Shown here: positions 1 to 64,000 of the stretch, piece by piece
Layout: each line of letters starts with the position of its first letter
Numbering within the stretch: the stretch's first letter is position 1
Origin: Polyangia bacterium
GTDB lineage: Bacteria; Myxococcota_A; Polyangia; Fen-1088
Direction of reading: 5' to 3'
Length of the DNA stretch: 64,000 nt
Assembly (NCBI GenBank): GCA_036268875.1
Contig: DATATI010000083.1
Span: 124,001 to 188,000, forward strand
Notes under the pieces: model-generated
What the model was told of the DNA's origin: nothing
Database searches by the model: none
What the model saw: only the letters and a program-made list of their open reading frames with translations
Made by a program: the position numbers and the translations under genes

Positions 1-958
1 GCCGCACCGCCGCCCCGAGCTCGCGACCGCCCGCGGAGGCCGCCAGTACCAACTGCAATTGAATGTTTGGCACCGCGCGCAACATCGCCGTCTGCGCGGC
101 GATTGACTCGTTATCAGAACGCCCGGCTGTGTCGATCAAGATCAGGTCGGCGTCCTTGGCGCGCGACACCGCCTCGACCAAGGCGGCCTGATCGCGCGCG
201 ACGTGTGTTGGCAGACCCATGATTTTTCCATACCGCGCCAGCTGGTCGCTGGCCCCGACCCGGTATGTATCGACGGTAATCAGCACACACTTGAACTTGG
301 TCTCCAGCACCGCGCGGGCGGCTATCTTCGCGACAGCGGTGGTCTTCCCGACGCCGGTGGGACCGATGAGGGCGATGGTCCGCCGGCCTTCGGCCAGCCA
401 CGGCGCGGGCGCCGCCGGCAGCCGCTTGCGCAGATCGGCACGCACCTCGGCCTCGATCTGCCCGCCCCGCGGGGCGGCGCCCCGGCGCCGGGCTTCCTCG
501 ATCATCTCGCGCGCCAGAGCGTCCTCGATCCCCCGGTGCACCAGGTGGCGGAAGACTCGCAGCGCTTCGCCGGTGAAGAGGGGGCCGTCGTCGGCGCCCG
601 GATCATCCTGACCGACCCGGCGGCGCAGCTCCTCGACGACCCTGCGCAAGGCGCTGACCTCGTCCTGCAGATCACCGGTCGGCCGCGGCGCGGAAGCCGG
701 CGCCCTTTCGACGTTGCCACCGGCGGTGTTCCCGGCCAGCTTGGCGGCGCGTTCAAAGGCGGCCGTGCGACCAACCTGGGCCGGTTCGGCCGCGGCGCCG
801 GCCGCCACCACCTCCACCTGCGGTTTGCCGAAAAGGCCGCCGGCGATCTCGCGCGTTTGCAAGATCACGGCGTCCCGACCGAAGGCCGCCTTCACGGCGT
901 TCAGCGCCGACAGGGCGTCGGGGGCCCGAAAAGTCTTCACTGTCGCGTTGCCGTTCAT
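1..958 (-). CDS. flhF: FlhF, SRP-type GTPase for flagellar placement (3' end outside window)
   Basis: SRP54/FtsY-family GTPase that sets the site and assembly of polar flagella at the inner membrane. 319 residues are visible from ATG at 958; the C-terminus lies beyond position 1. A variable basic N-terminal region (about 1-125) precedes the N/G domains. The P-loop GPTGVGKTT is at 199-207, DTYRVGASDQL at 230-240 and DTAGRSD at 276-282, all typical of FlhF. It is the last visible gene of the fliL-to-flhF run, 32 bases after flhA. Its usual partner FlhG is not adjacent upstream; the FlhG-like gene is about 31 kb away at 31553. Identification is secure. Confidence 0.96.
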   Translation of the reverse strand, partial: MNGNATVKTFRAPDALSALNAVKAAFGRDAVILQTREIAGGLFGKPQVEVVAAGAAAEPAQVGRTAAFERAAKLAGNTAGGNVERAPASAPRPTGDLQDEVSALRRVVEELRRRVGQDDPGADDGPLFTGEALRVFRHLVHRGIEDALAREMIEEARRRGAAPRGGQIEAEVRADLRKRLPAAPAPWLAEGRRTIALIGPTGVGKTTAVAKIAARAVLETKFKCVLITVDTYRVGASDQLARYGKIMGLPTHVARDQAALVEAVSRAKDADLILIDTAGRSDNESIAAQTAMLRAVPNIQLQLVLAASAGGRELGAAVR

Positions 959-990
959 TTTCAGTTCCTCACCTTTTCAAAAGAAAATCG

Positions 991-3090
991 CTAGGCGGCC
1001 GCCCGTCCTTGCACGGACGTCGGCGTTCCCAAATCGATGGTCGCCACCGGCTCGACGGACGTGCCGGGGACCAGCTCGCGCGCCGTCACCACCGACAGGT
1101 CGGGGACAAAGCGCGAGGCGAAATCGAACAGCGGCCGCCGCAGATCGGGCGGCGCGATGATCACGGTGGGCTGGCCGTCGGCGGCAAAGCGCGCCGCCCG
1201 CGTCTCCAGCAGGTTGACCAGCTTGCGCGCCGTATCGATGTCCGGCGCCAGCGTCGCCTCGCCGTCGCTTTGCCCCAGGGTGCGGCGCAGGGCATCCTCG
1301 GTGGCGCGATCCAGCGTCATCGCCCGCACCACGCCGGCGGCGTCGGCGACCTTGGCGGTGATCTGGCGGAACAATCGCCTGCGCACCTGCTCGACCAGGA
1401 ACGAGGTGTCTTTGCTGCGCGGCGCTCCGTCGGCGACCGCCTCCAAGATCGAGCGCAGGTCGCGCACTGAAAGACCTTCACGCAAAACCCCGCGCATCAC
1501 GCGCACGAACTCGCCCAGGGTCACCGTGCCGGGGATGACGTCCTCGACCAGCTTGGGCGCTTCCTTGCCGACGTTGGCGATGAGCTCCTGCACCTCCTGG
1601 CGACCGACCAGCTCGTGCACGTTGCGGCGGATCAATTCAGAAAGGTGCGTGGTCATCACCGACGCCGGATCAACCACGGTCATCCCCGCGCCTTCCGCCC
1701 GTGCTCGATCAGTCGGGGTGATCCACAGCGCGGCCAGGCCGAACGCCGGCTCCTTGCCCGTCAAGCCTTCCAGGCCCGGAACATTGGGCGCGCCACCCGA
1801 CGGATCCAGCACCATCACCCGATCGCTGTAGGCCATGCCCTTGCCGACGTCGATGCCGCGCATGCGCACCCGGTACTCGTTCGGCTCCAGGCGCAGGTTG
1901 TCGCGCAGGTGCACCGGCGGCAGCACCACGCCGAGGTCGGTGGCGATCTGGCGGCGCAGGTTGGTCACCCGGCCGGGCAGCTCGCCGCCCTTGTCGAGAT
2001 CGATCAGGCGCAGCAGCGCGTGGCCGACCTCCAGCTCGATGGCGTCGACGGTGAGCAGATCTTGCATCCGCTCCTGCGGAGGCGGCGCCTTGGCGGCCTC
2101 GGCGGCGGCCTCGGCGGCGCGCTTGGCGGCCGCGGCCGGGCGGCCCCGAAAACGCGACAGCATGAACGCGCCCAGGGCGAACACGCCGAACGGCACCGTC
2201 GGCATGCCCGGCACGATGGCCAGCGCGCCCAGCACGATGGCCGCGTACTGCAGCGTGCGCGCCTTGCCGAACACCTGGCCGCCCATCTCGAGGCCAAGGA
2301 ACTGACCCGAACCGGCCCGGGTGACCACGATGCCGGCCGCGGTGCTGACCAGCAGCGACGGCATCTGCGAGACCAGGCCGTCGCCGATGGTGAGGATGGT
2401 GAACGATTCGACCGCCGTCTGCAGCGACATGTGATCGCGCACCAGGCCGGCCAGCAAACCACCGACGATGTTGATCGCCGTGATGACCAGGCCGGCGACG
2501 GCGTCGCCGCGCACGAACTTGCTGGCACCGTCCATGGCGCCGAAAAATTCAATCTCGCGTTCAAGCGCGTGCCGGCGGGTGCGCGCCGTCTTCTCGTCGA
2601 TGAGGCCGGCGGCCAGCTCGGCGTCGATGGACATCTGCTTGCCGGGCAAGGCGTCCAAGGTGAAGCGGGCCGCCACCTCGGCGATGCGGTTCGAACCGCG
2701 GGTGATGACGGTGAAGTTCACCGCCAGCAAGATCAGAAAGATGACCGCGCCGACGATCAGGCTGCCGCCGATGGCGAAGCGCCCGAAGGTTTCGATGACG
2801 TCGCCCGCCGCCGCCGCGCCCTCCCCGCCTTTGAGCAGGATCAAACGCGTGGTGGCCACGTTCAGGCCCAGACGAAACAAGGTGGTGATCAGCAGCAGCG
2901 ACGGGAAGACGCTGAAGTCCAGCGGCTTTTCCAGGCTCAACGCCACCAGCAGGATCAACACCGACACGCCGATGTTCAGCGCCAGCAGGATGTCCAGGAC
3001 CAGCGGCGGCAGCGGCAGGACCAAGATCGCCAGCACGCTGAGGACGGTGATCGCCAGCAGGCCTTGCCCGGTATTTTTCTCCGTCGGCAT
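991..3090 (-). CDS. flhA: FlhA, flagellar type III export gate protein
   Basis: 699-residue FHIPEP-family protein, the usual size for FlhA. The N-terminal half has the closely packed membrane helices of the proton-driven export gate, starting with the LAITVLSVLAILVLPLPPLVLD segment. It contains the conserved FRLGLNVATTRLIL and the cytoplasmic-loop stretch ending in MDGASKFVRGDA. The C-terminal half is the cytosolic ring that docks substrate-chaperone complexes. The ATG at 3090 shares one base with the flhB stop (TAATG arrangement), so the two are translationally coupled. A second, divergent member of the family is at 49376-51310. Confidence 0.98.
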   Translation of the reverse strand: MPTEKNTGQGLLAITVLSVLAILVLPLPPLVLDILLALNIGVSVLILLVALSLEKPLDFSVFPSLLLITTLFRLGLNVATTRLILLKGGEGAAAAGDVIETFGRFAIGGSLIVGAVIFLILLAVNFTVITRGSNRIAEVAARFTLDALPGKQMSIDAELAAGLIDEKTARTRRHALEREIEFFGAMDGASKFVRGDAVAGLVITAINIVGGLLAGLVRDHMSLQTAVESFTILTIGDGLVSQMPSLLVSTAAGIVVTRAGSGQFLGLEMGGQVFGKARTLQYAAIVLGALAIVPGMPTVPFGVFALGAFMLSRFRGRPAAAAKRAAEAAAEAAKAPPPQERMQDLLTVDAIELEVGHALLRLIDLDKGGELPGRVTNLRRQIATDLGVVLPPVHLRDNLRLEPNEYRVRMRGIDVGKGMAYSDRVMVLDPSGGAPNVPGLEGLTGKEPAFGLAALWITPTDRARAEGAGMTVVDPASVMTTHLSELIRRNVHELVGRQEVQELIANVGKEAPKLVEDVIPGTVTLGEFVRVMRGVLREGLSVRDLRSILEAVADGAPRSKDTSFLVEQVRRRLFRQITAKVADAAGVVRAMTLDRATEDALRRTLGQSDGEATLAPDIDTARKLVNLLETRAARFAADGQPTVIIAPPDLRRPLFDFASRFVPDLSVVTARELVPGTSVEPVATIDLGTPTSVQGRAAA

Positions 3091-4169
3091 TAACGCGCTC
3101 CCGCGGCGGCCGGCTGGCGGTGGGTGATGCGGTAGACATAGGCCAGGATGGCGGCCACCGCTTTGTAGGTTTCGGCCGGCACCGAACGCCCGACCTTCAC
3201 GCGCTTGTAAAGCAAGCGAGCCAGCGGGATGTTCTCCACGATGGGGATGCCATTTTCGCGGGCCAGCTCGCGCATCATCTCGGCGATCTCGCCCTTGCCC
3301 TTGGCGGTCACGCGCGGCGCCTTGTCCTCGCTGGCGCGATAACGGATGGCGATGGCGATGTGGGTGGGGTTGACCACCAGCGCGTCGGCGCGCGGCACCT
3401 CGGCGCGGGCGATGTTGCGGATGAGCTCGCGCAGCTTGCGGCGCCGGCGGCCGCGCGTGGAGGTGTCGCCTTCGTCCTCCTTGGCGTCGCGCTTGGCCTC
3501 CGCTTTCGTCATCTTCATCTCTTTGGCGTACCGCCAGCGGGTAATTGCAATGTCCACGCCGGCCCAGATGGCCAGCACTGTCAGAACCTTGACCGCGCTG
3601 GCACAGAGCGGGCCGAACAGATGGGCGAATTGCACGTCGGACCGCGCCAGCAGCAGCGTCGGCAGCGTCATGAACTCGTCACGCATCGACGACCACACCG
3701 CCCAGCCCACTGTCACCAGCTTGACAACCGAGATGCCCATATCCGCCCACAGCTGCTTGCTGAACAGCCGGCCGATCTTTCCGCCGCCCAGCGTGAACAC
3801 CCGCCCGATGTCCGGCAGCGCGCGTTCCAGCCAGATCTCACCTTTGGTCTGAAACAAATACACCGCCACGCCCGCCCCGCCCGCCGCCGCGCACGCCGAC
3901 AGCGCCAGGCCCAGCGGCCGCGCCAGCATCGGCTGCAGCTGGCTCATCACCGGCGTCGTCGTCGACAGTCCTTCGCCCGCCGAAGCCACCAGACGAATCA
4001 ACGAATCGCGCAGCGCCGGGCCGACGCTCATCAAGGCCAGCGTGCCGGCGGCGAAACCCGCCACGGCGTTGATCTCCTTGCCGATGGGGATCTGGCCTTT
4101 GCCGCGGGCTTCATTGCTGCGCCTCGCACTGGGCGACTCTGTCCTGTCCTCTGCGGGCTCGCCTGCCAT
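3090..4169 (-). CDS. flhB: FlhB, export switch protein with NPTH autocleavage site
   Basis: 359-residue inner-membrane protein of the flagellar export gate that switches specificity from rod/hook to filament substrates. The start is ATG 4169 (MAGEPAED), eight bases after the fliR stop; the longer open frame upstream is the shadow of fliR. Four hydrophobic segments are followed by a charged linker (KAEAKRDAKEDEGD) and the cytosolic domain. The autocleavage motif NPTH lies at about residues 267-270, as in well-studied FlhB proteins, followed by RYRASEDKAPRVTAKG. Together with the giant FliK at 17467-20370 it should control hook length. Confidence 0.97.
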   Translation of the reverse strand: MAGEPAEDRTESPSARRSNEARGKGQIPIGKEINAVAGFAAGTLALMSVGPALRDSLIRLVASAGEGLSTTTPVMSQLQPMLARPLGLALSACAAAGGAGVAVYLFQTKGEIWLERALPDIGRVFTLGGGKIGRLFSKQLWADMGISVVKLVTVGWAVWSSMRDEFMTLPTLLLARSDVQFAHLFGPLCASAVKVLTVLAIWAGVDIAITRWRYAKEMKMTKAEAKRDAKEDEGDTSTRGRRRRKLRELIRNIARAEVPRADALVVNPTHIAIAIRYRASEDKAPRVTAKGKGEIAEMMRELARENGIPIVENIPLARLLYKRVKVGRSVPAETYKAVAAILAYVYRITHRQPAAAGAR

Positions 4170-4177
4170 CAGCGCAC

Positions 4178-4981
4178 CTAGTTGCCCCCGGTGAAGGCGG
4201 CGGCCGCCGTGCGCGCCGCCAGCTGGGTGATGGAAGGCGCCATCATGTACAGCGCGCCGCCGCCGGCCAGGATGGTCACGGAGAACCCGATGCTGTTGAT
4301 CGAAAGCTGCGGAACGGTCCGGCTGATCACGCCCAGCGACACGTGCCCGAACACCACCGCCACCAGCACCGGGTACGCCATGCGCACCGCCAGCGCCACC
4401 GCGCCCAGCGCGTGCGTGACCACCGCGGCGGCCAGCGCCGGCAGATCGACCGGCGCGCCCGGCGGCACGGCGATCACCGACCGGCACAGCCAGGCGATGG
4501 CTTCCCGATGAACCCCGGTGGTCACCATCGCCGCCAGCGCGAACATGCTCAAAAGCTCGCTGATCGCCGTTGAATCGGCGCCGTGCAGCGGATCGATCAC
4601 CGATCCGTACGACAGACCCATGGCCAAGGAGATGACCTGGCCGCCGGCCTGCGCCGCATCCATGGCAAAGCGCGCGCACAGTCCCGCCACCAACCCCATC
4701 GCCGTCTCGGTCACCCCGGCGGCGATCAGCGTGCCCATGCCGATCGATCCGTGCGCGGCGAACACCGGGAACCCGGCGCCGGCGTACGCGGCGAACGACA
4801 GCGGCAGCGCGATCCCTATGCGCAGTCGTCGCGGCAACGCTTTCATTCCGAACAGCGGCGCCGTCGCGCACAGCGCCGAGCAACGAAACAGCACCAGCAC
4901 GAACCCGAACAGCGTCGGCGTCAGGAATGCGGCATCAGCACCCACGGCTGACAAACACTGCGAGGACCGGGCCAACGGCAC
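4178..4981 (-). CDS. fliR: FliR, flagellar export gate core protein
   Basis: 267-residue polytopic protein of the FliP5-FliQ4-FliR1 export-gate core. The N-terminal helices include FGFVLVLFRCSALCATAPLFG, and the protein is hydrophobic throughout with the charged stretch PRRLRIGIALPLS seen in FliR. The reading frame opens with GTG at 4981; internal starts are possible because no clear ribosome-binding site is seen. It is unusual that about 300 untranslated bases, most of them a long palindrome, separate it from fliQ, while every other junction in this run is tight. Confidence 0.95.
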   Translation of the reverse strand: MPLARSSQCLSAVGADAAFLTPTLFGFVLVLFRCSALCATAPLFGMKALPRRLRIGIALPLSFAAYAGAGFPVFAAHGSIGMGTLIAAGVTETAMGLVAGLCARFAMDAAQAGGQVISLAMGLSYGSVIDPLHGADSTAISELLSMFALAAMVTTGVHREAIAWLCRSVIAVPPGAPVDLPALAAAVVTHALGAVALAVRMAYPVLVAVVFGHVSLGVISRTVPQLSINSIGFSVTILAGGGALYMMAPSITQLAARTAAAAFTGGN

Positions 4982-5281
4982 CGTCGCAGCAGCGTCGGAG
5001 CGCTGCTCCGCGGATTGATCACTGCTGCCAGGGTGAACCCGTTACGCGCGGGGTGAAGATGGACAACCGATTGGAGGGCGGCTTTGGCGCGTTTGCGCTC
5101 CTGGCGGAGCGCCCTTTTTTGGATCCGTTAAAAAACGCTCCTCGTCAGAGGAGGGCAAACGCGCGAAAGCCGCTCTCCAATCGGTTGCCGACCTTCGCCC
5201 CTCGCGTAACGGGATCACCTCCCAGGACGACGACGTGACCAATGGCAATCGTGGTGGGGCGAAGCCCCCTTCCACGTTGGT
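4982..5281. other. fliQ-fliR intergenic region (300 bases)
   Basis: No credible gene. Bases 5031-5220 form a long palindrome (separate entry). Bases 5256-5268 form a small hairpin, GGGGC-GAA-GCCCC, just downstream of the fliQ stop codon when read on the minus strand. There is no T-tract after it in that direction, so it is more likely a processing or stability element than an intrinsic terminator. Confidence 0.7.
5031..5220. repeat. 190-bp near-perfect palindrome between fliQ and fliR
   Basis: Two arms of about 90-95 bases pair with roughly 85 percent identity and almost no loop; the axis lies at GGATCC (5121-5126). Matching blocks include CCCGTTACGCG at the outer end of both arms, CAACCGATTGGAG, GCGGCTTT and CGCGTTTGC. 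Near the axis the left arm has TTTTTTGGATCC and the right arm reads back as TTTTTTAACGGATCC. Short peptides open in several frames but they are mirror images of each other and not genes. The size, symmetry and position inside an otherwise gap-free operon suggest a MITE-like insertion or a large RNA hairpin. No transposase or clear target duplication was identified. Confidence 0.85.
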
Positions 5282-5539
5282 TTATTTTGACATGCGCTCG
5301 AGAGACGACTGCAGGTAGTGGCTGTAGCGTTCGAGGATCCAGCCGCCCAGCGCCCATACGCCGGCCAGCGCGGCGCAGATGCGCGGCAGAAAGCCCACGG
5401 CGGGATCGTTGATCTGCGTCGCCGACTGCAGGATGCCGACCACCAGGCCGACCAGCAGCAAACCGCCGACGAAGGGACCGGCGGTCGACGCCAGCAGCAG
5501 CATCCCCTCGTGCATCAGCGCTTCAGGTACTTCGGACAT
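5282..5539 (-). CDS. fliQ: FliQ, flagellar export gate protein
   Basis: 85-residue protein of normal FliQ length with two membrane helices (about 15-38 and 52-70) forming a hairpin in the FliP-FliQ-FliR core. The start region MSEVPEALMHEGMLLLAS and the segment LVGLVVGILQSATQINDPAVGFLPRI match the family. The ATG at 5539 shares one base with the fliP stop (TGATG). It is followed by the 190-bp palindrome before fliR. Confidence 0.95.
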   Translation of the reverse strand: MSEVPEALMHEGMLLLASTAGPFVGGLLLVGLVVGILQSATQINDPAVGFLPRICAALAGVWALGGWILERYSHYLQSSLERMSK

Positions 5540-6255
5540 CAGAAACTCTTCACCAAAGACGAGATCACCAGGTGCCAGCCGCCGGCCAGAAGAAAGATCC
5601 CGATCTTGAGCGGCAGCGAGATCATCTGGGGCGGCACCATCATCATCCCCAGCGACATCAGCACCGACGCGATCAGCACGTCGACCAGCAGCATGGGAAT
5701 GAACAGGTAGAGGCCCATGCGAAAGGCCGTGCCCAGTTCGGACACCATGAACGCCGGAATCACCACGGTCATCGGCAGTACCTCGCCGCGGTTGGGGCGC
5801 TGCTGGCCGGACACCTCGAAGAACAACCGCAGATCGTCGTCACGGGTTTGCTTGAGCATCCACTCGCGCAGCGGCCCCTCACCGCGCTCCAGCGCTTCGG
5901 AGGCCGGGATCTGGTCGTCCAGGAACGGCCCCAGGGCGTCCTTGTGCACGCGGGTCAGCGTCGGGGCCATGATGAACATCGTCAAAAACAGCGACAAACC
6001 CGCGAGAATTTGGTTGGGCGGCAGCGACGGCGTGCCCAGGGCCTGACGCAGAAACGACAGCACGATCATGATGCGGGTGAACGACGTCAGCGACAGCACC
6101 AGCGCCGACGCGAACGACAGCGCCGTCACCAGCAGGAAGATCTTCATCGCCGAAGATCCACCCCCGGTCAGGGCCATGTCCGCGCCGCTGCGGGCGGCGT
6201 GCAGCAAGGCGTCTGCCCCGCTGCCGGTGGCGCTGGCTGACGCCGGCGAGTTCAT
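5539..6255 (-). CDS. fliP: FliP, flagellar export gate protein
   Basis: 238-residue membrane protein of the export-gate core. It has the family-typical FTRIMIVLSFLRQALGTPSLPPNQ region, a periplasmic middle section and paired C-terminal helices (LGMMMVPPQMISLPLKIGIFLLAGGWHL). The first about 35 residues hold no classical long signal peptide but do carry the MKIFLLVTALSFASALVLSL segment. The start overlaps the fliO stop by four bases (6252-6255), which indicates translational coupling. Confidence 0.97.
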   Translation of the reverse strand: MNSPASASATGSGADALLHAARSGADMALTGGGSSAMKIFLLVTALSFASALVLSLTSFTRIMIVLSFLRQALGTPSLPPNQILAGLSLFLTMFIMAPTLTRVHKDALGPFLDDQIPASEALERGEGPLREWMLKQTRDDDLRLFFEVSGQQRPNRGEVLPMTVVIPAFMVSELGTAFRMGLYLFIPMLLVDVLIASVLMSLGMMMVPPQMISLPLKIGIFLLAGGWHLVISSLVKSF

Positions 6256-7622
6256 CGCACCCGGGCCGCCAGGCCCAGCGACAGTTTTTGGCGCAGCTCT
6301 TGATCTTCGACGCTGTCTTCCAGCAGCTCTTCGAAGTTGTGGAACTCGGATTCATTGGCCGGCTTGGCGCGGCGAAACAACCGCGCCAGCAACCCGCCCT
6401 GTGCCGGCATCGATGCCTCGTCGCTGAAATCGGCCTCGGGGATGTCGGCGATCTCGCCGGTCAGCGAGCCCTCGGGAAAATCGAACTCGCCCGCCACCGC
6501 CGTCTCCGGAATGATCGACCGGCCCGACGGAGCGGGTGCGGCGATGGTCATCGGCGACGCGGCGGCCGTCGGCTCGCGCGTGGTCTGCAGGACGGTGATG
6601 CCCGCCTCGCTGGTTCCCAGGATCAAGGTCTCGCCGCCGATCTCGGCGACGACGATGGCGCGCTTGGGCCCCAGGCTGGCGGTCTCGAGGATGCGCACAA
6701 ATCGCGGCACCGCCGCCCGTTTGCGGGCGAAGAAGTAAGCGCCGCCGGCCAGCGCCAGCAACAACACGCCGGCGAAGTAGATGCCCGCGCCGCCGCCTGA
6801 ACCACCCTGTGCCGCGGGTTCATGAGCGACCGAGGGATCCGCCTTGGCCGAGGCGCCCGGCGCCAGCGCCGCGATCCCCGCCTCCGCCGCCGTCGCCGGA
6901 CCGGCGCCGATGGCCAGCACCGGCGTTGCCGTCGGCTGCGCCGGCTGGTCGCGCACCGGCAGCGCCACCAACGCGGGCGCCGCCACCATCGGTTTGGCCG
7001 CCGACGCGGTCACTGCTTCCTTCGCCGCCGGCGCCGCCGCCTCGTCGTCTTTCGCCGAGCGAACGTCGAGATCCAGCATCGCCTTCAGCTCGCGCGCCTC
7101 GCGCGCGGCGTCCGCTTTGCGGGCAGCGGGCGGCGGCTCGATCGGCGCCCCTGTGCTGGTGGTCAAGATGGGTGCGGAAAAGCCGGCCGGCGCGGTCTGC
7201 GTCTTCGGCCTGGCGGCGCGCACCGTCTCGACCGCGTGCTTGCCGCCGCCCAGTGCAACGTCGCACCCCACCACGGCGCGCAGGCCGCCGGTCACCTTGA
7301 CGAACTCCACCGGCCCCTGGCAAGCGTCCTCGCCTTGCGGCACCACCAGCTCGACCTGGTGCTTGTGACGGTGGGCGCGGATCTCCGCCTCGCCTTCACC
7401 CCAGGCGCGGTTGTCGGCCTTGACCCGGGTGTCGGTCACGAAAAGATAGATGCGCCCGTCGGCGATCTTGGCGCTGGCCGCCTCGGGATCGACGGTGGCG
7501 TCGGCGGTGATGTCGACGACCAAGCGCGAACCTTCCCGCGCGGACGTCACGTCGCCGATGGTGATCGGCGTGGCCCAAAGGGCCATTCCGGTCAGCGAGA
7601 GCAAAGACAGTGAGGGGATCAT
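6252..7622 (-). CDS. fliO: FliO-like protein with long periplasmic domain
   Basis: 456 residues, far longer than the typical FliO of 100-200. A signal-like N-terminus precedes an extracytoplasmic region (about 20-120, ITIGDVTSAREGSRLVVDI) that resembles an AMIN domain, then an Ala/Pro-rich linker. One membrane helix lies at about 281-302 (IYFAGVLLLALAGGAYFF), followed by the short cytoplasmic FliO domain (RFVRILETASLGPKRAIVVAEIGGETLILG) and an acidic tail. FliO helps assemble the FliP ring, and its position directly before fliP fits. The AMIN assignment is inference and could suggest contact with peptidoglycan. Confidence 0.85.
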   Translation of the reverse strand: MIPSLSLLSLTGMALWATPITIGDVTSAREGSRLVVDITADATVDPEAASAKIADGRIYLFVTDTRVKADNRAWGEGEAEIRAHRHKHQVELVVPQGEDACQGPVEFVKVTGGLRAVVGCDVALGGGKHAVETVRAARPKTQTAPAGFSAPILTTSTGAPIEPPPAARKADAAREARELKAMLDLDVRSAKDDEAAAPAAKEAVTASAAKPMVAAPALVALPVRDQPAQPTATPVLAIGAGPATAAEAGIAALAPGASAKADPSVAHEPAAQGGSGGGAGIYFAGVLLLALAGGAYFFARKRAAVPRFVRILETASLGPKRAIVVAEIGGETLILGTSEAGITVLQTTREPTAAASPMTIAAPAPSGRSIIPETAVAGEFDFPEGSLTGEIADIPEADFSDEASMPAQGGLLARLFRRAKPANESEFHNFEELLEDSVEDQELRQKLSLGLAARVR

Positions 7623-7639
7623 TTTTCTTTCCCTTTCTG

Positions 7640-7939
7640 CTAGCGCAGGCGCGCGATGCGCTCCGCTTGACTGACGATGTCGGTGATCCGGACGCCAAAC
7701 TTGTCGTTGACCACCACGGCTTCGCCACGGGCCACCAGGCGATCGTTCACCAGGATGTCCAGCGGTTCGCCGGCGATCTTGTCGAGCTCGATGACCGACC
7801 CGGGCCCCAGGGCAAGGAGGTCCTGGATGGACACCCGAGCGCGGCCAAGCTCGACAGAGACGTCCAGCGGCACATCGAGCAAAAGCTCGAGGCGTCGGTT
7901 GGGGTCGGCGGTGGTGGCGTTTGGATCATTCGACTCCAT
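7640..7939 (-). CDS. fliN: FliN, flagellar motor switch / C-ring protein
   Basis: 99-residue SpoA-domain protein. The stretch LLLDVPLDVSVELGRARVSIQDLLALGPGSVIELDKIAGEPLDILVN and the closing VVVNDKFGVRITDIV are characteristic of FliN. It forms the lower C-ring with FliM and FliG and also holds the export ATPase complex through FliH. It lies 17 bases from the fliO start and 18 bases after fliM. The hydrophilic N-terminal extension is short. Confidence 0.96.
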   Translation of the reverse strand: MESNDPNATTADPNRRLELLLDVPLDVSVELGRARVSIQDLLALGPGSVIELDKIAGEPLDILVNDRLVARGEAVVVNDKFGVRITDIVSQAERIARLR

Positions 7940-7957
7940 GCTGGTCTCTCCTTGCGA

Positions 7958-8995
7958 TCAAACGTGGCGGGCCGGCGTAGCTTTGGCGCCGGCGGCGGCC
8001 GGGCGCGGTTCGGGTGGCGCGTTGGACTTGAGGCCGTTTTCCAAGACCACTGCCAAGCTGCCGCCGACCACCCGCGGAGCGCCGAGCATCTTCGGCCGAC
8101 CCTGGACGTACACCGGCAGCGGCGACGATTCGGCGGCGTCCAGCACCAGCAGATCGCCGATCTGCAGCTCTAGAAGGCGCGAGAAATTGATCCGCGTGCG
8201 GCCCATCTCCACGCACACCTGCACCCGCACCGCCTCCATCTCCCGAGACAGCGCGGCGGCGAAGCGGACGTCCACGCTGCTGCCCTGGCGCGGCGGCGAG
8301 GTCAGCGATTTCTTCACCGGCTCGACGGTGGCGTAGGGAATGGCGATCTGCAGGCGGCCGGTGGCGGCGCCGCTGATCTCGAACGAACACAGGATGGCCA
8401 GGTCGCTGGGCGGGGCCACCATGGCCATGCGCGGATCGGATTCGAAGCGGATCACCTCGGGGTGGAACGGCAGCACTTCGGCCCATGACACCGCCATCGC
8501 CTCGCAGAAGATTCCCAAGAGGTTGCGCAGGACGCGGCGTTCGACGTTGGTCAGATCGGGACGGATGTCGGTCATGCCCGCTTCGAGGCGCGCCTTGCGA
8601 TCGCCGAGCGCGCCGGCCAGCAGCGACCGACACATGGTCGCCTCGACCATCAACACGGCCAGGCCGTGCCCGGGGCCCAGCGACACGATCCACACGGTGT
8701 TGCCGGGGCCGAACAGCGCCGCCACGTCAGAGAACTTCATCAGCGTCGACGCCGCCGGGCTGGCCCGAAGATCCAAGCGCGTGCGCCCGCCCAGATTGCT
8801 GCCGAACACCGACGCGATGCGATCGTTGATCGAATCCAGCGTCGGCATCTGGCCGCGGATGATGCGATCCTGGCTGGTCAGATCGTACGGAACAACCGGC
8901 ACGTCGGCGCGCTCGCCGGCCTCGGCGCCGACACGGCCATCCTGAATGGCCGCCATCAAGGCATCGACTTCGTTCTGATCAAGAGGAGACGACAT
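7958..8995 (-). CDS. fliM: FliM, flagellar motor switch protein
   Basis: 345 residues, normal length. The N-terminus (SSPLDQNEVDALMAAIQDG, residues 2-20) is the conserved phospho-CheY-binding segment, so a chemotaxis system is expected elsewhere in the genome. The middle CheC-like domain contains LTNVERRVLRNLLG, and a C-terminal SpoA domain (NFSRLLELQIGDLLVLD) contacts FliN. It lies 26 bases after the fliL stop and is co-transcribed with it. Confidence 0.97.
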   Translation of the reverse strand: MSSPLDQNEVDALMAAIQDGRVGAEAGERADVPVVPYDLTSQDRIIRGQMPTLDSINDRIASVFGSNLGGRTRLDLRASPAASTLMKFSDVAALFGPGNTVWIVSLGPGHGLAVLMVEATMCRSLLAGALGDRKARLEAGMTDIRPDLTNVERRVLRNLLGIFCEAMAVSWAEVLPFHPEVIRFESDPRMAMVAPPSDLAILCSFEISGAATGRLQIAIPYATVEPVKKSLTSPPRQGSSVDVRFAAALSREMEAVRVQVCVEMGRTRINFSRLLELQIGDLLVLDAAESSPLPVYVQGRPKMLGAPRVVGGSLAVVLENGLKSNAPPEPRPAAAGAKATPARHV

Positions 8996-9021
8996 GGTGG
9001 GTGGTGGTTCCTGGCTCGGCC

Positions 9022-9567
9022 TTATTGAATGATGAAGTCGGTGATGAACACGTTGGTGATGCGCTTGCCGGGGACGATCTCTTCCAGCCGTTTCAAGATC
9101 GCGCCCTTGAGGTCGCGCAACCCGTCGCTACCGCGCAGCTCTTCCGCCGTGCGATCGGTCAGGTAGGCCAGCACGGAGTCGCGAATGGGGGCCGAGCGCT
9201 TTTCGACCAGTCCCTTGGCCGCCTCGTCGGACAGCTCCAGCTCCAACGACATGTGGGCATATCGCTCCACGTCGTTCGATTTCAGCTGCACAGTGAAGTT
9301 GTCGAAACGGACAGTGGGACCGACGGCGCCTTCGTCCTTGCCGTGGCCGCCGTTCTCTTCACCGCCGCCGTGCTCGGATTTCTCCTCGCCGCCCTCTTTC
9401 CCCTTCGCCTCGCCGCCCTCGGCGTGGGCCGACGGCTTTTTCATCACGAAGATCAGGACGCCCACCATGAGGAGCGTGTTGACCACCAAGATCAGAGGGA
9501 GAATCTTGCTCAATCCCCCTTTTGCGGGCGCTTCCGCCGGTGTGCCGGTGTCTTCTGAGTCGGCCAT
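9022..9567 (-). CDS. fliL: FliL, stator-associated membrane protein
   Basis: 181 residues with one membrane helix (about 22-43, ILPLILVVNTLLMVGVLIFVM), a Gly/Glu/His-rich linker and a periplasmic stomatin-like domain starting near VRFDNFTVQLKSND. FliL forms a ring around the stator and supports torque. It is the first gene of the run ending in flhF. Upstream bases hold two CGTCA-N6-TGACG palindromes and a weak sigma-54-like sequence, in the region shared with the divergent HDOD gene. Confidence 0.93.
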   Translation of the reverse strand: MADSEDTGTPAEAPAKGGLSKILPLILVVNTLLMVGVLIFVMKKPSAHAEGGEAKGKEGGEEKSEHGGGEENGGHGKDEGAVGPTVRFDNFTVQLKSNDVERYAHMSLELELSDEAAKGLVEKRSAPIRDSVLAYLTDRTAEELRGSDGLRDLKGAILKRLEEIVPGKRITNVFITDFIIQ

Positions 9568-9656
9568 CTGTCATGCCTCCGTTGTGTACCGACCCATAAA
9601 GCAAGGCCCATACCGAGTGTGGACAGCACGAAGTCGCGGCCGCCTGGTCAGTCCGC

Positions 9657-9701
9657 CGTCACGTCGCTGACGCCAGCCGTCTTTGCGTCACGTTGATGAC
9701 G
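9657..9701. promoter_or_regulatory. Two operator-like 16-bp palindromes (CGTCA-N6-TGACG)
   Basis: CGTCACGTCGCTGACG at 9657-9672 and CGTCACGTTGATGACG at 9686-9701 agree at 14 of 16 positions and start 29 bases apart, close to three helical turns. They lie in the 239-base gap between the divergent fliL (start 9567) and HDOD gene (start 9807). This is the layout expected for a dimeric regulator bound at paired sites. The regulator is unknown. Confidence 0.5.
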
Positions 9702-9734
9702 GGACCGTCGTTGCAGGGAGATCCTTAATAGTCG

Positions 9735-9749
9735 GCAAAATCGTGGCCC
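9735..9749 (-). promoter_or_regulatory. Weak sigma-54-like promoter upstream of fliL
   Basis: Read on the minus strand, GGGCCACGATTTTGC has GG and GC separated by 10 bases, with GGC and TTGC matching the -24/-12 consensus, but the CAC of the -24 element is not kept. Transcription would start near 9723, about 155 bases before fliL, and would carry the paired palindromes in the leader. Without data this remains tentative. Confidence 0.28.
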
Positions 9750-9806
9750 GGCGTGGCTTCTCATAACTAAGGTTTTGCTGCGGCTCTACCGAATGCTTGA
9801 CTCGCG

Positions 9807-10787
9807 ATGGCTGCAGACCCTGGTTCACGATCAGCTCTCTCCAACGCCGCCACCACCAGCGGGCGCGCGACGACGGGAAACATGAACGTGACAGGCGCCC
9901 GATCCACGCAGACGATCTCGATCGCCCAGACCGCGCCCCTGCGCATCGACCATCTGGCCGACAACATCTTCAACGACACCAAAGCTCTGCGCCGCTCGCT
10001 GCCGGAGGTGGCCGCCGAAGCGCTGGAGCTGTGCAGCCGATCCAGCGCCGACGCCAACGCCATGGAGCGAACGCTGGCCCGCGATCCGTTCATCAGCGCC
10101 CAGGTCATCTCGATCGCCAACTCGGCGCTGTTCGCACCCAAGATGCCGATCCTGGGCGTGCGCGACGCCGTCGTGCGCATTGGCCTCGATGCTCTACGCG
10201 ACGTGGTGCTGATGGTGGTGACCAACTCGACGATGTTCCGCGTGCGCGGTTTCGAAGGGCGCGTGGAGAACATCCGTCGCGGCATGCTGGCCTCGGCGTC
10301 CGCCGCGCGCCAATTGGCCAAGGCCATGCGGGTCGAGTCCGAGTACGGATTTCTGGCCGGCCTGCTCCACAACATCGGCGAGCTGGTGCTGCTCGAGCGC
10401 TGCGTGCACGAAGGCATCGTCACGCCGCAGCTGCTGGACGATCCCACCGAAGGCCAGGTCCTGCGCGATCGCATCCATTTCCACCACACGCGCGTCGGCG
10501 CCGCCTTGTGCCGCGCCTGGAAGCTTCCCGCCGGCGTCACCGAAGCCGCCGAGTTCCACCACGACTACAGCGCCGGCGGCAAACGCCGTTTCGCCGCGCA
10601 GTTGATCGCCGCCGCCGACGCCATCGGCGAATTCTGCATGCCCGGCTCGCAATCGGTCGAGCCCACCACCGTGCCCGCGGTGCAGGAATTGAAGCTTCCC
10701 GCCGAACAGATCAAGAGCATCAGCGCCTCCGTCAAAAGCGAGCTGCCCGGTCTGTTCGCCACCGGATCGACCGCGCAGCCGCGCTGA
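9807..10787 (+). CDS. HDOD-domain signalling protein
   Basis: 326 residues; the HDOD domain covers roughly 50-280. The family resembles HD phosphohydrolases but usually lacks the full metal-binding set and acts as a signalling scaffold. Visible marks are LARDPFISAQVISIANSALF, a helix with GLLHNIGELVLLE, and the histidine pairs HFHHTRVG and FHHDY. It is the only plus-strand gene within the flagellar island and is divergent from fliL, with operator-like palindromes between them. ATG 9807 is used; ATG 9882 is a reasonable alternative because neither has a strong ribosome-binding site. Confidence 0.85.
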   Translation: MAADPGSRSALSNAATTSGRATTGNMNVTGARSTQTISIAQTAPLRIDHLADNIFNDTKALRRSLPEVAAEALELCSRSSADANAMERTLARDPFISAQVISIANSALFAPKMPILGVRDAVVRIGLDALRDVVLMVVTNSTMFRVRGFEGRVENIRRGMLASASAARQLAKAMRVESEYGFLAGLLHNIGELVLLERCVHEGIVTPQLLDDPTEGQVLRDRIHFHHTRVGAALCRAWKLPAGVTEAAEFHHDYSAGGKRRFAAQLIAAADAIGEFCMPGSQSVEPTTVPAVQELKLPAEQIKSISASVKSELPGLFATGSTAQPR

Positions 10788-10829
10788 GCGGGCGACGCGA
10801 ATAGCGCGCGAGCCGGCTTCGCTGTCGCG

Positions 10830-11036
10830 GGGGTGGGGTTTGGCCTGGCGGGGGACGGGGTTCTTACGCGGCCGCGGCGGTGTTGGTTCTGGCAGTAACG
10901 AATCAGTCTGCCAACGACGACTTTCTTTTCACCTTCAACCAGCGGCCGCACGGGAACCCCTCGATCCTCGGCTGGCAACCGGCCGCTGCGCGGCCGGAGC
11001 GCCTCCTCACGCCCCCGCCAGTCCAAACCCCACCCC
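10830..11036. repeat. 207-bp imperfect palindrome downstream of HDOD gene
   Basis: The 25-base outer arms at 10830-10854 and 11012-11036 pair with one mismatch (GGGGTGGGGTTTGG followed by CTGGCGGGGG). Further in, both arms share GGGGTTC and GCGGCCGC. The right arm holds an extra insertion of about 50 bases that includes its own hairpin at 10979-10997. It may act as a transcription barrier between the convergent genes or be a decayed MITE-like element. Confidence 0.75.
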
Positions 11037-11069
11037 GCTGCGCTCCGCCTTAACCCACGATTGAACCGG

Positions 11070-11091
11070 AGATCCGGATCAGATCCGGATC
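11070..11091. repeat. Tandem 11-bp repeat AGATCCGGATC
   Basis: Two exact head-to-tail copies of AGATCCGGATC, each containing the perfect 10-bp palindrome GATCCGGATC. They lie between the two large palindromes. The role is unknown; a paired protein-binding site is possible. Confidence 0.6.
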
Positions 11092-11126
11092 CGTTTCGAT
11101 ACTCACGTTGGGTGCTCTTGTTGCGA

Positions 11127-11310
11127 GCCGGCGCAGCGTGGGCGGGTGGCGCGGAGTGGAGGGGACCCAGCGGGTTGGTTCGTCGGGCCTCGTCCCTCGG
11201 CGCTATAAATTCATTGGTCGCTTGGTCTGGGCTCTCGCACGCCGGCCCGACGAGCCAACCCGCTGGGAAGGCGTCCACGCAGCGAAAGGATCCGCCCACG
11301 CGTAGCCGGC
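11127..11310. repeat. 184-bp imperfect palindrome next to dprE2-like gene
   Basis: Outer arms 11127-11145 and 11292-11310 match at 16 of 19 positions (GCCGGC...GCGTGGGCGG). Inner arms 11166-11189 and 11244-11267 match at 23 of 24 (CCCAGCGGGTTGG...CGTCGGGCC). The centre is AT-richer (CTATAAATTCATTGG). It ends 15 bases before the dprE2-like stop codon. Its length matches the other two palindromes in the window, although the sequences differ. Confidence 0.78.
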
Positions 11311-11325
11311 GCACGCCACAGGATT

Positions 11326-12099
11326 CTAAAATCCAATTCGCCGCATCACCAACCGCGGCAGCGCCCGAATCACCAGCATCACCAGCGCCCACATTCCAGG
11401 CGCATACAGCACCGGTTTGCCGCGATCGATTGCCTTCACCACCTGCGCCGCCACGCCCTCCGCCGTGCCGGCGAACGGCGGCGGCTTGAGTCCCTCGGTC
11501 ATGCCGGTCTTGACGAAGCCCGGCTTCACACAGACCGTGCGCAGCCCGGCGGCGCGGAATTTGTGGTCCAGGCCTTCCAGGTAATGCGTCAGGCCGGCCT
11601 TGGCCGCGCCGTACAGGATGACCGGCTTGCGCCCACGCTCGCCCGCCACCGAACTGAAAACGCACAGCGTGCCTCCGCCCCGCGCCAAAAGACGCACCCG
11701 CGCCTCTTCGCAGAAGACCACGGTGTTGGCGAAATCGACGGTCAGCAGGCGGCGGCAGAGCGCGCGATCGTTCTCCAGGCGATCCTGCGTGGCAAACAGG
11801 CCGGCGGTGATGACGACGGTGTCGAACCCGCCCAGCTCCGCGTCCGCTTCGTCCAGCGCGCGCCCGAAGCCGTCGGGATTTTCCAGATCGCAGACCGCGA
11901 ACCCCACCCGCGCCGGTTCCGCCTGACCGGTGGCGCGCCCGGCCGCGGTCGCGCCGGCGCGCGCCCGTAGATCGCCGGCGCTGCGCTGCAGATCGTTGCC
12001 GTCGCGGCCCAGCAGGAAAAGGCGATCCCCGCGCGCCACCAGCTGCCGGGCCAGGGCGCGGCCGATCCCTTTCGTCGCGCCCAGGAAGACCGCCTTCAC
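11326..12099 (-). CDS. dprE2: DprE2-like short-chain dehydrogenase
   Basis: 257-residue SDR protein. Translation most likely starts at GTG 12099, overlapping the upstream stop as GTGA. The NAD-binding GATKGIG is at about residues 7-13, with FSSVAGERG and the catalytic YGAAKAG further on. The C-terminal end (YAPGMWALVMLVIRALPRLVMRRI) closely resembles mycobacterial DprE2, the keto-reductase of the decaprenylphosphoryl-arabinose pathway. Coupling to a DprE1-like oxidase supports a two-step 2'-epimerisation of a lipid-linked sugar. Whether the substrate is ribose is inference; no arabinosyltransferase gene is visible. Confidence 0.85.
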   Translation of the reverse strand: MKAVFLGATKGIGRALARQLVARGDRLFLLGRDGNDLQRSAGDLRARAGATAAGRATGQAEPARVGFAVCDLENPDGFGRALDEADAELGGFDTVVITAGLFATQDRLENDRALCRRLLTVDFANTVVFCEEARVRLLARGGGTLCVFSSVAGERGRKPVILYGAAKAGLTHYLEGLDHKFRAAGLRTVCVKPGFVKTGMTEGLKPPPFAGTAEGVAAQVVKAIDRGKPVLYAPGMWALVMLVIRALPRLVMRRIGF

Positions 12100-13430
12100 G
12101 GCTTGTCCCCGAAAAGCCGCACGGATTGAGCGCTGCGCAGTTTTCCTTCCGGATCCCACTTGCGCCGGATGGCCAGCCATTCGTCCAGGCGCGGCTCCAT
12201 GGCGCGAAAGTGTTCGGGCCGGGTGAAGGCGTCTTTCGTCAGGTAGATGCGCCCGCCTTCTTTGATCACCTGTTCGTTCAGCGCGTCGATCAGCTCTTGC
12301 GTGTCGTCGCGGACCGCGATGTCCAGGGCGATGGAGATCCCCGGCTTGGGAAATGACAGCAGGCCCAGTCCTTCAGGCCCGCAGTCCTTGATCACGCAGA
12401 GAAACGAAGCCCCGCCGTGCGCCACCAACACCTCGAGAAAACGCCGGGCCGCGCCCCGTCCCGCCGATTCGGGCAAGACGCACTGGTGCTGGGTCATGCC
12501 GCGCTTGCCGTAGATGCGGTTCCAGTTGCGCAGGGCATCCAGCGGGTAGAAGTACGTCTCCGGGTGAACGATGCCGCGTTGGTGGCGCCGCAGGTGTCGC
12601 CAGTACAGCACCGGATTCATCAGCTTCACGGACAGCCGGCCCATCGCGAACGGAGGCAAATTGAACGGCACCGAAAAACGGCCCTTGGGGCGCGGTGGGT
12701 GAGCCGGCGCCTCCGACGGTTCGGCCCAGCGGCCTTTGAACAGCGTTCCGCGTCCGAGGCGCTTGCCGCCCGACGTGCAATCGATCCATCCGACGGTCAT
12801 CGGCCAGCGCGGGCCCGCCTCCTTCAAGCCGTGGATGAACTGATCGATGTCGCTGATCCGTTCGCTCTCCCCGTAGATCCACGGCGACGGCACCCGGGCC
12901 AGGCGAAAGCCGACCTCCAGAATGTGGCCGGTGAGGCCCATGCCGCCCAGCGTGGCCCGGAACAGATCGCGCTCCACCGTCGGAGAACAGGTCAGCACGC
13001 GCCCATCGGCGACCCGCAACGTCAGGCTGGTGACGTGGGCACCGAAGCAGCCTTCGCGGTGGTGGTTCTTGCCGTGAATGTCGGCCGCCACCATCCCGCC
13101 CAGGGTCACGTACTGCGTACCGGGCGTGACCGGGGTGAAGAATCCCTGCGGCAAAAACACCCGATAAAGATCGCGCAGCGACAGGCCCGCCTCGGCGCGG
13201 ATGTCACCCGTCTGCGGATCAAACGACAGGATACGGTCGGCCAGCGTGCTGCTGACCACCTCGGCGTCACCGGGCGCCGGCAACGACGAATCACCGTACG
13301 AACGCCCAAGGCCGCGCGACAGCGGATGGCCGACGGTCACCCGCGCCAGATCCTCGGACCGCACCTCGTGTCCGGGAACCACGGGCGAGCGCCCCCATCC
13401 GGAGAGCGTCGGTGTCGCTGAGCCGTTCAC
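12096..13430 (-). CDS. dprE1: DprE1-like FAD-dependent oxidase
   Basis: 444 residues, close to the DprE1 length. The FAD_binding_4 domain has SRGLGRSYGD (about 38-47), the flavin-site DIHGKNHH and LGGMGLTG; the C-terminal half has FYPLDALRNWNRIYG, LSFPKPG and YLTKDAF with the conserved lysine. It would oxidise the 2'-hydroxyl of a polyprenyl-phosphosugar before reduction by the overlapping SDR. The residue aligning with the benzothiazinone-reactive cysteine of mycobacterial DprE1 appears to be alanine (SIALDIAV). The start is GTG 13430, only 42 bases after motB, so it may be co-transcribed with the stator genes. Confidence 0.88.
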   Translation of the reverse strand: MNGSATPTLSGWGRSPVVPGHEVRSEDLARVTVGHPLSRGLGRSYGDSSLPAPGDAEVVSSTLADRILSFDPQTGDIRAEAGLSLRDLYRVFLPQGFFTPVTPGTQYVTLGGMVAADIHGKNHHREGCFGAHVTSLTLRVADGRVLTCSPTVERDLFRATLGGMGLTGHILEVGFRLARVPSPWIYGESERISDIDQFIHGLKEAGPRWPMTVGWIDCTSGGKRLGRGTLFKGRWAEPSEAPAHPPRPKGRFSVPFNLPPFAMGRLSVKLMNPVLYWRHLRRHQRGIVHPETYFYPLDALRNWNRIYGKRGMTQHQCVLPESAGRGAARRFLEVLVAHGGASFLCVIKDCGPEGLGLLSFPKPGISIALDIAVRDDTQELIDALNEQVIKEGGRIYLTKDAFTRPEHFRAMEPRLDEWLAIRRKWDPEGKLRSAQSVRLFGDKP

Positions 13431-13472
13431 GTCGACGGAATTTACCAGGCCCGGCGCGGTTCGTCGCTGTCG

Positions 13473-14237
13473 CTACGGCTGCTCGCCGCTTGGCACCAGC
13501 GTCACCACCATCTCGATGCGGCGGTTGGCCTCGCGCCCGGCGGCGTCGGCGTTCGAAGCGATCGGCCGCGTCGACCCGTAGCCGGCCGCCCCCAGCAGCT
13601 TGCCGTCCATGTGGTGCGCGCCCTGGATGTACGCCGCCACCGCGGCGGCGCGCGACGTGGACAGCTCCCAGTTGTCGCGAAAGCGCCCGCCCGCGCGCGT
13701 ATCGTCGGTGTGCCCTTCCACGCGCAGGGGCAGGCCCAGGCCGACCAGCTCGTCAGCGATCACGTCCAGGACCGGGATCATCTCGGGGCGCAGCGCCGCC
13801 TGCGACGGATCGAAGAAGTGCGACGCCGAGATGCGCACCGTCAGGTGATCGTGTTCGATGTCCACCTGCACGGCGGCCTTCTCCGGGCGCAGCTGCAGAT
13901 ACCGGCTGAGGCGCTTGTCGATGCGCTTGCGCAGCGCCTCGGCGACGGCGCGCTGGCGGGTCTTGGGCACGTCGTTGACGCCGCCCCGGGTCTCCTTGCA
14001 CTTGCCGCCCTCGGTGGGCGGCCCTTCGAAGATGGGCATCTTGTCGATGCCGCCCGTGCCCTGAAAGTGCAGCGCGAACTTGATCGACTGCGCCACCGTG
14101 GCCATGCGCTTGTTGTCGACGCGGCTGATCGAATACATGACGACGAAGAACGCGAACAGCAGCGTGATGAAGTCCGCGTAGGACACCAGCCACCGCTCGT
14201 GGTTCTCGTGCTCTTCTTCGTGCTTCTTTTTCGCCAT
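13473..14237 (-). CDS. motB: MotB, flagellar stator protein with OmpA-like domain
   Basis: 254 residues. A charged N-terminus (MAKKKHEEEHENHERW) leads into one membrane helix with the proton-carrying aspartate in SYADFITLLFAFFVVMYSISR (Asp about 22). The C-terminal OmpA-like domain (about 135-245) has VEGHTDDTRAGGRFRDNWELSTSRA, which binds peptidoglycan. It lies 27 bases after motA. A MotE-type helper is encoded at 20367-21143. Confidence 0.96.
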   Translation of the reverse strand: MAKKKHEEEHENHERWLVSYADFITLLFAFFVVMYSISRVDNKRMATVAQSIKFALHFQGTGGIDKMPIFEGPPTEGGKCKETRGGVNDVPKTRQRAVAEALRKRIDKRLSRYLQLRPEKAAVQVDIEHDHLTVRISASHFFDPSQAALRPEMIPVLDVIADELVGLGLPLRVEGHTDDTRAGGRFRDNWELSTSRAAAVAAYIQGAHHMDGKLLGAAGYGSTRPIASNADAAGREANRRIEMVVTLVPSGEQP

Positions 14238-14264
14238 TGTTCGCTTTCAACCGGGCCGGCGCGG

Positions 14265-15041
14265 TTATTTTTCTTTCTCTTTTTCGTGTCCGCCGCCGTG
14301 GCCGCCCGCGTACGCCGCCAGCTTCTCCTCCAGCACGCGCGGGTTCAGGCCGGCCTGGATGGACAGCACGCCCTCGGCGATGATGGTCTTGCGCTCGCGT
14401 TCCAGGACCAGCTTGCGCTTCAGCTTGTTGGCCACCGGCAAGAAGAAAAGATTGGCCAGGCCCACGCCGTACACCGTCGCCACGAACGCGGTGGCGATGC
14501 CGCCACCCAGCTTCGACGGATCGGACAGGTTCTCCATGACGTGAATCAGGCCGAGCACCGCGCCCAGGATTCCGACCGTGGGAGCAAACCCTCCACCCGA
14601 CTCCCAGACCTTGGCGGCCACGTTGCCTTCTTCGAATTCCGCGTGCACCTGCGCTTCCAATGAATCGCGCGCCACCGCCGCATCGACGCCGTCGACCAGA
14701 AAACCGACCGCCCGCTTCAGGAACGGATCCTTGAGCTCTGCCAGGCGCTGCTCCAGAGCCAGCACGCCTTCGCGGCGCGCCACGCCCGCCAGATCGACCA
14801 CCTGCTTGATCAATTCTGGGATATCACTCTTTTTATTTTTGAAGGCGTCTTTGCCCATTTTCAGGCCGCGCACAAAGTCGCTCATCGGAAACGCCACCGC
14901 GACCGCGCCGATGGTGCCGCCGATGACGATGATCGCCGCCGTCGCCTGCATCAGCGATCCGGCGTGCCCGCCCTCCAGCGCCTGCCCGCCCAGAATGCAA
15001 GCAATCGCGAAGACGATGCCGCCTATCGACGTAATATCCAT
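14265..15041 (-). CDS. motA: MotA, flagellar stator protein
   Basis: 258 residues, a normal MotA with four membrane helices. The first is MDITSIGGIVFAIACILGG, and helices 3-4 carry GGGFAPTVGILGAVLGLIHVM and GIATAFVATVYGVGLANLFFLP, the pore-lining part of the family. The large cytoplasmic loop contains the charged stretch that meets FliG. The His/Gly/Lys-rich tail is a local feature. It follows flbD by two bases. Confidence 0.97.
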   Translation of the reverse strand: MDITSIGGIVFAIACILGGQALEGGHAGSLMQATAAIIVIGGTIGAVAVAFPMSDFVRGLKMGKDAFKNKKSDIPELIKQVVDLAGVARREGVLALEQRLAELKDPFLKRAVGFLVDGVDAAVARDSLEAQVHAEFEEGNVAAKVWESGGGFAPTVGILGAVLGLIHVMENLSDPSKLGGGIATAFVATVYGVGLANLFFLPVANKLKRKLVLERERKTIIAEGVLSIQAGLNPRVLEEKLAAYAGGHGGGHEKEKEK

Positions 15042-15043
15042 GA

Positions 15044-15343
15044 TTACGTCCCCCGGCCCGCCGGGCCGCTGTCGTCGTCGGTGGCCTCGCCGTTGGCGCT
15101 CTCCGCCAGCGCGGCCGCCACGTCATGCCGATCCGCGCGCACACCCGGCCCCTGCAAGACGCGATGCCGAAAGGCCGCCGCCCGCTCGACGACCTCTTCG
15201 ACGGGTTCCTTGACCATGATCCGATCGCCCGTCGTCAAAGTGATGACCGTGTCTGGGGTCTTTTCGACAGTGACAATGAGGTCAGTGTTGATGACCACCT
15301 CGCTGCCTCCCAGTCGCGTGAGAAAAATCATTCGGTTACCCAT
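15044..15343 (-). CDS. flbD: FlbD-family small protein
   Basis: 99 residues. The conserved core MIFLTRLGGSEVVINTDLIVTVEKTPDTVITLTTGDRIMVKEPVEEVVERA is the whole of a classic FlbD; the C-terminal 35 residues are an extension. This family is almost always found beside motA or flgE; its function is not settled, and despite the name it is not a response regulator. ATG 15343 is chosen because of the AGGTAGGT just upstream; ATG 15331 (MIFLTRL) is the alternative and the usual family start. Confidence 0.85.
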   Translation of the reverse strand: MGNRMIFLTRLGGSEVVINTDLIVTVEKTPDTVITLTTGDRIMVKEPVEEVVERAAAFRHRVLQGPGVRADRHDVAAALAESANGEATDDDSGPAGRGT

Positions 15344-15407
15344 ACCTACCTGTGCTGGTTCTCCATCGGCATATTCCCGCCCGCCCTTTACGCCCCCACC
15401 GGAACCC

Positions 15408-15449
15408 GCGGAGGGGAGAGCCGACCTCTCCCCTCCGCTTATTTTTTTT
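15408..15449 (+). terminator. Perfect 13-bp hairpin with T-tract, antisense to the operon
   Basis: GCGGAGGGGAGAG (15408-15420), loop CCGAC and the exact complement CTCTCCCCTCCGC (15426-15438) are followed by TTATTTTTTTT. This is a textbook intrinsic terminator for plus-strand RNA. It lies between flgE and flbD, which are read on the minus strand, so it would stop antisense transcription. In the sense RNA the same bases form a strong hairpin preceded by an A-tract, which could mark a processing point or set relative expression of flgE and the motAB genes. Confidence 0.75.
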
Positions 15450-15497
15450 GTCACGTCCGACTCTGTCTGCATCCCGCGAGGCGGGCGCAGCGAGCGA

Positions 15498-16778
15498 CTA
15501 CCTCTTGATGTTCATCAACTCGACCAGCAGCGCGTCCGCCGTGGTGACGGTCTTGCCGTTGGCCTGGTAGGCCCGCTGGGTGGAGATCATGTGAACGAAC
15601 TCGTTCGCCAGATCGACGTTGGACTGCTCCAGCGCGCCCGCCGTGATCCCGCCGCGGCCCCCCGTCGACGGCGCGCCTATCGTCGCGTCGCCCGACTGGT
15701 TGTTGGTCATGAACAGGTTTCCGCCCACCCGGCTCATCTTGTCGGCCGATGCCACCACCGCGGTGGCGACCTGGCCGATGACGCGCGTCTGCCCGTTGGT
15801 GAACGCGCCGTTGATCTTGCCCGAGCTGTCGATCGAGACGTTCGCCAGCGAGCCGGCCGCGAAGCCGTCCTGGCTGATCTTCGACGTGCTGTCCGGGCTG
15901 GAGAACTGGGTGACGCCCAGCAAGCCGGTGCCGGCGGGCACGCCGCCCGTGCCGTCGCCGAAGTTGACGTTGATGGTCTGCGCCGCCGTCATGTTGGGGA
16001 AGGTGGCGCTGATCGTTCCGGTCTGAGACACCAGGGCGCCGGTGCCGGCCGGATCGAAGGTCAGCGTGCCAGTGCCCACCGGCGCCGCCACGCCCGCCGT
16101 CATGGCGTTCCAGGTCCAGGTGTTGGCCGCCGTCTTTGTATAGAAGACGTCGACCTGGTGCGCCGCGCCCGAGGCGTCGTACACCGTCACGCTGTTCGAC
16201 GTGTTCGACGTCGTGGTCGGGTTGGCCGGATCGAACGCCGCGGCGATGGCGGGATCCTCGGCGTTCAGGTTCGCCTGCATGGTGATGTTTGCGCTGGCCG
16301 ACGGCGGCGCCATCGACGCCCCCACCTTCAGATCGCTCGGTGAGGTGGCCAGCTTGCCGGTGGCATCGGCCATGTATCCCTGAACGGTGAGGCCGTCCGC
16401 GTTGACCAGGTTCCCGGTGGCGTCGACTGTGAACTGACCGTCACGGGTCAAGTACGTGCCGGACTGTCCGTCGTGCGTGCCTTTGACGGCGAAGTAACCG
16501 TTGCCCTGGATGGCCAGGTCCGTCGCTATCCCGGTGTTGGACAGCGAGCCCTGGGTGATGATCTGCTGGATCGAACCGACCTGGACGCCCAGACCGATCT
16601 GGGAGATCCCAGAGTCGCCGCCGATCAGCTGTTGCGCCATGGCGTCCGAAAAATCGGCGCGGCTGGCTTTGAAGCCCGTGGTGTTGGAATTGGCGATGTT
16701 GTCGCCGATCACCGACAGATCGGTGGTGTTTGCGTCGAGGCCAGAGGCCCCCGTATACAAGGACGAGATGAGACTCAT
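15498..16778 (-). CDS. flgE: FlgE, flagellar hook protein
   Basis: 426 residues. The N-terminal rod/hook signature [37 protein letters not shown] and the C-terminal coiled segment [41 protein letters not shown] polymerise in the hook core. The middle third is a Thr/Ala-rich surface domain. It overlaps the flgD stop by four bases, so cap and hook subunit are coupled. About 150 bases with a strong hairpin separate it from flbD. Confidence 0.97.
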
Positions 16779-17455
16779 TGCGTGCTCCTTTCACTGATTG
16801 ACGTGACATTTGCCATTGGGATTTGGGTTCCGTTGACTGACAGTTGAGGAATTCCATTGTTGAAGACCACCCCGGTGGCGGTCCCCGTGGCGTGCAGGTC
16901 GCAATTGACCGCCGCGCCCGAGGCGTCGGTAGCGGTGACCTGCACCGTGTACGTGCCCGTCGGTTGCGGCGTGCCGGAGGCGTTGTTTCCGTCCCAGATG
17001 ATTTGCACCGGGCCAGCCGCCTGCGCGCCCAGGTTCAGCTCGCGCACGACGTTGCCGCTGCTGTCCATGATGTCGACCGTGACTTTGTTGGCCGCGCTCC
17101 CCAGCGTCCCTTGCGAGACGTCGGCCAGCCCCTGCTGGTGACTCAGCGAGTTGGTGCTGTAGGTGACGTCCTTGCCGATGAAGTTCACGTAGTCGGTCTG
17201 GTTCTTGTTCGCCTCGGCCAGCAACAGAGTATCGAGCCGACTGTTGGTGCCCTGGGCCTGTTCCAGCGTGGAAAACTGCGCCAGCTGCGCCACGAACGCC
17301 GTGTCGTCCTGAGGCGCGGTGGGATCCTGGTTGGCCAATTGAGCCATCAGCAGTTTGAGAAAATCGTCTTTGCCCAGCGTGCTGCTGCCCAGCGGATCGG
17401 CGGTGGTGGGCGGCGTGGCGGGGCCGGTGTTGATCCCAGGTATGGCGGTGGACAT
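16775..17455 (-). CDS. flgD: FlgD, hook capping protein
   Basis: 226 residues. The N-terminal region has [42 protein letters not shown], the signature of the hook-assembly scaffold. The C-terminal half carries the Ig-like/tudor domains seen in FlgD ([39 protein letters not shown]). It lies 11 bases after the giant fliK and overlaps flgE. Confidence 0.96.
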
Positions 17456-17466
17456 CGTCGTTCTCC

Positions 17467-20370
17467 TTATGCGGTCACGTGCAGGCGACCACCCAACGTG
17501 GGGATCGCGGCGGTGGTTCGGTTTGAAGGCGCGGTGGCGGCGGTGGTGCCGGCGACGGTCTGCGCCGGTTGCTCGGCGGTTTGCCGCCGGTTGTCGTTTT
17601 GCTGGCGATCGAAATCCAGACGGCTGTCGCGCGAGACCTGGCCCGACTCGAACCCGCCCAGGGTCAGGCCTTCACTGGCCAGCGCCGCCTGCAGTTCGTG
17701 CGGGCGAATGGCCAGCGTCGGGGCGCCGGCCCCTTCCACGCGGACGTCGGCGACGCCGTCCTTGACCCGCAGGTGCAAGGTGATCTCGCCGGCGGCGCCG
17801 GCGTCCAGCGACACGTGCGCGCTGTCCGTCAACACGGCGCCGTGCAGGGTCGGATCCTCGGCGACCTGGGCGAAGAAGGCGGCGGCTGCCGGCGGCGACG
17901 CCGCCGCTTCGAACAGCGGAGGCAGGTTCGCGCCCGGCGACAGCCCGAAAGATTGGCCGGCCAGGTGCGCACTCAGCGCCCCGGCGTCGACGGTGGCCGG
18001 CTTCGGCGCGACGATCGCTTCGGGCGGCACGAGCGCCGGCGGCGCGACGACGTCGGCGACGGCGGCTTTGTGGCCGGCATTCGCTTCGCTCACTGGATTC
18101 GCCGCACCAGCGGCGCGCGTCGACGTCGCAGCCGCCGGATCGTTTGGCGCTGCCGTTTCCCGATGCGCCCGATGACCAGCGGCGGCCCCGGGAAACACCG
18201 GATGACCAGCGACGGCACCAGCGACGGCGGGACCACCGCCGAGCGGCGACTCCGCTTTTTCCGCCCGCGGCCCGTGCGCCGACGGCGCGGCGGCGAGCGG
18301 CGAGTGACTCGGTTGATTCGCCGCCGCCGGCGCTGCGCCGGCAACAGCGCCGAAAGACGCGGCGGTCATCGCTGCCGCCGCCGCCTGCGCGGCCAGCGGG
18401 CTGGCCTCGACCCGACCGGCCACCGCAGCAGCGATCGAATCGGGTGAAGACGTGGCGTCGCCATCGGCGTCCGACGACGACTGTTCGGCCGCGTCCGGCT
18501 TCGCTGCGCTGCCAAGATCGGCCGAGCGATCGGTGGCGCGGACAGTGGCCTCGATGACCGGCCCTTGATCGGCCGCTTCAGGCGCCGTTGCTTTTGCCGC
18601 CGGGGACGCGGGGTCTTTCAGCGACGGATTTTTTTTCGCCGCTGATCCCGGCGCGGCCTTATCAAGCGCCGCCGGCGTGTCGAAAGATCCGATTGAAGAC
18701 AGCGGCGCCGGCGCAGGCGCAAGAACGGATCGACCTCGGTTCAGCGGCGAAGCCTGTGCTTTGGCGCCGTCCACCGAGGACAAAACCTCGGGAGCTCCGG
18801 CAGTCAGCGGCGCGGCCGTCGGGTTCCCGGCCGATTGATGGACCGTCGCTCGCTCGACGGCGGCGGCCAACGCGGTCGCTGGCGCGGTGACGCTGTCTCG
18901 GCGGTGCGCGGAAGACCAAGGAGCCTTCGGTTCAGCGGGGGGCGCAGGCGACGGCCGTTGCGACGGTTGAGCGGCGACCGACGCAACCTTGGTCGCGAAG
19001 GCTGCCTGAGTTATCGACGGCCCCGCGGTCATCGGTGCGGAAGTTCGCGGAAGAGGTGCCTTGAAGCGCGGCACCTTTTGCGGAGGTGGAGATCCCGGCA
19101 CCTTGGCCGTGGCCGCCGACAGTGCGGACGTGGCCACCGATGGAGAGCGGACCACCGACGGTGGCACCGCCGGCACAGCGCCGGACGACGGCGTGGCTAC
19201 TCGCGCCCCCGGGACCACCACCGCGGCCGGCGCCGCCGTCGCGACAGCGGTTTTTTCGGCGGTCGGAAAAGCCGACCCAGGCGCAGCCGCGGGCCCGCGC
19301 CCCGCCACGGGCACTGACCTGGATACCGGCAGTTGCGTTGGCCTCGACGCTGCCGTCGATTTCAGCGTAGAGGTCGCCGTCGGCGGCAGCGTCGGGGCTG
19401 CTGCGATCGGCGGCGGCGGCCGCCGCGGCGGTGTGAACGGCGGCGGCGGCGTGTCCGCCATCGATGGCGCGCGCGACGGCATCGACGGCGGCCCCGACGA
19501 GGACGCCGGCAACGCCACCGCGATCGGCGACCGCGGGCGGCTGGTGTCGCCGGCGATTTCCTGTTTCGCCGTCGTCGGTCGGTTCTCCGGAGTGACCTTT
19601 TCCCCGACGGACGAGTTCACCAATCTGCTGGCTACCGCCGCCTCGGTCGGCGCGCGGGCGGCCAGGGTAGTTTTTTCGGCGTCGACTGCCGTCTTGCTCG
19701 GAGTCTCGGTCCGCGAAGCCGCCGGCCCTTCTTCTTTCTTGGCCGCAAGCGCCGGCGGGCGCGGCATCCCGCTCAGCGGTGGTGCCGCGTCCGGGTGCGC
19801 GTCCGGGTGCGCGTTCGGCCGCGTTGATTTGGCCGTCGCTGCCGGAGCACCACCGACCACCGCCGCCGCGCGCGTCTGGGGTTGAACGTCCTTCCCGGAA
19901 CGAACCGACACCGGTGGGTCGGCGGTCGTTTGACGGCGAAGGGTTTGCGGCTGCGTTTGCGGCCACTGTTTCGCTGGCCGCGTTTCGCGCCCGTCCCTGC
20001 CACCGTCAACCGGCGCTCTCAACGCCATCGTCGCGGCGTCAGCGACGACGGGGCGCTTGTTGTTGTTCGGGCCTTTCGCCGACCACGGGGCGGTGCGCAA
20101 GAAGACGGCCTCGGGGCGGGTGGCGGCCACGCCGGCCGGGCGCGCGCCCGTCGGCAGCGTGGTGGTTGTTGTTGCCGCCGGCATTTTCACGGCGGGAGGC
20201 ACCGGCCCGGACGCCGCGACCAGCAGACGAGCAAAGTCACCGTCGGTACCCTTTGTGGTCGCGGCCGCCCCGCCGGCCTTCGCGCTGACGTTCGCCGCAA
20301 CCCCGTTTCCGGCCGGACCGACCGCGCCGCGCGCGCCGAAAAAGTGCGACAGGAATGCCCGCGCCTTCAT
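17467..20370 (-). CDS. fliK: FliK, very long hook-length control protein
   Basis: 967 residues, about twice the usual FliK. The first about 800 residues are low-complexity Ala/Pro/Thr/Ser-rich sequence, with local repeats such as [12 protein letters not shown]. The recognisable Flg_hook domain is at the C-terminus ([27 protein letters not shown]...[25 protein letters not shown]), where FliK meets FlhB. FliK acts as a molecular ruler, so a long middle may mean a long hook; this is inference. The lack of alignable sequence in the middle makes assignment rest on the C-terminus and context, both good. Confidence 0.9.
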
Positions 20371-21143
20371 TTCTTGTGCTCCGGGTGCTCGCCGCGCATG
20401 GCGATCTCCGCCGCCAGCTCGGCCGCCAGTTCGGGCTTCAGGAAGGCCATCACCTTGCCGGCGTCGGCCGGCGGCATGCGCCGCAGGACATCGGCGGCCA
20501 GCTTGCGATCCATGTGTGAAAGGATCGGCGCCGCCTGTTCGGGCTTCATGCCGCGCATGGCCTTGGCCACCACATCCAGCGGGGCCGCCGTCCTCTTGCC
20601 GTTCGCCGCGTCGGCCGCGGCCGCGTCCGCGCCGGACAGCAGCGCCTCCATCCGCGCGGTGTCCTCGCGCAAAGCCTCGCGCGCGCTGTTCAGCTCGTTG
20701 GCCATCTTGGTCAGCGATTCGCGATCGCCCCTGCCCCCGTGCTCGCGCTCCTCGGCGTGGCGCTTCACTTCGTCCCGCAGCGCGGTCATCTTCAACGGCG
20801 GCGGCTGCGCCTCCGGCTCGTCGACATTGTTGGAGAGATCGACGCCGGCTTTGCTGGCCGCCTTCTTGGCCTTGGCCGCGCTGGCCGCGTCCTTGGCCAG
20901 CTTGTCGGCCAGGCGGTCGACGGGTTTGCCGTCCTTGTCGGCGGCCTCGGCTGGTTTCTCGGCCGCCGCTTTCTCCGCGGTTTTCCCGTCGGATTTTTCT
21001 TTGGCGGCCTCCGCCTTTCTCTCGGCGGTTTTTTCCGGCGCCTTCTCGGCGGCCGGCTTTTCTCGGCCATCCGCCGCCAGCACCGGCGCGGTCATCGTCA
21101 TCCAGGCGCTGATCGCCAATCCGCTGATCGCCACCCTAAGCAC
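20367..21143 (-). CDS. motE: MotE-like periplasmic protein (MgtE_N-type domain)
   Basis: 258 residues starting at GTG 21143. A signal peptide (LRVAISGLAISAWMTMTAPVLAADG) precedes a Lys/Ala/Glu-rich region, a coiled-coil segment (about 115-165) and a C-terminal MgtE_N-like domain (KAMRGMKPEQAAPILSHMDRKLAADVLRRMPPADAGKVMAFL). This matches the MotE chaperone family described beside stator or fliK genes. It overlaps fliK by four bases and fliI by eight. It probably supports stator or export-complex folding in the periplasm; the exact partner is not shown by the sequence. Confidence 0.82.
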   Translation of the reverse strand: MLRVAISGLAISAWMTMTAPVLAADGREKPAAEKAPEKTAERKAEAAKEKSDGKTAEKAAAEKPAEAADKDGKPVDRLADKLAKDAASAAKAKKAASKAGVDLSNNVDEPEAQPPPLKMTALRDEVKRHAEEREHGGRGDRESLTKMANELNSAREALREDTARMEALLSGADAAAADAANGKRTAAPLDVVAKAMRGMKPEQAAPILSHMDRKLAADVLRRMPPADAGKVMAFLKPELAAELAAEIAMRGEHPEHKK

Positions 21144-22611
21144 GAGCCGCCTCCCCGCCTTCCAGCGCCGCGCGCAGGCCGGCCAGCGTCTCGTCCATGC
21201 GAAAGCGCGCGTTCGGCTCTTGCCGAAAAAGGGCGTTCACCGCGTTGATGCTGCGCAAGGCGCGATCGACGCGCGGGTTGGTGCCGGCCACATAGGCGCC
21301 GACCTCGATCAGATCCGCGGAGTCGCGGTACGTCGACAGGACCTCGCGCGCCTCGCGGGCCAGTCGATTGTGGTCGGGACCGACGATGTCGGTCATGACC
21401 CGGCTGATGCTGGCCAGAACATCGATGGCCGGAAAATGCCCGGAGTTGGCCAGCTTCCGCGACAGCACCACGTGGCCGTCCAGGGCGGCGCGGGCGGCGT
21501 CGGCCACTGGATCCGTCAGGTCCTCGCCGCCTTCTGCCAGGACGGTGTACATGGCGGTGATGCTGCCGGCGCCGCTGTCGTTGCCGGCGCGTTCCACCAG
21601 TCGCGGCAGGGCCGCGAACACCGACGGCGGATACCCGCGCGACGTCGGCGGCTCGCCGGCGGCAAGTCCGATCTCCCGCTGGGCCATCGCCACGCGTGAA
21701 AGAGAATCCAAGAGCAGCAACACCCGCTTGCCCCGCCCGCGAAAGTATTCGGCCACCGACGTGGCGGCCATGGCGGCGCGCACGCGCACCAGCGGCGATT
21801 CGTCGGCGGTGGCCACCACCACCACCGAACGCGCCAGGCCTTGCGCGCCCAGATCGCGCTCGACGAACTCGCGCACTTCGCGGCCACGCTCGCCGACCAG
21901 GCCGCAGACGATGACGTCAGCCTCGGCGCTGCGGGCCAACATGCCCAAAAGCACGCTCTTGCCCACGCCCGGGCCGGCCATGATGCCGACGCGCTGGCCT
22001 TCGCCGCAGGTCAGGCAGGCGTCCAGCGCGCGGATGCCCAGACTCAACGGGCGCCCGATGCGGCGCCGGGACATCGCGTGCGGCGGCGAGGCGTTCAGCG
22101 GCACGCTGGTGGACAGGGCCAGCGGCGGACCGCCGTCGACCGGGCGCATGGCGGCATCGACGATCCGCCCCAGCAGGCCGTCGCCCACCGGGATCTCCGC
22201 GGCGCTGGAGCGTGGCCACACCGCACAGCCTTCACCGATTCCGGCCAGCTCGCCGAACGGCATCAGCAACGCCCGCGAGCGCGAAAATCCCACCACCTCG
22301 GCGCTGATCAACTTGCCAGCGCTGGTGGCAATCACGCAGGCCGTCCCCACCGCCACCTGCGGCAGCATGGCCTCGACGATGATCCCCGAGGCGCGGGTGA
22401 CCTTGCCGGCCACCACCATCGGTTCGCTCTCGGCCAGGGCGCGGCGCACGCGATCGACCAGCGCGCGGTTTGGCGTCGCCCTGAACTTGGATTGGGCCAG
22501 CGGCGCCGACTCTGGCTGGGTCGGTGCCGCGACCGCGGCGGCCGGCGTGGTGAGCAGCTCGCCCGCTTCGATGCCGACCGCTTCGTCGACCGGGTGCTGG
22601 TCGGCGGTCAC
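21136..22611 (-). CDS. fliI: FliI, flagellar export ATPase
   Basis: 491 residues from GTG 22611; longer than usual because of an N-terminal extension of about 45 residues. The Walker A is GPGVGKS, followed by VCGLVGERGREVREF and the Walker B LLLLDSLSRVAMAQREIGLAAGEPPTSRGYPPSVF, typical of the F1-beta-like export ATPases. FliH overlaps by four bases and binds the FliI N-terminus. It energises unfolding of export substrates and chaperone release. Confidence 0.97.
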   Translation of the reverse strand: MTADQHPVDEAVGIEAGELLTTPAAAVAAPTQPESAPLAQSKFRATPNRALVDRVRRALAESEPMVVAGKVTRASGIIVEAMLPQVAVGTACVIATSAGKLISAEVVGFSRSRALLMPFGELAGIGEGCAVWPRSSAAEIPVGDGLLGRIVDAAMRPVDGGPPLALSTSVPLNASPPHAMSRRRIGRPLSLGIRALDACLTCGEGQRVGIMAGPGVGKSVLLGMLARSAEADVIVCGLVGERGREVREFVERDLGAQGLARSVVVVATADESPLVRVRAAMAATSVAEYFRGRGKRVLLLLDSLSRVAMAQREIGLAAGEPPTSRGYPPSVFAALPRLVERAGNDSGAGSITAMYTVLAEGGEDLTDPVADAARAALDGHVVLSRKLANSGHFPAIDVLASISRVMTDIVGPDHNRLAREAREVLSTYRDSADLIEVGAYVAGTNPRVDRALRSINAVNALFRQEPNARFRMDETLAGLRAALEGGEAARA

Positions 22612-23282
22612 GGTGTCTCCTCTGCAGCGGCCAAGGCGGCGCCGACGATCCGCCGCACCTCATCGAGGCGCGTCGACAGCTTGCCGTCGACGCTGCCGTG
22701 CTCGCCGTCGACCATGCAGTCGCCCGCCGACAGCGTGGGGTCGGCAATGACGTCGACCTTGACGATGGCCAGCCCCCGCAGCGGGCCGTCGTCGCCGGCT
22801 GCCTTCACCGCCGCCGCGTCGCTCGGCGACAGGCGGACGACGATCTTGCGCGACTCACCCAGGCGCCGCACGGCCGACCGCACCAGCGAAAACAGCGCGT
22901 CCTTGCCTGTCTGCAGCTCTTTTTCCAGGATGCGCTCGGCGATCACCGTGGCCAACTCCACCACGTCGGCCTCGGCCTGCTCGCCGATGCGCACCGACTG
23001 CGCCCGCAGATCGCCGATGGCCTTGGCCAACCGCTGGGCGAACTCTGGTCCGGGTTGGGGAGGGGGCGGCGGCAACGGCGGCGCCAGCGGTTCGATCGCG
23101 GCGTCGTTGGTCGTCAGGCTGCCGCCCCTGGGCGCCTTCGGCAGATCCAAAAGCGGGACCACCCGCCTTTGTCCGGTCAGCGAGCCGCGATGCCCGAACG
23201 TCGCTTCGGCGGTGGCGACGCGCGCGCCGGCCATGAACCCCGGAGCGCGCGGAACTGGCGAGGATGTCGACTTCAGCGGCAC
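22608..23282 (-). CDS. fliH: FliH, regulator of the export ATPase
   Basis: 224 residues from GTG 23282. The N-terminal part is Pro-rich and variable; the middle helix (PEFAQRLAKAIGDLRAQSVRIGEQAEADVVELATVIAERILEKEL) and the C-terminal domain (VRLSPSDAAAVKA, VIADPTLSAGDCMVDGEHGSVDGKLSTRLDEVRRIV) match FliH/SctL. It docks FliI to FliN at the C-ring. It is one base from the fliG stop and overlaps fliI. Confidence 0.93.
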   Translation of the reverse strand: MPLKSTSSPVPRAPGFMAGARVATAEATFGHRGSLTGQRRVVPLLDLPKAPRGGSLTTNDAAIEPLAPPLPPPPPQPGPEFAQRLAKAIGDLRAQSVRIGEQAEADVVELATVIAERILEKELQTGKDALFSLVRSAVRRLGESRKIVVRLSPSDAAAVKAAGDDGPLRGLAIVKVDVIADPTLSAGDCMVDGEHGSVDGKLSTRLDEVRRIVGAALAAAEETP

Positions 23283-23283
23283 A

Positions 23284-24321
23284 TCACACCATCTTGTCCG
23301 CTGGGCTGACCACGGTGATGCGGCCCTGCTCGGCCAGCGTGAAGGCGATCTTGACCAGCTCGCCCTGCGCCAGATCGACGTCCGACAACTTCATCGGTCC
23401 CATCGCCCCGATGTCGTCGGACAGCATCTGCGCCGCGCGCGACGACATGTTCTTCAGGATCTTGTCTTTGACCGCCGTCGAAGCGCCCTTGAGGGCGATG
23501 CCCAGACGGCTGGTGTCGACCTCGCGCAGAAAAGTCTGGATGTCGCGGTCGGAGAGATTGACCAGGTCCTGGAAGGTGAAAAGTTTCGTGCGCAGATCAG
23601 CGGCCAGTTCCGGATCTTCTTTTTCGATCTCCTGCACCGCTTCGGTCTGCTGCGCGGCCGGACTGCGGCGCAAGAGTTCAACCGCCGCGCCCTTGCCGTC
23701 GAAGCGGCGCATGCCGCTGGCGATGGACGCCTTCAGTTCGGCGGACAAACCGTTGCCCACCTCGCGCAGCACCTCGGGCGCCACGCCTTCCAGGGTGGCC
23801 AGGCGGCGCAGCACCTGCGGGCGCTGGCCCTCCGGGATCAACTTCATCACCATCGCCGCCCGCGTCGGATCTATGGCGCCCAGGACCAGCGCCACCGTCT
23901 GCGGCTGCTCGCGTGACAGAATCATGGCCAGCGCTTCCGGATCGGCCTGGGCCGCCGGGCCCAGCATCTCGTCGACCTGGGGTGGCGGGGCCGAACCGTC
24001 GAAGGCGCGGCGGGTGACGTCGCTGCCCAGCACCTGCTCGGAGATCTCCCGCAGCAGGCGATCGCCGGCCGCGGCGTCGCCGCCCACCACGCCGAGAGCG
24101 GTGATGAACTCGCTCAGCGCCATCGGCACGGCGTCGGGATTGGCTCTGATCTCGCGCGCGCCGGCGGCGATCCGCCGCACCGACCCTTCATCAAGGTGCT
24201 GGAAGATCGACGCCGCCAGGTCGGCGCCCAGGCCCAGCAGCAACGCCGCCGCGCGGGCCGCACCGGTGCTGGATTTGTCTCGGTCGTATGTTCGTAGATC
24301 AGGCACGTTTTGCCTCGTCAC
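23284..24321 (-). CDS. fliG: FliG, flagellar motor switch protein
   Basis: 345 residues. The middle domain contains EQPQTVALVLGAIDPTRAAMVMKLIPEGQRPQVLRRLA, the conserved FliG surface, and the C-terminal torque domain ends in LSDVDLAQGELVKIAFTLAEQGRI, whose charged residues face MotA. The start is GTG 24321 or GTG 24306; either overlaps the fliF stop. Order fliF-fliG-fliH-fliI is the standard arrangement. Confidence 0.97.
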   Translation of the reverse strand: MTRQNVPDLRTYDRDKSSTGAARAAALLLGLGADLAASIFQHLDEGSVRRIAAGAREIRANPDAVPMALSEFITALGVVGGDAAAGDRLLREISEQVLGSDVTRRAFDGSAPPPQVDEMLGPAAQADPEALAMILSREQPQTVALVLGAIDPTRAAMVMKLIPEGQRPQVLRRLATLEGVAPEVLREVGNGLSAELKASIASGMRRFDGKGAAVELLRRSPAAQQTEAVQEIEKEDPELAADLRTKLFTFQDLVNLSDRDIQTFLREVDTSRLGIALKGASTAVKDKILKNMSSRAAQMLSDDIGAMGPMKLSDVDLAQGELVKIAFTLAEQGRITVVSPADKMV

Positions 24322-25903
24322 TGTCCGCGTTTATCCATGCTCGCAAGAGGTGTGCCGCCCGCTGCGGGTCCACCGCCGCCAACTCTCTGGCGCGATCACG
24401 AACCTGCGCGTTCGGATCTTTCGACGACGGCAAACCCACCCCCGACGGCGACCCCGCCAAGGACTGGCCGTTGGCCGCCATCGCCGCTTCGATCTCCCCG
24501 ACCTTCGCGCCCGGCTTCAGCAGCGCGGCCGCCGAATACGTCCCGGTCAGGGCCGGCGCGCCGCGCCCTTTCATCTTCAACACCGCCACCGCCACCAGCA
24601 GCAGCAAGACGAATCCACCGACCAGCTGGGCGATGCGCATCATGCGCGGTTGCTCCCACAGGGGAATGGCCGGCACCTCTTCGCCAGCCGGCGGTTTGCT
24701 GAAGGTCGAGCTGGAGATCTGGAACTGATCGCCGCGCTTGGCGTCGAAGCCCACCGCGCTCTTGGCCAGATCGGCCAGGCGCGCCACCTCGGCGTCGGGA
24801 CGCGGCTTGCCGTCCGGTGATTCCAGCAGCACGGCCACCGACAGGCGCCTGAGGCGCGGCCCGCGCGACACCGTGTGCGTGACGGTCTTGCTGAGCTCGT
24901 AATTGCGCGTCTCGTCCTCACGCTGCGACGAGCCCTTGTTGCCCGCGCCGCCGCCCGGCACACCCGCGCCGGGAACATTGGCTGCCGAGCCGGCGACGCC
25001 CGCCCCGGCCGAGCTGTCCTGCGCCGTCTGCTCGCTGGTCTTGTGCTCGCTGCGCACCGAGGACGAGTCGGGATCGTAGGTGTCGGCGGTGGTCTCGACG
25101 TCGGCGGTGTCGAAGGCCGCCGTGACCTTGGCGATCACCGCGCCCTGCCCCACCGCCGGCTCCAGCAGATCGGTGATCCGCTGTTCCAATCCGTGCTCCA
25201 TGTCGTGCTGCTGGGTGGCCGCCTTGGAATCGGCCGAGCTGTCGCCCGCCAGCACGGCGCCCCGCCCGTCCATCACCGACACGCTGTCGGGGTTGAGGCC
25301 CGCCACCGCCGACGACACCAGGTGGCGCACGCCGGCCAGTTCTTTCTCGTTCATCGTCCGGCCCGGTTGCAGGTTCAGCACCACCGCCGCCGACGCCTTG
25401 CGATCGTCGTCGCGATAAAGGCCCTTCTCCGGCAGCGTGACGTGTACGCGCGCCGAGCGCACGGCGGCCAGGCGGCCGATGGTTCGTCCGAGCTCGCCCT
25501 CGATGGCCCGGCGCAGGTTCACCCGCTGGGTGAAATCCGAAACGCCGAGATCGCCGCGATCAAAAATTTCAAAGCCCACGCCGCCCCCGCGCGGCAGGCC
25601 CATGCCCGCCAGCAACAGCCGCGCGTCGTAGACCTGCGTGGCCGGCACCGACAGCGCCGTGCCGCCGGCCTCCATGCGAAAGGCGATCTTCGCCGCCTTC
25701 AGCTGCGACGCCGCTTCGGCGCTGTCTTCGGCGGACAGATTGGTGAAGGCATATTCATAGTGCCCGGCGGAATTTCCCAGCTGGGCGATGGTGATGATCA
25801 ACGCCACGACGACCCCGACCACCATGATGGCGGTGCGCAAGCCGGACGGCAGGCGAGCGAACCGCGCCTGCAGCTGCCGCAAGGGAGCAAAAAGCGACTC
25901 CAT
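24299..25903 (-). CDS. fliF: FliF, MS-ring protein
   Basis: 534 residues. Membrane helices are near the N-terminus (TAIMVVGVVVALIITIAQL, about 23-41) and near residue 440 (IAQLVGGFVLLLLVAVAVL). Between them are the ring-building motifs, with MGLPRGGGVGFEIFDRGDLGVSDFTQRVNLRRAIEGELGRTI highly typical. The C-terminal tail (DRARELAAVDPQRAAHLLRAWI) binds FliG. It is six bases downstream of fliE. Confidence 0.98.
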   Translation of the reverse strand: MESLFAPLRQLQARFARLPSGLRTAIMVVGVVVALIITIAQLGNSAGHYEYAFTNLSAEDSAEAASQLKAAKIAFRMEAGGTALSVPATQVYDARLLLAGMGLPRGGGVGFEIFDRGDLGVSDFTQRVNLRRAIEGELGRTIGRLAAVRSARVHVTLPEKGLYRDDDRKASAAVVLNLQPGRTMNEKELAGVRHLVSSAVAGLNPDSVSVMDGRGAVLAGDSSADSKAATQQHDMEHGLEQRITDLLEPAVGQGAVIAKVTAAFDTADVETTADTYDPDSSSVRSEHKTSEQTAQDSSAGAGVAGSAANVPGAGVPGGGAGNKGSSQREDETRNYELSKTVTHTVSRGPRLRRLSVAVLLESPDGKPRPDAEVARLADLAKSAVGFDAKRGDQFQISSSTFSKPPAGEEVPAIPLWEQPRMMRIAQLVGGFVLLLLVAVAVLKMKGRGAPALTGTYSAAALLKPGAKVGEIEAAMAANGQSLAGSPSGVGLPSSKDPNAQVRDRARELAAVDPQRAAHLLRAWINADSDEAKRA

Positions 25904-25909
25904 GATCCG

Positions 25910-26230
25910 TTACACCCCCATCCGCATGATCTCGTTGTAAGCGTCCAGCAGCTTGTTGCGGACCTTGGTGGCCAGGCGCAGCGAGATGTCCGCCTTCTCC
26001 AGGGCCAGCGACATCTCGTGCAGGTTGCCGCCGCCCATGGCCACGCGCGCCGCCTGATCGTCGGCGGCCACTTGCGTGCTTTCCACCGCGGAAAACGCCT
26101 TGCCCAGGGTTTCGGCGAACGACGCCCCGTCGGGGCCGCGCAGGTTGCCGGCGGGTGCGCGCGGCCCGTCGATCCCGTCGATGCCGCCCAGGTCGGCGGG
26201 GCTGATGGTCTTGATGTTCTCGATGCTCAT
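25910..26230 (-). CDS. fliE: FliE, MS ring-rod junction protein
   Basis: 106 residues of normal length. The C-terminal helical region (SFAETLGKAFSAVESTQVAADDQAARVAMGGGNLHEMSLALEKADISLRLATKVRNKLLDAYNEIMRMGV) is characteristic. FliE is the first substrate of the export gate and links the MS ring to the rod. It sits between flgC (12 bases upstream) and fliF. Confidence 0.95.
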   Translation of the reverse strand: MSIENIKTISPADLGGIDGIDGPRAPAGNLRGPDGASFAETLGKAFSAVESTQVAADDQAARVAMGGGNLHEMSLALEKADISLRLATKVRNKLLDAYNEIMRMGV

Positions 26231-26242
26231 CGGTCAGTCTCC

Positions 26243-26671
26243 TCAGCGCGAGATGTCCAGGCCCCGCTGGGCCATGGTCTTGAGCGTGTCGATGGCGGTG
26301 GCGTTGGCTTCGTACGTGCGCGACGCCGACATCAGGTTCACCACTTCGTAGACCGGGTTGACGTTGGGGAAGGTGACGAAGCCTTCCGGATCGGCGTCGG
26401 GATGGCCGGGGCTGTACACCTTCTTGCCCGGGCTTTGATCGGCGACGATGCTGGAGATCGTCGGGTCCATCGACGGCGTCATCTCCGATGCCTGGCCTAG
26501 CTCGGGCGCGAACGGCACCGCCTGAATCACCGGATCCAGACGCTTGTAAGGACCGCCGGCGGCGGTGCGGGTGGTCTCGGCGTTGGCCAGGTTCGACGAG
26601 GCCAGGTTCACGCGCGTGCGCTCGACCGAAAGGCCGGAGCCGCTGATGCGCAGGGCGGTGAGAAAGTCCAT
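26243..26671 (-). CDS. flgC: FlgC, proximal rod protein
   Basis: 142 residues. It starts MDFLTALRISGSGLSVERTRVNLASSNLANAETTRTAAGGPYKRLDPVIQAV and ends with the second heptad segment (NPVYEVVNLMSASRTYEANATAIDTLKTMAQRGLDI). Both halves are diagnostic of FlgC. It is followed by fliE in the conserved flgB-flgC-fliE order. Confidence 0.97.
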   Translation of the reverse strand: MDFLTALRISGSGLSVERTRVNLASSNLANAETTRTAAGGPYKRLDPVIQAVPFAPELGQASEMTPSMDPTISSIVADQSPGKKVYSPGHPDADPEGFVTFPNVNPVYEVVNLMSASRTYEANATAIDTLKTMAQRGLDISR

Positions 26672-26700
26672 CGTCTACTCCTTGGTTTCTGTCGCGTCGG

Positions 26701-27128
26701 TTAGCTGCCACCGTCGGTGGCGTAGCGCAAGATGGCCAGCTTCTTCGACGCCGCCCGGGCGCTGGCGCCGTACTGCAACGAGTTCTCGGCCATGCCGGCC
26801 ATGGTGCGATCAAGGTCGACGCCGTTGCCGTCAAAGCTGGGGTTGGTGGTGCCGCGCCCGTCGCTGATCATCGACGCCGCGATCTCGGTGACGCGCGATT
26901 GGTCAGAGATGGTGCCGCCGTTCGCGCCCATGTGATTGGGCTCGGTGGCGGACATGGTGTCGCCGCCGGCGCTGGTGCGCGCCGCCGCCATGGCCGCGCT
27001 GAAGTCCAGCTCCTTGGGTTTGTAGCCAGGGGTGTCGACGTTGGCCACATTGCCGGCCAGAACGTTGTGCTCGACCAGGCGCACGTCCAGCGATTGTTCC
27101 AGTGTGCTCAAAGTGGCGTCGAAGATTT

Positions 27129-27132
<4 letters not shown>
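26701..27132 (-). CDS. flgB: FlgB, proximal rod protein
   Basis: 143 residues. The N-terminus [43 protein letters not shown] is the conserved rod signature, and the C-terminus ([44 protein letters not shown]) matches FlgB. Its ATG overlaps the stop of the sigma-54 activator by four bases, so rod genes are translationally coupled to a regulator gene. Confidence 0.96.
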
Positions 27133-28384
<1,252 letters not shown>

Positions 28385-28388
<4 letters not shown>

Positions 28389-29902
28389 GGTTGTCCCCCT
28401 TGACCGCCGGCTGCGGTCGCTAACTTCTGCATCACCTCGCGGGCACGCCCGCTGACGGCCAGTGCTGCCGCCGTTTCCTTCGCTACCGCTTCCGGATCGA
28501 TGGCCAGGCGCTCTCGGTCTGACGGATCCAGCGCCGCCAGCCCGCGCTGGATGGCCTTCCAGCGCGCCGTCTGAACCTTGTGCGCCGGCAGCGTCATCGC
28601 GTACTCGACCAGCACCCGGGCGCGCATCTCTTCACCACCTTCGATGAACAGCTCGGCGGCGTGAGCCAGATGTTCGGGCAGCGCGGCGGACGGCACCATC
28701 GGCGCCACGGCGGCCAGGATGTTTCCGCCGAACGTCGGAGCGCCCATGCGCTGGGCGGAGTCAGCCGCCGCCTGCGCCAGCTCGACGGCATAAGGGCCGC
28801 GATCCCAGTTGGGCAGCGTCAGGTAAAGGCTCAAGGCCTTCTCCGCCAGGGCCAGTTGCTCGTCCTTGTCAGCGGCTGCGCGCGCGGCGGCGGCCGGCGC
28901 GTCCTCTTTTTTGGTTTTTGGCCCACCGGCCACCACCGGCGCGGACGCACCGAACCTGTACGGCGACGCCGAATCGAACTCTTCGGGCTCGTCGCTGATG
29001 GTCTTCTGGCGAATGATCTCGAGGAGGATGCGGCGGCACAGCCGATCGACGCTGCCCGCGCACAAGGCCTCCGGCCCGTGGTCACCGATCTTGTCGGCCA
29101 GCAGTTTCAACACCGCGGCGAAGTGATCCTGATAAGCCTCGGCGCGGATGGTCCGCATGGTCATCTCCGCCCGCACCGGCAGGGGCAGGCCCGACGAATC
29201 GAAGATCTTCAGCAGCTCAAGCGTCGAGCCGAGACAGTTCCCGTCAATCTCGCAGGTCCGCGTGCGCGCCACGCGCCCGTACACCCCGAGGGTGCCGGTC
29301 CGATCGTACCAGGCCAAAGCGGTGGCCGGATCGCCGGTGAAAAGCGCGATGTCGCCCAGGCGCAGCGCCGCCAGCTGGCGGTTCGGTGTGCGCAGGGCCA
29401 GGCGAAACTGGCGCGCGGCCTCCAGCGGCGTCCCGTTCTGCAGCAGGCACTCGCCCATACCGGCGGGCGTGGTGCCCGGACAGGCGCCGCCCAGGCGGGT
29501 GGCCTCCGGGCTATAGAAAAAAAACGGGGCCCCGCCGGCGCCCTGTCGCCAGGGCAAACCACGCAGCTCGCGGATGTCCAGGTACGACGCGCCCTTGTCA
29601 GTGGTGAGGGTGGCGTCCAGGCGGCGGGTGCGGCAACGCAGATCCAGTCCCGTCGGGTTTTCGGTGATCTGCGGGCAGATCCAGGCGGCGTGCGCGGCGA
29701 TGCGAATCGCCACCGCCGCTTTGTCTTTCGGCGCTTCGATCTGGAGGCGCGCGCCCAATGAATCGACGACCAGCTTGATCGGACCGTGCAGGCGCGGCAG
29801 CGGCACGCGTTCGGCGACCACGGCGGTGGTCGCGGCCGTGCCGCGCGGTTGGTCGTCGGCTGCGGCAGCCGTCAGCGCCAGTATGAAGAGCCCCGCTAGC
29901 AA
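28385..29902 (-). CDS. Exported TPR-like protein of unknown function, first gene of the fli operon
   Basis: 505 residues. Translation starts at TTG 29902, the only start after the in-frame stop, with GGAG seven bases upstream. A signal peptide ([15 protein letters not shown]) is followed by a beta-rich domain (about 40-120) with paired cysteines and then helical repeats that resemble TPR ([39 protein letters not shown]). A charged Ala/Lys linker splits the helical part near residue 335. I do not recognise the family. A -24/-12 promoter match lies immediately upstream, so it is probably a flagellar-regulon protein of the periplasm, perhaps a motor accessory. Confidence 0.8.
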
Positions 29903-29927
29903 ATCCGTTTCTCCAGCCGGGGGTCAT

Positions 29928-29943
29928 TGCAGGCGCCGTGCCG
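29928..29943 (-). promoter_or_regulatory. Sigma-54 (-24/-12) promoter of the flagellar operon
   Basis: On the minus strand CGGCACGGCGCCTGCA fits TGGCACG-N4-TTGCA with the invariant GG and GC separated by 10 bases and only two departures. Transcription would begin about 12 bases past the GC, near 29917, leaving a leader of about 15 bases that still includes the GGAG ribosome-binding site of the TTG-started gene. The operon encodes one sigma-54 activator itself and has another just upstream, which supports the call. Confidence 0.62.
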
Positions 29944-30070
29944 GCCGGTCTTTCGCTGCGGGCGACGGCGCGGCTCGGCCATCCGGCCGCGACAAACGCG
30001 GGATTTCTGCGGAAAAGGCCCGGTCTAGCGCGGTGGACGCGTCAGCAAGGTGGCGCGCGACGGGCGTCGG

Positions 30071-31357
<1,287 letters not shown>

Positions 31358-31552
31358 CCGGGTCTCCTCCAAGCGAGTACATGGCCTTCCCATCGGCCGC
31401 CTGGCTATTTTCTTTAGGGTCAAACCTGAGCAAACCATTCAGCAAAGTCTGGCAACCAGGAGCCGTGGGTCATTTCGGCCCCGTACCTTCAGATGATCGG
31501 AGAAAGCGTCGAGGACGGTTACCGGCGCGGTGGTCACGCGCGACCCCCACTC

Positions 31553-32845
31553 ATGAGCTTTCGCGACCCGGTTCCCAAGCGCCCTGCCCGCCCCATCGCG
31601 GAGGCCGGCCGCGCATCGGCGGCCAATCGTCTTCACCGCGTCGAGGTGATGAACGCCAGCCGCTGGCGCCGGCCCGCGGTGGACAAGCGACCGCGCATCG
31701 TCGCCGTGGGCGGCGGGACCATGGGCGTGGGCAAAAGCTCGGTGGCCAGCAACCTGGCGGTGGCCATCGCCGGCCTCGGCCATCAAGTGGTGCTGGTCGA
31801 TCTGGATCTGGAGGCGCCGCAGCTGCATCGCCTGTTCGGCATCGATCGTCCGGTGCCCGGCCTGCAGGCGCTGTTGCACCACGAGATCGAAAACTTTGAC
31901 GTGTCGCTGACGTCGACCGGGATCAAGAACCTGCACCTCATCGCCGGCGGCGACGGCGCCGACGGCCACCTGTATCTGGATCGCGGACAGAAACACCACC
32001 TGGCCAGGCAGATCAACGAGCTGGAAAGCGAAGTCATCGTGGTCGACATCGGGGCGTCGAACCGCGGCGACCTCCTGGACTTCTTCGCCATCGGCGCCGT
32101 GCGCCTGGCGGTGTCGACGTCGACGACGCCCGCGCTGGAACGGGCGTACGCGTTCTTGAAAGGCGCCACCCGCCGCGCCATCGATCAATATGGCGGCGCC
32201 AGCGAACAGGCCCTGGCCAGCTTCGGCGGCGCGCTGATCGGCAACATGTCCACCAGCGCCGACGACACCGAACGGTTTCACGCCTTCGCCCGCCTGGTCG
32301 AAGAACACCTGGGCATCCAGCTTCCGGTGCTGGGCTGCCTGCGCACCGACGAGCGCGTGGCAGAATCGGCGCGCCAGCGGCGGCCCTTGCTGGCCCTTCC
32401 CGGCGTTGATCAGAATGTCCATACCTTCCACCGAATGGCCGAACACCTGATGTCCGATGAGGTCTTCGTCTCGCCCGCCTGCGATCTGGTGCCGGCCACG
32501 TCCAGCACCTTCGCCGACCAGCCGTTGCCGTCCCCGCTGGAGGCGTACATGCGGCGCCACCCGCGCCATGCCGTCAACTGGATGGCCACGCTGATCGTGG
32601 GCGACCGGTCGCTGCCGGTGCGGATGATCGACGTTTCGGTGAGCGGCGCCGCGCTGGAAGCAATGCCCGGCCTGACCGTCGGCGACCAGGCGGTGCTGCG
32701 CCTGGATCAATTGCCCGGACCGCCCTCGGTCGAGGTCCTCATTCAAAACATCAAGCCGACGCTGTCCCGGATCGGTGTGGCCTTTCTCGGCGACACCGGT
32801 GTCCCGGCCCAGCTGATTGACGCCGCCGTCAACCCGCGCTCATGA
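31553..32845 (+). CDS. flhG: FlhG/FleN-like MinD ATPase fused to a PilZ domain
   Basis: 430 residues from ATG 31553; ATG 31493 and ATG 31646 are other options. The MinD/ParA-type ATPase covers about 47-310: a Walker A at GGGTMGVGKSS (53-63) followed by SNLAVAIAGLGHQVVLVDLDLEAPQLHRL, VVDIGASNRGDLLDFF and STSTTPALERAYAFLK, the FlhG-type order. The signature lysine of the deviant Walker A is replaced by threonine, and no DQAxxLR FlhF-activating motif is seen at the N-terminus. Residues 334-425 are a PilZ domain with R334xxxR338 and D360VSVSG365, the c-di-GMP-binding residues. It probably limits flagellar number or restrains the divergent FleQ-like activator in response to c-di-GMP. Confidence 0.82.
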   Translation: MSFRDPVPKRPARPIAEAGRASAANRLHRVEVMNASRWRRPAVDKRPRIVAVGGGTMGVGKSSVASNLAVAIAGLGHQVVLVDLDLEAPQLHRLFGIDRPVPGLQALLHHEIENFDVSLTSTGIKNLHLIAGGDGADGHLYLDRGQKHHLARQINELESEVIVVDIGASNRGDLLDFFAIGAVRLAVSTSTTPALERAYAFLKGATRRAIDQYGGASEQALASFGGALIGNMSTSADDTERFHAFARLVEEHLGIQLPVLGCLRTDERVAESARQRRPLLALPGVDQNVHTFHRMAEHLMSDEVFVSPACDLVPATSSTFADQPLPSPLEAYMRRHPRHAVNWMATLIVGDRSLPVRMIDVSVSGAALEAMPGLTVGDQAVLRLDQLPGPPSVEVLIQNIKPTLSRIGVAFLGDTGVPAQLIDAAVNPRS

Positions 32846-33954
32846 GTTTGCCGTCGATCCAGGACGCCACCCACGACTACGAATCGTGGCTGGGGGCCCG
32901 CATGCCGCTGGTGGCGGATGACCTGCGGTTCAAGCACCGCCTGATGCGCGCCGCCACCTTCCCGTTCATGCGCGGCACGTTTTATCGCTGGTGTCAGCGC
33001 TGGCAAACGTTGCGCCCCGGCGACCACGATGACGGCGGCGACGGCGAGCCGGCGGTGCCGGTGCTGGCGGTGGGCGATCTGCACGTGGAAAACTTCGGTA
33101 CCTGGCGCGACAGCGACGGCCGGCTGATCTGGGGCATCAACGATCTCGATGAAGCGGCGCGCCTGCCCTGGACGCAAGACGTGGTGCGCCTGATCTGCAG
33201 CGCGTTTTTGGCCGTCGACGCCGATCATCTGGTGATCCGGCGCGGCGAGGCGGCCGACGCCATCTTCGAGGGCTATCGCGACGGCATCGCCAGCGGTGGA
33301 CGGCCCTTCGTGCTGGAAGAAGACAACGCCTGGCTGCGCCGGCTGGCGACCAGCGAGATGCGCGCCCCGGCGGCGTTCTGGCGCAAGACCGAAGCGCTGC
33401 CGACCGCCCGCCATCCCGATCCGAAGGTGGTCGCCGTCCTGACCGCCGCGCTGCCACACCCGACGCAGCGGCTGCGCATCGCCCGGCGCGTGGCCGGCGT
33501 GGGCAGCCTGGGCCGCCCGCGCTTCGTGGCCATCGCCCGCTGTCGCGGCGGGGCGGTGGCGCGCGAGGCGAAGGCCACCGCACCGTCGGCGGTGCTGTGG
33601 GCGCGCGGACGCACCGTCGGGCGGGGCACCGTGGTGGCCATCGAACGGGTCAACGCCGAAGCGGTGCGCGCCCCCGATCCGATGATGAAGGTCGTCGGCC
33701 CGTGGCTGGTGCGACGCCTGGCTCCGCACTGCACGCGCATCAGCCTGGAAGATCTCCCGGTCCAGCGCGACGAAGAGCGGCTGCTTTACGCCATGGGCTT
33801 CGAGACCGCCAACATTCACCTCGGCACGCCGGAGACCGGCCCGCGCATCGCCCGCCAACTGCGGCGACGCCGCGGGCGCTGGCTGCGCGCCACCGCCAAG
33901 GCTTTCGCCGCCGCGGTGGCCCAGGACTTTGCGGCGTTCCGCGCGCACGCTTGA
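32842..33954 (+). CDS. DUF2252 family protein
   Basis: 370 residues. Characteristic stretches are FPFMRGTFYRW, VGDLHVENFGTWRDSDGRLIWGINDLDEAARLPWTQDVVRL and LLYAMGFETANIHLGT. DUF2252 members have a kinase-like fold and no firmly established reaction. The ATG overlaps the FlhG-PilZ stop by four bases, so the two are translationally coupled, which is unexplained. A hairpin follows the stop codon. Confidence 0.85.
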   Translation: MSLPSIQDATHDYESWLGARMPLVADDLRFKHRLMRAATFPFMRGTFYRWCQRWQTLRPGDHDDGGDGEPAVPVLAVGDLHVENFGTWRDSDGRLIWGINDLDEAARLPWTQDVVRLICSAFLAVDADHLVIRRGEAADAIFEGYRDGIASGGRPFVLEEDNAWLRRLATSEMRAPAAFWRKTEALPTARHPDPKVVAVLTAALPHPTQRLRIARRVAGVGSLGRPRFVAIARCRGGAVAREAKATAPSAVLWARGRTVGRGTVVAIERVNAEAVRAPDPMMKVVGPWLVRRLAPHCTRISLEDLPVQRDEERLLYAMGFETANIHLGTPETGPRIARQLRRRRGRWLRATAKAFAAAVAQDFAAFRAHA

Positions 33955-33964
33955 CTCGGCCAAA

Positions 33965-33983
33965 GGCAGCCTGCCAGGCTGCC
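33965..33983 (+). terminator. Hairpin after the DUF2252 gene (no T-tract)
   Basis: GGCAGCCT-GCC-AGGCTGCC forms a perfect 8-bp stem with a 3-base loop, 10 bases past the stop codon and just before the next start. There is no run of T, so it may be a weak terminator, an RNA-stability element or an operator for the next gene. Confidence 0.4.
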
Positions 33984-33987
33984 CACC

Positions 33988-35169
33988 GTGGCAACGATGC
34001 CGAGGACCGATCGCCGGCGACGGCCTTTCGCCACGCTGACCACGCTGCCGCTGCTGCTGGCGGCGGGCGCGCTGGTCGGCTGTCATCAGCGGCCTGATCA
34101 AACGCCCACCGACGGCGCCGCCGACGCTGCGCCGTTTGACGCCCCCGCCGGCGACGGGATCGCGCCCTTGTCCCTGGATTTCACCGCCACCGGCTGCGAC
34201 ACCTTCGACCTCGGGGCCAGCCGCTGCGCGGGCGCGGCGCCGCTGACGGTGATCTTCTCGCCCATCGGCTCGCCGTCGCTGACCCAGTTTCTCTGGGACT
34301 TCGGCGACGGCACGCCGACGTCGAAGGCGCGCGCGCCGACGCACACCTATACGTTGCCCGGATCGTTCACCGTCACGCTGGTGGGAGACGGAGCCAGCGG
34401 CAGCCTGTCGCGGATGCACACGCAGTTCATCGTCGTCGCGGTGGCCACCCTGGGCCAGCGTTGCGACGTCGACGCTCAGTGCGACACCGGCCTGCGCTGT
34501 CTGTGTGGGTCGACCGCTGATTGCGGCGATGCCTTCGCGCGCGGGCTGTGCGTCGTCGACTGCGCGCCAGGCGCCTGCGCCAGCGGCGCGGTGTGCGCCG
34601 ATCTGTGGGCAGGCGCGCCCACCGATCCAGCCCAGGCGGCGCCGTACCAGCGCGCCCTGTGCCTGTCTGCCTGCGCCGATGACACGACCTGCGCGCCCGG
34701 ACTGCATTGCCGCCAGCTTCCCTCCGGCGGCGGCGGGCCGGCAGCAGCCGCGCCGGCCTGGGTGCGTGGTTGCTTCGCGCCGGTCCCCGCCGACGTCGGC
34801 CAGCCCTGCCGCTCGCCCGACGGAACATTGTCGGCCGCCGCCTGCACCAGCGGCCAGTGTGTCGATCTCGGCGCGCTGGGCCTGTGCACCGCCACCTGTG
34901 ACGCCGCCGGCGGCTGCCCCGACGGAAGCGCCTGCGCGCTGTTCGGCGACGGGCGATCACTGTGTTTGCAGGCTTGCGCCGCTGACGCCGACTGCGCCGA
35001 CGATCCGCTGTTCCGCTGTCAGGCCTCGGCTTCGTCGACGGGCGCGCTGGGGTTCACCTTGGTCGCGCCCAGCGCCGCCGCGATGGTCTGTGCGCCGATG
35101 CCCTGCCAGGCCGACGCCGATTGCCAGCCGTCCGGCGCCTGCACCGACGGCCACTGCCACGCGCTTTGA
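33988..35169 (+). CDS. Cys-rich lipoprotein with a PKD domain
   Basis: 393 residues from GTG 33988 (ATG 33997 is an alternative). A basic N-terminus and hydrophobic segment end in a lipobox LVGC. A PKD-like domain follows (about 65-150) with FLWDFGDGTPTSKARAPTHTYTLPGSFTVTL. The remaining about 240 residues are rich in paired cysteines arranged in repeated C-x4-6-C modules (CDVDAQCDTGLRCLC, CADDTTCAPGLHC, CAADADCADDPLFRC), common in outer-surface lipoproteins of Myxococcota. The function is unknown; surface adhesion or matrix binding is inference. Confidence 0.82.
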   Translation: MATMPRTDRRRRPFATLTTLPLLLAAGALVGCHQRPDQTPTDGAADAAPFDAPAGDGIAPLSLDFTATGCDTFDLGASRCAGAAPLTVIFSPIGSPSLTQFLWDFGDGTPTSKARAPTHTYTLPGSFTVTLVGDGASGSLSRMHTQFIVVAVATLGQRCDVDAQCDTGLRCLCGSTADCGDAFARGLCVVDCAPGACASGAVCADLWAGAPTDPAQAAPYQRALCLSACADDTTCAPGLHCRQLPSGGGGPAAAAPAWVRGCFAPVPADVGQPCRSPDGTLSAAACTSGQCVDLGALGLCTATCDAAGGCPDGSACALFGDGRSLCLQACAADADCADDPLFRCQASASSTGALGFTLVAPSAAAMVCAPMPCQADADCQPSGACTDGHCHAL

Positions 35170-35211
35170 GCGCGACGCGGGTTATGCTCCTGGTAAGAAA
35201 GCATCGTCCCC

Positions 35212-35859
35212 TTGTCTGACGAATCGAAAAACACGTCGCGCCGCCTGAACGTGCCGGTGTCGCACGGTCATCTGGAGGCCATCCTGCGCGCTGCAGACGC
35301 GCCATTCGCCGCGGTGGTGGTGTGTCACCCGCACCCGCTGGGCGGCGGCACCATGAACAACAACGTCGTCTATCGGCTGGCCAAGGCGCTGGGCGAGGCC
35401 GGCGCCACGGTGTTGCGCTTCAACTTTCGCGGGGTCGGACAATCGACCGGCCGATACGATCACGGCGTCGGCGAGGAAGAGGACGCGCGCGCCGCTCTGG
35501 ATCATCTGGCCGAGCTTTGTCCCGACACGCCGCTGTGGATGGCCGGCTTTTCCTTCGGCGCGCGCGTCGGTCTGACGGTGGGGCAGGAAGACCCGCGCGT
35601 GCAAAAGCTCCTGGGCGTGGGCCTGGCGATGAAGATGTTCGACTACGGATTTTTGGCCCGCAGCCGCAAACCGAAAGCGTTCATTCAAGGCGGCGACGAC
35701 GAATACGGCGGGCGCGCCGAGATCGAAGCGCTGGTGGCCACCGCCGCCGAACCGAAGCAACTGACCGTCATCGACGGCGCCACCCACCTGTTCCCCAAAC
35801 ACCTGGACGCGCTGGAGCGCGCCGCGACCGAGGCGATCGCATTTTTGCGCGGTCAGTAA
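35212..35859 (+). CDS. Alpha/beta hydrolase (dienelactone-hydrolase-like)
   Basis: 215 residues starting at TTG 35212. The oxyanion-side motif CHPHPLGGGTMNNNVVY, FNFRGVGQS, the nucleophile elbow GFSFGA, the acid-containing GGDDEYGG and a late histidine in DGATHLF make a complete catalytic set. It belongs to the small cytoplasmic YtmA/CC3310-like hydrolases of unknown substrate. It is convergent with the cupredoxin gene and about 40 bases after the lipoprotein gene. Confidence 0.88.
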   Translation: MSDESKNTSRRLNVPVSHGHLEAILRAADAPFAAVVVCHPHPLGGGTMNNNVVYRLAKALGEAGATVLRFNFRGVGQSTGRYDHGVGEEEDARAALDHLAELCPDTPLWMAGFSFGARVGLTVGQEDPRVQKLLGVGLAMKMFDYGFLARSRKPKAFIQGGDDEYGGRAEIEALVATAAEPKQLTVIDGATHLFPKHLDALERAATEAIAFLRGQ

Positions 35860-35878
35860 CCGGTTTCAGTAACCGTGG

Positions 35879-36940
35879 TCAGTATCCGACCTGGGCCTGG
35901 CGCGGCTTGCCCGACTTGTCGGGGACGAATTGCGGCGCGCGTTTGTCGCCGGCGACGTTCAAGGACAACCCGCGCACACCGTCGGCGCCGACGGTCAGTC
36001 GCTGGCGGGTGTCCTTCGAAGAACCCTCGTGCCAGACCTCGATCTCGTAGTCGCCGGGAGGCACGTTGCGGATGTTGAACGCGCCGTTCGCCTCGGCCTG
36101 GCCGTAGTACGGCGAATCCACCACGTAGACGTACCCGACCATCGTCGAGTGGATGTTGCACAGAAGCTGCACCGGCCCGGCCTTCTTGAAGACCTGGGTG
36201 TACGACCCGCCTTGCTTGTAAAGGCCGGTGTCGAAGTCGTTCGGCTTCGACAATGAGAAGACGTTGTGAAAGATCGAATCTTCGTTGCGAAAGTCGACCT
36301 TCGTGCCGACCGGCACGGCCAGCACGCGCGGCACAAAGGCCTTGTTGCGCTGGCTGATGACCTTGCCCTTGGCCGGCGTCGGGCGCGGCGTCTCGCCGCC
36401 GACGCGTTTCAGCCAGACCACCGCGCCGCCCGGTCCCAGCGTCCCGCCGCCGGCGATCGTGCCGCTGACCGAAACCGCCGGCACCGCGGGCGCGCTGGGG
36501 TGAACGGTCGGCGCCAGCGCGGCGTCGCCCGCCAGCGCCGGCGCCGCCGCGGAGGACGATACCGGCGACGGCGGCGATGCGGCCGCGCCGCTCACCCGCG
36601 AGCGCGCGTCGCGCGCCAGCGGACGGATGACCTTCTCGATGTCCGGGTCCAGCGGACGGAGGCGCATCAAAGTCTCCCATTTGTTCGCCGCGGTGGCGAA
36701 GTCGCCGGCGTCGAAGGCGGCTTTTCCACCCGCCAGCAGGTTAAAGATCAGGTACTGACGTTCGGCCACTTGCTTGACCGCCAGATCCTGCGGCGTCCGC
36801 ACCGACAGCGGCAGCGGCAGCTCCTCGCCTTGCCAGGGCGGCGCCGCCTGCGCCGGCGAGGCGGCGCGCATCAGCAAAAGGCCGCCGAAAAACGTCGCCG
36901 CTGCCGTCCGCCCGATAATCTTCGATGGCCTCATCCGCAT
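35879..36940 (-). CDS. Exported cupredoxin-domain protein
   Basis: 353 residues. A signal peptide with cleavage near PAQA-APPW precedes a helical, TPR-like region (about 55-110) and an Ala/Pro/Ser-rich linker. The cupredoxin core is at about 160-275: HNVFS supplies one histidine and LLCNIHSTMVGYVYV supplies Cys, His and Met, the type-1 copper ligand set. A carboxypeptidase-regulatory-like beta domain (GAFNIRNVPPGDYEIEVWHEG) follows. It would carry electrons or bind copper in the periplasm. It lies 27 bases after the porin gene, probably in one operon. Confidence 0.82.
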   Translation of the reverse strand: MRMRPSKIIGRTAAATFFGGLLLMRAASPAQAAPPWQGEELPLPLSVRTPQDLAVKQVAERQYLIFNLLAGGKAAFDAGDFATAANKWETLMRLRPLDPDIEKVIRPLARDARSRVSGAAASPPSPVSSSAAAPALAGDAALAPTVHPSAPAVPAVSVSGTIAGGGTLGPGGAVVWLKRVGGETPRPTPAKGKVISQRNKAFVPRVLAVPVGTKVDFRNEDSIFHNVFSLSKPNDFDTGLYKQGGSYTQVFKKAGPVQLLCNIHSTMVGYVYVVDSPYYGQAEANGAFNIRNVPPGDYEIEVWHEGSSKDTRQRLTVGADGVRGLSLNVAGDKRAPQFVPDKSGKPRQAQVGY

Positions 36941-36967
36941 CGCGTTTCTCCTTGCCTTGCCTTGGCC

Positions 36968-38329
36968 TCACCACGAGTAAACGAACGACGAGGTGTAGAC
37001 GTTGTTGGCAACAGTGGGGGCGCCGGCCCGCTCGCGGTTCACCAGCACCTCGCCTTTCACGATCACCGCGTCCCACAGATCCAGTCGCAGGCCAGCGGTG
37101 ATGCGATCGACGGTGATGGGTGTGAAGCCCGTGAAGTAGGCGTGGCGCCGATCGTAACGCCCGTAGACCGTCACCTTGTGCCACGGACCGGCGTCGACCG
37201 GCAACGCATAGGCCGCCTGGGCGTAAAACGCCTGCGCGTGGAAACCCGACGAGATGGGCAGCATCCCCATGCCGGTGAATTTGGGCCCGCCTTCTTCTTC
37301 CATCAGGGTCAGGTACTCGCCGTTCAAATAAAGGCCGAAAAAGGCGATGCGCGCGTCCGCGCCGAGCAATCGCTGGTGAGCGTCGCGGTCGTTCTGATCG
37401 TTGCGCGGCCCGTAGCTGCCGCTGGCCCCCAGCTTGATTTGCACGACGGGCAAGTTCAGCTCGTAGCCGAGGCGCCCGGACAGCACCGGCCGGCCGGTCA
37501 GCGAAGCGTCGGGCGACTGCAGCGCCTCGACGAAGGTGCCGCTGTTGGTGGCGGCGACGTGCACGCTGATCGCCGACCACCAGGCCGGGAGCTGGATGCG
37601 ATAGAACACCTTGGCCCCGATCGACACGCCGGTGGTGTACCGGGCCATCAGTGACGGTGTGACGCCGGTGCGGATGTTCGCCTGGTTGTCCAGGTACTCG
37701 ATCCCGAACACCGAATCGAACTTGCCCACGCTGATGGCCAGCTCTTGCGAGTCGAAGGGGATGAGACGCGCGAAGGCTTGTTCCAGCACGGCGTGCGTCT
37801 CGTCGCCACTGGACGAAAACCGGGGCAAAAGCTGCAAGCGCGAGAAGATCAGCAGCGGCCCGCCGGGCGGGACGTACTTGAAATCGAAGTCGACGGTGTT
37901 CAGCAGGAACGACGGCCGCCCGCCGATGCCCACCGAGCGCGGCAAAAACCCGTTGGTCAGCCGCCCCCCCGCATCGTTCGACGCCACATCGCCGCGGGCG
38001 TTCACCGCCGGGGCGAAGGGGTCGACGGCATAGTCGACCGGCAGCCGCAGATCGCCCGGCGCGAAGCTGGTGCCGTCGCCCTGCGCCTTGGCAAAGCCGA
38101 CGTCCACATAGCCGTTCAGCTGCAGGGCCGGCGTCGATCCGACCGGCGGCGTGTACCCGTCGTCGCCGGCGTCGGCCGGAGCGCCCGCCGCGCTGTCGTC
38201 AGCGGCCGCGCTGTTGTCCTGGGCGCGGCCCGCGCGCGGCACCACCACGACCGCCGCCGCCAGCAGCAGGGCCAGCACCGACGGTAAGCAAGGTCTGTTC
38301 GAAAAGCCCAGGCGGGCCACGGCCGACAC
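36968..38329 (-). CDS. Outer-membrane porin-like beta-barrel protein
   Basis: 453 residues starting at GTG 38329. After a signal peptide (SVLALLLAAAVVVVPRAGRA) and a short acidic segment, the protein shows alternating amphipathic strands (LQLNGYVDVGFAKA, GPLLIFSRLQLLPRF, VQIKLGASGSYGP) and ends in FVYSW, an aromatic terminus of the kind recognised by the BAM complex. It resembles phosphate-selective or short-chain porin families but I cannot assign one. It probably forms an operon with the downstream cupredoxin gene and perhaps the upstream ahpC. Confidence 0.78.
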   Translation of the reverse strand: MSAVARLGFSNRPCLPSVLALLLAAAVVVVPRAGRAQDNSAAADDSAAGAPADAGDDGYTPPVGSTPALQLNGYVDVGFAKAQGDGTSFAPGDLRLPVDYAVDPFAPAVNARGDVASNDAGGRLTNGFLPRSVGIGGRPSFLLNTVDFDFKYVPPGGPLLIFSRLQLLPRFSSSGDETHAVLEQAFARLIPFDSQELAISVGKFDSVFGIEYLDNQANIRTGVTPSLMARYTTGVSIGAKVFYRIQLPAWWSAISVHVAATNSGTFVEALQSPDASLTGRPVLSGRLGYELNLPVVQIKLGASGSYGPRNDQNDRDAHQRLLGADARIAFFGLYLNGEYLTLMEEEGGPKFTGMGMLPISSGFHAQAFYAQAAYALPVDAGPWHKVTVYGRYDRRHAYFTGFTPITVDRITAGLRLDLWDAVIVKGEVLVNRERAGAPTVANNVYTSSFVYSW

Positions 38330-38401
38330 GATAGGCGCCGACCGCGCCCCTGGGAAGCGATTTGGCGACGACGTCGCCCGACTGCGTCCGCTGTTCCGGA
38401 T

Positions 38402-38929
38402 TTATTTGCCGGGCTTTCCTAACGTCTTGGCGCCGGGCTTCCATTCGACCGGGCAGCGCTCGCCGGTTTGCAGGGCCTGCACCAGGCGCAGCGTCTCGGC
38501 CACCGAACGCCCGAGGAGGTCGGCATTGTACGACGCGTGCTGGACCACACCGTTCGGGTCGATGATGAACGTCGCGCGGTTGGCGACGCCGCTCGGCTCG
38601 AGACAGTCATAGGCGCGGGCAATCTCCTTGTTGAAATCGGCCAGCAACGGGTGGTTCAGCGTCCCGAGGCCGTTCTTGATCCACGCCTTGTGGGAGTGCT
38701 TGGAGTCGGTCGACGCCCCCAGGATCACGCAGTTCAGCGCGCGGAACTCTTCGTGCCGGCGCGAGAACTCTTGAATCTCCGTCGGGCAGATGAAGGTGAA
38801 GTCCGCCGGGTAGAAGAACAGGACCACGTACTGGCCCTTGTAATCGGCCAGCGAGATCTCCTTGACGTCTCCTTCGCCGACCACCGCTTCGATCTTGAAC
38901 TCAGGTGCTTTTTTATTAACCAGACCCAT
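38402..38929 (-). CDS. ahpC: AhpC-type 2-Cys peroxiredoxin
   Basis: 175 residues from ATG 38929 (MGLVNKKAPEF), chosen for GGGAGG upstream; the longer frame adds nine unlikely residues. The peroxidatic cysteine is in DFTFICPTE (about 50) and the resolving cysteine in GERCPVEW near the C-terminus, so it is a typical 2-Cys enzyme. It detoxifies hydrogen peroxide and organic peroxides using thioredoxin-like or AhpF-like electron donors, which are not adjacent. Confidence 0.95.
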   Translation of the reverse strand: MGLVNKKAPEFKIEAVVGEGDVKEISLADYKGQYVVLFFYPADFTFICPTEIQEFSRRHEEFRALNCVILGASTDSKHSHKAWIKNGLGTLNHPLLADFNKEIARAYDCLEPSGVANRATFIIDPNGVVQHASYNADLLGRSVAETLRLVQALQTGERCPVEWKPGAKTLGKPGK

Positions 38930-39062
38930 GGGCGATGCCTCCCAGCCAGTTGTCAATCAATGGCGCGGAGACTAGCACAGGACCACCGCGCGCTTGCGCC
39001 CCGTGCACATTCGTCGCCCGACGCTGGCGCGTCTGTTTTATCGTCCGTGCCGGAGCGAACGC

Positions 39063-39725
39063 TTGCCTGCCACTTTGATCGTCTGCGCCTGGGATCCTGA
39101 GGTCGCATCGCTGCGCCGCTGGCTGACCACCAGCGAAGGTCGCCGGCACGCCCGCACGCTCCACGTCGCTGCGGCCGGCGTGGGCGCCGTCGACGCCGCC
39201 ATCGGCGCGGCCCGCTTGATCGCCGCGGTCGGCCCGCGCCGCCTGCTGTTCGTCGGCACCGCCGGTGTGTATCCCGGGGCGCGCGGCCGCTTGCCGGTGG
39301 CCATCGACGCCGCCGTCATCGTATCGCGCGCCACGCTGGTGTCGACGGCGGCGCTGCGCGACGACGGCTATCTGCCGGCGCCGCTTTTCACGGAAGTCGC
39401 GTCCGATCAAAAGCTGGTCGCGGAGCTGTCGGTCTCGCCGTCGCCACCTGTGGTCGCCGCCTGCCCGCTCGGCATCACCAAGTCGGCCGCCCTCGCCCGC
39501 CGCATCGTCCACGCCACCGCCGCCGCGGTCGAAAACCTGGAGCTCTTCGCCGTCGCCCGCGCCGCCGCGCTGGCCGGCCTGCCCTTCGCCGCCGTGGTCG
39601 GCATCGCCAACCGCGTGGGCGCCAGCGCCCACGGCGAATGGAAAGCCCACCATCGATCAGCGTCAGCCTCCGCCTGCGCGATCGTCACGACCTGGCTCGC
39701 CGCTCGGCCGGGGACCACGGGATAA
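39063..39725 (+). CDS. mqnB: Futalosine hydrolase-like nucleosidase
   Basis: 220 residues if TTG 39063 (after GGAG seven bases upstream) is the start; longer starts up to 38994 exist. It is a phosphorylase/nucleosidase-fold protein: LLFVGTAGVYPG, then VENLELFAVARAAALAGLPFAAVVGIANRVG, close to MqnB, which removes the base from futalosine in the menaquinone pathway. The next gene, on the opposite strand and 20 bases away, is mqnD, which supports futalosine over the related MTA/SAH substrates. Confidence 0.82.
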   Translation: MPATLIVCAWDPEVASLRRWLTTSEGRRHARTLHVAAAGVGAVDAAIGAARLIAAVGPRRLLFVGTAGVYPGARGRLPVAIDAAVIVSRATLVSTAALRDDGYLPAPLFTEVASDQKLVAELSVSPSPPVVAACPLGITKSAALARRIVHATAAAVENLELFAVARAAALAGLPFAAVVGIANRVGASAHGEWKAHHRSASASACAIVTTWLAARPGTTG

Positions 39726-39745
39726 AACAGTCCGCCGCGCGGGCC

Positions 39746-40609
39746 TTACTCGGCCCAGTCGACGGCGACCTCGGCGTTCAACAGGCCGGCGGCGCGGGCG
39801 CGCTCAAACAACACCGCCGTCGCCTGCCGGGCGTCGTCCGCCATGGCGGCCGTATCATTGTTCGCGTAAAGCTTTAAGTATTCGTCGATAAGGTTCTTGT
39901 CGGCCAGGGCCTTGTCGCCGCGATCCTCGGCGGCGATCGAAGCGATCAGCGACCCGCGGTGGTCGAGCGCATAGGCGATGCTCTGGCGCAGGACCTCCGA
40001 CGCCCGCCGCACCAGCGCCGGGCCCAGCGCCCGCCGGATGACGTTCACGCCCAGCGGCAGCGGCAGCGCGGTCTCGGCCTGCCACCACTCGCCGAGATCG
40101 ACGACCTTGTGCAGGCCGCGGGCGGGATAAAGCATGCGGCCTTCATGAATCAGCAGCGCGGCGTCGATCTGGCCCCGCTCCAGCGCCTCGAAGATGCCGG
40201 CGAAGGGCGCGATGGGGATCTCCACCGGCACGGCCCGCGGCTGGATCAGGCGCAGCACCAACCAGGCGGTGGTGGTCAGCCCCGGGATCCCCACGCGCGC
40301 CCCGGCCAGCGCCGCGGTGGTCATCGGCTGCCGCGCCACCACCACCGGTCCGAACCCGCGCCCCACCGACGCTCCGTGCGGCAGCAGCTGATACTGCGCC
40401 GCCACCGCCGGGTACACGCCGGCCGAGATGGCCACCACGTCGGCGCCCCCGGTCAGCGCCAGGCGATTGAGCGCCGCGGTGTCGGCGCGCTGGTGCACGA
40501 AGGTCAGGCCGTCGCTGTCGATCAACGATTCGCGCACGGCGTGGAACATGAACGCGTCGTCCGCGTCCACGGAGTAAGCCAGCGCCAGCGGTCGGTGGAG
40601 GGTCGTCAT
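39746..40609 (-). CDS. mqnD: MqnD-like 1,4-dihydroxy-6-naphthoate synthase
   Basis: 287 residues of the periplasmic-binding-like MqnA/MqnD fold. The N-terminus LALAYSVDADDAFMFHAV matches the MqnD signature (YS-D-DDAFMF), and LTTTAWLVLRL with FEALERGQIDAALLIHEGRMLY follow as in the family. It converts cyclic dehypoxanthine futalosine to 1,4-dihydroxy-6-naphthoate. It is convergent with mqnB. MqnA, MqnC and MqnE are not in the window. Confidence 0.88.
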   Translation of the reverse strand: MTTLHRPLALAYSVDADDAFMFHAVRESLIDSDGLTFVHQRADTAALNRLALTGGADVVAISAGVYPAVAAQYQLLPHGASVGRGFGPVVVARQPMTTAALAGARVGIPGLTTTAWLVLRLIQPRAVPVEIPIAPFAGIFEALERGQIDAALLIHEGRMLYPARGLHKVVDLGEWWQAETALPLPLGVNVIRRALGPALVRRASEVLRQSIAYALDHRGSLIASIAAEDRGDKALADKNLIDEYLKLYANNDTAAMADDARQATAVLFERARAAGLLNAEVAVDWAE

Positions 40610-40737
40610 CGGGCGGCATCATTCGCGACGCCGCCGCCATCGTCAACGACGCGCGCCGCAGGGCGCGGTTGACGGCCGCCCCCGCCGCCCCGATGCTGGG
40701 CGGCCCCCAACAATGGCTACGGCCAAAGGAGCAAGTA

Positions 40738-41346
40738 ATGCGAGGACAGAAACGAACGTTGATCATCGGCGCCGCTTTGCTGGCAACCGCGTCGGTCTCC
40801 CCCGGATCAGCGCAGGCAGCCCCCGTCGGCGAGGCGCCGGGAACGTTTCGCGTGGGATTGAACCTGGTGCCCGAACCGTTCGGGCAGTTCACATTTTCGG
40901 GACAAATCTTGGGCGTCAGGGCCACTGCCTCACAAGACACCGCGTTCGCCTTCGGATTCGCGCCATATCTGGACTACAACCTTTTGCCCAATGTCTTCCT
41001 CGGCTTTTCGCCGGTCTACAGCGTCCACGTCAAACCGGATCTCGCCAACGCCGACTCCGACGAGCAACTGGATCTGTTGATCCGCGCCGGCGGTCAATTC
41101 GAGCTGGTGCCGCGGCTGTGGCTATATGGGTATCTCGCGCCCGGGTATTCGGTGATCATGGTGCCGCACGCCGACAACCCGAGCGGGTTCGTCTTCGGAG
41201 TTCACGTCGGCGCCGCCTATGACCTCACCCGCACCGTCTACGCGAACGTCCAGCTTGGCTATCAGTGGGGCTACCAAAGCGTGTCGGCCGGCGATGCGAA
41301 AGACGAGTTCTTCCAGTTTGGCCTCGGCATCGGCACCCGGCTTTAA
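40738..41346 (+). CDS. Small outer-membrane beta-barrel protein
   Basis: 202 residues from ATG 40738 with AAAGGAG upstream. A signal peptide ends near AQAAPVG. The rest is alternating hydrophobic and aromatic strands (FGFAPYLDYNLLPNVFLGFSPVYSVHV, LWLYGYLAPGYSVIMV, NVQLGYQWGYQS) and closes with FGLGIGTRL, typical of an eight-strand OmpW/OmpX-like barrel. The role is unknown. Confidence 0.8.
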   Translation: MRGQKRTLIIGAALLATASVSPGSAQAAPVGEAPGTFRVGLNLVPEPFGQFTFSGQILGVRATASQDTAFAFGFAPYLDYNLLPNVFLGFSPVYSVHVKPDLANADSDEQLDLLIRAGGQFELVPRLWLYGYLAPGYSVIMVPHADNPSGFVFGVHVGAAYDLTRTVYANVQLGYQWGYQSVSAGDAKDEFFQFGLGIGTRL

Positions 41347-41404
41347 CCGCGCAGGCCGGTCCGCCCTTGACCGGCTCGGCCCGAAAGAGCGATCCTCGTC
41401 GGCA

Positions 41405-42217
41405 TTGCTCGCCCTCCGGTGCTTGGCTTTGGCCCTGCTCTTCGCCCTCAGCGACGACCCGGTGGTCCTGGCGTCGCGCGGACACCTTGAACGCGCGCGC
41501 ATCGAAGACGTCGAGCAGGCCCTCGGCCGCGATCCCTCGTACAAGGTGCGGGTGGACGCGGCGCTGGTGCTGGGTCAGCTGCGCCAGGATCGCTCGGTGC
41601 CGGCGCTGACGGCGGCCCTGCGCGACGGCCACCCGGTCGTGCGGGCCACGGCGGCGCAGGCGCTGGGCCGCATCGGCGAGCCGGCGGCGCGCGGCCCACT
41701 GGCCCGCCTGCAACAACAAGACACGAGCCCGATGGTGCGGCGGATGGCCCGCGATGCCCTGCGCGGCATCGATCTGCGCGTGCAGCGCGACAGCGAAGAG
41801 GCGCGGCGCCGCGCCCAGCGCCCGGCCTTCGCGGTGAAGAGCATGGGCGACCAAAGCCGCAAGGCCACCCCCGCTTTGCGCGGCTACATGCGCGACGTCT
41901 TGAGCAAGCAGCTGCGCACGGTGGGCGATGTGGCGGGCGATGGACAGGAGGCTGGCTTCGTCGTCGACGGATCGATCAAAGATCTGTCGGTGGTGACGCG
42001 GATGGATCTGGTCGAGGTCAGCTGCGCCGTGCAGCTGGTGGTCAGCCGCAGCCCCGGCGGCGGCGTCTTCCTGCTTACTTCGGGCGAGGCGGTGGTGCAG
42101 CGACCGCGGCACAGCTTCAACCCGCAGCAGCGCGCGCGCATGGAGATCGAGGCGCTGGAAAGCGCGGTCCGTGGCGCCAGCGAAGATCTGGTGCAAAACC
42201 TGGCCCGCCAGCAATGA
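41405..42217 (+). CDS. Exported HEAT-repeat protein
   Basis: About 270 residues if TTG 41405 is used; the frame runs further back into the preceding gene, so the true start is uncertain. A hydrophobic leader (LLALRCLALALLFALS) precedes HEAT/PBS-lyase-type repeats (YKVRVDAALVLGQLRQDRSVPALTAALRDGHPVVRATAAQALGRIG, residues about 45-110). The C-terminal half (about 150-260) is a separate domain with VVDGSIKDLSVVTRMDLVEVSCAVQLVVS. It overlaps the next gene by four bases. The function is unknown. Confidence 0.75.
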   Translation: MLALRCLALALLFALSDDPVVLASRGHLERARIEDVEQALGRDPSYKVRVDAALVLGQLRQDRSVPALTAALRDGHPVVRATAAQALGRIGEPAARGPLARLQQQDTSPMVRRMARDALRGIDLRVQRDSEEARRRAQRPAFAVKSMGDQSRKATPALRGYMRDVLSKQLRTVGDVAGDGQEAGFVVDGSIKDLSVVTRMDLVEVSCAVQLVVSRSPGGGVFLLTSGEAVVQRPRHSFNPQQRARMEIEALESAVRGASEDLVQNLARQQ

Positions 42218-43332
42218 CCCCCGCCGCTCCACCGTCGTCCGCCGCGCGGCCGCCGTCCGGCCGCCTGGACGCCATCGACTGGCTGCGCGGCCTGGCAGTG
42301 GTGCTGATGATCCAGACCCACCTTTATGATTCGTGGGTCGCCCCGGCGGCGCGCGCCAGCGATTCGTTTCTGTGGACGCGCTTCTTCGGCGGCTTCCCCG
42401 CGCGGCTTTTTCTATTGCTGGTCGGCGTGTCGATGGCGATTCGTTTTGAAAGCCAGCTGGGCAGAGGCGTCCATCGCGCCACCATGTGCCGGGGCATGGC
42501 CAAGCGTGGTCTGGAGATCGTCGGCCTGGCCTATCTGTTTCGCCTGCAGGAGTTCACCCTGGGCGGGTTCGGGGCGCCCGTCTCCGATCTGTTTCGCATC
42601 GACATCCTGAACTGCATCGGCGCCTGCATGATGGTGGTGCCGTTCCTGGCGGCGCCGCGCGCCGGGCGCCCGCAGTACGTGGCGGCGCTGGCCTTCGCTG
42701 TGCTGTTCGTGGTGCTGGGGCCGCTGATCGGGCCGGCGCATTTTCCCCGCTGGCTGCCGCGCCCCCTGACGTCGTATCTGGGCGGCGAGCGCCCGATGGC
42801 CTGGTTTCCGATTTTTCCCTGGGCGGCCTGGCCGCTGGTGGGCGTGGCGGTTGGACACTGGTGGGTTCGACAAAGCCGCGACCCGCGCCGGCAAGCGATC
42901 GCGTTCGTGTTGACCGGCCTCGCTGGCGCGGCGCTGACCTTGGCGGTGATCGTCGTCCGGCGCATCGACCCGTACATCATTCGCTATCCGTCCGAGCTGG
43001 TGCAGCAGATGGGGCCGGGAAGTTTTTTCTATCGGCTGGGTTTGCTGGGACCGCTGACGCTGCTGGCGTACGGCGTGACGCGGGCGCTGGGGCCGCGGTT
43101 TTCACTGATGCGGCAATTCGGGCGCACGTCGCTGCTGGTGTACTGGATTCACGTCGACCTTTGTTATGGGTCGGTTTCGAAGCCGCTGCACCACCGCCTG
43201 GGGATGGGAGGGGCGACGGTGGGGTTCTTGGGGATGGTGGCATTGATGCTGGTGATCTCGGTGCTGAAGACCAAGTACTGGAAGGGATGGCGCCGGCATG
43301 AACGGTCACGACATCCGGCCATCGCTGGTTGA
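42214..43332 (+). CDS. DUF1624/HGSNAT-like polytopic membrane protein
   Basis: 372 residues with about ten hydrophobic segments. The N-terminal RLDAIDWLRGLAVVLMIQTHLYDSW is the start pattern of the DUF1624 acyltransferase-like family (related to heparan-alpha-glucosaminide N-acetyltransferase), and MRQFGRTSLLVYWIHVDLCYG near the C-terminus is also typical. It may acetylate a cell-surface sugar; this is inference. It overlaps glycerate kinase by 35 bases. Confidence 0.8.
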   Translation: MTPAAPPSSAARPPSGRLDAIDWLRGLAVVLMIQTHLYDSWVAPAARASDSFLWTRFFGGFPARLFLLLVGVSMAIRFESQLGRGVHRATMCRGMAKRGLEIVGLAYLFRLQEFTLGGFGAPVSDLFRIDILNCIGACMMVVPFLAAPRAGRPQYVAALAFAVLFVVLGPLIGPAHFPRWLPRPLTSYLGGERPMAWFPIFPWAAWPLVGVAVGHWWVRQSRDPRRQAIAFVLTGLAGAALTLAVIVVRRIDPYIIRYPSELVQQMGPGSFFYRLGLLGPLTLLAYGVTRALGPRFSLMRQFGRTSLLVYWIHVDLCYGSVSKPLHHRLGMGGATVGFLGMVALMLVISVLKTKYWKGWRRHERSRHPAIAG

Positions 43333-44614
43333 GCTTTACGCCCGGGTGGCGGCGCGCCTGGACGGCGAGACGCTGGTCCGCGACGCGCTCGGCGCCGAGG
43401 GCACTGGCACCGACGGTGTCACCCACGTGCTGGCGCTGGGAAAAGTGGCGCTGCCGATGTGGCGCGGGCTGGGCGACGGCGGGCCGGCCAGCGGCGGCGC
43501 ACGCAAGGCGCTGGCCGTGCTGCCCGCGCCGCTGGCGCCGCTCGCAGCGATCCCGGGTTTGCGCGTGCTGCCCTCCGATCATCCGCACCCGACCGAGCGC
43601 GCGGTGGCGGCGGCGGAAGAGGTCCTGGCGTTCGTTCGGGCCGCGCGCGCCGACGCCGGCGCCCGCTTGCTGGTGTTGCTGTCGGGTGGAACGTCGTCAC
43701 TGCTGTGCGCGCCGGCCGGCGGGCTGTCGGTGGCCGACAAACGCGCCGGCATCGCCGCGGTGGCCGCCGCCGGCGCCACCATCGGGCAGCTGAACGCCGT
43801 TCGCAAACACCTGTCGCAAATCAAAGGCGGGCGGTTGGCCCTGGCCACCGACGTGCCGACGCTGGTGCTGGCGATGTCCGACGTCATCGGTGACGATCCG
43901 GCGACCATCGGGTCCGGGCCGTTGTCGCCCGATCCGACCACGTTCGCCGACGCGCAGCGGATCATCGCCCGCCTGGGCGCCGCGATTCCGCCGACGGTGG
44001 CCGCGCATCTGGAAGCGGGCGCGCGCGGCCTGGCCGAAGAATCGCCGCCGCCCGGCGATCGGCGCCTGGACCACGTCCGTTATCGCGTCATCGCCGGCCC
44101 CGACACCGCCCGCGCCGAGGCTCGCCGTCAGGCGGTCGCCGCCGGCTGGTCAATCGGCGACCTGCCCGCCAACACCGAGCTTACCGTCGAGCACCTGGCC
44201 ACCATCGTCGTCGACCGCGCCCGCGCCGCGCTGGCCACGGCGTCGGCGGCGCCCCAGCTTCTGATCGGCAACGGCGAGCCGACGATCAAGGTCAGCGGCG
44301 ACGGGCGCGGCGGCCGCGCCACGCATCTGGCCCTGCTGGTGGCGCGCGGCCTGGCGCAGTGGCCCGAAACGTCCTGCGCCCAGGTGGCGTTCTTGGCCGC
44401 GGGCACCGACGACCGCGACGGCAACAGCGACGTCTCGGGCGCGGTGGTCGACGGGACCACGTGGGCGCGCGCTCTGGCCGAAAACCGCGATCCGCAGGGG
44501 GCGATCGACCGCTGCGATAGCGCGTCGTTGCTGGCGGCGCTTTCCGCCACGGTGCGCGGCCCGGGGACGTCGAACCTGCTGGATCTGCATTTTTTGGCTA
44601 TCGGGCCGCGGTAA
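43298..44614 (+). CDS. Glycerate 2-kinase (GckA/TtuD, MOFRL family)
   Basis: 438 residues. The family marks are VLALGKVALPMWRG, SDHPHPTERAVAAAEEVLAFV, LLSGGTSSLLCAPAGGLS, LNAVRKHLSQIKGGRLA, VIGDDPATIGSGP and the MOFRL domain with GRGGRATHLAL and FLAAGTDDRDGNSDVSGAVVD. It phosphorylates D-glycerate with ATP to 2-phosphoglycerate. The 35-base overlap with the previous membrane protein indicates co-transcription. Confidence 0.93.
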   Translation: MNGHDIRPSLVELYARVAARLDGETLVRDALGAEGTGTDGVTHVLALGKVALPMWRGLGDGGPASGGARKALAVLPAPLAPLAAIPGLRVLPSDHPHPTERAVAAAEEVLAFVRAARADAGARLLVLLSGGTSSLLCAPAGGLSVADKRAGIAAVAAAGATIGQLNAVRKHLSQIKGGRLALATDVPTLVLAMSDVIGDDPATIGSGPLSPDPTTFADAQRIIARLGAAIPPTVAAHLEAGARGLAEESPPPGDRRLDHVRYRVIAGPDTARAEARRQAVAAGWSIGDLPANTELTVEHLATIVVDRARAALATASAAPQLLIGNGEPTIKVSGDGRGGRATHLALLVARGLAQWPETSCAQVAFLAAGTDDRDGNSDVSGAVVDGTTWARALAENRDPQGAIDRCDSASLLAALSATVRGPGTSNLLDLHFLAIGPR

Positions 44615-44653
44615 ACTTGCTCTTGGCCCCCGGTCACCTATAAGTTTTGACAG

Positions 44654-45790
44654 GTGTTGACCCGGTTTTTTCGTTGGTCGCTGGTGCTTGGGTTCGCCGC
44701 CTCGGCACTGCTGGTGAATCGGCCCGACGGTGGCCACGCGGTGGCCGCCGCCAAGAAGGCGGCCAAGCACGCCGCCAGGCACCCGGCGCGCGTGCGCGGG
44801 AAGAAAGCCATCGTGGTGCGCGAACGCTATGTCGCGCCCATCAAGGGCGGCATGCCCAACGTGCAGGCCCGCTGTGCGATGGTGATTGACGGCGACAGCG
44901 GACGCGAGCTTTTCAGCCGCTCGCCCGATCATGAACGGCCCATCGCTTCGATCTCGAAGCTGGCGGCGACGCTGGTGGTGATGGACAAGGGGCTTGATCT
45001 CGACGGGCTGACCACCATCTCCAAGACCGACATCGACGTGGCCCGCGGCGGGGCCAAGTCGCGCCTTCTGGACGGCATGACGGTCTCGAACCGCGATCTG
45101 CTGCACGCGGCGTTGATGGGCTCGGACAACCGGGCGGTGCCGGCGCTGGGGCGGGCGGTGAAGCTGACGCCGTCCGAATTGACCGCCGGCATGAACGCCA
45201 AGGCCGCCGAGCTGGGACTCAAGCACACGCGCTTTCGCGATCCCACCGGCCTCTCCACTGACAATGTTTCAACGCCGCGCGAAACCATCGTCATGCTGCG
45301 CGCGGTGATGAACCACCCGGTGCTGGGGCCGATCACCCACCGGCTGGAATACGACGCGCATCCGGTGGGCCGGCCGCCGATCAAATACGTCAACACCTAC
45401 AAGCCCGCCGTGCGCACCAACATTCAAGTGATGGGCGGCAAGACCGGCTACAACGACGACGCCCGGTACTGCCTGGTCATCGCCACCAGGATCGACGGGC
45501 ATCCCTACTTCATGTCGTTTTTAGGGAACGAAGGAAAGCTGACCCGTTTTGGCGACGTGGCGCGGGTGGCCGACTGGGTGACGTTGCACAAACCCAAGGG
45601 CACGCCGGCGCCGCTGCCGGAGCCCACCGCGGGCGACGCCGTGGCGACCGAGAAGCTGCCGGTCGGTGTGGCCGCGCCCGTCGACGAGCCCGCCGCGCCT
45701 GTCGACGAGCCCGCCGCGCCGCCGGCCACCGCCGCGGTCGGCACGCAAACCGCGACCGCCAGCCCTCCGGCCAGCAGCGGCGTACACTGA
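44654..45790 (+). CDS. D-alanyl-D-alanine carboxypeptidase (peptidase S11)
   Basis: 378 residues from GTG 44654. A signal/anchor segment is followed by a Lys/Ala-rich stretch and the S11 domain (about 70-300). The active-site motifs are SISK (SIASISKLAATL), the SDN triad (MGSDNRA) and KTG (GGKTGYN). It trims stem peptides of periplasmic peptidoglycan. The C-terminal 70 residues are a Pro/Ala linker with a repeated PVDEPAA unit instead of the usual PBP5-like domain. Confidence 0.92.
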   Translation: MLTRFFRWSLVLGFAASALLVNRPDGGHAVAAAKKAAKHAARHPARVRGKKAIVVRERYVAPIKGGMPNVQARCAMVIDGDSGRELFSRSPDHERPIASISKLAATLVVMDKGLDLDGLTTISKTDIDVARGGAKSRLLDGMTVSNRDLLHAALMGSDNRAVPALGRAVKLTPSELTAGMNAKAAELGLKHTRFRDPTGLSTDNVSTPRETIVMLRAVMNHPVLGPITHRLEYDAHPVGRPPIKYVNTYKPAVRTNIQVMGGKTGYNDDARYCLVIATRIDGHPYFMSFLGNEGKLTRFGDVARVADWVTLHKPKGTPAPLPEPTAGDAVATEKLPVGVAAPVDEPAAPVDEPAAPPATAAVGTQTATASPPASSGVH

Positions 45791-45805
45791 ACGCCGAGGC
45801 TTTTC

Positions 45806-46657
45806 GTGCTGACCATCGGCGACGCCAAGTTGACCATGCTCAACGGCGGGAACTTCCGCCTGGACGGTGGGGCCATGCACGGCGTGGTGCCGAAGACGCT
45901 GTGGTCGCGCCTGGTGTCGTGCGATGCCTCCAATCGCTGCGAATACACCACCCGTTGCCTGCTGATCGAAACCGCTGGCCAGCGCGTGCTGGTCGAGACC
46001 GGCAACGGCGACAAGTTCCCGGCCAAGCTGAAGGAGATCTACGGCATCGACCACGACCGTTCGATCGGCGACGCCCTGCACGAGGTGGGCGTCGAACCGG
46101 CGTCGATCGATTTTGTGGTGATGACCCATTTGCATTTCGACCACAGCGGCGGGACCACGCGCCGCACGGGCAGCGGCGGGCTGGCGCCGGTGTTCCCGCG
46201 CGCCCGCCACGTCGTGCAGGCGCGCGAGTGGCGCGACGCCACCCATCCGCACGAGCGCAACCGAGCCAGCTATCTGGCCGAGAACATCGGCCCGCTGGAG
46301 GAAGCCGGTCTTTTACAGCAAGTTGACGGGGAGGCGGAGATCGTCCCCGGCGTTCGCGTGGTGCCGACGCCCGGACACACCGCCGGGCATCAGTCGGTGT
46401 TGATCGGCGCCGCCGGCGGGCCGCAGGCGCTTTTTCTGGGCGACGTCGTCCCGACGGCGGTGCACACGCGGCTGCCCTGGGTGATGAGCTATGACCTCGA
46501 TCCCGCCGGGACGGTCGAGACCAAGCGCCGCCTGTTCGAGCGCGCCATCAAGGAAGATTGGTTGCTGCTGTGGGGACACGACCGCGACCACCAGGGCGGC
46601 CGGATCGCCGTTGATAAAGACGGCAACCCGGTCGTGAGAGAATTCGTTACACTCTAG
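45806..46657 (+). CDS. MBL-fold metallohydrolase
   Basis: 283 residues from GTG 45806. The metal-binding motif HLHFDHSGG is present, with further ligands in TPGHTAGHQ and the aspartate of LFLGDVVPTAVH. The N-terminal TMLNGGNFRLDGGAMHGVVPKTLWSR resembles lactonase/alkylphosphonate-type MBL proteins that quench N-acyl-homoserine lactones, but the substrate cannot be set from sequence. The XRE-type regulator follows two bases later. Confidence 0.88.
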   Translation: MLTIGDAKLTMLNGGNFRLDGGAMHGVVPKTLWSRLVSCDASNRCEYTTRCLLIETAGQRVLVETGNGDKFPAKLKEIYGIDHDRSIGDALHEVGVEPASIDFVVMTHLHFDHSGGTTRRTGSGGLAPVFPRARHVVQAREWRDATHPHERNRASYLAENIGPLEEAGLLQQVDGEAEIVPGVRVVPTPGHTAGHQSVLIGAAGGPQALFLGDVVPTAVHTRLPWVMSYDLDPAGTVETKRRLFERAIKEDWLLLWGHDRDHQGGRIAVDKDGNPVVREFVTL

Positions 46658-46659
46658 CC

Positions 46660-47037
46660 GTGGCCGGCACCAAACATCGCAGCGTCAAGAACGCCTTCGG
46701 CAAACGTCTGCAGCAGCTCCGCAAGGCGCGCGGCCTGACCCAGACCGAGCTCGGCAACAAAGTCGGCATCTCGTTCCGCATGATCGCCTATTACGAGGGC
46801 CAGACGAACTACCTGCCCACCCACGTGCTGCCGCAACTGGCTCGCGCCCTGGGCGTCAGCGTCGACGAGCTGACCGACACCGCCACCACGTCGGTCATCC
46901 CCGTCGACGTCGACGGTGTGGTCTGGCGCCGCTTCCTGCGCCTGCAAGATCTGCCGCCGAAAACCCAGGCGACGGCCCTGCAGCAACTGGACGCGCTCCT
47001 GGACAAGCTGGACAAGCCCCACAAGTCGCGCCGCTGA
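46660..47037 (+). CDS. XRE-family HTH regulator
   Basis: 125 residues from GTG 46660. The Cro/C1-type helix-turn-helix covers about 13-70 (LQQLRKARGLTQTELGNKVGISFRMIAYYEGQTNYLPTHVLPQLARALGVSVDEL). A short C-terminal helical tail (LQQLDALLDKLDK) may dimerise. It is two bases behind the MBL hydrolase gene and may control it. Confidence 0.9.
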   Translation: MAGTKHRSVKNAFGKRLQQLRKARGLTQTELGNKVGISFRMIAYYEGQTNYLPTHVLPQLARALGVSVDELTDTATTSVIPVDVDGVVWRRFLRLQDLPPKTQATALQQLDALLDKLDKPHKSRR

Positions 47038-47064
47038 CCGACGCAACTCAAATTTGAAAACGCC

Positions 47065-47811
47065 TCAGTCGTCGCTGACTGGAATGCGCGGCGATAGCAC
47101 GGCGCGGGCCCGCGTTGCCGCGTCGGGGAAGGCTTCCAGATGGAAGTGGTCGTCGTGGTCGCTGTTGTCGTCGGCGGTGATCACCTCGCGCAGGATGCTG
47201 CTGGCGCGCAGGCGACAGGCCAGCTGGCGCAGCAGGCGGCCGGCCGGCGTGATGGGCGTGCCGACGCAGGCGTCGACCTCGGTGACGGTGTTCCACACGC
47301 CGACGCCGCGTTCGAAGTCGCGCCGCACATCGTAGGCGGTGCCGTCGCGCCCGACGAAGACGTGCACGTCGATGGCCAGACCGTGCGCGTGCTCCGACAG
47401 CCGCGTGCCGCCGCGACGGGTTCGATATTCATAGGTGCCCGAGTAAACCAGCGTGCGAATGCCGGCGGCGGCGAAGAGTGGCGCCACCTCGACCAGGGCG
47501 CGGCCGAGGGCGCAATCCATCAACGTGCCGTCGCTGGCGATCCGGCGCCGGTCGCGGCCGCGCGGCTGCAGGACGATCGAAGCGAGCGGCCCGCGCACCC
47601 GCACCGGCGTGCGAATGCCCTTCGTCGGCGGCCCTTCGGAAAAGTCGACGCGATCCGCGCGCAAGCCGTCCAGGCAGGCGCCATCGGAATCGATGAGCGC
47701 TGACGCTGGCGCTTGCGCGGCGATCGGCGGCGACGCGCGCGAACCGAACACCATCGACGCGAACCAGACAACGCCGATCGCAACCAGCGCGATGCAGGTG
47801 GCGGCCCGCAT
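47065..47811 (-). CDS. Extensin-like / VanY-related periplasmic protein
   Basis: 248 residues with an N-terminal membrane segment (CIALVAIGVVWFASMVFG). The C-terminal domain (about 70-235) matches the bacterial extensin-like family: YSGTYEYRTRRGGTRLSEHAHGLAIDVHVF and DHDDHFHLEAF contain the His/Asp metal ligands of the LAS peptidase fold. The family is linked to peptidoglycan hydrolysis but activity is rarely shown. It is 9 bases from the thyX stop codon and read in the same direction. Confidence 0.86.
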   Translation of the reverse strand: MRAATCIALVAIGVVWFASMVFGSRASPPIAAQAPASALIDSDGACLDGLRADRVDFSEGPPTKGIRTPVRVRGPLASIVLQPRGRDRRRIASDGTLMDCALGRALVEVAPLFAAAGIRTLVYSGTYEYRTRRGGTRLSEHAHGLAIDVHVFVGRDGTAYDVRRDFERGVGVWNTVTEVDACVGTPITPAGRLLRQLACRLRASSILREVITADDNSDHDDHFHLEAFPDAATRARAVLSPRIPVSDD

Positions 47812-47820
47812 CGCGCCGCC

Positions 47821-48831
47821 TCAACCCTCGGCCGGCTTGGCGTCGACCTGCGGGACCGCCGCGGCGAACCGCCCTTCGAACTCCGACGGCGGCTTGGCCT
47901 GGCCCAGATCCAGCTCGAAGTCGGGACGCGCGCCGGCGCCCGCTTGCAGCTTGGCCAGAAGCTCGTCGATCTCCCGGCCGGCCAGGCCGCGTTCCAGCAG
48001 CGCCGCGCGCGACAGCGGCGTGGCGCCCGGGCGCGGGCCGATCTCCTCGGCGCTGCCGGTCACCAGCGCGCGGATCACGTCCAGCTCCATGCGGGAAAGG
48101 TGGCCACCACAGACGTCGTAGTCAATCCATGCCTCGTACGACAGCGGGGCCACACGCTTGAGCATGCCGGCCATCACCCGCCCGTACTCCTGAATTTCCC
48201 ACTGCGCGTGCGCATCGACGCGCAGGCTGAGAAAGTGCAACAGGTTGTGCAGATCGATCTTCCAGTACCACTGGGTGTACGTCGACAGCGGCAAGTCGAT
48301 GCGCGCCAGCTCGCGCGCGATCTGGTTGGCGGTCATCCATTCGTACGCCTGGCGGCTTTCGTCGCGCACGCTGTTCCAGCGCCGCACCGCCTCGGCCTGC
48401 AGCGCCGCCTCCAGCGCCTGCCCGCTGCGGCCCTGGTTGTTGGTGCGGCTCTGGGTCTGCAGCTGCGCCTCCCCCGGCGTGTAGAACAGCATCGGCATCA
48501 GGCTGTAGCGCCCCGAATATTCATTCACCGACGCCGTCCGGTGACGGATCCACTGCCGGGCGATGAACATCGGCATGCAGCAGTGGAATTTCAGCTCGAC
48601 CATCTCGCTGGGCGTGGTGTGCTTGTGCCGGCGCAGATAGCGCAAAAGCCCGCGGGTCAGACTTTTCTTGCGGGTGCCGTGGCCATAGCTGACCCGCGCC
48701 GCGCGTTCGATGCACTCGTCGGTGCCCATGTAATCGACCAGCGAGACGAACCCGTGGTCGAGGACCGGGAAATAAAGGCCCAAAATCTCCTCGGCGGCGG
48801 GGCTGGTGGGACGCTTGGTCTCGAATGACAC
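47821..48831 (-). CDS. thyX: ThyX, flavin-dependent thymidylate synthase
   Basis: About 336 residues from GTG 48831. A longer frame reaches ATG 48891, but that start would coincide with the divergent DoxX start codon (a CATG shared on both strands), so the shorter form is preferred. The ThyX signature RHRTASVNEYSGRY lies in RQWIRHRTASVNEYSGRYSLM, and THTTPSEMVELKFHC-like and VDAHAQWEIQEYGRVM regions follow. It makes dTMP using FAD and NADPH. The C-terminal 90 residues are an extension. Confidence 0.94.
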   Translation of the reverse strand: MSFETKRPTSPAAEEILGLYFPVLDHGFVSLVDYMGTDECIERAARVSYGHGTRKKSLTRGLLRYLRRHKHTTPSEMVELKFHCCMPMFIARQWIRHRTASVNEYSGRYSLMPMLFYTPGEAQLQTQSRTNNQGRSGQALEAALQAEAVRRWNSVRDESRQAYEWMTANQIARELARIDLPLSTYTQWYWKIDLHNLLHFLSLRVDAHAQWEIQEYGRVMAGMLKRVAPLSYEAWIDYDVCGGHLSRMELDVIRALVTGSAEEIGPRPGATPLSRAALLERGLAGREIDELLAKLQAGAGARPDFELDLGQAKPPSEFEGRFAAAVPQVDAKPAEG

Positions 48832-48889
48832 GGCCCGAACGTTATCATGAAAACTTGCACCGGCCGGGCACCCCGCTATCGTTCCGGCC

Positions 48890-49351
48890 ATGAACGAGCG
48901 CTTCCCGACCGCAGTGTTGTTGCCGCTGCGTCTGCTCGTCGGCGTGATGCTGGTGATGTCGGGCTATTCCAAGTTCACCGCCGGCTGGCTGCACGGCGAC
49001 GCCCTGCTAAAAACCCTGAACGCCTGGTCGGAAGGAGAGAAGACCTATCGCTTCTTCTTGCCGGTGATCGAGACCGCGCGCGCCCACCCGAAGATCTTCG
49101 GCACCCTGGTCACCGCCGGCGAGCTGGCCATCGGCGCGTCGATGGTGCTGGGGGTGCTGACCCGCCTGTTCGCGTTCTTGGGCATGGCGATGCTGTTCTC
49201 GTTCGCTCTCGGCGCCGGGCAAAACCTGTCGCCGCCGGGCAACGCCCTGTTGATGGGCGCCATCCTGTTCACGTTCGTCTTCGCCCCGCCCGGGCGGGTC
49301 CTGGGCGTCGATCAGGCGCTGCGCGCGCGTTTGCCCCGCTGGATGGTCTAA
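48890..49351 (+). CDS. DoxX-family membrane protein
   Basis: 153 residues with four hydrophobic helices (VLLPLRLLVGVMLVMSGYSKF, IFGTLVTAGELAIGASMVLGVL, LFAFLGMAMLFSFALG, LLMGAILFTFVFAPPG). The LRLLVGVMLVMSGYSKFTAGW start matches DoxX proteins, often linked to thiosulfate oxidation or membrane redox complexes. The exact role is unknown. Confidence 0.82.
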   Translation: MNERFPTAVLLPLRLLVGVMLVMSGYSKFTAGWLHGDALLKTLNAWSEGEKTYRFFLPVIETARAHPKIFGTLVTAGELAIGASMVLGVLTRLFAFLGMAMLFSFALGAGQNLSPPGNALLMGAILFTFVFAPPGRVLGVDQALRARLPRWMV

Positions 49352-49375
49352 GCGTTCTTGTGCTAAACCCGGCCC

Positions 49376-51310
49376 GTGCGATCGCTGGCGGGACGGTACG
49401 GAGATCTCGCGCTGGCCGCGCTGGTGGTCGGCATCGTCGGCATGATGATCCTGCCGCTGCCGACGGCGCTCATCGATCTGCTGCTGTCCACCAATGTCGC
49501 GGTGGCGGTGACGCTGTTGCTGACGTCGCTGTACGTCACTGACGCGCTCAAGATCGCCACCTTCCCTACCCTGTTGCTGCTGACCACGCTGTTTCGGCTG
49601 GCGCTGGAGGTGTCGGCCACGCGCCTCATCTTGACTCGCGGCAACGCCGGCCAGGTCATCGCCGCCTTCGGACACTTCGTGGTGGGCGGCAACCTGGTGG
49701 TGGGCGCGGTGATCTTCCTCATCCTCACGCTGATCCAGTTCATCGTCATCACCAAAGGCGCCGAGCGCATCGCCGAGGTGGCCGCGCGTTTCACCCTGGA
49801 CGCCATGCCCGGCAAACAGCTTGGCATCGACGCCGAGCTGCGCGCCGGCCACATCGACGCCACGGAAGCGCAACGCCGCCGAGCGGCCCTGGGCCGCGAA
49901 TCGCAGCTTTTCGGATCGATGGACGGCGCCATGAAGTTCGTCAAAGGCGACGCCATCGCCGGCGTGGCGATCCTGGCGGTGAACATCGTGGGCGGTTTGG
50001 TCGTCGGAATTTTCCAGCGCGGCCTGGACGCCGGCGCGGCCGCGCGCACGTACACGCTGCTGACCATCGGCGCCGGACTGGTGGCGCAGATCCCGGCGCT
50101 GTTGATCTCGACCGCCGCCGGGATCGTGGTGACGCGGGTGGCGTCAGAGGACGGCCCGTCGCACCTGGGCCAGGACATCGCGCGCGAGCTGTCGGCGAAT
50201 CCCAAGGCCATCGCCATCGCGGCGGTGCTGCTGGGGTTGCTGGCCGTCGTCCCCGGGTTGCCGGCGTTGCCGTTCTTGGGACTGGCTGTGTTACTGGGCG
50301 CGGGCGCGCTGCGCCTGCAGCGGCGAGCGGCGGTGCGCGACGGTAATGGCACCGACGGAGAAAGCGCCGATGCGGGCGCGCGCCGCGCCGGCCTGCCGGG
50401 CGAGCTGGCGACGCCGCTGGCCATCGACGCCGCGCCGGCGCTGGCGCGAACGTTGGGCGCCGCCGACCGGGCGTTCTTGGCCCGGGAAGTTCCCACGCTG
50501 CGCCGGCGGCTGTTCGACGACGCCGGCCTGGTCATGCCGGCGGTGATCGTCCGGCCGCGCCCGCTGGCCGAGCGATCGTTCGTCATCCGCCTGAACGACA
50601 CGCCGCTGCTCCGTGGCCAGGTGCCGGTCGACCGCGACGGCGACGACGAAAGCGCCCACGTGATCGGCGAGCATCTTTGGGCGCTGCTGCGGCGTTACGG
50701 CCACGAGCTCGTCGGCATTCAAGAGACCCAGTCGCTGCTGGACGACGTGCAGCGCTCGCACCCGGCGCTGGTCCGCGAGGTGGTGCCGAAGATGGTGACG
50801 CCCGCGCTGCTGGCCGAGGTGCTGCGGCGATTGGCCCAGGAAGGCGTCTCGCTGCGCGGGCTGCGCGAGATGTTGGGTGCGCTGGCTGATCGCCAACCCG
50901 GCGCCGGCAACGCCGATGCCGCCGCCCTGACCGAACAGGTGCGGGCGGCGCTTCGGCGCACCATCACCTTCCAGCATGCCGACGGCGACGGTCGCATCAG
51001 CGCGCTGCTTCTGGATCCGCTGATCGAAGACACCATTCGCGACGCCATCCATCGCACGCCGACCGGCAACCATCTGGCCCTCGAGCCGCAACTGGCGCGC
51101 GACATTCAGGCGGCCATCGGACGCGCCGCCAGCGCCGCTCGCCAGGACGATGGCAACGGAGCGGTGGCGCCCGTGCTGCTGACGAATCCGGCCATCCGAC
51201 CCTTCGTGCGAAGGCTGATCGAACAGCAGGAGCCGGCGCTGGCGGTCCTGTCGTTTCTTGAGCTGGCGCCCGAAGCCGAGGTGCGCACGCTGGGCCACGT
51301 CCGGGTTTGA
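49376..51310 (+). CDS. Orphan SctV/FlhA-like type III export-gate protein
   Basis: 644 residues from GTG 49376, FHIPEP family, closer to SctV of injectisomes than to the FlhA at 991-3090 by eye. The membrane part has LPLPTALIDLLLSTNVAVAVTLLLTSLYV, FPTLLLLTTLFRLALEVSATRLIL and RESQLFGSMDGAMKFVKGDAIAGVAILAVNIVGGLVVGIFQRG. The cytosolic half (about 345-640) keeps the ring-forming domain (GHELVGIQETQSLLDDVQRSHPALVREVVPKMVTPALLAEVLRRLAQEGVSLRGLREMLGALAD). No other type III secretion genes surround it; neighbours are a DoxX protein and lipoproteins. Confidence 0.9.
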   Translation: MRSLAGRYGDLALAALVVGIVGMMILPLPTALIDLLLSTNVAVAVTLLLTSLYVTDALKIATFPTLLLLTTLFRLALEVSATRLILTRGNAGQVIAAFGHFVVGGNLVVGAVIFLILTLIQFIVITKGAERIAEVAARFTLDAMPGKQLGIDAELRAGHIDATEAQRRRAALGRESQLFGSMDGAMKFVKGDAIAGVAILAVNIVGGLVVGIFQRGLDAGAAARTYTLLTIGAGLVAQIPALLISTAAGIVVTRVASEDGPSHLGQDIARELSANPKAIAIAAVLLGLLAVVPGLPALPFLGLAVLLGAGALRLQRRAAVRDGNGTDGESADAGARRAGLPGELATPLAIDAAPALARTLGAADRAFLAREVPTLRRRLFDDAGLVMPAVIVRPRPLAERSFVIRLNDTPLLRGQVPVDRDGDDESAHVIGEHLWALLRRYGHELVGIQETQSLLDDVQRSHPALVREVVPKMVTPALLAEVLRRLAQEGVSLRGLREMLGALADRQPGAGNADAAALTEQVRAALRRTITFQHADGDGRISALLLDPLIEDTIRDAIHRTPTGNHLALEPQLARDIQAAIGRAASAARQDDGNGAVAPVLLTNPAIRPFVRRLIEQQEPALAVLSFLELAPEAEVRTLGHVRV

Positions 51311-51402
51311 TCGCACAGTCGGCGGAGCTCACCATACATACAACGCACCTCGCCGCTATGGAAATGGCGAATACGGCCGAGTCAGGCATCTTGGAGGTCA
51401 CG

Positions 51403-53007
51403 GTGACGAGGCGACAAGCTGACCGACGTTTGCTGAGAAAGATCTCTTTCATTGCCGTCGCTGGGCTGGTCCTCGCGGGTTGCGGCAGCAGCAACAGTGG
51501 AACCGACGCGAAGGACGTCCCGCGCGACAACGCGATCGATCAAGGCGGCGCCGACAATCCGCCAGCCGAGGACACGGCGGACACCGGCGCGGGCGACACG
51601 GCCGCTCCGGACGTCGCCGGCGACGCGCCCACCGACAACGCCACCAGCGACGACACCGCGCCCGACGCCGCCGACGACACCGCGCCCGACGGCGGCAGCG
51701 ATGTCGCACCCGACACCGCCCCGGATGAGGCCTCCGGCGACGGCGGCAGCGATGTCGCACCCGACACCGCCCCCGACGCGGCCCCCGACGCCAGCGGCAG
51801 CGATGTCGCGCCCGACAGCGTCCCGGACGCGGCCCCCGACGCCCCGGTCGACAACGCCCCCGACGCCGTGATCGATCACGGCGCGCCCGAGCTGCCCGAG
51901 ACCGCCTTTCACTGGCCGAGCATGCCCCCCGCCAGCAATCCCTTTTCCGCCTCCACGTCGATCCGCGAGGTCGTCTTCACCGGCCGCCACGCCCTTTACG
52001 GTCAGGGCGACACCTTCATTCCCACCTGGGGCTCGGACGACAATATTTACACGCCATTTACATACGGCACTGTCGACAACGTGAACTCCGGCTCGGGCTT
52101 CGGGTGGGCGAAATTCACCGGCAGCGATCCGCTGAACCTCACCGTCGCCGGCGCAGGAACCATCAATGTCGGCGCGCCCGGCCCGTACTATGGCGCCTTC
52201 CCGTCGGCCAGCGTGATCCTGAACGGCGTCTGGTACTACGGCGGCTCGGGCGAGGATGGTTTCAACGGCACCTGCGGGTACTGGTGCGTGGGCGGCCCGT
52301 TCCTGGGCTTCTGGACCTCGACCGACTACGGCGCGCACTGGACCGCCCCGCCGGATGGTTACGCCGGCTCGCTGTTCGGCGAGACCGACCTGAACGGCGG
52401 CAAGGTGAAGATGGGCGGGCCGCGAGCGGTCGACTTTGGCAAAGAGATGCAGCACTCGCCCGACGGAAAGATTTATTTCATCGGCACCGGGGCCACCGAT
52501 CCCAACGCCACCGACAATTGGGTGACCGGCGATCAGATCTACATGGCGCGCGTGACGCTGACGCCGTCGACGGCGAACGATGTTTCGGCCTGGGAGTTCT
52601 TCGCCGGGCGCGACGGCGGCGGCAACGCGATCTGGTCATCCTCCTTCGCCAGCATTCAGCCGCTCTTGGAGTGGAAGAATCAGATGGGATCGCTGTGGAT
52701 GACGTACATCGCGCCGCTCAAGAAGTATCTGCTGGCGGTCAGCCGGCCTCACGACGGGTTCAATAACTACGGCGGCTTCGACACGTTCTTCCTTGAATCG
52801 GACAGCGTCAGTGGGCCCTTTCGGATGGTGCAGTATCTGCAAAACTTCGGCGTCGGCGCGTACTACGTGACCATGCCGTCGCGGTTTATCAGCGATGACG
52901 GACGCACGGCCTGGATCGAATATTCGTCCGGCGATTTCACCACCGAGGATCCGCCGGGCAGCCGTTACGCTATGTCCTTCCAGGAAGTCGTCTTGGATTT
53001 GTTCTGA
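51403..53007 (+). CDS. Lipoprotein with Asp/Ala/Pro-rich stalk and DUF4185-like propeller
   Basis: 534 residues from GTG 51403, chosen for GGAGG upstream. The lipobox is in AVAGLVLAGC. A stalk (about 25-165) repeats DVAPDTAPD-type units, so it is acidic and extended. The C-terminal domain resembles DUF4185 beta-propellers (FIPTWGSDDNIYTPFTYG, YMARVTLTPSTANDVSAWEFFAGRDGGGNAIWSS, WMTYIAPLKKYLLAVSRP), a fold related to sialidases and glycosidases. It is probably surface-exposed; substrate unknown. Confidence 0.78.
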   Translation: MTRRQADRRLLRKISFIAVAGLVLAGCGSSNSGTDAKDVPRDNAIDQGGADNPPAEDTADTGAGDTAAPDVAGDAPTDNATSDDTAPDAADDTAPDGGSDVAPDTAPDEASGDGGSDVAPDTAPDAAPDASGSDVAPDSVPDAAPDAPVDNAPDAVIDHGAPELPETAFHWPSMPPASNPFSASTSIREVVFTGRHALYGQGDTFIPTWGSDDNIYTPFTYGTVDNVNSGSGFGWAKFTGSDPLNLTVAGAGTINVGAPGPYYGAFPSASVILNGVWYYGGSGEDGFNGTCGYWCVGGPFLGFWTSTDYGAHWTAPPDGYAGSLFGETDLNGGKVKMGGPRAVDFGKEMQHSPDGKIYFIGTGATDPNATDNWVTGDQIYMARVTLTPSTANDVSAWEFFAGRDGGGNAIWSSSFASIQPLLEWKNQMGSLWMTYIAPLKKYLLAVSRPHDGFNNYGGFDTFFLESDSVSGPFRMVQYLQNFGVGAYYVTMPSRFISDDGRTAWIEYSSGDFTTEDPPGSRYAMSFQEVVLDLF

Positions 53008-53065
53008 GACAACCAACGTTCAATGTCGATGGGCCGCCACCAGGACGTGTGGCGCGCATCGACAG

Positions 53066-54118
53066 ATGCCAAAGACCGTCTTCGCATTTTTCACCGCCGT
53101 CACTGCCGTCATTGCCGGCTCGTGCAGCGGCGAGCACTTCTCTGGTTCGCTGAGTCCGACGCCGCCGATCATCAACGAGGGCATCATTGACGCTGGCGCC
53201 GCCCCGGTTGATCTCGGCGACGAGGTCGCGGAGGACGTCGCGCCGCCGCTGGCCCCGCTGGGCGCCGCCTGCACCGGCGCCGAACAGTGCGACAGCGGGT
53301 TCTGCACCGACGGCGTCTGCTGTCGGTCCGCCTGCGATGGTTTGTGCCAGGCCTGCGCGTTGCCTGGCAACGAAGGGACCTGCGCCCCGGTGACGGCGGG
53401 CAGCGATCCCGACAACGAGTGCGACGATCAAGGCACCGACACGTGCGGCCAGGACGGATTCTGCGACGGCGCCGGTCAGTGCGCGGTCTACCCCCCCGGC
53501 GCGCCGTGCGGCACCGCCGCCTGCGACCAGGCGATGCTCACCGGCGCGTCCGCCTGCGACGGTCAGGGCGCCTGCCAGGCCGCCCCGACCGTCGGCTGCG
53601 GAAAATTTTCCTGTTTGTCGGCCACCGCCTGCCGCACCACGTGCGCCAGCAACGCCGACTGCGTGGCGCCCAACGCTTGTCTGTCCGGCCAGTGCGGCGG
53701 GATCAGCGGCCAGTACTTCAACAGCGTCGACTTCAACGCGCTGGTCCTCACGCGCGTCGATCCGAACATCAACTTCGATTGGATGGCCGGCGGTCCCGAT
53801 CCGTCCGTCAAAAGCGATCTATTTTCCGTGCGCTGGACCGGGACGCTGACCCCGGCGTTCACCGAGACCTATACGTTCTATCTGGCGTCCAGCGACGGCA
53901 ATCGGCTGTTCCTGGACGACGCGCCGGTGATCAACGACTTCGTCGATCACGTGGCGACGATGGAAGACACCGGCACGCGCGCCTTGCAGGCCGGCCACGC
54001 CTATCCGCTGAAGCTCGAGTATTACGAGCGGTATGGCAACGCGTCGGTCACGCTGTCGTGGTCCAGTCCGTCGCAGGCGCGACAGGTCATCCCGACCGGC
54101 GCGTTTTCGCCGCCGTGA
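53066..54118 (+). CDS. Cys-rich protein with PA14 domain, probable lipoprotein
   Basis: 350 residues from ATG 53066. The leader VFAFFTAVTAVIAGSC suggests a lipoprotein signal. Residues about 65-210 hold many cysteines with the D-x-C-x-C spacing of Dickkopf-like N-terminal modules (CTGAEQCDSGFCTDGVCC, CASNADCVAPNACLSGQCGG). The C-terminal PA14 domain (ISGQYFNSVDFNALVLTRVDPNINFDWMAGGPDPSVKSDLFSVRWTGTLTP) usually binds carbohydrate. The same Cys-module style occurs in the 33988 lipoprotein. Confidence 0.82.
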   Translation: MPKTVFAFFTAVTAVIAGSCSGEHFSGSLSPTPPIINEGIIDAGAAPVDLGDEVAEDVAPPLAPLGAACTGAEQCDSGFCTDGVCCRSACDGLCQACALPGNEGTCAPVTAGSDPDNECDDQGTDTCGQDGFCDGAGQCAVYPPGAPCGTAACDQAMLTGASACDGQGACQAAPTVGCGKFSCLSATACRTTCASNADCVAPNACLSGQCGGISGQYFNSVDFNALVLTRVDPNINFDWMAGGPDPSVKSDLFSVRWTGTLTPAFTETYTFYLASSDGNRLFLDDAPVINDFVDHVATMEDTGTRALQAGHAYPLKLEYYERYGNASVTLSWSSPSQARQVIPTGAFSPP

Positions 54119-54139
54119 ACGGCGCTTGCGGGCCGGTGT

Positions 54140-54946
54140 TCAGCCGGCGGGTGGCCGCGGAGGTTCGATGCCCAGGCGGCGCAAAGAGGCGTTGACCTCT
54201 TTCAGATCGGCCCAGGCTTCTTTTTTCTTGCTGGGATCGCGCAGCAGATACGCCGGGTGAAATGTCGGCATCAGCGGGATGCCTTCGTAGGTGCGGAAGT
54301 TGCCGCGCAGGCGCGAGATAGGCGTATCGTCGCGCAACAAGCACTGGGCGGCGAACTTGCCCAGCGTGACGATCATGCGCGGGCGAATCGCCTGGAGCTG
54401 CTGCTTCAAGAACGGTTCGCACTTGGCCACTTCGTCGGGCTCTGGGTTGCGGTTGCCGGGCGGGCGGCACTTGATGACGTTGCAGATGTACACGTCCTGG
54501 CGGCTGTAACCCATCGCTTCGATCATCTTGGTCAGCAGCTGGCCGGCCTTGCCGACGAAGGGCTCGCCTTGTTGATCCTCGTCGGCGCCCGGGGCCTCGC
54601 CGACGAAAACCAGTTGCGCCTGCGGGTTGCCGACGCCGAAGACGATGTTGTTGCGCCCACTGGCCAGGCGGCAGCGCTGGCAGTCCCCGAGCTCGTCGCG
54701 AACAAGCTTCAAGCCAGCGCCGCCGGCCGGCGCGGCGTCGGGATCAACACCCGGCTCGTCGACGAACGCGCCCGCCTCTTTCGCCGTCGCGGCGACGGGC
54801 AGGGCGACTTTTCGCCTGGTCGGACGCCTGGGTAAACCTTGCACGCCCAAGCGCGCGTCACGTTCCAGGCGGGTGCGAAAGCGCGCCGCCAAGGTCAGCG
54901 CGGCCTGGCGCGGATCGTCCGAGGTCCCGCCGTTATCGCCGGCCAC
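54140..54946 (-). CDS. Type-4 uracil-DNA glycosylase (Fe-S)
   Basis: 268 residues from GTG 54946. After a variable Arg/Ala-rich N-terminus, the catalytic core has the 4Fe-4S cysteines CQRC and CNVIKC...C, motif [21 protein letters not shown] and motif [11 protein letters not shown]. It removes uracil from DNA. The gene overlaps the previous minus-strand frame by 14 bases. Confidence 0.93.
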
Positions 54947-55985
54947 CGGTTGATCCTCGGGCGTTCACGGTCGGCGCCGTCGGTGGCGGGCGGTGCGCGC
55001 CGGCGGCCAGGTTTTCGCCGGTGACCAGCGCGTCCACCGCCAGCGCGTAATAAAACGTGGTCATGGTATCCGATCCGCGGAACGTGCGATCGCGGCCCAG
55101 GGCGCCATCGCGATCGTCGTCTCGTCTTTCGAGCTCGTCCATCACCAGCGAATACGCTTGCAGGAAAACTGGATCGGTCGACACCACGTACGCGCGGCCC
55201 ATCGCCCAGGCCGCGCAGGCATTCCAGGTGTTTTCGTCCAGGCGGCGGGGCACGAACGCGCGCGGCGCCACCGGCGCCACCCTTTCACGCAGCCAGGCGC
55301 CCACAAACGGCGTGTTGCCCTCGCTGGCGATGGTGGCCAGGACGCGCGTGGCCGTGGTCGACGAAAAATCGAACAGCCCGCCCGACGACGTCGGCTCCGA
55401 GGCCCAGGGTGGCGGCGCCTTCATGCCGAAGGCGCGCTCGACGAAGCGACGCCCGTTGGCCAGAAGGCCGCGGTCTTCCACCTCGCGCGCATAGTGCAGC
55501 AGGGCCCAGGCCAAGAACCCGGGGTCGCGAAACTCGCGGCCCGCCGGCTGTTCCAGATCGGCCAGATAGGTCGACAGCAAGCGGGCGGCGCCGTCGACCA
55601 AGCCTTGGCGGCGACCATCGACGGGCGCCACCACCCGTTCGGCGACGTGGCCGATCAACGTCAGCGCGCAATCGTAAGCCGCTTCGTCGCTGGCGCCGCT
55701 GCCGATGGCGTCAGGGATGAAACGTTTCCACGCCGATTCGATGAACGACCAGGCAGCGTTCCGTCGGGCGGCAAAGCGCGGATCGCCGGACAGCAACTGG
55801 TAGCGCGCCCAGACCCAGACCGCCCCCAGCGTGCCGTGAAAGTCAGGGTCGTCGTCGCCCGCCCAGGGCGGCACGTTGCCGCGCGTGCCGGGTTTGCTGC
55901 TCTGCCGATCGGCGAAGGTGGCGCCCGCCGCGCCCAGATGGCGGATGGCCTGCGGCGCATACGTCTTGAGGCGCGGATCAGGCAT
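54933..55985 (-). CDS. Conserved protein of unknown function between coaBC and udg
   Basis: 350 residues from ATG 55985, overlapping the coaBC stop by eight bases. Mostly alpha-helical by eye with repeated aromatic-rich helices ([90 protein letters not shown]), suggesting an alpha/alpha-toroid or terpenoid-cyclase-like fold. I do not recognise a family or catalytic motif. Confidence 0.8.
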
Positions 55986-57321
55986 GGGTTTGACGCTTGA
56001 CCGACCCCGACGGCCCGCTGGTTTGCTGGCCTCCCGCACCCGCGGCGTTGGCCAGCGGCTGCAGCAGCGACCACAATCGATCGGCGATCGCCGCCTTCGG
56101 CGCGCGGGCGATGCTTTCTTGCCGGCCGTCGGCGAACAGCACGGTGACGGCGTTTTCGTCGGCCCCAAAACCGATTCCCGGCGCGCTGACGTCGTTGGCC
56201 ACCATGACGTCGCAGCGTTTCTCGCGCAGCTTGCTCTGGGCCCGGGCCACCAGGCCGGCGTCGGCCACGGTCTCGGCGGCAAACCCCACCAGCAGCGGAC
56301 GGCTCCCGCGCCGGGCGTGGCCGATCTCGGCCAGCAGATCAGGATTGGCGATCAGCGAAACCGACAGATCCGCCGGCTGCAGCCGCCGCGACAGCTTGCC
56401 CGCGGCGCGGGTGGTGGGGCGAAAGTCCGCCACCGCCGCCGCCATCACCACCACGTCGACATCGCCGATGGTGGTTCGCAGCGCGCGCGCCATCTGCTCG
56501 GACGACTCGACATCGTGGCGGGTGGTCACCCCGGCCGGCGTGGGCAGACTGACCGGCCCGGCGATCAACGTGACCGCCGCGCCCCGGGCCGCCGCCGCGG
56601 CCGCCACCGCGAACCCCATCTTCCCGGACGAGCGATTGCCGATGAACCGCACGTCGTCGATGGCCTCGATGGTGGGACCGGCGGTGACCACCACCCGCAG
56701 CCCCTGCAGATCGCCCGGCGCCAGCACCCGGGCCGCTTCGGCGACGATGATCTCCGGATCGATCATCCGGCCCGTCCCCACCCAGCCACAGGCCAGCGGC
56801 CCGCGGTCCGGACCGACGGTGGTGATCGGCGCCGGCGCCGTCCGCCCGAGCAGCGTGGCCAGGTTGGCCTGAACCAGCGGGTTTTCCCACATGTTCACGT
56901 TCATCGCCGGCGCCAGTAACACCGGCGCGCGGGTGGCCAGCGCCACCGTCGACAGCAGATCGTCGGCCATCCCCGCCGCCATGCGGGCGATGAAATCGGC
57001 GGTGGCGGGCGCGATCAACAACAGATCGGCCTGGTCAGCGGTGCGGACGTGGCCGATCTCCGATTCGTCGGTGAGGTCGAACAGCGCACGGCCCACCTTG
57101 CGACCTGAAACAGTCTGCAACGTCAGCGGCGTAACGAATTGCTCGGCCGCCGAGGTCATCACCACCTGCACGTCAGCCCCCGCCTTGACCAGCAGGCGGA
57201 CGATCTCGGGGGCCTTGTAGGCGGCGATCCCGCCGGTCACGCCCAGGACCACTGTTCGCCCGGCCAGGCAAGCCGCCAGCGTGGGGACGCCTGACAGGTT
57301 CGTTCCTGAAACGGTGGACAC
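55978..57321 (-). CDS. coaBC: CoaBC, coenzyme A biosynthesis bifunctional protein
   Basis: 447 residues from GTG 57321 (AAGG upstream); the long frame extending past the divergent kinase start is not used. The N-terminal CoaC decarboxylase has VTGGIAAYKAPEIVRLL, the active-site IGHVRTADQADLLLIAPATADFIARMA and PAMNVNMW. The C-terminal CoaB ligase has VTAGPTIEAIDDVRFIGNRSSGKMG and AAVADFRP. It makes 4'-phosphopantetheine from 4'-phosphopantothenate. Confidence 0.96.
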   Translation of the reverse strand: MSTVSGTNLSGVPTLAACLAGRTVVLGVTGGIAAYKAPEIVRLLVKAGADVQVVMTSAAEQFVTPLTLQTVSGRKVGRALFDLTDESEIGHVRTADQADLLLIAPATADFIARMAAGMADDLLSTVALATRAPVLLAPAMNVNMWENPLVQANLATLLGRTAPAPITTVGPDRGPLACGWVGTGRMIDPEIIVAEAARVLAPGDLQGLRVVVTAGPTIEAIDDVRFIGNRSSGKMGFAVAAAAAARGAAVTLIAGPVSLPTPAGVTTRHDVESSEQMARALRTTIGDVDVVVMAAAVADFRPTTRAAGKLSRRLQPADLSVSLIANPDLLAEIGHARRGSRPLLVGFAAETVADAGLVARAQSKLREKRCDVMVANDVSAPGIGFGADENAVTVLFADGRQESIARAPKAAIADRLWSLLQPLANAAGAGGQQTSGPSGSVKRQTHA

Positions 57322-57391
57322 GGCCGGAAACCTTACCTCAAAACCCAACAGCGCGCGCCGGCGATGTCCGGCCCTGGTATAAACGGGACCC

Positions 57392-60166
57392 GTGGCGGAA
57401 CCCGGCGCCTTCCCTCGACGCTTTGGCTCGTATGTCCTGTTGAAACCGCTGGCTCGCGGCGGCATGGGCGATCTCTACCTGGCCATCGGCGGCGCGCGCG
57501 GCATGGAGAAGCTGTGCGTGATCAAGAAGGTGCTGCCGCATCTGGTCGCGCCCGACAACGTCAAACGCTTTCGCGACGAGGCGATGGTGGTGGTCAAGCT
57601 GTCGCACGGCAACCTGGTGACCGTCTTCGACGCCGGCCGGAAGGACGACGAGATCTACCTGGCGATGGAGTACGTCGACGGCAAGGATTTGCTGGCGGTG
57701 TGGAATCGCTGCGCCGAAAAGCGCGTCCCCTTCCCCGTCGAGGTGGTGGTCTACATCGTCAAGGAGCTGGCGCGGGGCCTCGGCTATGCGCACGCCTTCG
57801 GCGGGTTGAACCTGGTCCATCGCGATGTCTCGCCGGCGAACGTCCTGCTTTCGTACACCGGCGAGGTGAAGCTGACCGATTTTGGTTTGGCCACCTCGAC
57901 CCTGAAGCTGCAGCACACGGCGCCCGGGATCATCTTCGGAAAGCTGAGCTACCTGTCGCCCGAGCAGGCGCGCAGCGAACCGCTGGACGGCCGCACGGAC
58001 ATCTACGCCGCCGGCATCTTGTTGTGGGAGCTTTTGACCGGACAGCAGCTGTTCCCGGTAAAAGCAGCCCAACCCGGACCGGCCTCGCCCGATCGGCGCG
58101 ACGCCACCGCCGACGCCCTGGCCCGCCTGCGCAATCCCAACGTCCTGCCGCCGTCGCGCGTGACCTCGCGCGTGCCGCCCGAGCTGGACCGCATCGTGTT
58201 GCGCGCCCTGGCCGCCGAGAAAGCCTTCCGCTATCAAAACGGCGAGGAACTTCGCGCCGACCTGGCGGCGTTCCTGGCCAAGACCGCGCCTGAAACCGAC
58301 GCCGATCGGCTGGCCAAATTTTTGAAGCCGCTGTTCGGCGACGACATCGTGTCGGAAGAAATCGAACGCACCGACCTGGTTCAACACGCCAACAATTTGT
58401 TATCCACCGCCACCCGCGGCCCGGCCCCGGTCACCGCGGTGGCCGGCGCGATGAACATCGGCGACGCGGTGGCGGTGCCGGTTTCGCCGGTAGACAGCGG
58501 CGACGTCCGCGACGACCCACGCATCGGCACCACCATCGGCGGGCGTTACTTGTTACGCCGGCTGTGCGGCGAAGGGGCGATGGGTCGGGTCTACGAAGGC
58601 CACCACGTGGACATCGGACGCCGGGTGGCGATCAAGATCCTGCATTCCAGCTTTCGGCACAGCGACGAAGTGGTCGAACGCTTTCGGCGCGAGGCCCGGG
58701 CCGCGTCGCGCATCGGCCATCCCAACATCGTCGACGTCACTGATTCAGGCACCACCGCCGACGGCGCGTTTTATTTCGTCATGGAGTATCTCGACGGCGT
58801 CAGTTTGGAGACGCTGGTCGCTCGCAGCGGCAAGCTGCCGCCGGAGCGAGCGATCACCATCGCCGCCCAGATCTGCCGGGCCCTGCAGGCGGCGCACGCC
58901 GCCGACATCATCCACCGCGATCTGAAACCGGCAAACGTCATGCTGGTGAACCACCGCGAGGAGGCGGACTTCGTCAAGGTGCTGGACTTCGGCATCTCGA
59001 AGGATCTGGACCTGCAGCCGGCGGGACCGCGGCGCGCCGGCCTGACCCGGCCCGACGTCGCCGTCGGCACGCCCATCTACATGTCGCCCGAGCAGGCGGC
59101 CGGCAACACCGCCGACGCGCGCACGGACATCTACGCCGTCGGCGGCTTGCTGTACGAAATGCTGACCGGCGAAGCGCCCTGCGACGGCGACGACGTCATC
59201 GCCGTCCTCAGCCGCAAGGCCACCGAGGATCCGCTGCCCCTGCGCCAGCGCCGGCCCGAGTTGACGGCGCGCCTGGAGGGCGTGGTGATGCGCGCCCTCA
59301 GCCGGGCGCCGGAGGATCGCCAGCCGTCGATGGCCGTGCTGAAGGACGAATTGGTGGCGTGCCTGTCGGCGATGCAGGCCACGCCGCCGCCCGAGGCGGT
59401 GCGCCAGTCGATGGCCGTCGGCCACACCACCAGGACCCGCGTGCTGCGCCCACGCGCCTGGATGCTGGTGGCGGCGGCCGTGCTTCTGGGAGGCGGCCTG
59501 GGATATTTCAGTTTTCTCCGGGATCCGCCCAGCCGTTCGCCGGCGACCGCGCCCCCACCGCCCGGCCCGACCGAATCGACGGCCCCGACGACGACCGTCG
59601 GGCCGGCCGCGCGACCGACGATGGCCGCCGCCGTTTTGCCACCGACGGAACCCGGGGCAGCGCAGCCCACCGCCCGACCGACAACCACCGCCGTCGCGCC
59701 GCCGGCGGGCCTGGGCAGCGACTGGCCCGAGCCCAGCAGCGCCCGCCTCGCTGAACAGCCCAGCCCGCCGGTGGTCGCGCACAATCCACCTTCGCAGGCG
59801 CGCACCGTGGGCCCGGGCCGGCCGCGTTCGGGTCCGCCCTTCGGTCCCTCCAACCGACCGTCGGCGTCGGCGATCGCGGCGGCGCGCGCGCTGCCGACCG
59901 GGAACGAGATCCTCGGCCGCGCGCAGACCGCGTTCAACAAGGGCGACTATCCCGAGGCCATCCGCCGCGGCAAAGAAGCGATCGGCGCCGGCGCCGCCGC
60001 CGCCGGACATCTGCTGCTGGGCGACGCCTACTATCACCTCGAGCGTTACACCGAGGCCGCGCGCGAATACCAGAACACGTTGACCCTTGATCCCGGCAAT
60101 GCCCAGGCCCGGCGCGGCCGCGATCTGGCCCGTTCGGCGTCAGCGGGCGCCGACGCCACGCCCTGA
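57392..60166 (+). CDS. Ser/Thr protein kinase with two kinase domains, TM helix and TPR tail
   Basis: 924 residues from GTG 57392. Kinase domain 1 (about 12-285): glycine loop LARGGMGDLY, lysine VIKKV near 42, HRDVSPANVLL near 139, DFG near 161. Kinase domain 2 (about 384-645): LCGEGAMGRVYEG, AIKIL, HRDLKPANVML near 506, DFGIS near 530, VGTPIYMSPEQAAG. Both look catalytically complete. One membrane helix (AWMLVAAAVLLGGGLGYFSF, about 688-707) is followed by a Pro/Thr-rich extracytoplasmic stretch and a C-terminal TPR pair (AQTAFNKGDYPEAIRRGKEAI, YHLERYTEAAREYQNTL). Tandem kinases with such sensors are typical of Myxococcota. Confidence 0.92.
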   Translation: MAEPGAFPRRFGSYVLLKPLARGGMGDLYLAIGGARGMEKLCVIKKVLPHLVAPDNVKRFRDEAMVVVKLSHGNLVTVFDAGRKDDEIYLAMEYVDGKDLLAVWNRCAEKRVPFPVEVVVYIVKELARGLGYAHAFGGLNLVHRDVSPANVLLSYTGEVKLTDFGLATSTLKLQHTAPGIIFGKLSYLSPEQARSEPLDGRTDIYAAGILLWELLTGQQLFPVKAAQPGPASPDRRDATADALARLRNPNVLPPSRVTSRVPPELDRIVLRALAAEKAFRYQNGEELRADLAAFLAKTAPETDADRLAKFLKPLFGDDIVSEEIERTDLVQHANNLLSTATRGPAPVTAVAGAMNIGDAVAVPVSPVDSGDVRDDPRIGTTIGGRYLLRRLCGEGAMGRVYEGHHVDIGRRVAIKILHSSFRHSDEVVERFRREARAASRIGHPNIVDVTDSGTTADGAFYFVMEYLDGVSLETLVARSGKLPPERAITIAAQICRALQAAHAADIIHRDLKPANVMLVNHREEADFVKVLDFGISKDLDLQPAGPRRAGLTRPDVAVGTPIYMSPEQAAGNTADARTDIYAVGGLLYEMLTGEAPCDGDDVIAVLSRKATEDPLPLRQRRPELTARLEGVVMRALSRAPEDRQPSMAVLKDELVACLSAMQATPPPEAVRQSMAVGHTTRTRVLRPRAWMLVAAAVLLGGGLGYFSFLRDPPSRSPATAPPPPGPTESTAPTTTVGPAARPTMAAAVLPPTEPGAAQPTARPTTTAVAPPAGLGSDWPEPSSARLAEQPSPPVVAHNPPSQARTVGPGRPRSGPPFGPSNRPSASAIAAARALPTGNEILGRAQTAFNKGDYPEAIRRGKEAIGAGAAAAGHLLLGDAYYHLERYTEAAREYQNTLTLDPGNAQARRGRDLARSASAGADATP

Positions 60167-60179
60167 CCCTGATCGGCGG

Positions 60180-60992
60180 CTAGAAATGCCCGGTGTAGGC
60201 CAGCACGCTGGCAGCCGCGGCGGCCAGGCCGAGGCCGCTGACCACCAGGCCGCTGGTCATCGTTTTGTGACCGCCGCTATTGTCGACGGTGATCAACGTC
60301 AGGCCGGCGGCGATGGCCGCCAGCGCCACGGCGCCCGCGGTCCAGGCCAAAGCGTGCGACGACGACGGAGGCCCGAGTGGTTTCGCGACCTCGGCCGGCG
60401 ACGGCGACGCAGGCGGCGTGTCGATCAGCAACGGCTCGACCTGGCCGCGCGGCGACGGTTCGGGCGCCGGTGACGGCGACGCCGCCACCACCGACGGGCG
60501 CGCCGGCGGCGTGCGCCGGCGGAAGACCTGGGCCTTCAGGGCCGACGCGCTGACGCTGGCGGTTTCGGAGGCTTCGTTTTCGGTGCAGATCTCGCAGCGA
60601 TCTTCCCGCGTGTCGATCACCGTGGCGGTGGCGGCGTCGATCATCTCCAGGCGAATGACGTAACTGCGTCCGGTCATCTCCATCGATCCACGCAGCACGA
60701 AGGCCGCCCCGCTGGCCTTGCCGATCTCGATCAAGCAGGTGGCGGTGTCGCAGGCGACCATCCCGCGCTCGGCCATGGCGCGGCCGGTGGCGGTGCTGTC
60801 GGCGACCTCCGCGCCCGAGGCGATGAGGCCGCCGACGATGGCGGCGTTCATCTTGATGCGCACCTCGGCGGTGACGTCGCCCATGGTCAGGCCGATGATG
60901 GCGATGCGCGGCTTGGCGGCATGCGCCGGCGGGGCGGCCAGCAGCGATCCGGCCACCACCCCGAAGACGATCCCCGCCCATCTCCGCGCCAT
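60180..60992 (-). CDS. Exported protein with FlgO/TolB-like N-terminal domain and two membrane helices
   Basis: 270 residues from ATG 60992 (a TTG at 61031 would add 13). A signal peptide (GIVFGVVAGSLLAAPPAHAA) is followed by a small alpha/beta domain (about 28-140: RIAIIGLTMGDVTAEVRIKMNAAIVGGLIASGAEVADS, CDTATCLIEIGKASGAAFVLRGSMEMTGRSYVIRLEMIDA) of the kind found in sensors and lipid-related regulators. A Pro-rich linker leads to two C-terminal helices (ALAWTAGAVALAAIAAGLTL, LVVSGLGLAAAAASVLA). The pattern is common in myxobacterial proteins near kinases; function unknown. Confidence 0.75.
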   Translation of the reverse strand: MARRWAGIVFGVVAGSLLAAPPAHAAKPRIAIIGLTMGDVTAEVRIKMNAAIVGGLIASGAEVADSTATGRAMAERGMVACDTATCLIEIGKASGAAFVLRGSMEMTGRSYVIRLEMIDAATATVIDTREDRCEICTENEASETASVSASALKAQVFRRRTPPARPSVVAASPSPAPEPSPRGQVEPLLIDTPPASPSPAEVAKPLGPPSSSHALAWTAGAVALAAIAAGLTLITVDNSGGHKTMTSGLVVSGLGLAAAAASVLAYTGHF

Positions 60993-61056
60993 GATGGCGG
61001 TGATGCTCGTTTTGCCGTCGCTGGAAGTCAAGGTCCGTGCGGCGGCGGCTGCCCGT

Positions 61057-61653
61057 TCAATGCACCGGCCAGATCAGCGTCTCCAGCAGCATGGCGCCGC
61101 GGGCGACGATCTCGCGCATCGAATGCCGCATGGCCGCGCCCGGATCGCCGACCAAGCCGACGGCGTCGATGCCCGCCTTGCGCGCCAAAATCAACGCCCG
61201 CGGCAGATGGTACGCCTGCGTGCACACCACCGCCGCCCGCACGCCGTAGACGTGGGCCGCGCGTTCCATGGTGGCTCGGGTGCGGACGCCCAGCGGATCC
61301 TCGGTGATGATCGCCGCCGGCACGCCCCGGCCGATCAGCCAGTGCGCCATCACGCCGGGCTCGTCTTCCCGCGCAGACGATGAGCCGGAGACGATGATCG
61401 CCTGGACCTTGTGCGCGGCGTAGAGCTCGGCCGCCGCCTGCAGGCGCTCGGCCAGCTCCTGCGACGGCATCCCGTGCAGGGTGGTGGTGCCGAGAACGAT
61501 CGCCGTCGGGCGGGGCGGAACATCCTGCACGCGCTCGAATGTCACTGCCGCCGTCGCCCATTGCACGTAGACGTTGGCGATCACCAAAGCAGCGAACCCC
61601 AGCAACGCGCCGTTGCGAACGAAGCGCCAGACGCTAGCCCACCGATCCGCCAT
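61057..61653 (-). CDS. SanA/YdcF-like DUF218 membrane protein
   Basis: 198 residues from ATG 61653 (AAAGG nearby). One N-terminal membrane helix (FVRNGALLGFAALVIANVYV) precedes the DUF218 domain with AIVLGTTTLHGMPSQELAERLQAAAELYAAHKVQAIIVSGSSS and TQAYHLPRALILARKAGI. The family is linked to envelope maintenance and vancomycin sensitivity (SanA) in enterics; the reaction is unknown. It overlaps the 61634 gene by 20 bases. Confidence 0.85.
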   Translation of the reverse strand: MADRWASVWRFVRNGALLGFAALVIANVYVQWATAAVTFERVQDVPPRPTAIVLGTTTLHGMPSQELAERLQAAAELYAAHKVQAIIVSGSSSAREDEPGVMAHWLIGRGVPAAIITEDPLGVRTRATMERAAHVYGVRAAVVCTQAYHLPRALILARKAGIDAVGLVGDPGAAMRHSMREIVARGAMLLETLIWPVH

Positions 61654-62269
61654 CGCCTTTATAAATCTTGGCCGCCCCGACGTGGCCATAGCGGTGCCAG
61701 CGAATGTGCTGGCGCGAAAGATGAAACAAGATCTCGTCGCGCGCGGCGCCGCGGGCCAGCGCGCCCTCCACCCAATCCAGCACGACCTCGCGGGCGTCGG
61801 GCGGGTGAAACAGAAAGGTGCGGCCGAAGATCAGCGCCTGGCCGTCCCAGATCACCCGCGCCTCGAACAGATCGCCGGCGTGGAAGCCGACCGTGCCGCG
61901 CCGTTCGCCCACCGTGAAGCGGGCGCCGCCCAGGATGTCCTCGACGTCGACCACGCCGTCTTCGGTGTGGTGCAGTTCGAACAGGCTGCGGTGGCTGGTG
62001 GCCAGCAAGGCGGCCTCGCGCCGTTCGTCGTCGGACAGCGAGGCGTCTTCGTCCAGCGCGCGCACCGCCGGCGGCGGCCCGCCGTCGAACGGCCGCTCGA
62101 TCACGTACCACTCGAGAAACGCCGCCATCCGCCCCTCGAACAGCTCGGCGTCGTCGTCGAACACGCGGCCGGCGCGATCGAAGTATTCGGCGCGGGCGCG
62201 CATCGCCTCCAGCTTGTGTTTGCCGTCGCCGTACCGTTCGGCCAGCCGGTCCAGCACGCGGTAAATCAT
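61634..62269 (-). CDS. Conserved protein of unknown function downstream of carA
   Basis: 211 residues with no signal peptide. Helical, charged sequence with KHKLEAMRARAEYFDRAGRVFDDDAELFEGRMAAFLEWYVIERP and a C-terminal HLSRQHIRWHRYGHVGAAKIY. I do not recognise the family. It lies 13 bases after the carA stop codon and overlaps the DUF218 gene, so it is part of the pyrC-carA transcription unit. Confidence 0.75.
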   Translation of the reverse strand: MIYRVLDRLAERYGDGKHKLEAMRARAEYFDRAGRVFDDDAELFEGRMAAFLEWYVIERPFDGGPPPAVRALDEDASLSDDERREAALLATSHRSLFELHHTEDGVVDVEDILGGARFTVGERRGTVGFHAGDLFEARVIWDGQALIFGRTFLFHPPDAREVVLDWVEGALARGAARDEILFHLSRQHIRWHRYGHVGAAKIYKGDGGSVG

Positions 62270-62282
62270 CGGTGCTGCGCGG

Positions 62283-63449
62283 TCACTTGCGCCGGCGCTG
62301 GTCCATCAGGGCGGTGAAGCGATCGAAAAGATAGGTGGCGTCGTTGGGACCGGGTGACGCCTCCGGATGGTACTGCACGCTGAACACCGGCAGCTCGCCG
62401 TGCCGCATGCCCTCGACGGTCTTGTCGTTCAGGCTGACGTGCGACAGCACCGCCTTGCCTTGCAGCGAATCGACGTCGACGGCGAAGCCATGGTTCTGCG
62501 AGGTAATCTCCACCTTCTGCGTGCCGAGATCCATCACCGGGTGGTTCGCGCCGTGGTGGCCGAACTTCAGCTTGAACGTCTTGCCGCCCAGGGCCAGGCC
62601 CAGGACCTGATGACCCAGGCAAATGCCAAACACCGGCAGCTCGGATTTGCACAGGGCGCGCGCCGATTCGACCGCGTAGTCGACCGCCGCCGGATCGCCG
62701 GGGCCGTTCGACAGAAAAATTCCGTCGGGTTTCAGCGACAAGGCTTCCTTGGCGCTGGTCGTGGCGGGCACCACGGTCACCTTGCAACCCTGCGAGCGCA
62801 GGCGGCGCAGGATGCCGCGCTTGATCCCGAAGTCGTAGGCGACAACGTGGTGACGCACCGGCGGCGCGGCGCCGGCCGGGCCGCCCGGGTTGGTGCCTTG
62901 CCAGATCGGCTCGTCCCAGGTGTACGTCTGCCGCGTCGTCACCTCGCGCACCAGATCACGCCCTTCCAATGACGGGTGCCTGCGCGCGCGTTCGACGGCC
63001 GCGGCGGCGTTGTTGACGTCGCGGGTGATCACCGCGCGCTGGGCGCCGGTGGTGCGCAGGCGGCGAGTGATGGCGCGCGTGTCGATGCCGCTGATGCCGG
63101 CCACGCCGTGCTGGCGCAAGAGCGCGTCGAGACCACCCGATGCGCGCCAGTTCGAGACCACCGGCGACAGCTCGCGCACCACGAAGCCGGCGCACCACGG
63201 ACGCGCCGATTCAAAGTCGACCGGATTGACGCCGACGTTGCCGATCTCCGGCGCGGTCATGGTCACGATCTGCCCGCGGTAGGACGGATCGGTCAGGACC
63301 TCTTGATAGCCGGTGATCGCCGTGTTGAAGACGATCTCCCCCGCTCCGTCGGTGATGGCGCCGAAACCCAGGCCCCGGTACACCGTGCCGTCTTCCATCG
63401 CCAGCAACGCGGGCGTTGCTCCCGGGGCGGTCGCAGTTTCTTTAGCCAC
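62283..63449 (-). CDS. carA: CarA, carbamoyl-phosphate synthase small subunit
   Basis: 388 residues from GTG 63449. The N-terminal substrate-tunnel domain ([49 protein letters not shown]) and the class I glutamine amidotransferase domain with GICLGHQ (catalytic Cys) and HPEAS (His, Glu) are complete. It feeds ammonia to CarB for arginine and pyrimidine synthesis; carB is not in the window. It overlaps pyrC by eight bases. Confidence 0.97.
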
Positions 63450-64000
63450 GAAATCTCTCCTCGCTGAAAGCTATCCTACCCGCCACCAGGGTCAATGCCG
63501 GCCGCCCGCGCATCGCCCGCCCGATGAAGGGACTATTGTGCGAGCGCGAGACAAAGGCGCTGCGCTCGCAGGTCCAGGCCGCTTCCGGATCGATGACGGT
63601 GATGTCGGCCGGCGTCCCGTCGGACAACGTGCCGCCGGGCAAGGCGAACAGCGCCGCCGGCGACGACGACAGCCGGGCGACGAAGGTGGCCGGCGTCAGC
63701 GTCCCTTCGCGCACCAGTTCCAGCATCAGCGGCACGGCGGTCTCGAGCCCGGTCATCCCGAACGCCGCTTGCTCGAACTCGACGTCCTTCTCCAGCACCG
63801 AGTGCGGCGCGTGATCGGTGGCGATGGCGTCGATGGTGCCGTCGCGCAGGCCCTCGCGCAGGGCCTCGATGTCGCCGGCCGTGCGCAGGGGCGGATTGCA
63901 CTTGGTCGCCGTGTCGTAGTGCGCGCAAGCATCGTCGGTCAGCATCAGGTGGTGCGGCGTCACCTCGCAGCTCACCGGCAAGCCGCGCCGCTTGGCCTCG
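63442..64000 (-). CDS. pyrC: Dihydroorotase (5' end beyond the window)
   Basis: About 186 residues of the C-terminal part of a class I dihydroorotase are visible; the start lies past 64000. Active-site sequence includes [13 protein letters not shown] (zinc-site His), KCNPPLR and TDHAPHS with the catalytic Asp. It forms dihydroorotate in pyrimidine synthesis and is followed directly by carA, so this is a pyrimidine operon fragment. Confidence 0.95.

Follow-up and report, generated by a model that had tools for sequence, protein, structure and literature searches.

Two overlapping genes in the 64,000-nucleotide stretch of Polyangia DNA analysed here (henceforth the window) probably encode a polyprenyl-phosphoryl-ribose 2'-epimerase, which on sequence grounds is predicted to make a D-arabinofuranose donor. 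D-arabinofuranose is usually viewed as a sugar of the actinobacterial wall. The pair itself fits a known kind of pathway, and what is new here is only the subfamily to which it belongs and the host range of that subfamily.

The dprE1-like gene (12096..13430, minus strand) starts with GTG, encodes a 444-residue protein (E1) and begins 42 nt past the stop of motB at 13473, on the same strand; both the reading frame and the spacing are as the initial annotation had given them. The top NCBIfam match of E1 was the DprE1 family NF053785 (365.8 bits, E 3.9e-109; next family 52.3 bits), and its top PDB match was the solved DprE1 of Mycobacterium tuberculosis (Mtb; E 7.5e-76, covering residues 8-432). 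The 365.8 bits fall short of the 500-bit equivalog cut-off of NF053785, which was also missed by three homologues that we scanned (354.0, 472.5 and 270.4 bits for L036, L050 and L053, respectively). A FAD_binding_4 domain was found in E1 (60.8 bits, over a cut-off of 26.4), and a search of the whole genome for the ALO domain gave no match. The dprE2-like gene (11326..12099, minus strand; GTG start) encodes a 257-residue SDR reductase (E2), and the two reading frames have the 4 nt GTGA in common. E2 matched the DprE2 family NF053786 with 142.3 bits, under its 250-bit equivalog cut-off, and was scored higher by the SDR model PRK07102 (198.2 bits, also below its own cut-off of 267); its top PDB match was Mtb DprE2 (E 4.3e-23), which we take to be Rv3791. 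The initial annotation had described the pair as closely matching mycobacterial DprE1 and DprE2: the type of the pair is right, but the match is not close, with identities of 34% (143/421) to Mtb DprE1 and 27% (56/205) to part of Mtb DprE2 and both proteins below the NCBIfam cut-offs.

To compare individual residues, we used an E1 alignment of 94 rows, made up of the window protein, 55 rows more than 50% identical to it (together the 56 subfamily rows), 37 other homologues and Mtb DprE1. The rows were matches of at least 400 aa picked by similarity to the window protein and its relatives, with three exact duplicates taken out, and Mtb was the sole actinobacterium. Window E1 has every residue of what we take to be the DprE1 active-site set, i.e., Y60, H132, K134, Q334, Q336, K367 and K418 (Mtb numbering throughout). 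Y60, H132, Q334, K367, D389 and K418 did not vary at all (56/56 subfamily and 37/37 other rows), and K134 and Q336 were present in 54 of the 56 subfamily rows and in all 37 others. Position 385, an Asn in Mtb, was Ser or Thr in all 93 non-Mtb rows. The catalytic lysine is thus kept (Mtb Lys418 aligns with window Lys399), as is the FAD-binding domain, and E1 is most likely a DprE1-type FAD oxidase with its catalytic residues intact, predicted to oxidise polyprenyl-phosphoryl-ribose. In E2, Ser150, Tyr163 and Lys167 are present and were retained in all 49 subfamily rows.

The initial annotation also held that the cysteine targeted by benzothiazinones is replaced by alanine in this protein and likened the change to natural resistance. 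The substitution is correct (Mtb Cys387 aligns with window Ala368); its reading as resistance-linked is not. According to the available part of PMC3206020, the cysteine is highly conserved among actinobacterial DprE1 orthologues, and Ala or Ser at this position underlies the natural benzothiazinone resistance of M. avium and M. aurum. In our alignment, Ala occupied position 387 in 54 of the 56 subfamily rows and 32 of the 37 other homologues, while Cys was seen in two subfamily rows and in none of the others. Since Ala is what the non-actinobacterial rows of this alignment usually have here, we rejected the notion of a special, resistance-like change.

An epimerase of this kind would need a lipid-linked ribose, and the UbiA-like decaprenyl-phosphate phosphoribosyltransferase (DPPR synthase) whose presence the initial annotation had proposed to check is indeed encoded in the genome, on a separate contig from the pair. 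We found four UbiA-family genes (PF01040) and scanned two of them, on contigs C29 and C7, against NCBIfam. The C29 gene (G000:C29:190477-191403; 309 aa) was identified as a DPPR synthase by NF008977 (271.7 bits vs. a cut-off of 234), by NF008978 (243.9 bits vs. 207) and by its PDB match to 8j8j (E 5.9e-48); the NCBIfam scan did not identify the C7 gene as one. Using as query an SMR-type protein encoded beside the synthase in family f8, we located a homologue beside the window genome's own synthase (E 1.4e-5): a gene for a 114-residue SMR-type small transporter (L065:9459-9803, minus strand; PF00893, 32.4 bits over 23.7) that ends 54 nt before the synthase start. Such SMR homologues adjoin the synthase in five relatives' loci as well (L076, L077, L078, L080 and L090); in the other 19 of the 25 synthase loci L068-L092, none was seen. 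At L090 a MATE-family transporter gene (2524-3852) also lies near the synthase. A profile search of the genome for Emb-type arabinosyltransferases (PF04602), the other component that had been proposed for checking, returned no matches; PF13231 gave eight, seven of them over the cut-off and none tied to the arabinose pathway, and a multi-pass protein adjoining the synthase at L072 had a weak match in the window genome (E 1.4e-4). Elsewhere in the genome we noted a second DprE2/PRK07102-like SDR gene (L067 4555-5304, on contig G000:C91); it is transcribed divergently from rpiB and has nearby a GT2 glycosyltransferase gene and genes that we take to be fliD and fliS.

In the pathway that we propose, the UbiA-family synthase on C29 would make the ribose lipid from PRPP, E1 would oxidise C2' of polyprenyl-phosphoryl-beta-D-ribofuranose, and E2 would reduce the keto intermediate to the opposite configuration, yielding polyprenyl-phosphoryl-D-arabinofuranose. 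The SMR-type protein encoded just upstream of the synthase is a candidate flippase for this product, and a GT-C enzyme may then attach D-Araf to a glycan of the envelope or to a glycoprotein. Beyond homology, conserved residues and gene context, the substrate, the product, the flippase and the acceptor are predictions.

We then asked how widely the pair is distributed. Among 59 genomes of relatives, 15 contained a subfamily E1 (at least about 60% identity; the copy in G003 is in two pieces), and in six others the DprE1-like match was more remote (G021, G030, G042, G050, G054 and, split in two, G001); the raw search tally of 39 takes in weak matches to other FAD oxidases. A synthase-like match was found in 55 of the 59 (only partial in G008, G036 and G044), most of them without DprE1. 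All 15 relatives with a subfamily E1 also have such a match, a co-occurrence that is uninformative given how common such matches are with or without DprE1 (55/59). We additionally studied named DprE1 loci, taking the best 80 matches listed (of at least 80), which comprised 48 subfamily loci (L093-L139 and L143; L106, L107 and L117 duplicate relatives' loci L039, L044 and L041) and 32 others. E2 adjoined E1 in 39 of the 48 subfamily loci among these matches; four without it were contig ends (L120, L130, L138 and L139), and at five (L121, L131 from Paraliomyxa miuraensis, L133, L135 and L137) E2 was not found beside E1 in the sequence available. P. miuraensis is cultivable, as is an Archangium isolate that has the pair. 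In the relatives, E2 adjoined E1 in all 13 loci with a full-length E1 (in L047 on the opposite strand). The synthase adjoined the pair in five of the 48 subfamily loci among the matches listed (L103, L117, L122, L125 and L143), on the pair's strand in all except L117, and lay within the locus in 22 of the 32 other DprE1 loci listed. When neighbours of subfamily loci were clustered, no gene apart from E2 recurred in more than seven loci; the synthase came next, with seven, and the remaining neighbours occurred in at most six loci each, mostly of close relatives.

In the E1 tree, the 56 subfamily rows form one side of a branch with 100/100 support and a length of 0.6. They come from Myxococcota, Acidobacteriota, Planctomycetota and Binatota, and phylum labels are scattered across the tree (six changes for Myxococcota, seven for Acidobacteriota), which may reflect transfer, paralogy or mis-binned contigs; Mtb DprE1 sits on a long branch of unsure placement. 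The subfamily is well supported and apparently uncharacterised. Our literature search, which left most subscription papers outside its reach, found no report on a DprE1 subfamily of these four phyla; in the available parts of two of the papers retrieved, DprE1 is named only in the title of a cited work (PMC12826051) or mentioned only as a mycobacterial target (PMC10412643).

The position of the pair within the window could also be explained by flagellar glycosylation, i.e., co-transcription with motB and the supply of arabinose to flagellin or another flagellar component. Specifically, motB (13473..14237, minus strand; MotB_plug and OmpA domains) ends only 42 nt before dprE1 on the same strand, and an HDOD-domain gene (9807..10787, plus strand) that is convergent with dprE2 forms a flank common to two members of the same family, G003 and G008. 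The order fli-HDOD-dprE2-dprE1 was found only in these two and the window genome: G003 has the same fliPONML-HDOD-dprE2-dprE1 arrangement (with dprE1 split over two contigs) and G008 keeps dprE1-dprE2-HDOD-fliLMNOP. However, motB is a neighbour by position only, as in G003 it lies about 1.3 kb beyond the other half of dprE1, and in G008 a histidine kinase gene takes its place upstream of dprE1, motB lying on a different contig. G002, which is flagellated, has the pair on a separate contig, away from the flagellar genes, and neighbour clustering detected no flagellar genes among those that recur around other subfamily loci. Across the 18 genomes of family f1 (several only 70-90% complete), the pair and flagellar-type motB were unassociated (Fisher p = 1): four had both, two had the pair only (G007 and G011), seven had motB and no subfamily E1 (G005, G006, G010, G013, G014, G016 and G017) and five had neither. 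On co-occurrence and synteny we rejected flagellar function as the main reading and consider it highly unlikely; the link is positional and the placement of the pair beside flagellar genes looks accidental. Of the glycosylated flagellar or envelope polymer suggested by the initial annotation, the flagellar half is thus not borne out, and an envelope or appendage glycan may still be the acceptor.

Alternatively, the pair may have diverged from DprE1/DprE2 to epimerise some other lipid-linked sugar, be it a pentofuranose or a hexofuranose. The separate, well-supported subfamily (100/100, stem of 0.6), the residue at 385 unlike that of Mtb and, among the matches listed, the rarer synthase linkage (5/48 vs. 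22/32 in other DprE1 loci) all point in this direction. Yet Ser or Thr at 385 is also found in the other DprE1 rows, mostly beside a DPPR synthase, the remaining pocket positions are conserved, and a same-strand synthase adjoins the pair in four of the subfamily loci listed, so that we regard another sugar as unlikely. A chance juxtaposition of an unrelated FAD oxidase and SDR acting on soluble substrates might be entertained given that both superfamilies are large and the E2 model scores are generic. The gap between the 365.8 bits that E1 scores for DprE1 and the 52.3 bits of its second-best family, the overlap of the two genes in the window and their adjacency across phyla make this explanation extremely improbable. 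The preferred reading is thus an epimerase that would make a D-arabinofuranose donor.

The gap between the convergent dprE2 and HDOD-domain genes had been described as palindromic, and it does contain a palindrome, which turns out to belong to a dispersed repeat (11012..11320). Just past the dprE2 stop, 24-nt inverted arms (11166-11189 and 11244-11267) that are 96% complementary form a terminator-like hairpin; none of 200 mononucleotide shuffles of the gap gave such arms, and the repeat folds better than shuffled sequence (z -4.2). A 136-bp region has four full-length copies in the genome (its own at 100%, the others at 89-90%) plus fragments, and pairwise alignments lengthen the repeat to about 230-310 bp. 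Three of the four copies lie between convergent genes and have one end at most about 22 nt from a stop codon (according to simple ORF calls), a pattern from which the copy on contig C59 departs. An Rfam scan of the window gave no match. The repeat is likely a terminator or REP-like element, and we saw no tie between it and arabinose. Also in the window, at 49376-51310 (plus strand), is a FHIPEP-family (FlhA/SctV-type) gene of 644 aa, additional to the ORF at 991-3090, which we take to be flhA-like, and possibly part of a second export apparatus.

Considering the subfamily as a whole, its coherence and the donor synthase found in almost every relative studied suggest that lipid-linked pentofuranose glycosylation is common in these mostly uncultured Gram-negative phyla; the synthase-like genes in 55 of 59 genomes, mostly without DprE1, likewise hint at widespread ribofuranose lipid donors. 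A more tentative proposal, which we hold to be somewhat short of an even bet, is that the shared Myxococcota, Acidobacteriota, Planctomycetota and Binatota subfamily makes a donor of D-arabinofuranose or another pentofuranose for an envelope glycan, fed by a polyprenyl-phosphoribose synthase that is near-universal in this class and may have a further role in ribosylation in genomes without the epimerase.

The window pair resembles Mtb DprE1 (named as Rv3790 in the available part of PMC3206020) and DprE2 in being a two-enzyme oxidase/reductase pair with the catalytic residues, accompanied in the genome by a DPPR synthase and a gene for an SMR-type putative exporter, Rv3789 being an exporter of the SMR family (PMC11127046, available part). 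It differs in its identity of only 34% and 27%, in Ala at 387 and Ser (Asn in Mtb) at 385, and in that no Emb-type arabinosyltransferase (PF04602) was found in this genome. The available part of PMC11127046 describes Gram-negative systems of a polyprenyl phosphoribose synthase, a flippase and a GT-C enzyme (e.g., for Citrobacter O antigens), joined by DprE1/E2 homologues in those whose glycan has Araf; undecaprenyl-P-Araf has been proposed there as the donor for pilin arabinosylation in Pseudomonas pili. Compared with those three-component pentofuranose systems, as far as that part of the source describes them, the window genome shares the polyprenyl phosphoribose synthase, an epimerase step expected before export and the Gram-negative setting, but has its genes split between loci. 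Finally, other non-actinobacterial DprE1 proteins (from, e.g., Methylobacterium and Planctomycetaceae; L140-L172 except L143) have the same catalytic residues and mostly Ala at 387, whereas they are about 40-45% identical to the window protein, fall outside its branch and, among the matches listed, usually have the synthase within the locus.

Follow-up and report, generated by a model that had tools for sequence, protein, structure and literature searches.

A PilZ-fused FlhG/FleN-like P-loop protein encoded beside a flagellar sigma-54 activator in a Polyangia bacterium

Results

The fusion gene and its locus

The window analysed here is a stretch of 64,000 nucleotides of a Polyangia bacterium genome (contig DATATI010000083.1, here C83, positions 124001-188000). 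It encodes a protein that joins a MinD-type P-loop domain to a C-terminal PilZ domain, and the gene lies between EBP1, a flagellar sigma-54 activator, and a gene for a surface lipoprotein (Table 1). The ORF of the fusion gene (31493-32845, plus strand) comprises 450 aa. The start at 31553 (MSFR...) that an earlier note had chosen is supported by orthologues starting with MSDR at the same alignment position and by the gap that it leaves to the likely start of EBP1 (31357), which is 195 bp in the window and 191-194 bp in genomes G284 and G285. An alternative start at 31649 would cut through a conserved motif, VxVMxSGRWxPP, and was therefore rejected.

Table 1 Features of the fusion-gene locus (window positions; residues marked † follow the numbering of the earlier note)
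Feature	Positions	Strand	Remarks
flgB, flgC, fliE	25910-27132	-	names from synteny, blast to relatives and operon order; flagellar operon continues downstream
EBP2, second sigma-54 activator	27129-28388	-	upstream of flgB
TPR-like protein	28385-29902	-	conserved between EBP1 and flgB across the order
EBP1, sigma-54 activator	30071-31357	-	AAA+ with GAFTGA, Fis HTH_8; ORF extends to 31438
Divergent intergenic region	31358-31552	.	length conserved in G284/G285
PilZ-fused FlhG/FleN-like P-loop protein	31553-32845	+	430 aa from ATG 31553; ORF from 31493
MinD/ParA-type P-loop domain	31694-32386	+	ORF residues 68-298
Degenerate deviant Walker A, GGTMGVGKS	31712-31738	+	GxGKS kept; Thr at signature Lys position
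PilZ domain	32552-32815	+	ORF residues 354-441; Pfam PF07238, E=8.2e-8
RRHPR (RxxxR c-di-GMP motif)	32552-32566	+	R334-R338†
DVSVSG (DxSxxG c-di-GMP motif)	32630-32647	+	D360-G365†
DUF2252 protein	32842-33954	+	overlaps fusion-gene stop
PKD-domain Cys-rich putative lipoprotein	33988-35169	+	

The P-loop half matched the Pfam families ParA (E=1.3e-10) and CbiA (E=1.1e-9), and the solved structures nearest to the family profile were FleN (5J1J, E 2e-30) and FlhG (4RZ2, E 9e-27), in agreement with the FlhG/FleN-like ATPase domain described in the earlier note. This domain is about 40 aa shorter in the window protein than in most relatives. A Pfam check likewise recovered the predicted PilZ domain (33.0 bits; cut-off 22.5), with both c-di-GMP-binding motifs at the residues given before. 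In an alignment of 11 relatives, R334, R338, S362 and G365 were invariant, and D360 was variable, being Glu in three. The reported replacement of the signature lysine by threonine in the deviant Walker A motif was also confirmed, as was the lack of the FlhF-activating N-terminal DQAxxLR helix in the window protein. Pfam gave no match to the YcgR N-terminal domain up to E=1. A single-sequence AlphaFold prediction had a pLDDT of 33 and was discarded. The linker between the ATPase and PilZ parts carries a cysteine (32480-32482; ORF residue C330, C310 in the earlier numbering), which is present in all six members of the protein's own clade (see below) and not in other relatives.

EBP1 had been called FleQ-like. 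It shares with FleQ a sigma-54 AAA+ domain with GAFTGA, a Fis HTH and a position at the head of flagellar genes, and the description as a divergent flagellar-operon activator holds. However, it lacks the FleQ N-terminal domain: Pfam matched neither this domain (up to E=1) nor a receiver domain. Of the order's 18 genomes, 11 encode an EBP1 orthologue (E<=1e-90), and each of these 11 has flagellar genes. In all flagellated genera examined within the order, the orthologue heads an EBP1-TPR-(EBP2)-flgB-flgC-fliE-fliF-fliG arrangement. The divergent pairing of fusion gene and EBP1 is conserved in G000, G284 and G285; no fusion protein adjoins the EBP1 orthologues of genera g2, g192 and g194. The PKD lipoprotein gene is found in 17 of the 18 genomes, mostly with no fusion protein beside it; in genus g193 it is the next gene after the fusion gene. 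The motA and motB genes are about 17 kb from the fusion gene in the window. A sigma-54 promoter scan gave one match, below chance expectation. Genes for a short-chain dehydrogenase (SDR) and a DprE1-like oxidase (11326-13430, minus strand) lie between flagellar genes of the window. A second FHIPEP-family protein (49376-51310, plus strand) is SctV-like and scored below the flagellar FlhA cut-off; such a protein is common to the flagella-less g193 genomes and may mark a non-flagellar type III secretion locus.

A separate canonical FlhG and other paralogues

The earlier note's reading of the fusion protein as the cell's FlhG/FleN was not supported. The fusion gene is not beside flhF: that position is taken by a canonical FlhG gene (C83:122911-123783, just before the window start) in the order flhB-flhA-flhF-flhG; the next gene encodes a sigma factor with regions 2, 3 and 4. 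This FlhG carries SGKGGVGKT and, at its N-terminus, DQADSLR, and it is without a PilZ domain. Therefore, the window protein is a further paralogue and not the FlhG of this genome. A separate FlhG-like gene was likewise present in all other tested genomes with FlhF over the cut-off except G047, in which the best match was the fusion-family member itself.

The genome encodes a second full-length PilZ fusion on contig C14. It has a canonical GGGKGGVGKS, and the genes near it are ligA, Smr and GAPDH rather than flagellar genes. A search of the genome's contigs for related loci gave one distant match. Another paralogue of the same genome (L041:3630-5459, minus strand) combines a ParA-like domain with J-domain-like and HTH-like parts behind it; in the control set used below, paralogues of this type were never found near flagellar genes. 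Genome G000 (6.15 Mb) has 33 PilZ matches.

The clade of the window protein and the lost lysine

A phylogeny placed the window protein in a clade of six (support 100/99) with the proteins of G284, G285 and the three g193 genomes, sister to the C14-type proteins of the order (99/95). The signature lysine is missing in all six: it is Thr in the window protein and Arg, Arg, Leu, Leu and Gly in its five orthologues. GxGKS and the aspartates D83, D85 and D165 are kept in every member. The K19A exchange of this lysine in FleN prevents dimerisation and lowers the ATPase activity to about 16% (PMC10723142). The ParA family ATPase McdA, which has lost the lysine naturally, shows unusually high ATPase activity (PMC6328274). 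These precedents point in opposite directions, and the lysine-less clade therefore may, rather than must, have lost the standard ATPase cycle.

EBP1 and the PKD lipoprotein gene are neighbours in G299 and G269, and no recognisable fusion gene separates them. Thus, the fusion gene was probably acquired at this site, by duplication of a C14-type gene, in the ancestry of g1, g190 and g193. Its dN/dS in g190 is 0.13.

Retention of the fusion protein in a genus without detected flagellar genes

For genus g193 there are three draft genomes, with a completeness of 91-94%. None of them yielded flagellar-type FlhA, FliG, FlhF or FlhG, apart from one weak 26-bit FliG match in G298. Beside the g193 fusion gene, EBP1 is cut to 110-127 aa, with the Fis HTH kept and the AAA+ domain gone. 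Adjoining this remnant are homologues of the SDR and DprE1 genes that lie next to motB in the window. The fusion gene itself had a dN/dS of 0.16 between two g193 genomes (Nei-Gojobori), with about 0.15 over the first three quarters and 0.19 over the last quarter. Both halves of the protein are therefore under purifying selection and the gene is maintained. Provided that the absence of flagellar genes is real, the maintained role in g193 cannot be flagellar, and a purely flagellar role of the protein is contradicted. Flagella also seem to be absent from another genus of the order, g191 (G286-G288), which has no FliG, no fusion protein and only SctV-like FlhA matches.

The wider family

Searches of the phylum and the class returned many MinD-type relatives, many of them fused to PilZ; in this sample, relatives whose match reached the PilZ end came from the same class only. 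The Pfam PilZ cut-off was passed by the window protein, L058 and all ten further relatives from six families. In the G284 copy PilZ was unreported at E<=0.01, although the motifs can be aligned and the sister protein of G285 is above the cut-off. A literature search, with subscription papers mostly outside its reach, found no published description of a MinD/FlhG-PilZ fusion.

A flagellar gene lay within 8 kb at 22 of 52 family loci and at none of 21 control loci (Fisher p=1.4e-4), the control being HTH/J-domain-type paralogues mostly from the same genomes. Many of the 22 loci come from one family (f8) and so are not independent; flagellar neighbours still occur in eight families. GGDEF genes were near 8 of the 52 family loci and none of the controls, which alone is not significant (p=0.095). 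The family gene precedes motA-motB-GGDEF at two loci (L068, L106), follows motA-motB at L072 and stands between fliL and motA at L069; other relatives adjoin fliL, NeuB, Maf or flagellin genes. PilZ-less relatives (L069, L075, L124, L125 and similar) lie in fliL-NeuB-Maf-flagellin loci and represent a second flagellar MinD-type protein.

Discussion

The reading that we tentatively prefer is that the window protein is a lineage-specific FlhG/FleN-type paralogue which, with its PilZ domain, acts as a c-di-GMP-responsive adaptor on its own regulatory locus. The PilZ half would bind c-di-GMP, and the P-loop half would bind nucleotide through GxGKS, without the normal ATP-sandwich-dimer cycle. c-di-GMP may then switch the contact of the protein with EBP1, its DNA-binding tail or its promoter; because this switch would act at the protein's own locus, the output could be tuned by c-di-GMP without passing through the true FlhG. 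Such an adaptor is likelier than flagellar counting, because g193 lost the flagellar genes and kept the fusion protein under purifying selection. The target of FleN on FleQ is the AAA+ domain (PMC10723142). Since this domain of EBP1 is gone in g193, a FleN-like contact with EBP1 cannot be the sole function of the fusion protein. The EBP1 orthologues of g2, g192 and g194, which do without an adjacent fusion protein, also count against the preferred reading. The co-persistence of the HTH tail and the fusion protein in g193 could also be hitch-hiking at one locus.

That the window protein itself counts and places flagella as a true FlhG/FleN, with c-di-GMP acting directly on it, is very improbable. 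FleN and FlhG are its closest solved structures, with a shared MinD-type P-loop domain, and like theirs its gene is near a flagellar sigma-54 activator, from which it diverges. However, the window protein differs from them in having PilZ and in lacking both the signature lysine, whose exchange costs FleN its dimerisation and most of its ATPase activity, and DQAxxLR; its gene is outside the flhF operon of a genome that has its own FlhG, and it is kept where FlhF and flagella are absent. McdA offers a parallel for the natural loss of the lysine, with Ser in place of the Thr, Arg, Leu or Gly of the clade, but it has no PilZ domain and another target.

A non-flagellar surface function, with the PKD lipoprotein or another envelope system and with the flagellar neighbourhood as a historical remnant, is somewhat unlikely. 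The fusion gene, under purifying selection, and the PKD gene are both kept in flagella-less g193, and the C14 paralogue has no flagellar neighbours, but flagellar loci are over-represented in the wider family and most genomes with the PKD gene have no adjacent fusion protein. We consider it unlikely, slightly more so, that the protein is a motor or stator effector like YcgR and MotL, in which the PilZ half would place the motor under c-di-GMP control and the MinD-type half would serve as an adaptor for localisation. The stator, fliL, NeuB, Maf and flagellin neighbours of relatives are in its favour, as is the PilZ protein MotL of Shewanella, whose gene immediately follows motA-motB (PMC8203827); RxxxR and DxSxxG are also shared with these effectors. 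Against it are the distance to motA and motB in the window, the retention in g193, and a partner domain that is a MinD-type ATPase and not the YcgR N-terminal domain or none.

A broader extension of the adaptor reading is speculative and, on balance, doubtful: MinD-type ATPases of flagellar loci across the class may have gained PilZ and become direct c-di-GMP receptors, and the lysine-less branch may have outlived the flagellum and now form a new regulatory pair under c-di-GMP with the DNA-binding tail that is left of the activator. Testable pairs are the fusion protein with EBP1 and with the Fis tail of EBP1. If the adaptor reading is correct, the c-di-GMP receptor would be on the MinD-type partner and not on the activator as in FleQ. 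Genus g193 is a natural experiment which indicates that a MinD-type PilZ fusion can outlast the flagellum, and across a single class the family connects MinD-type ATPases with stator genes and c-di-GMP.
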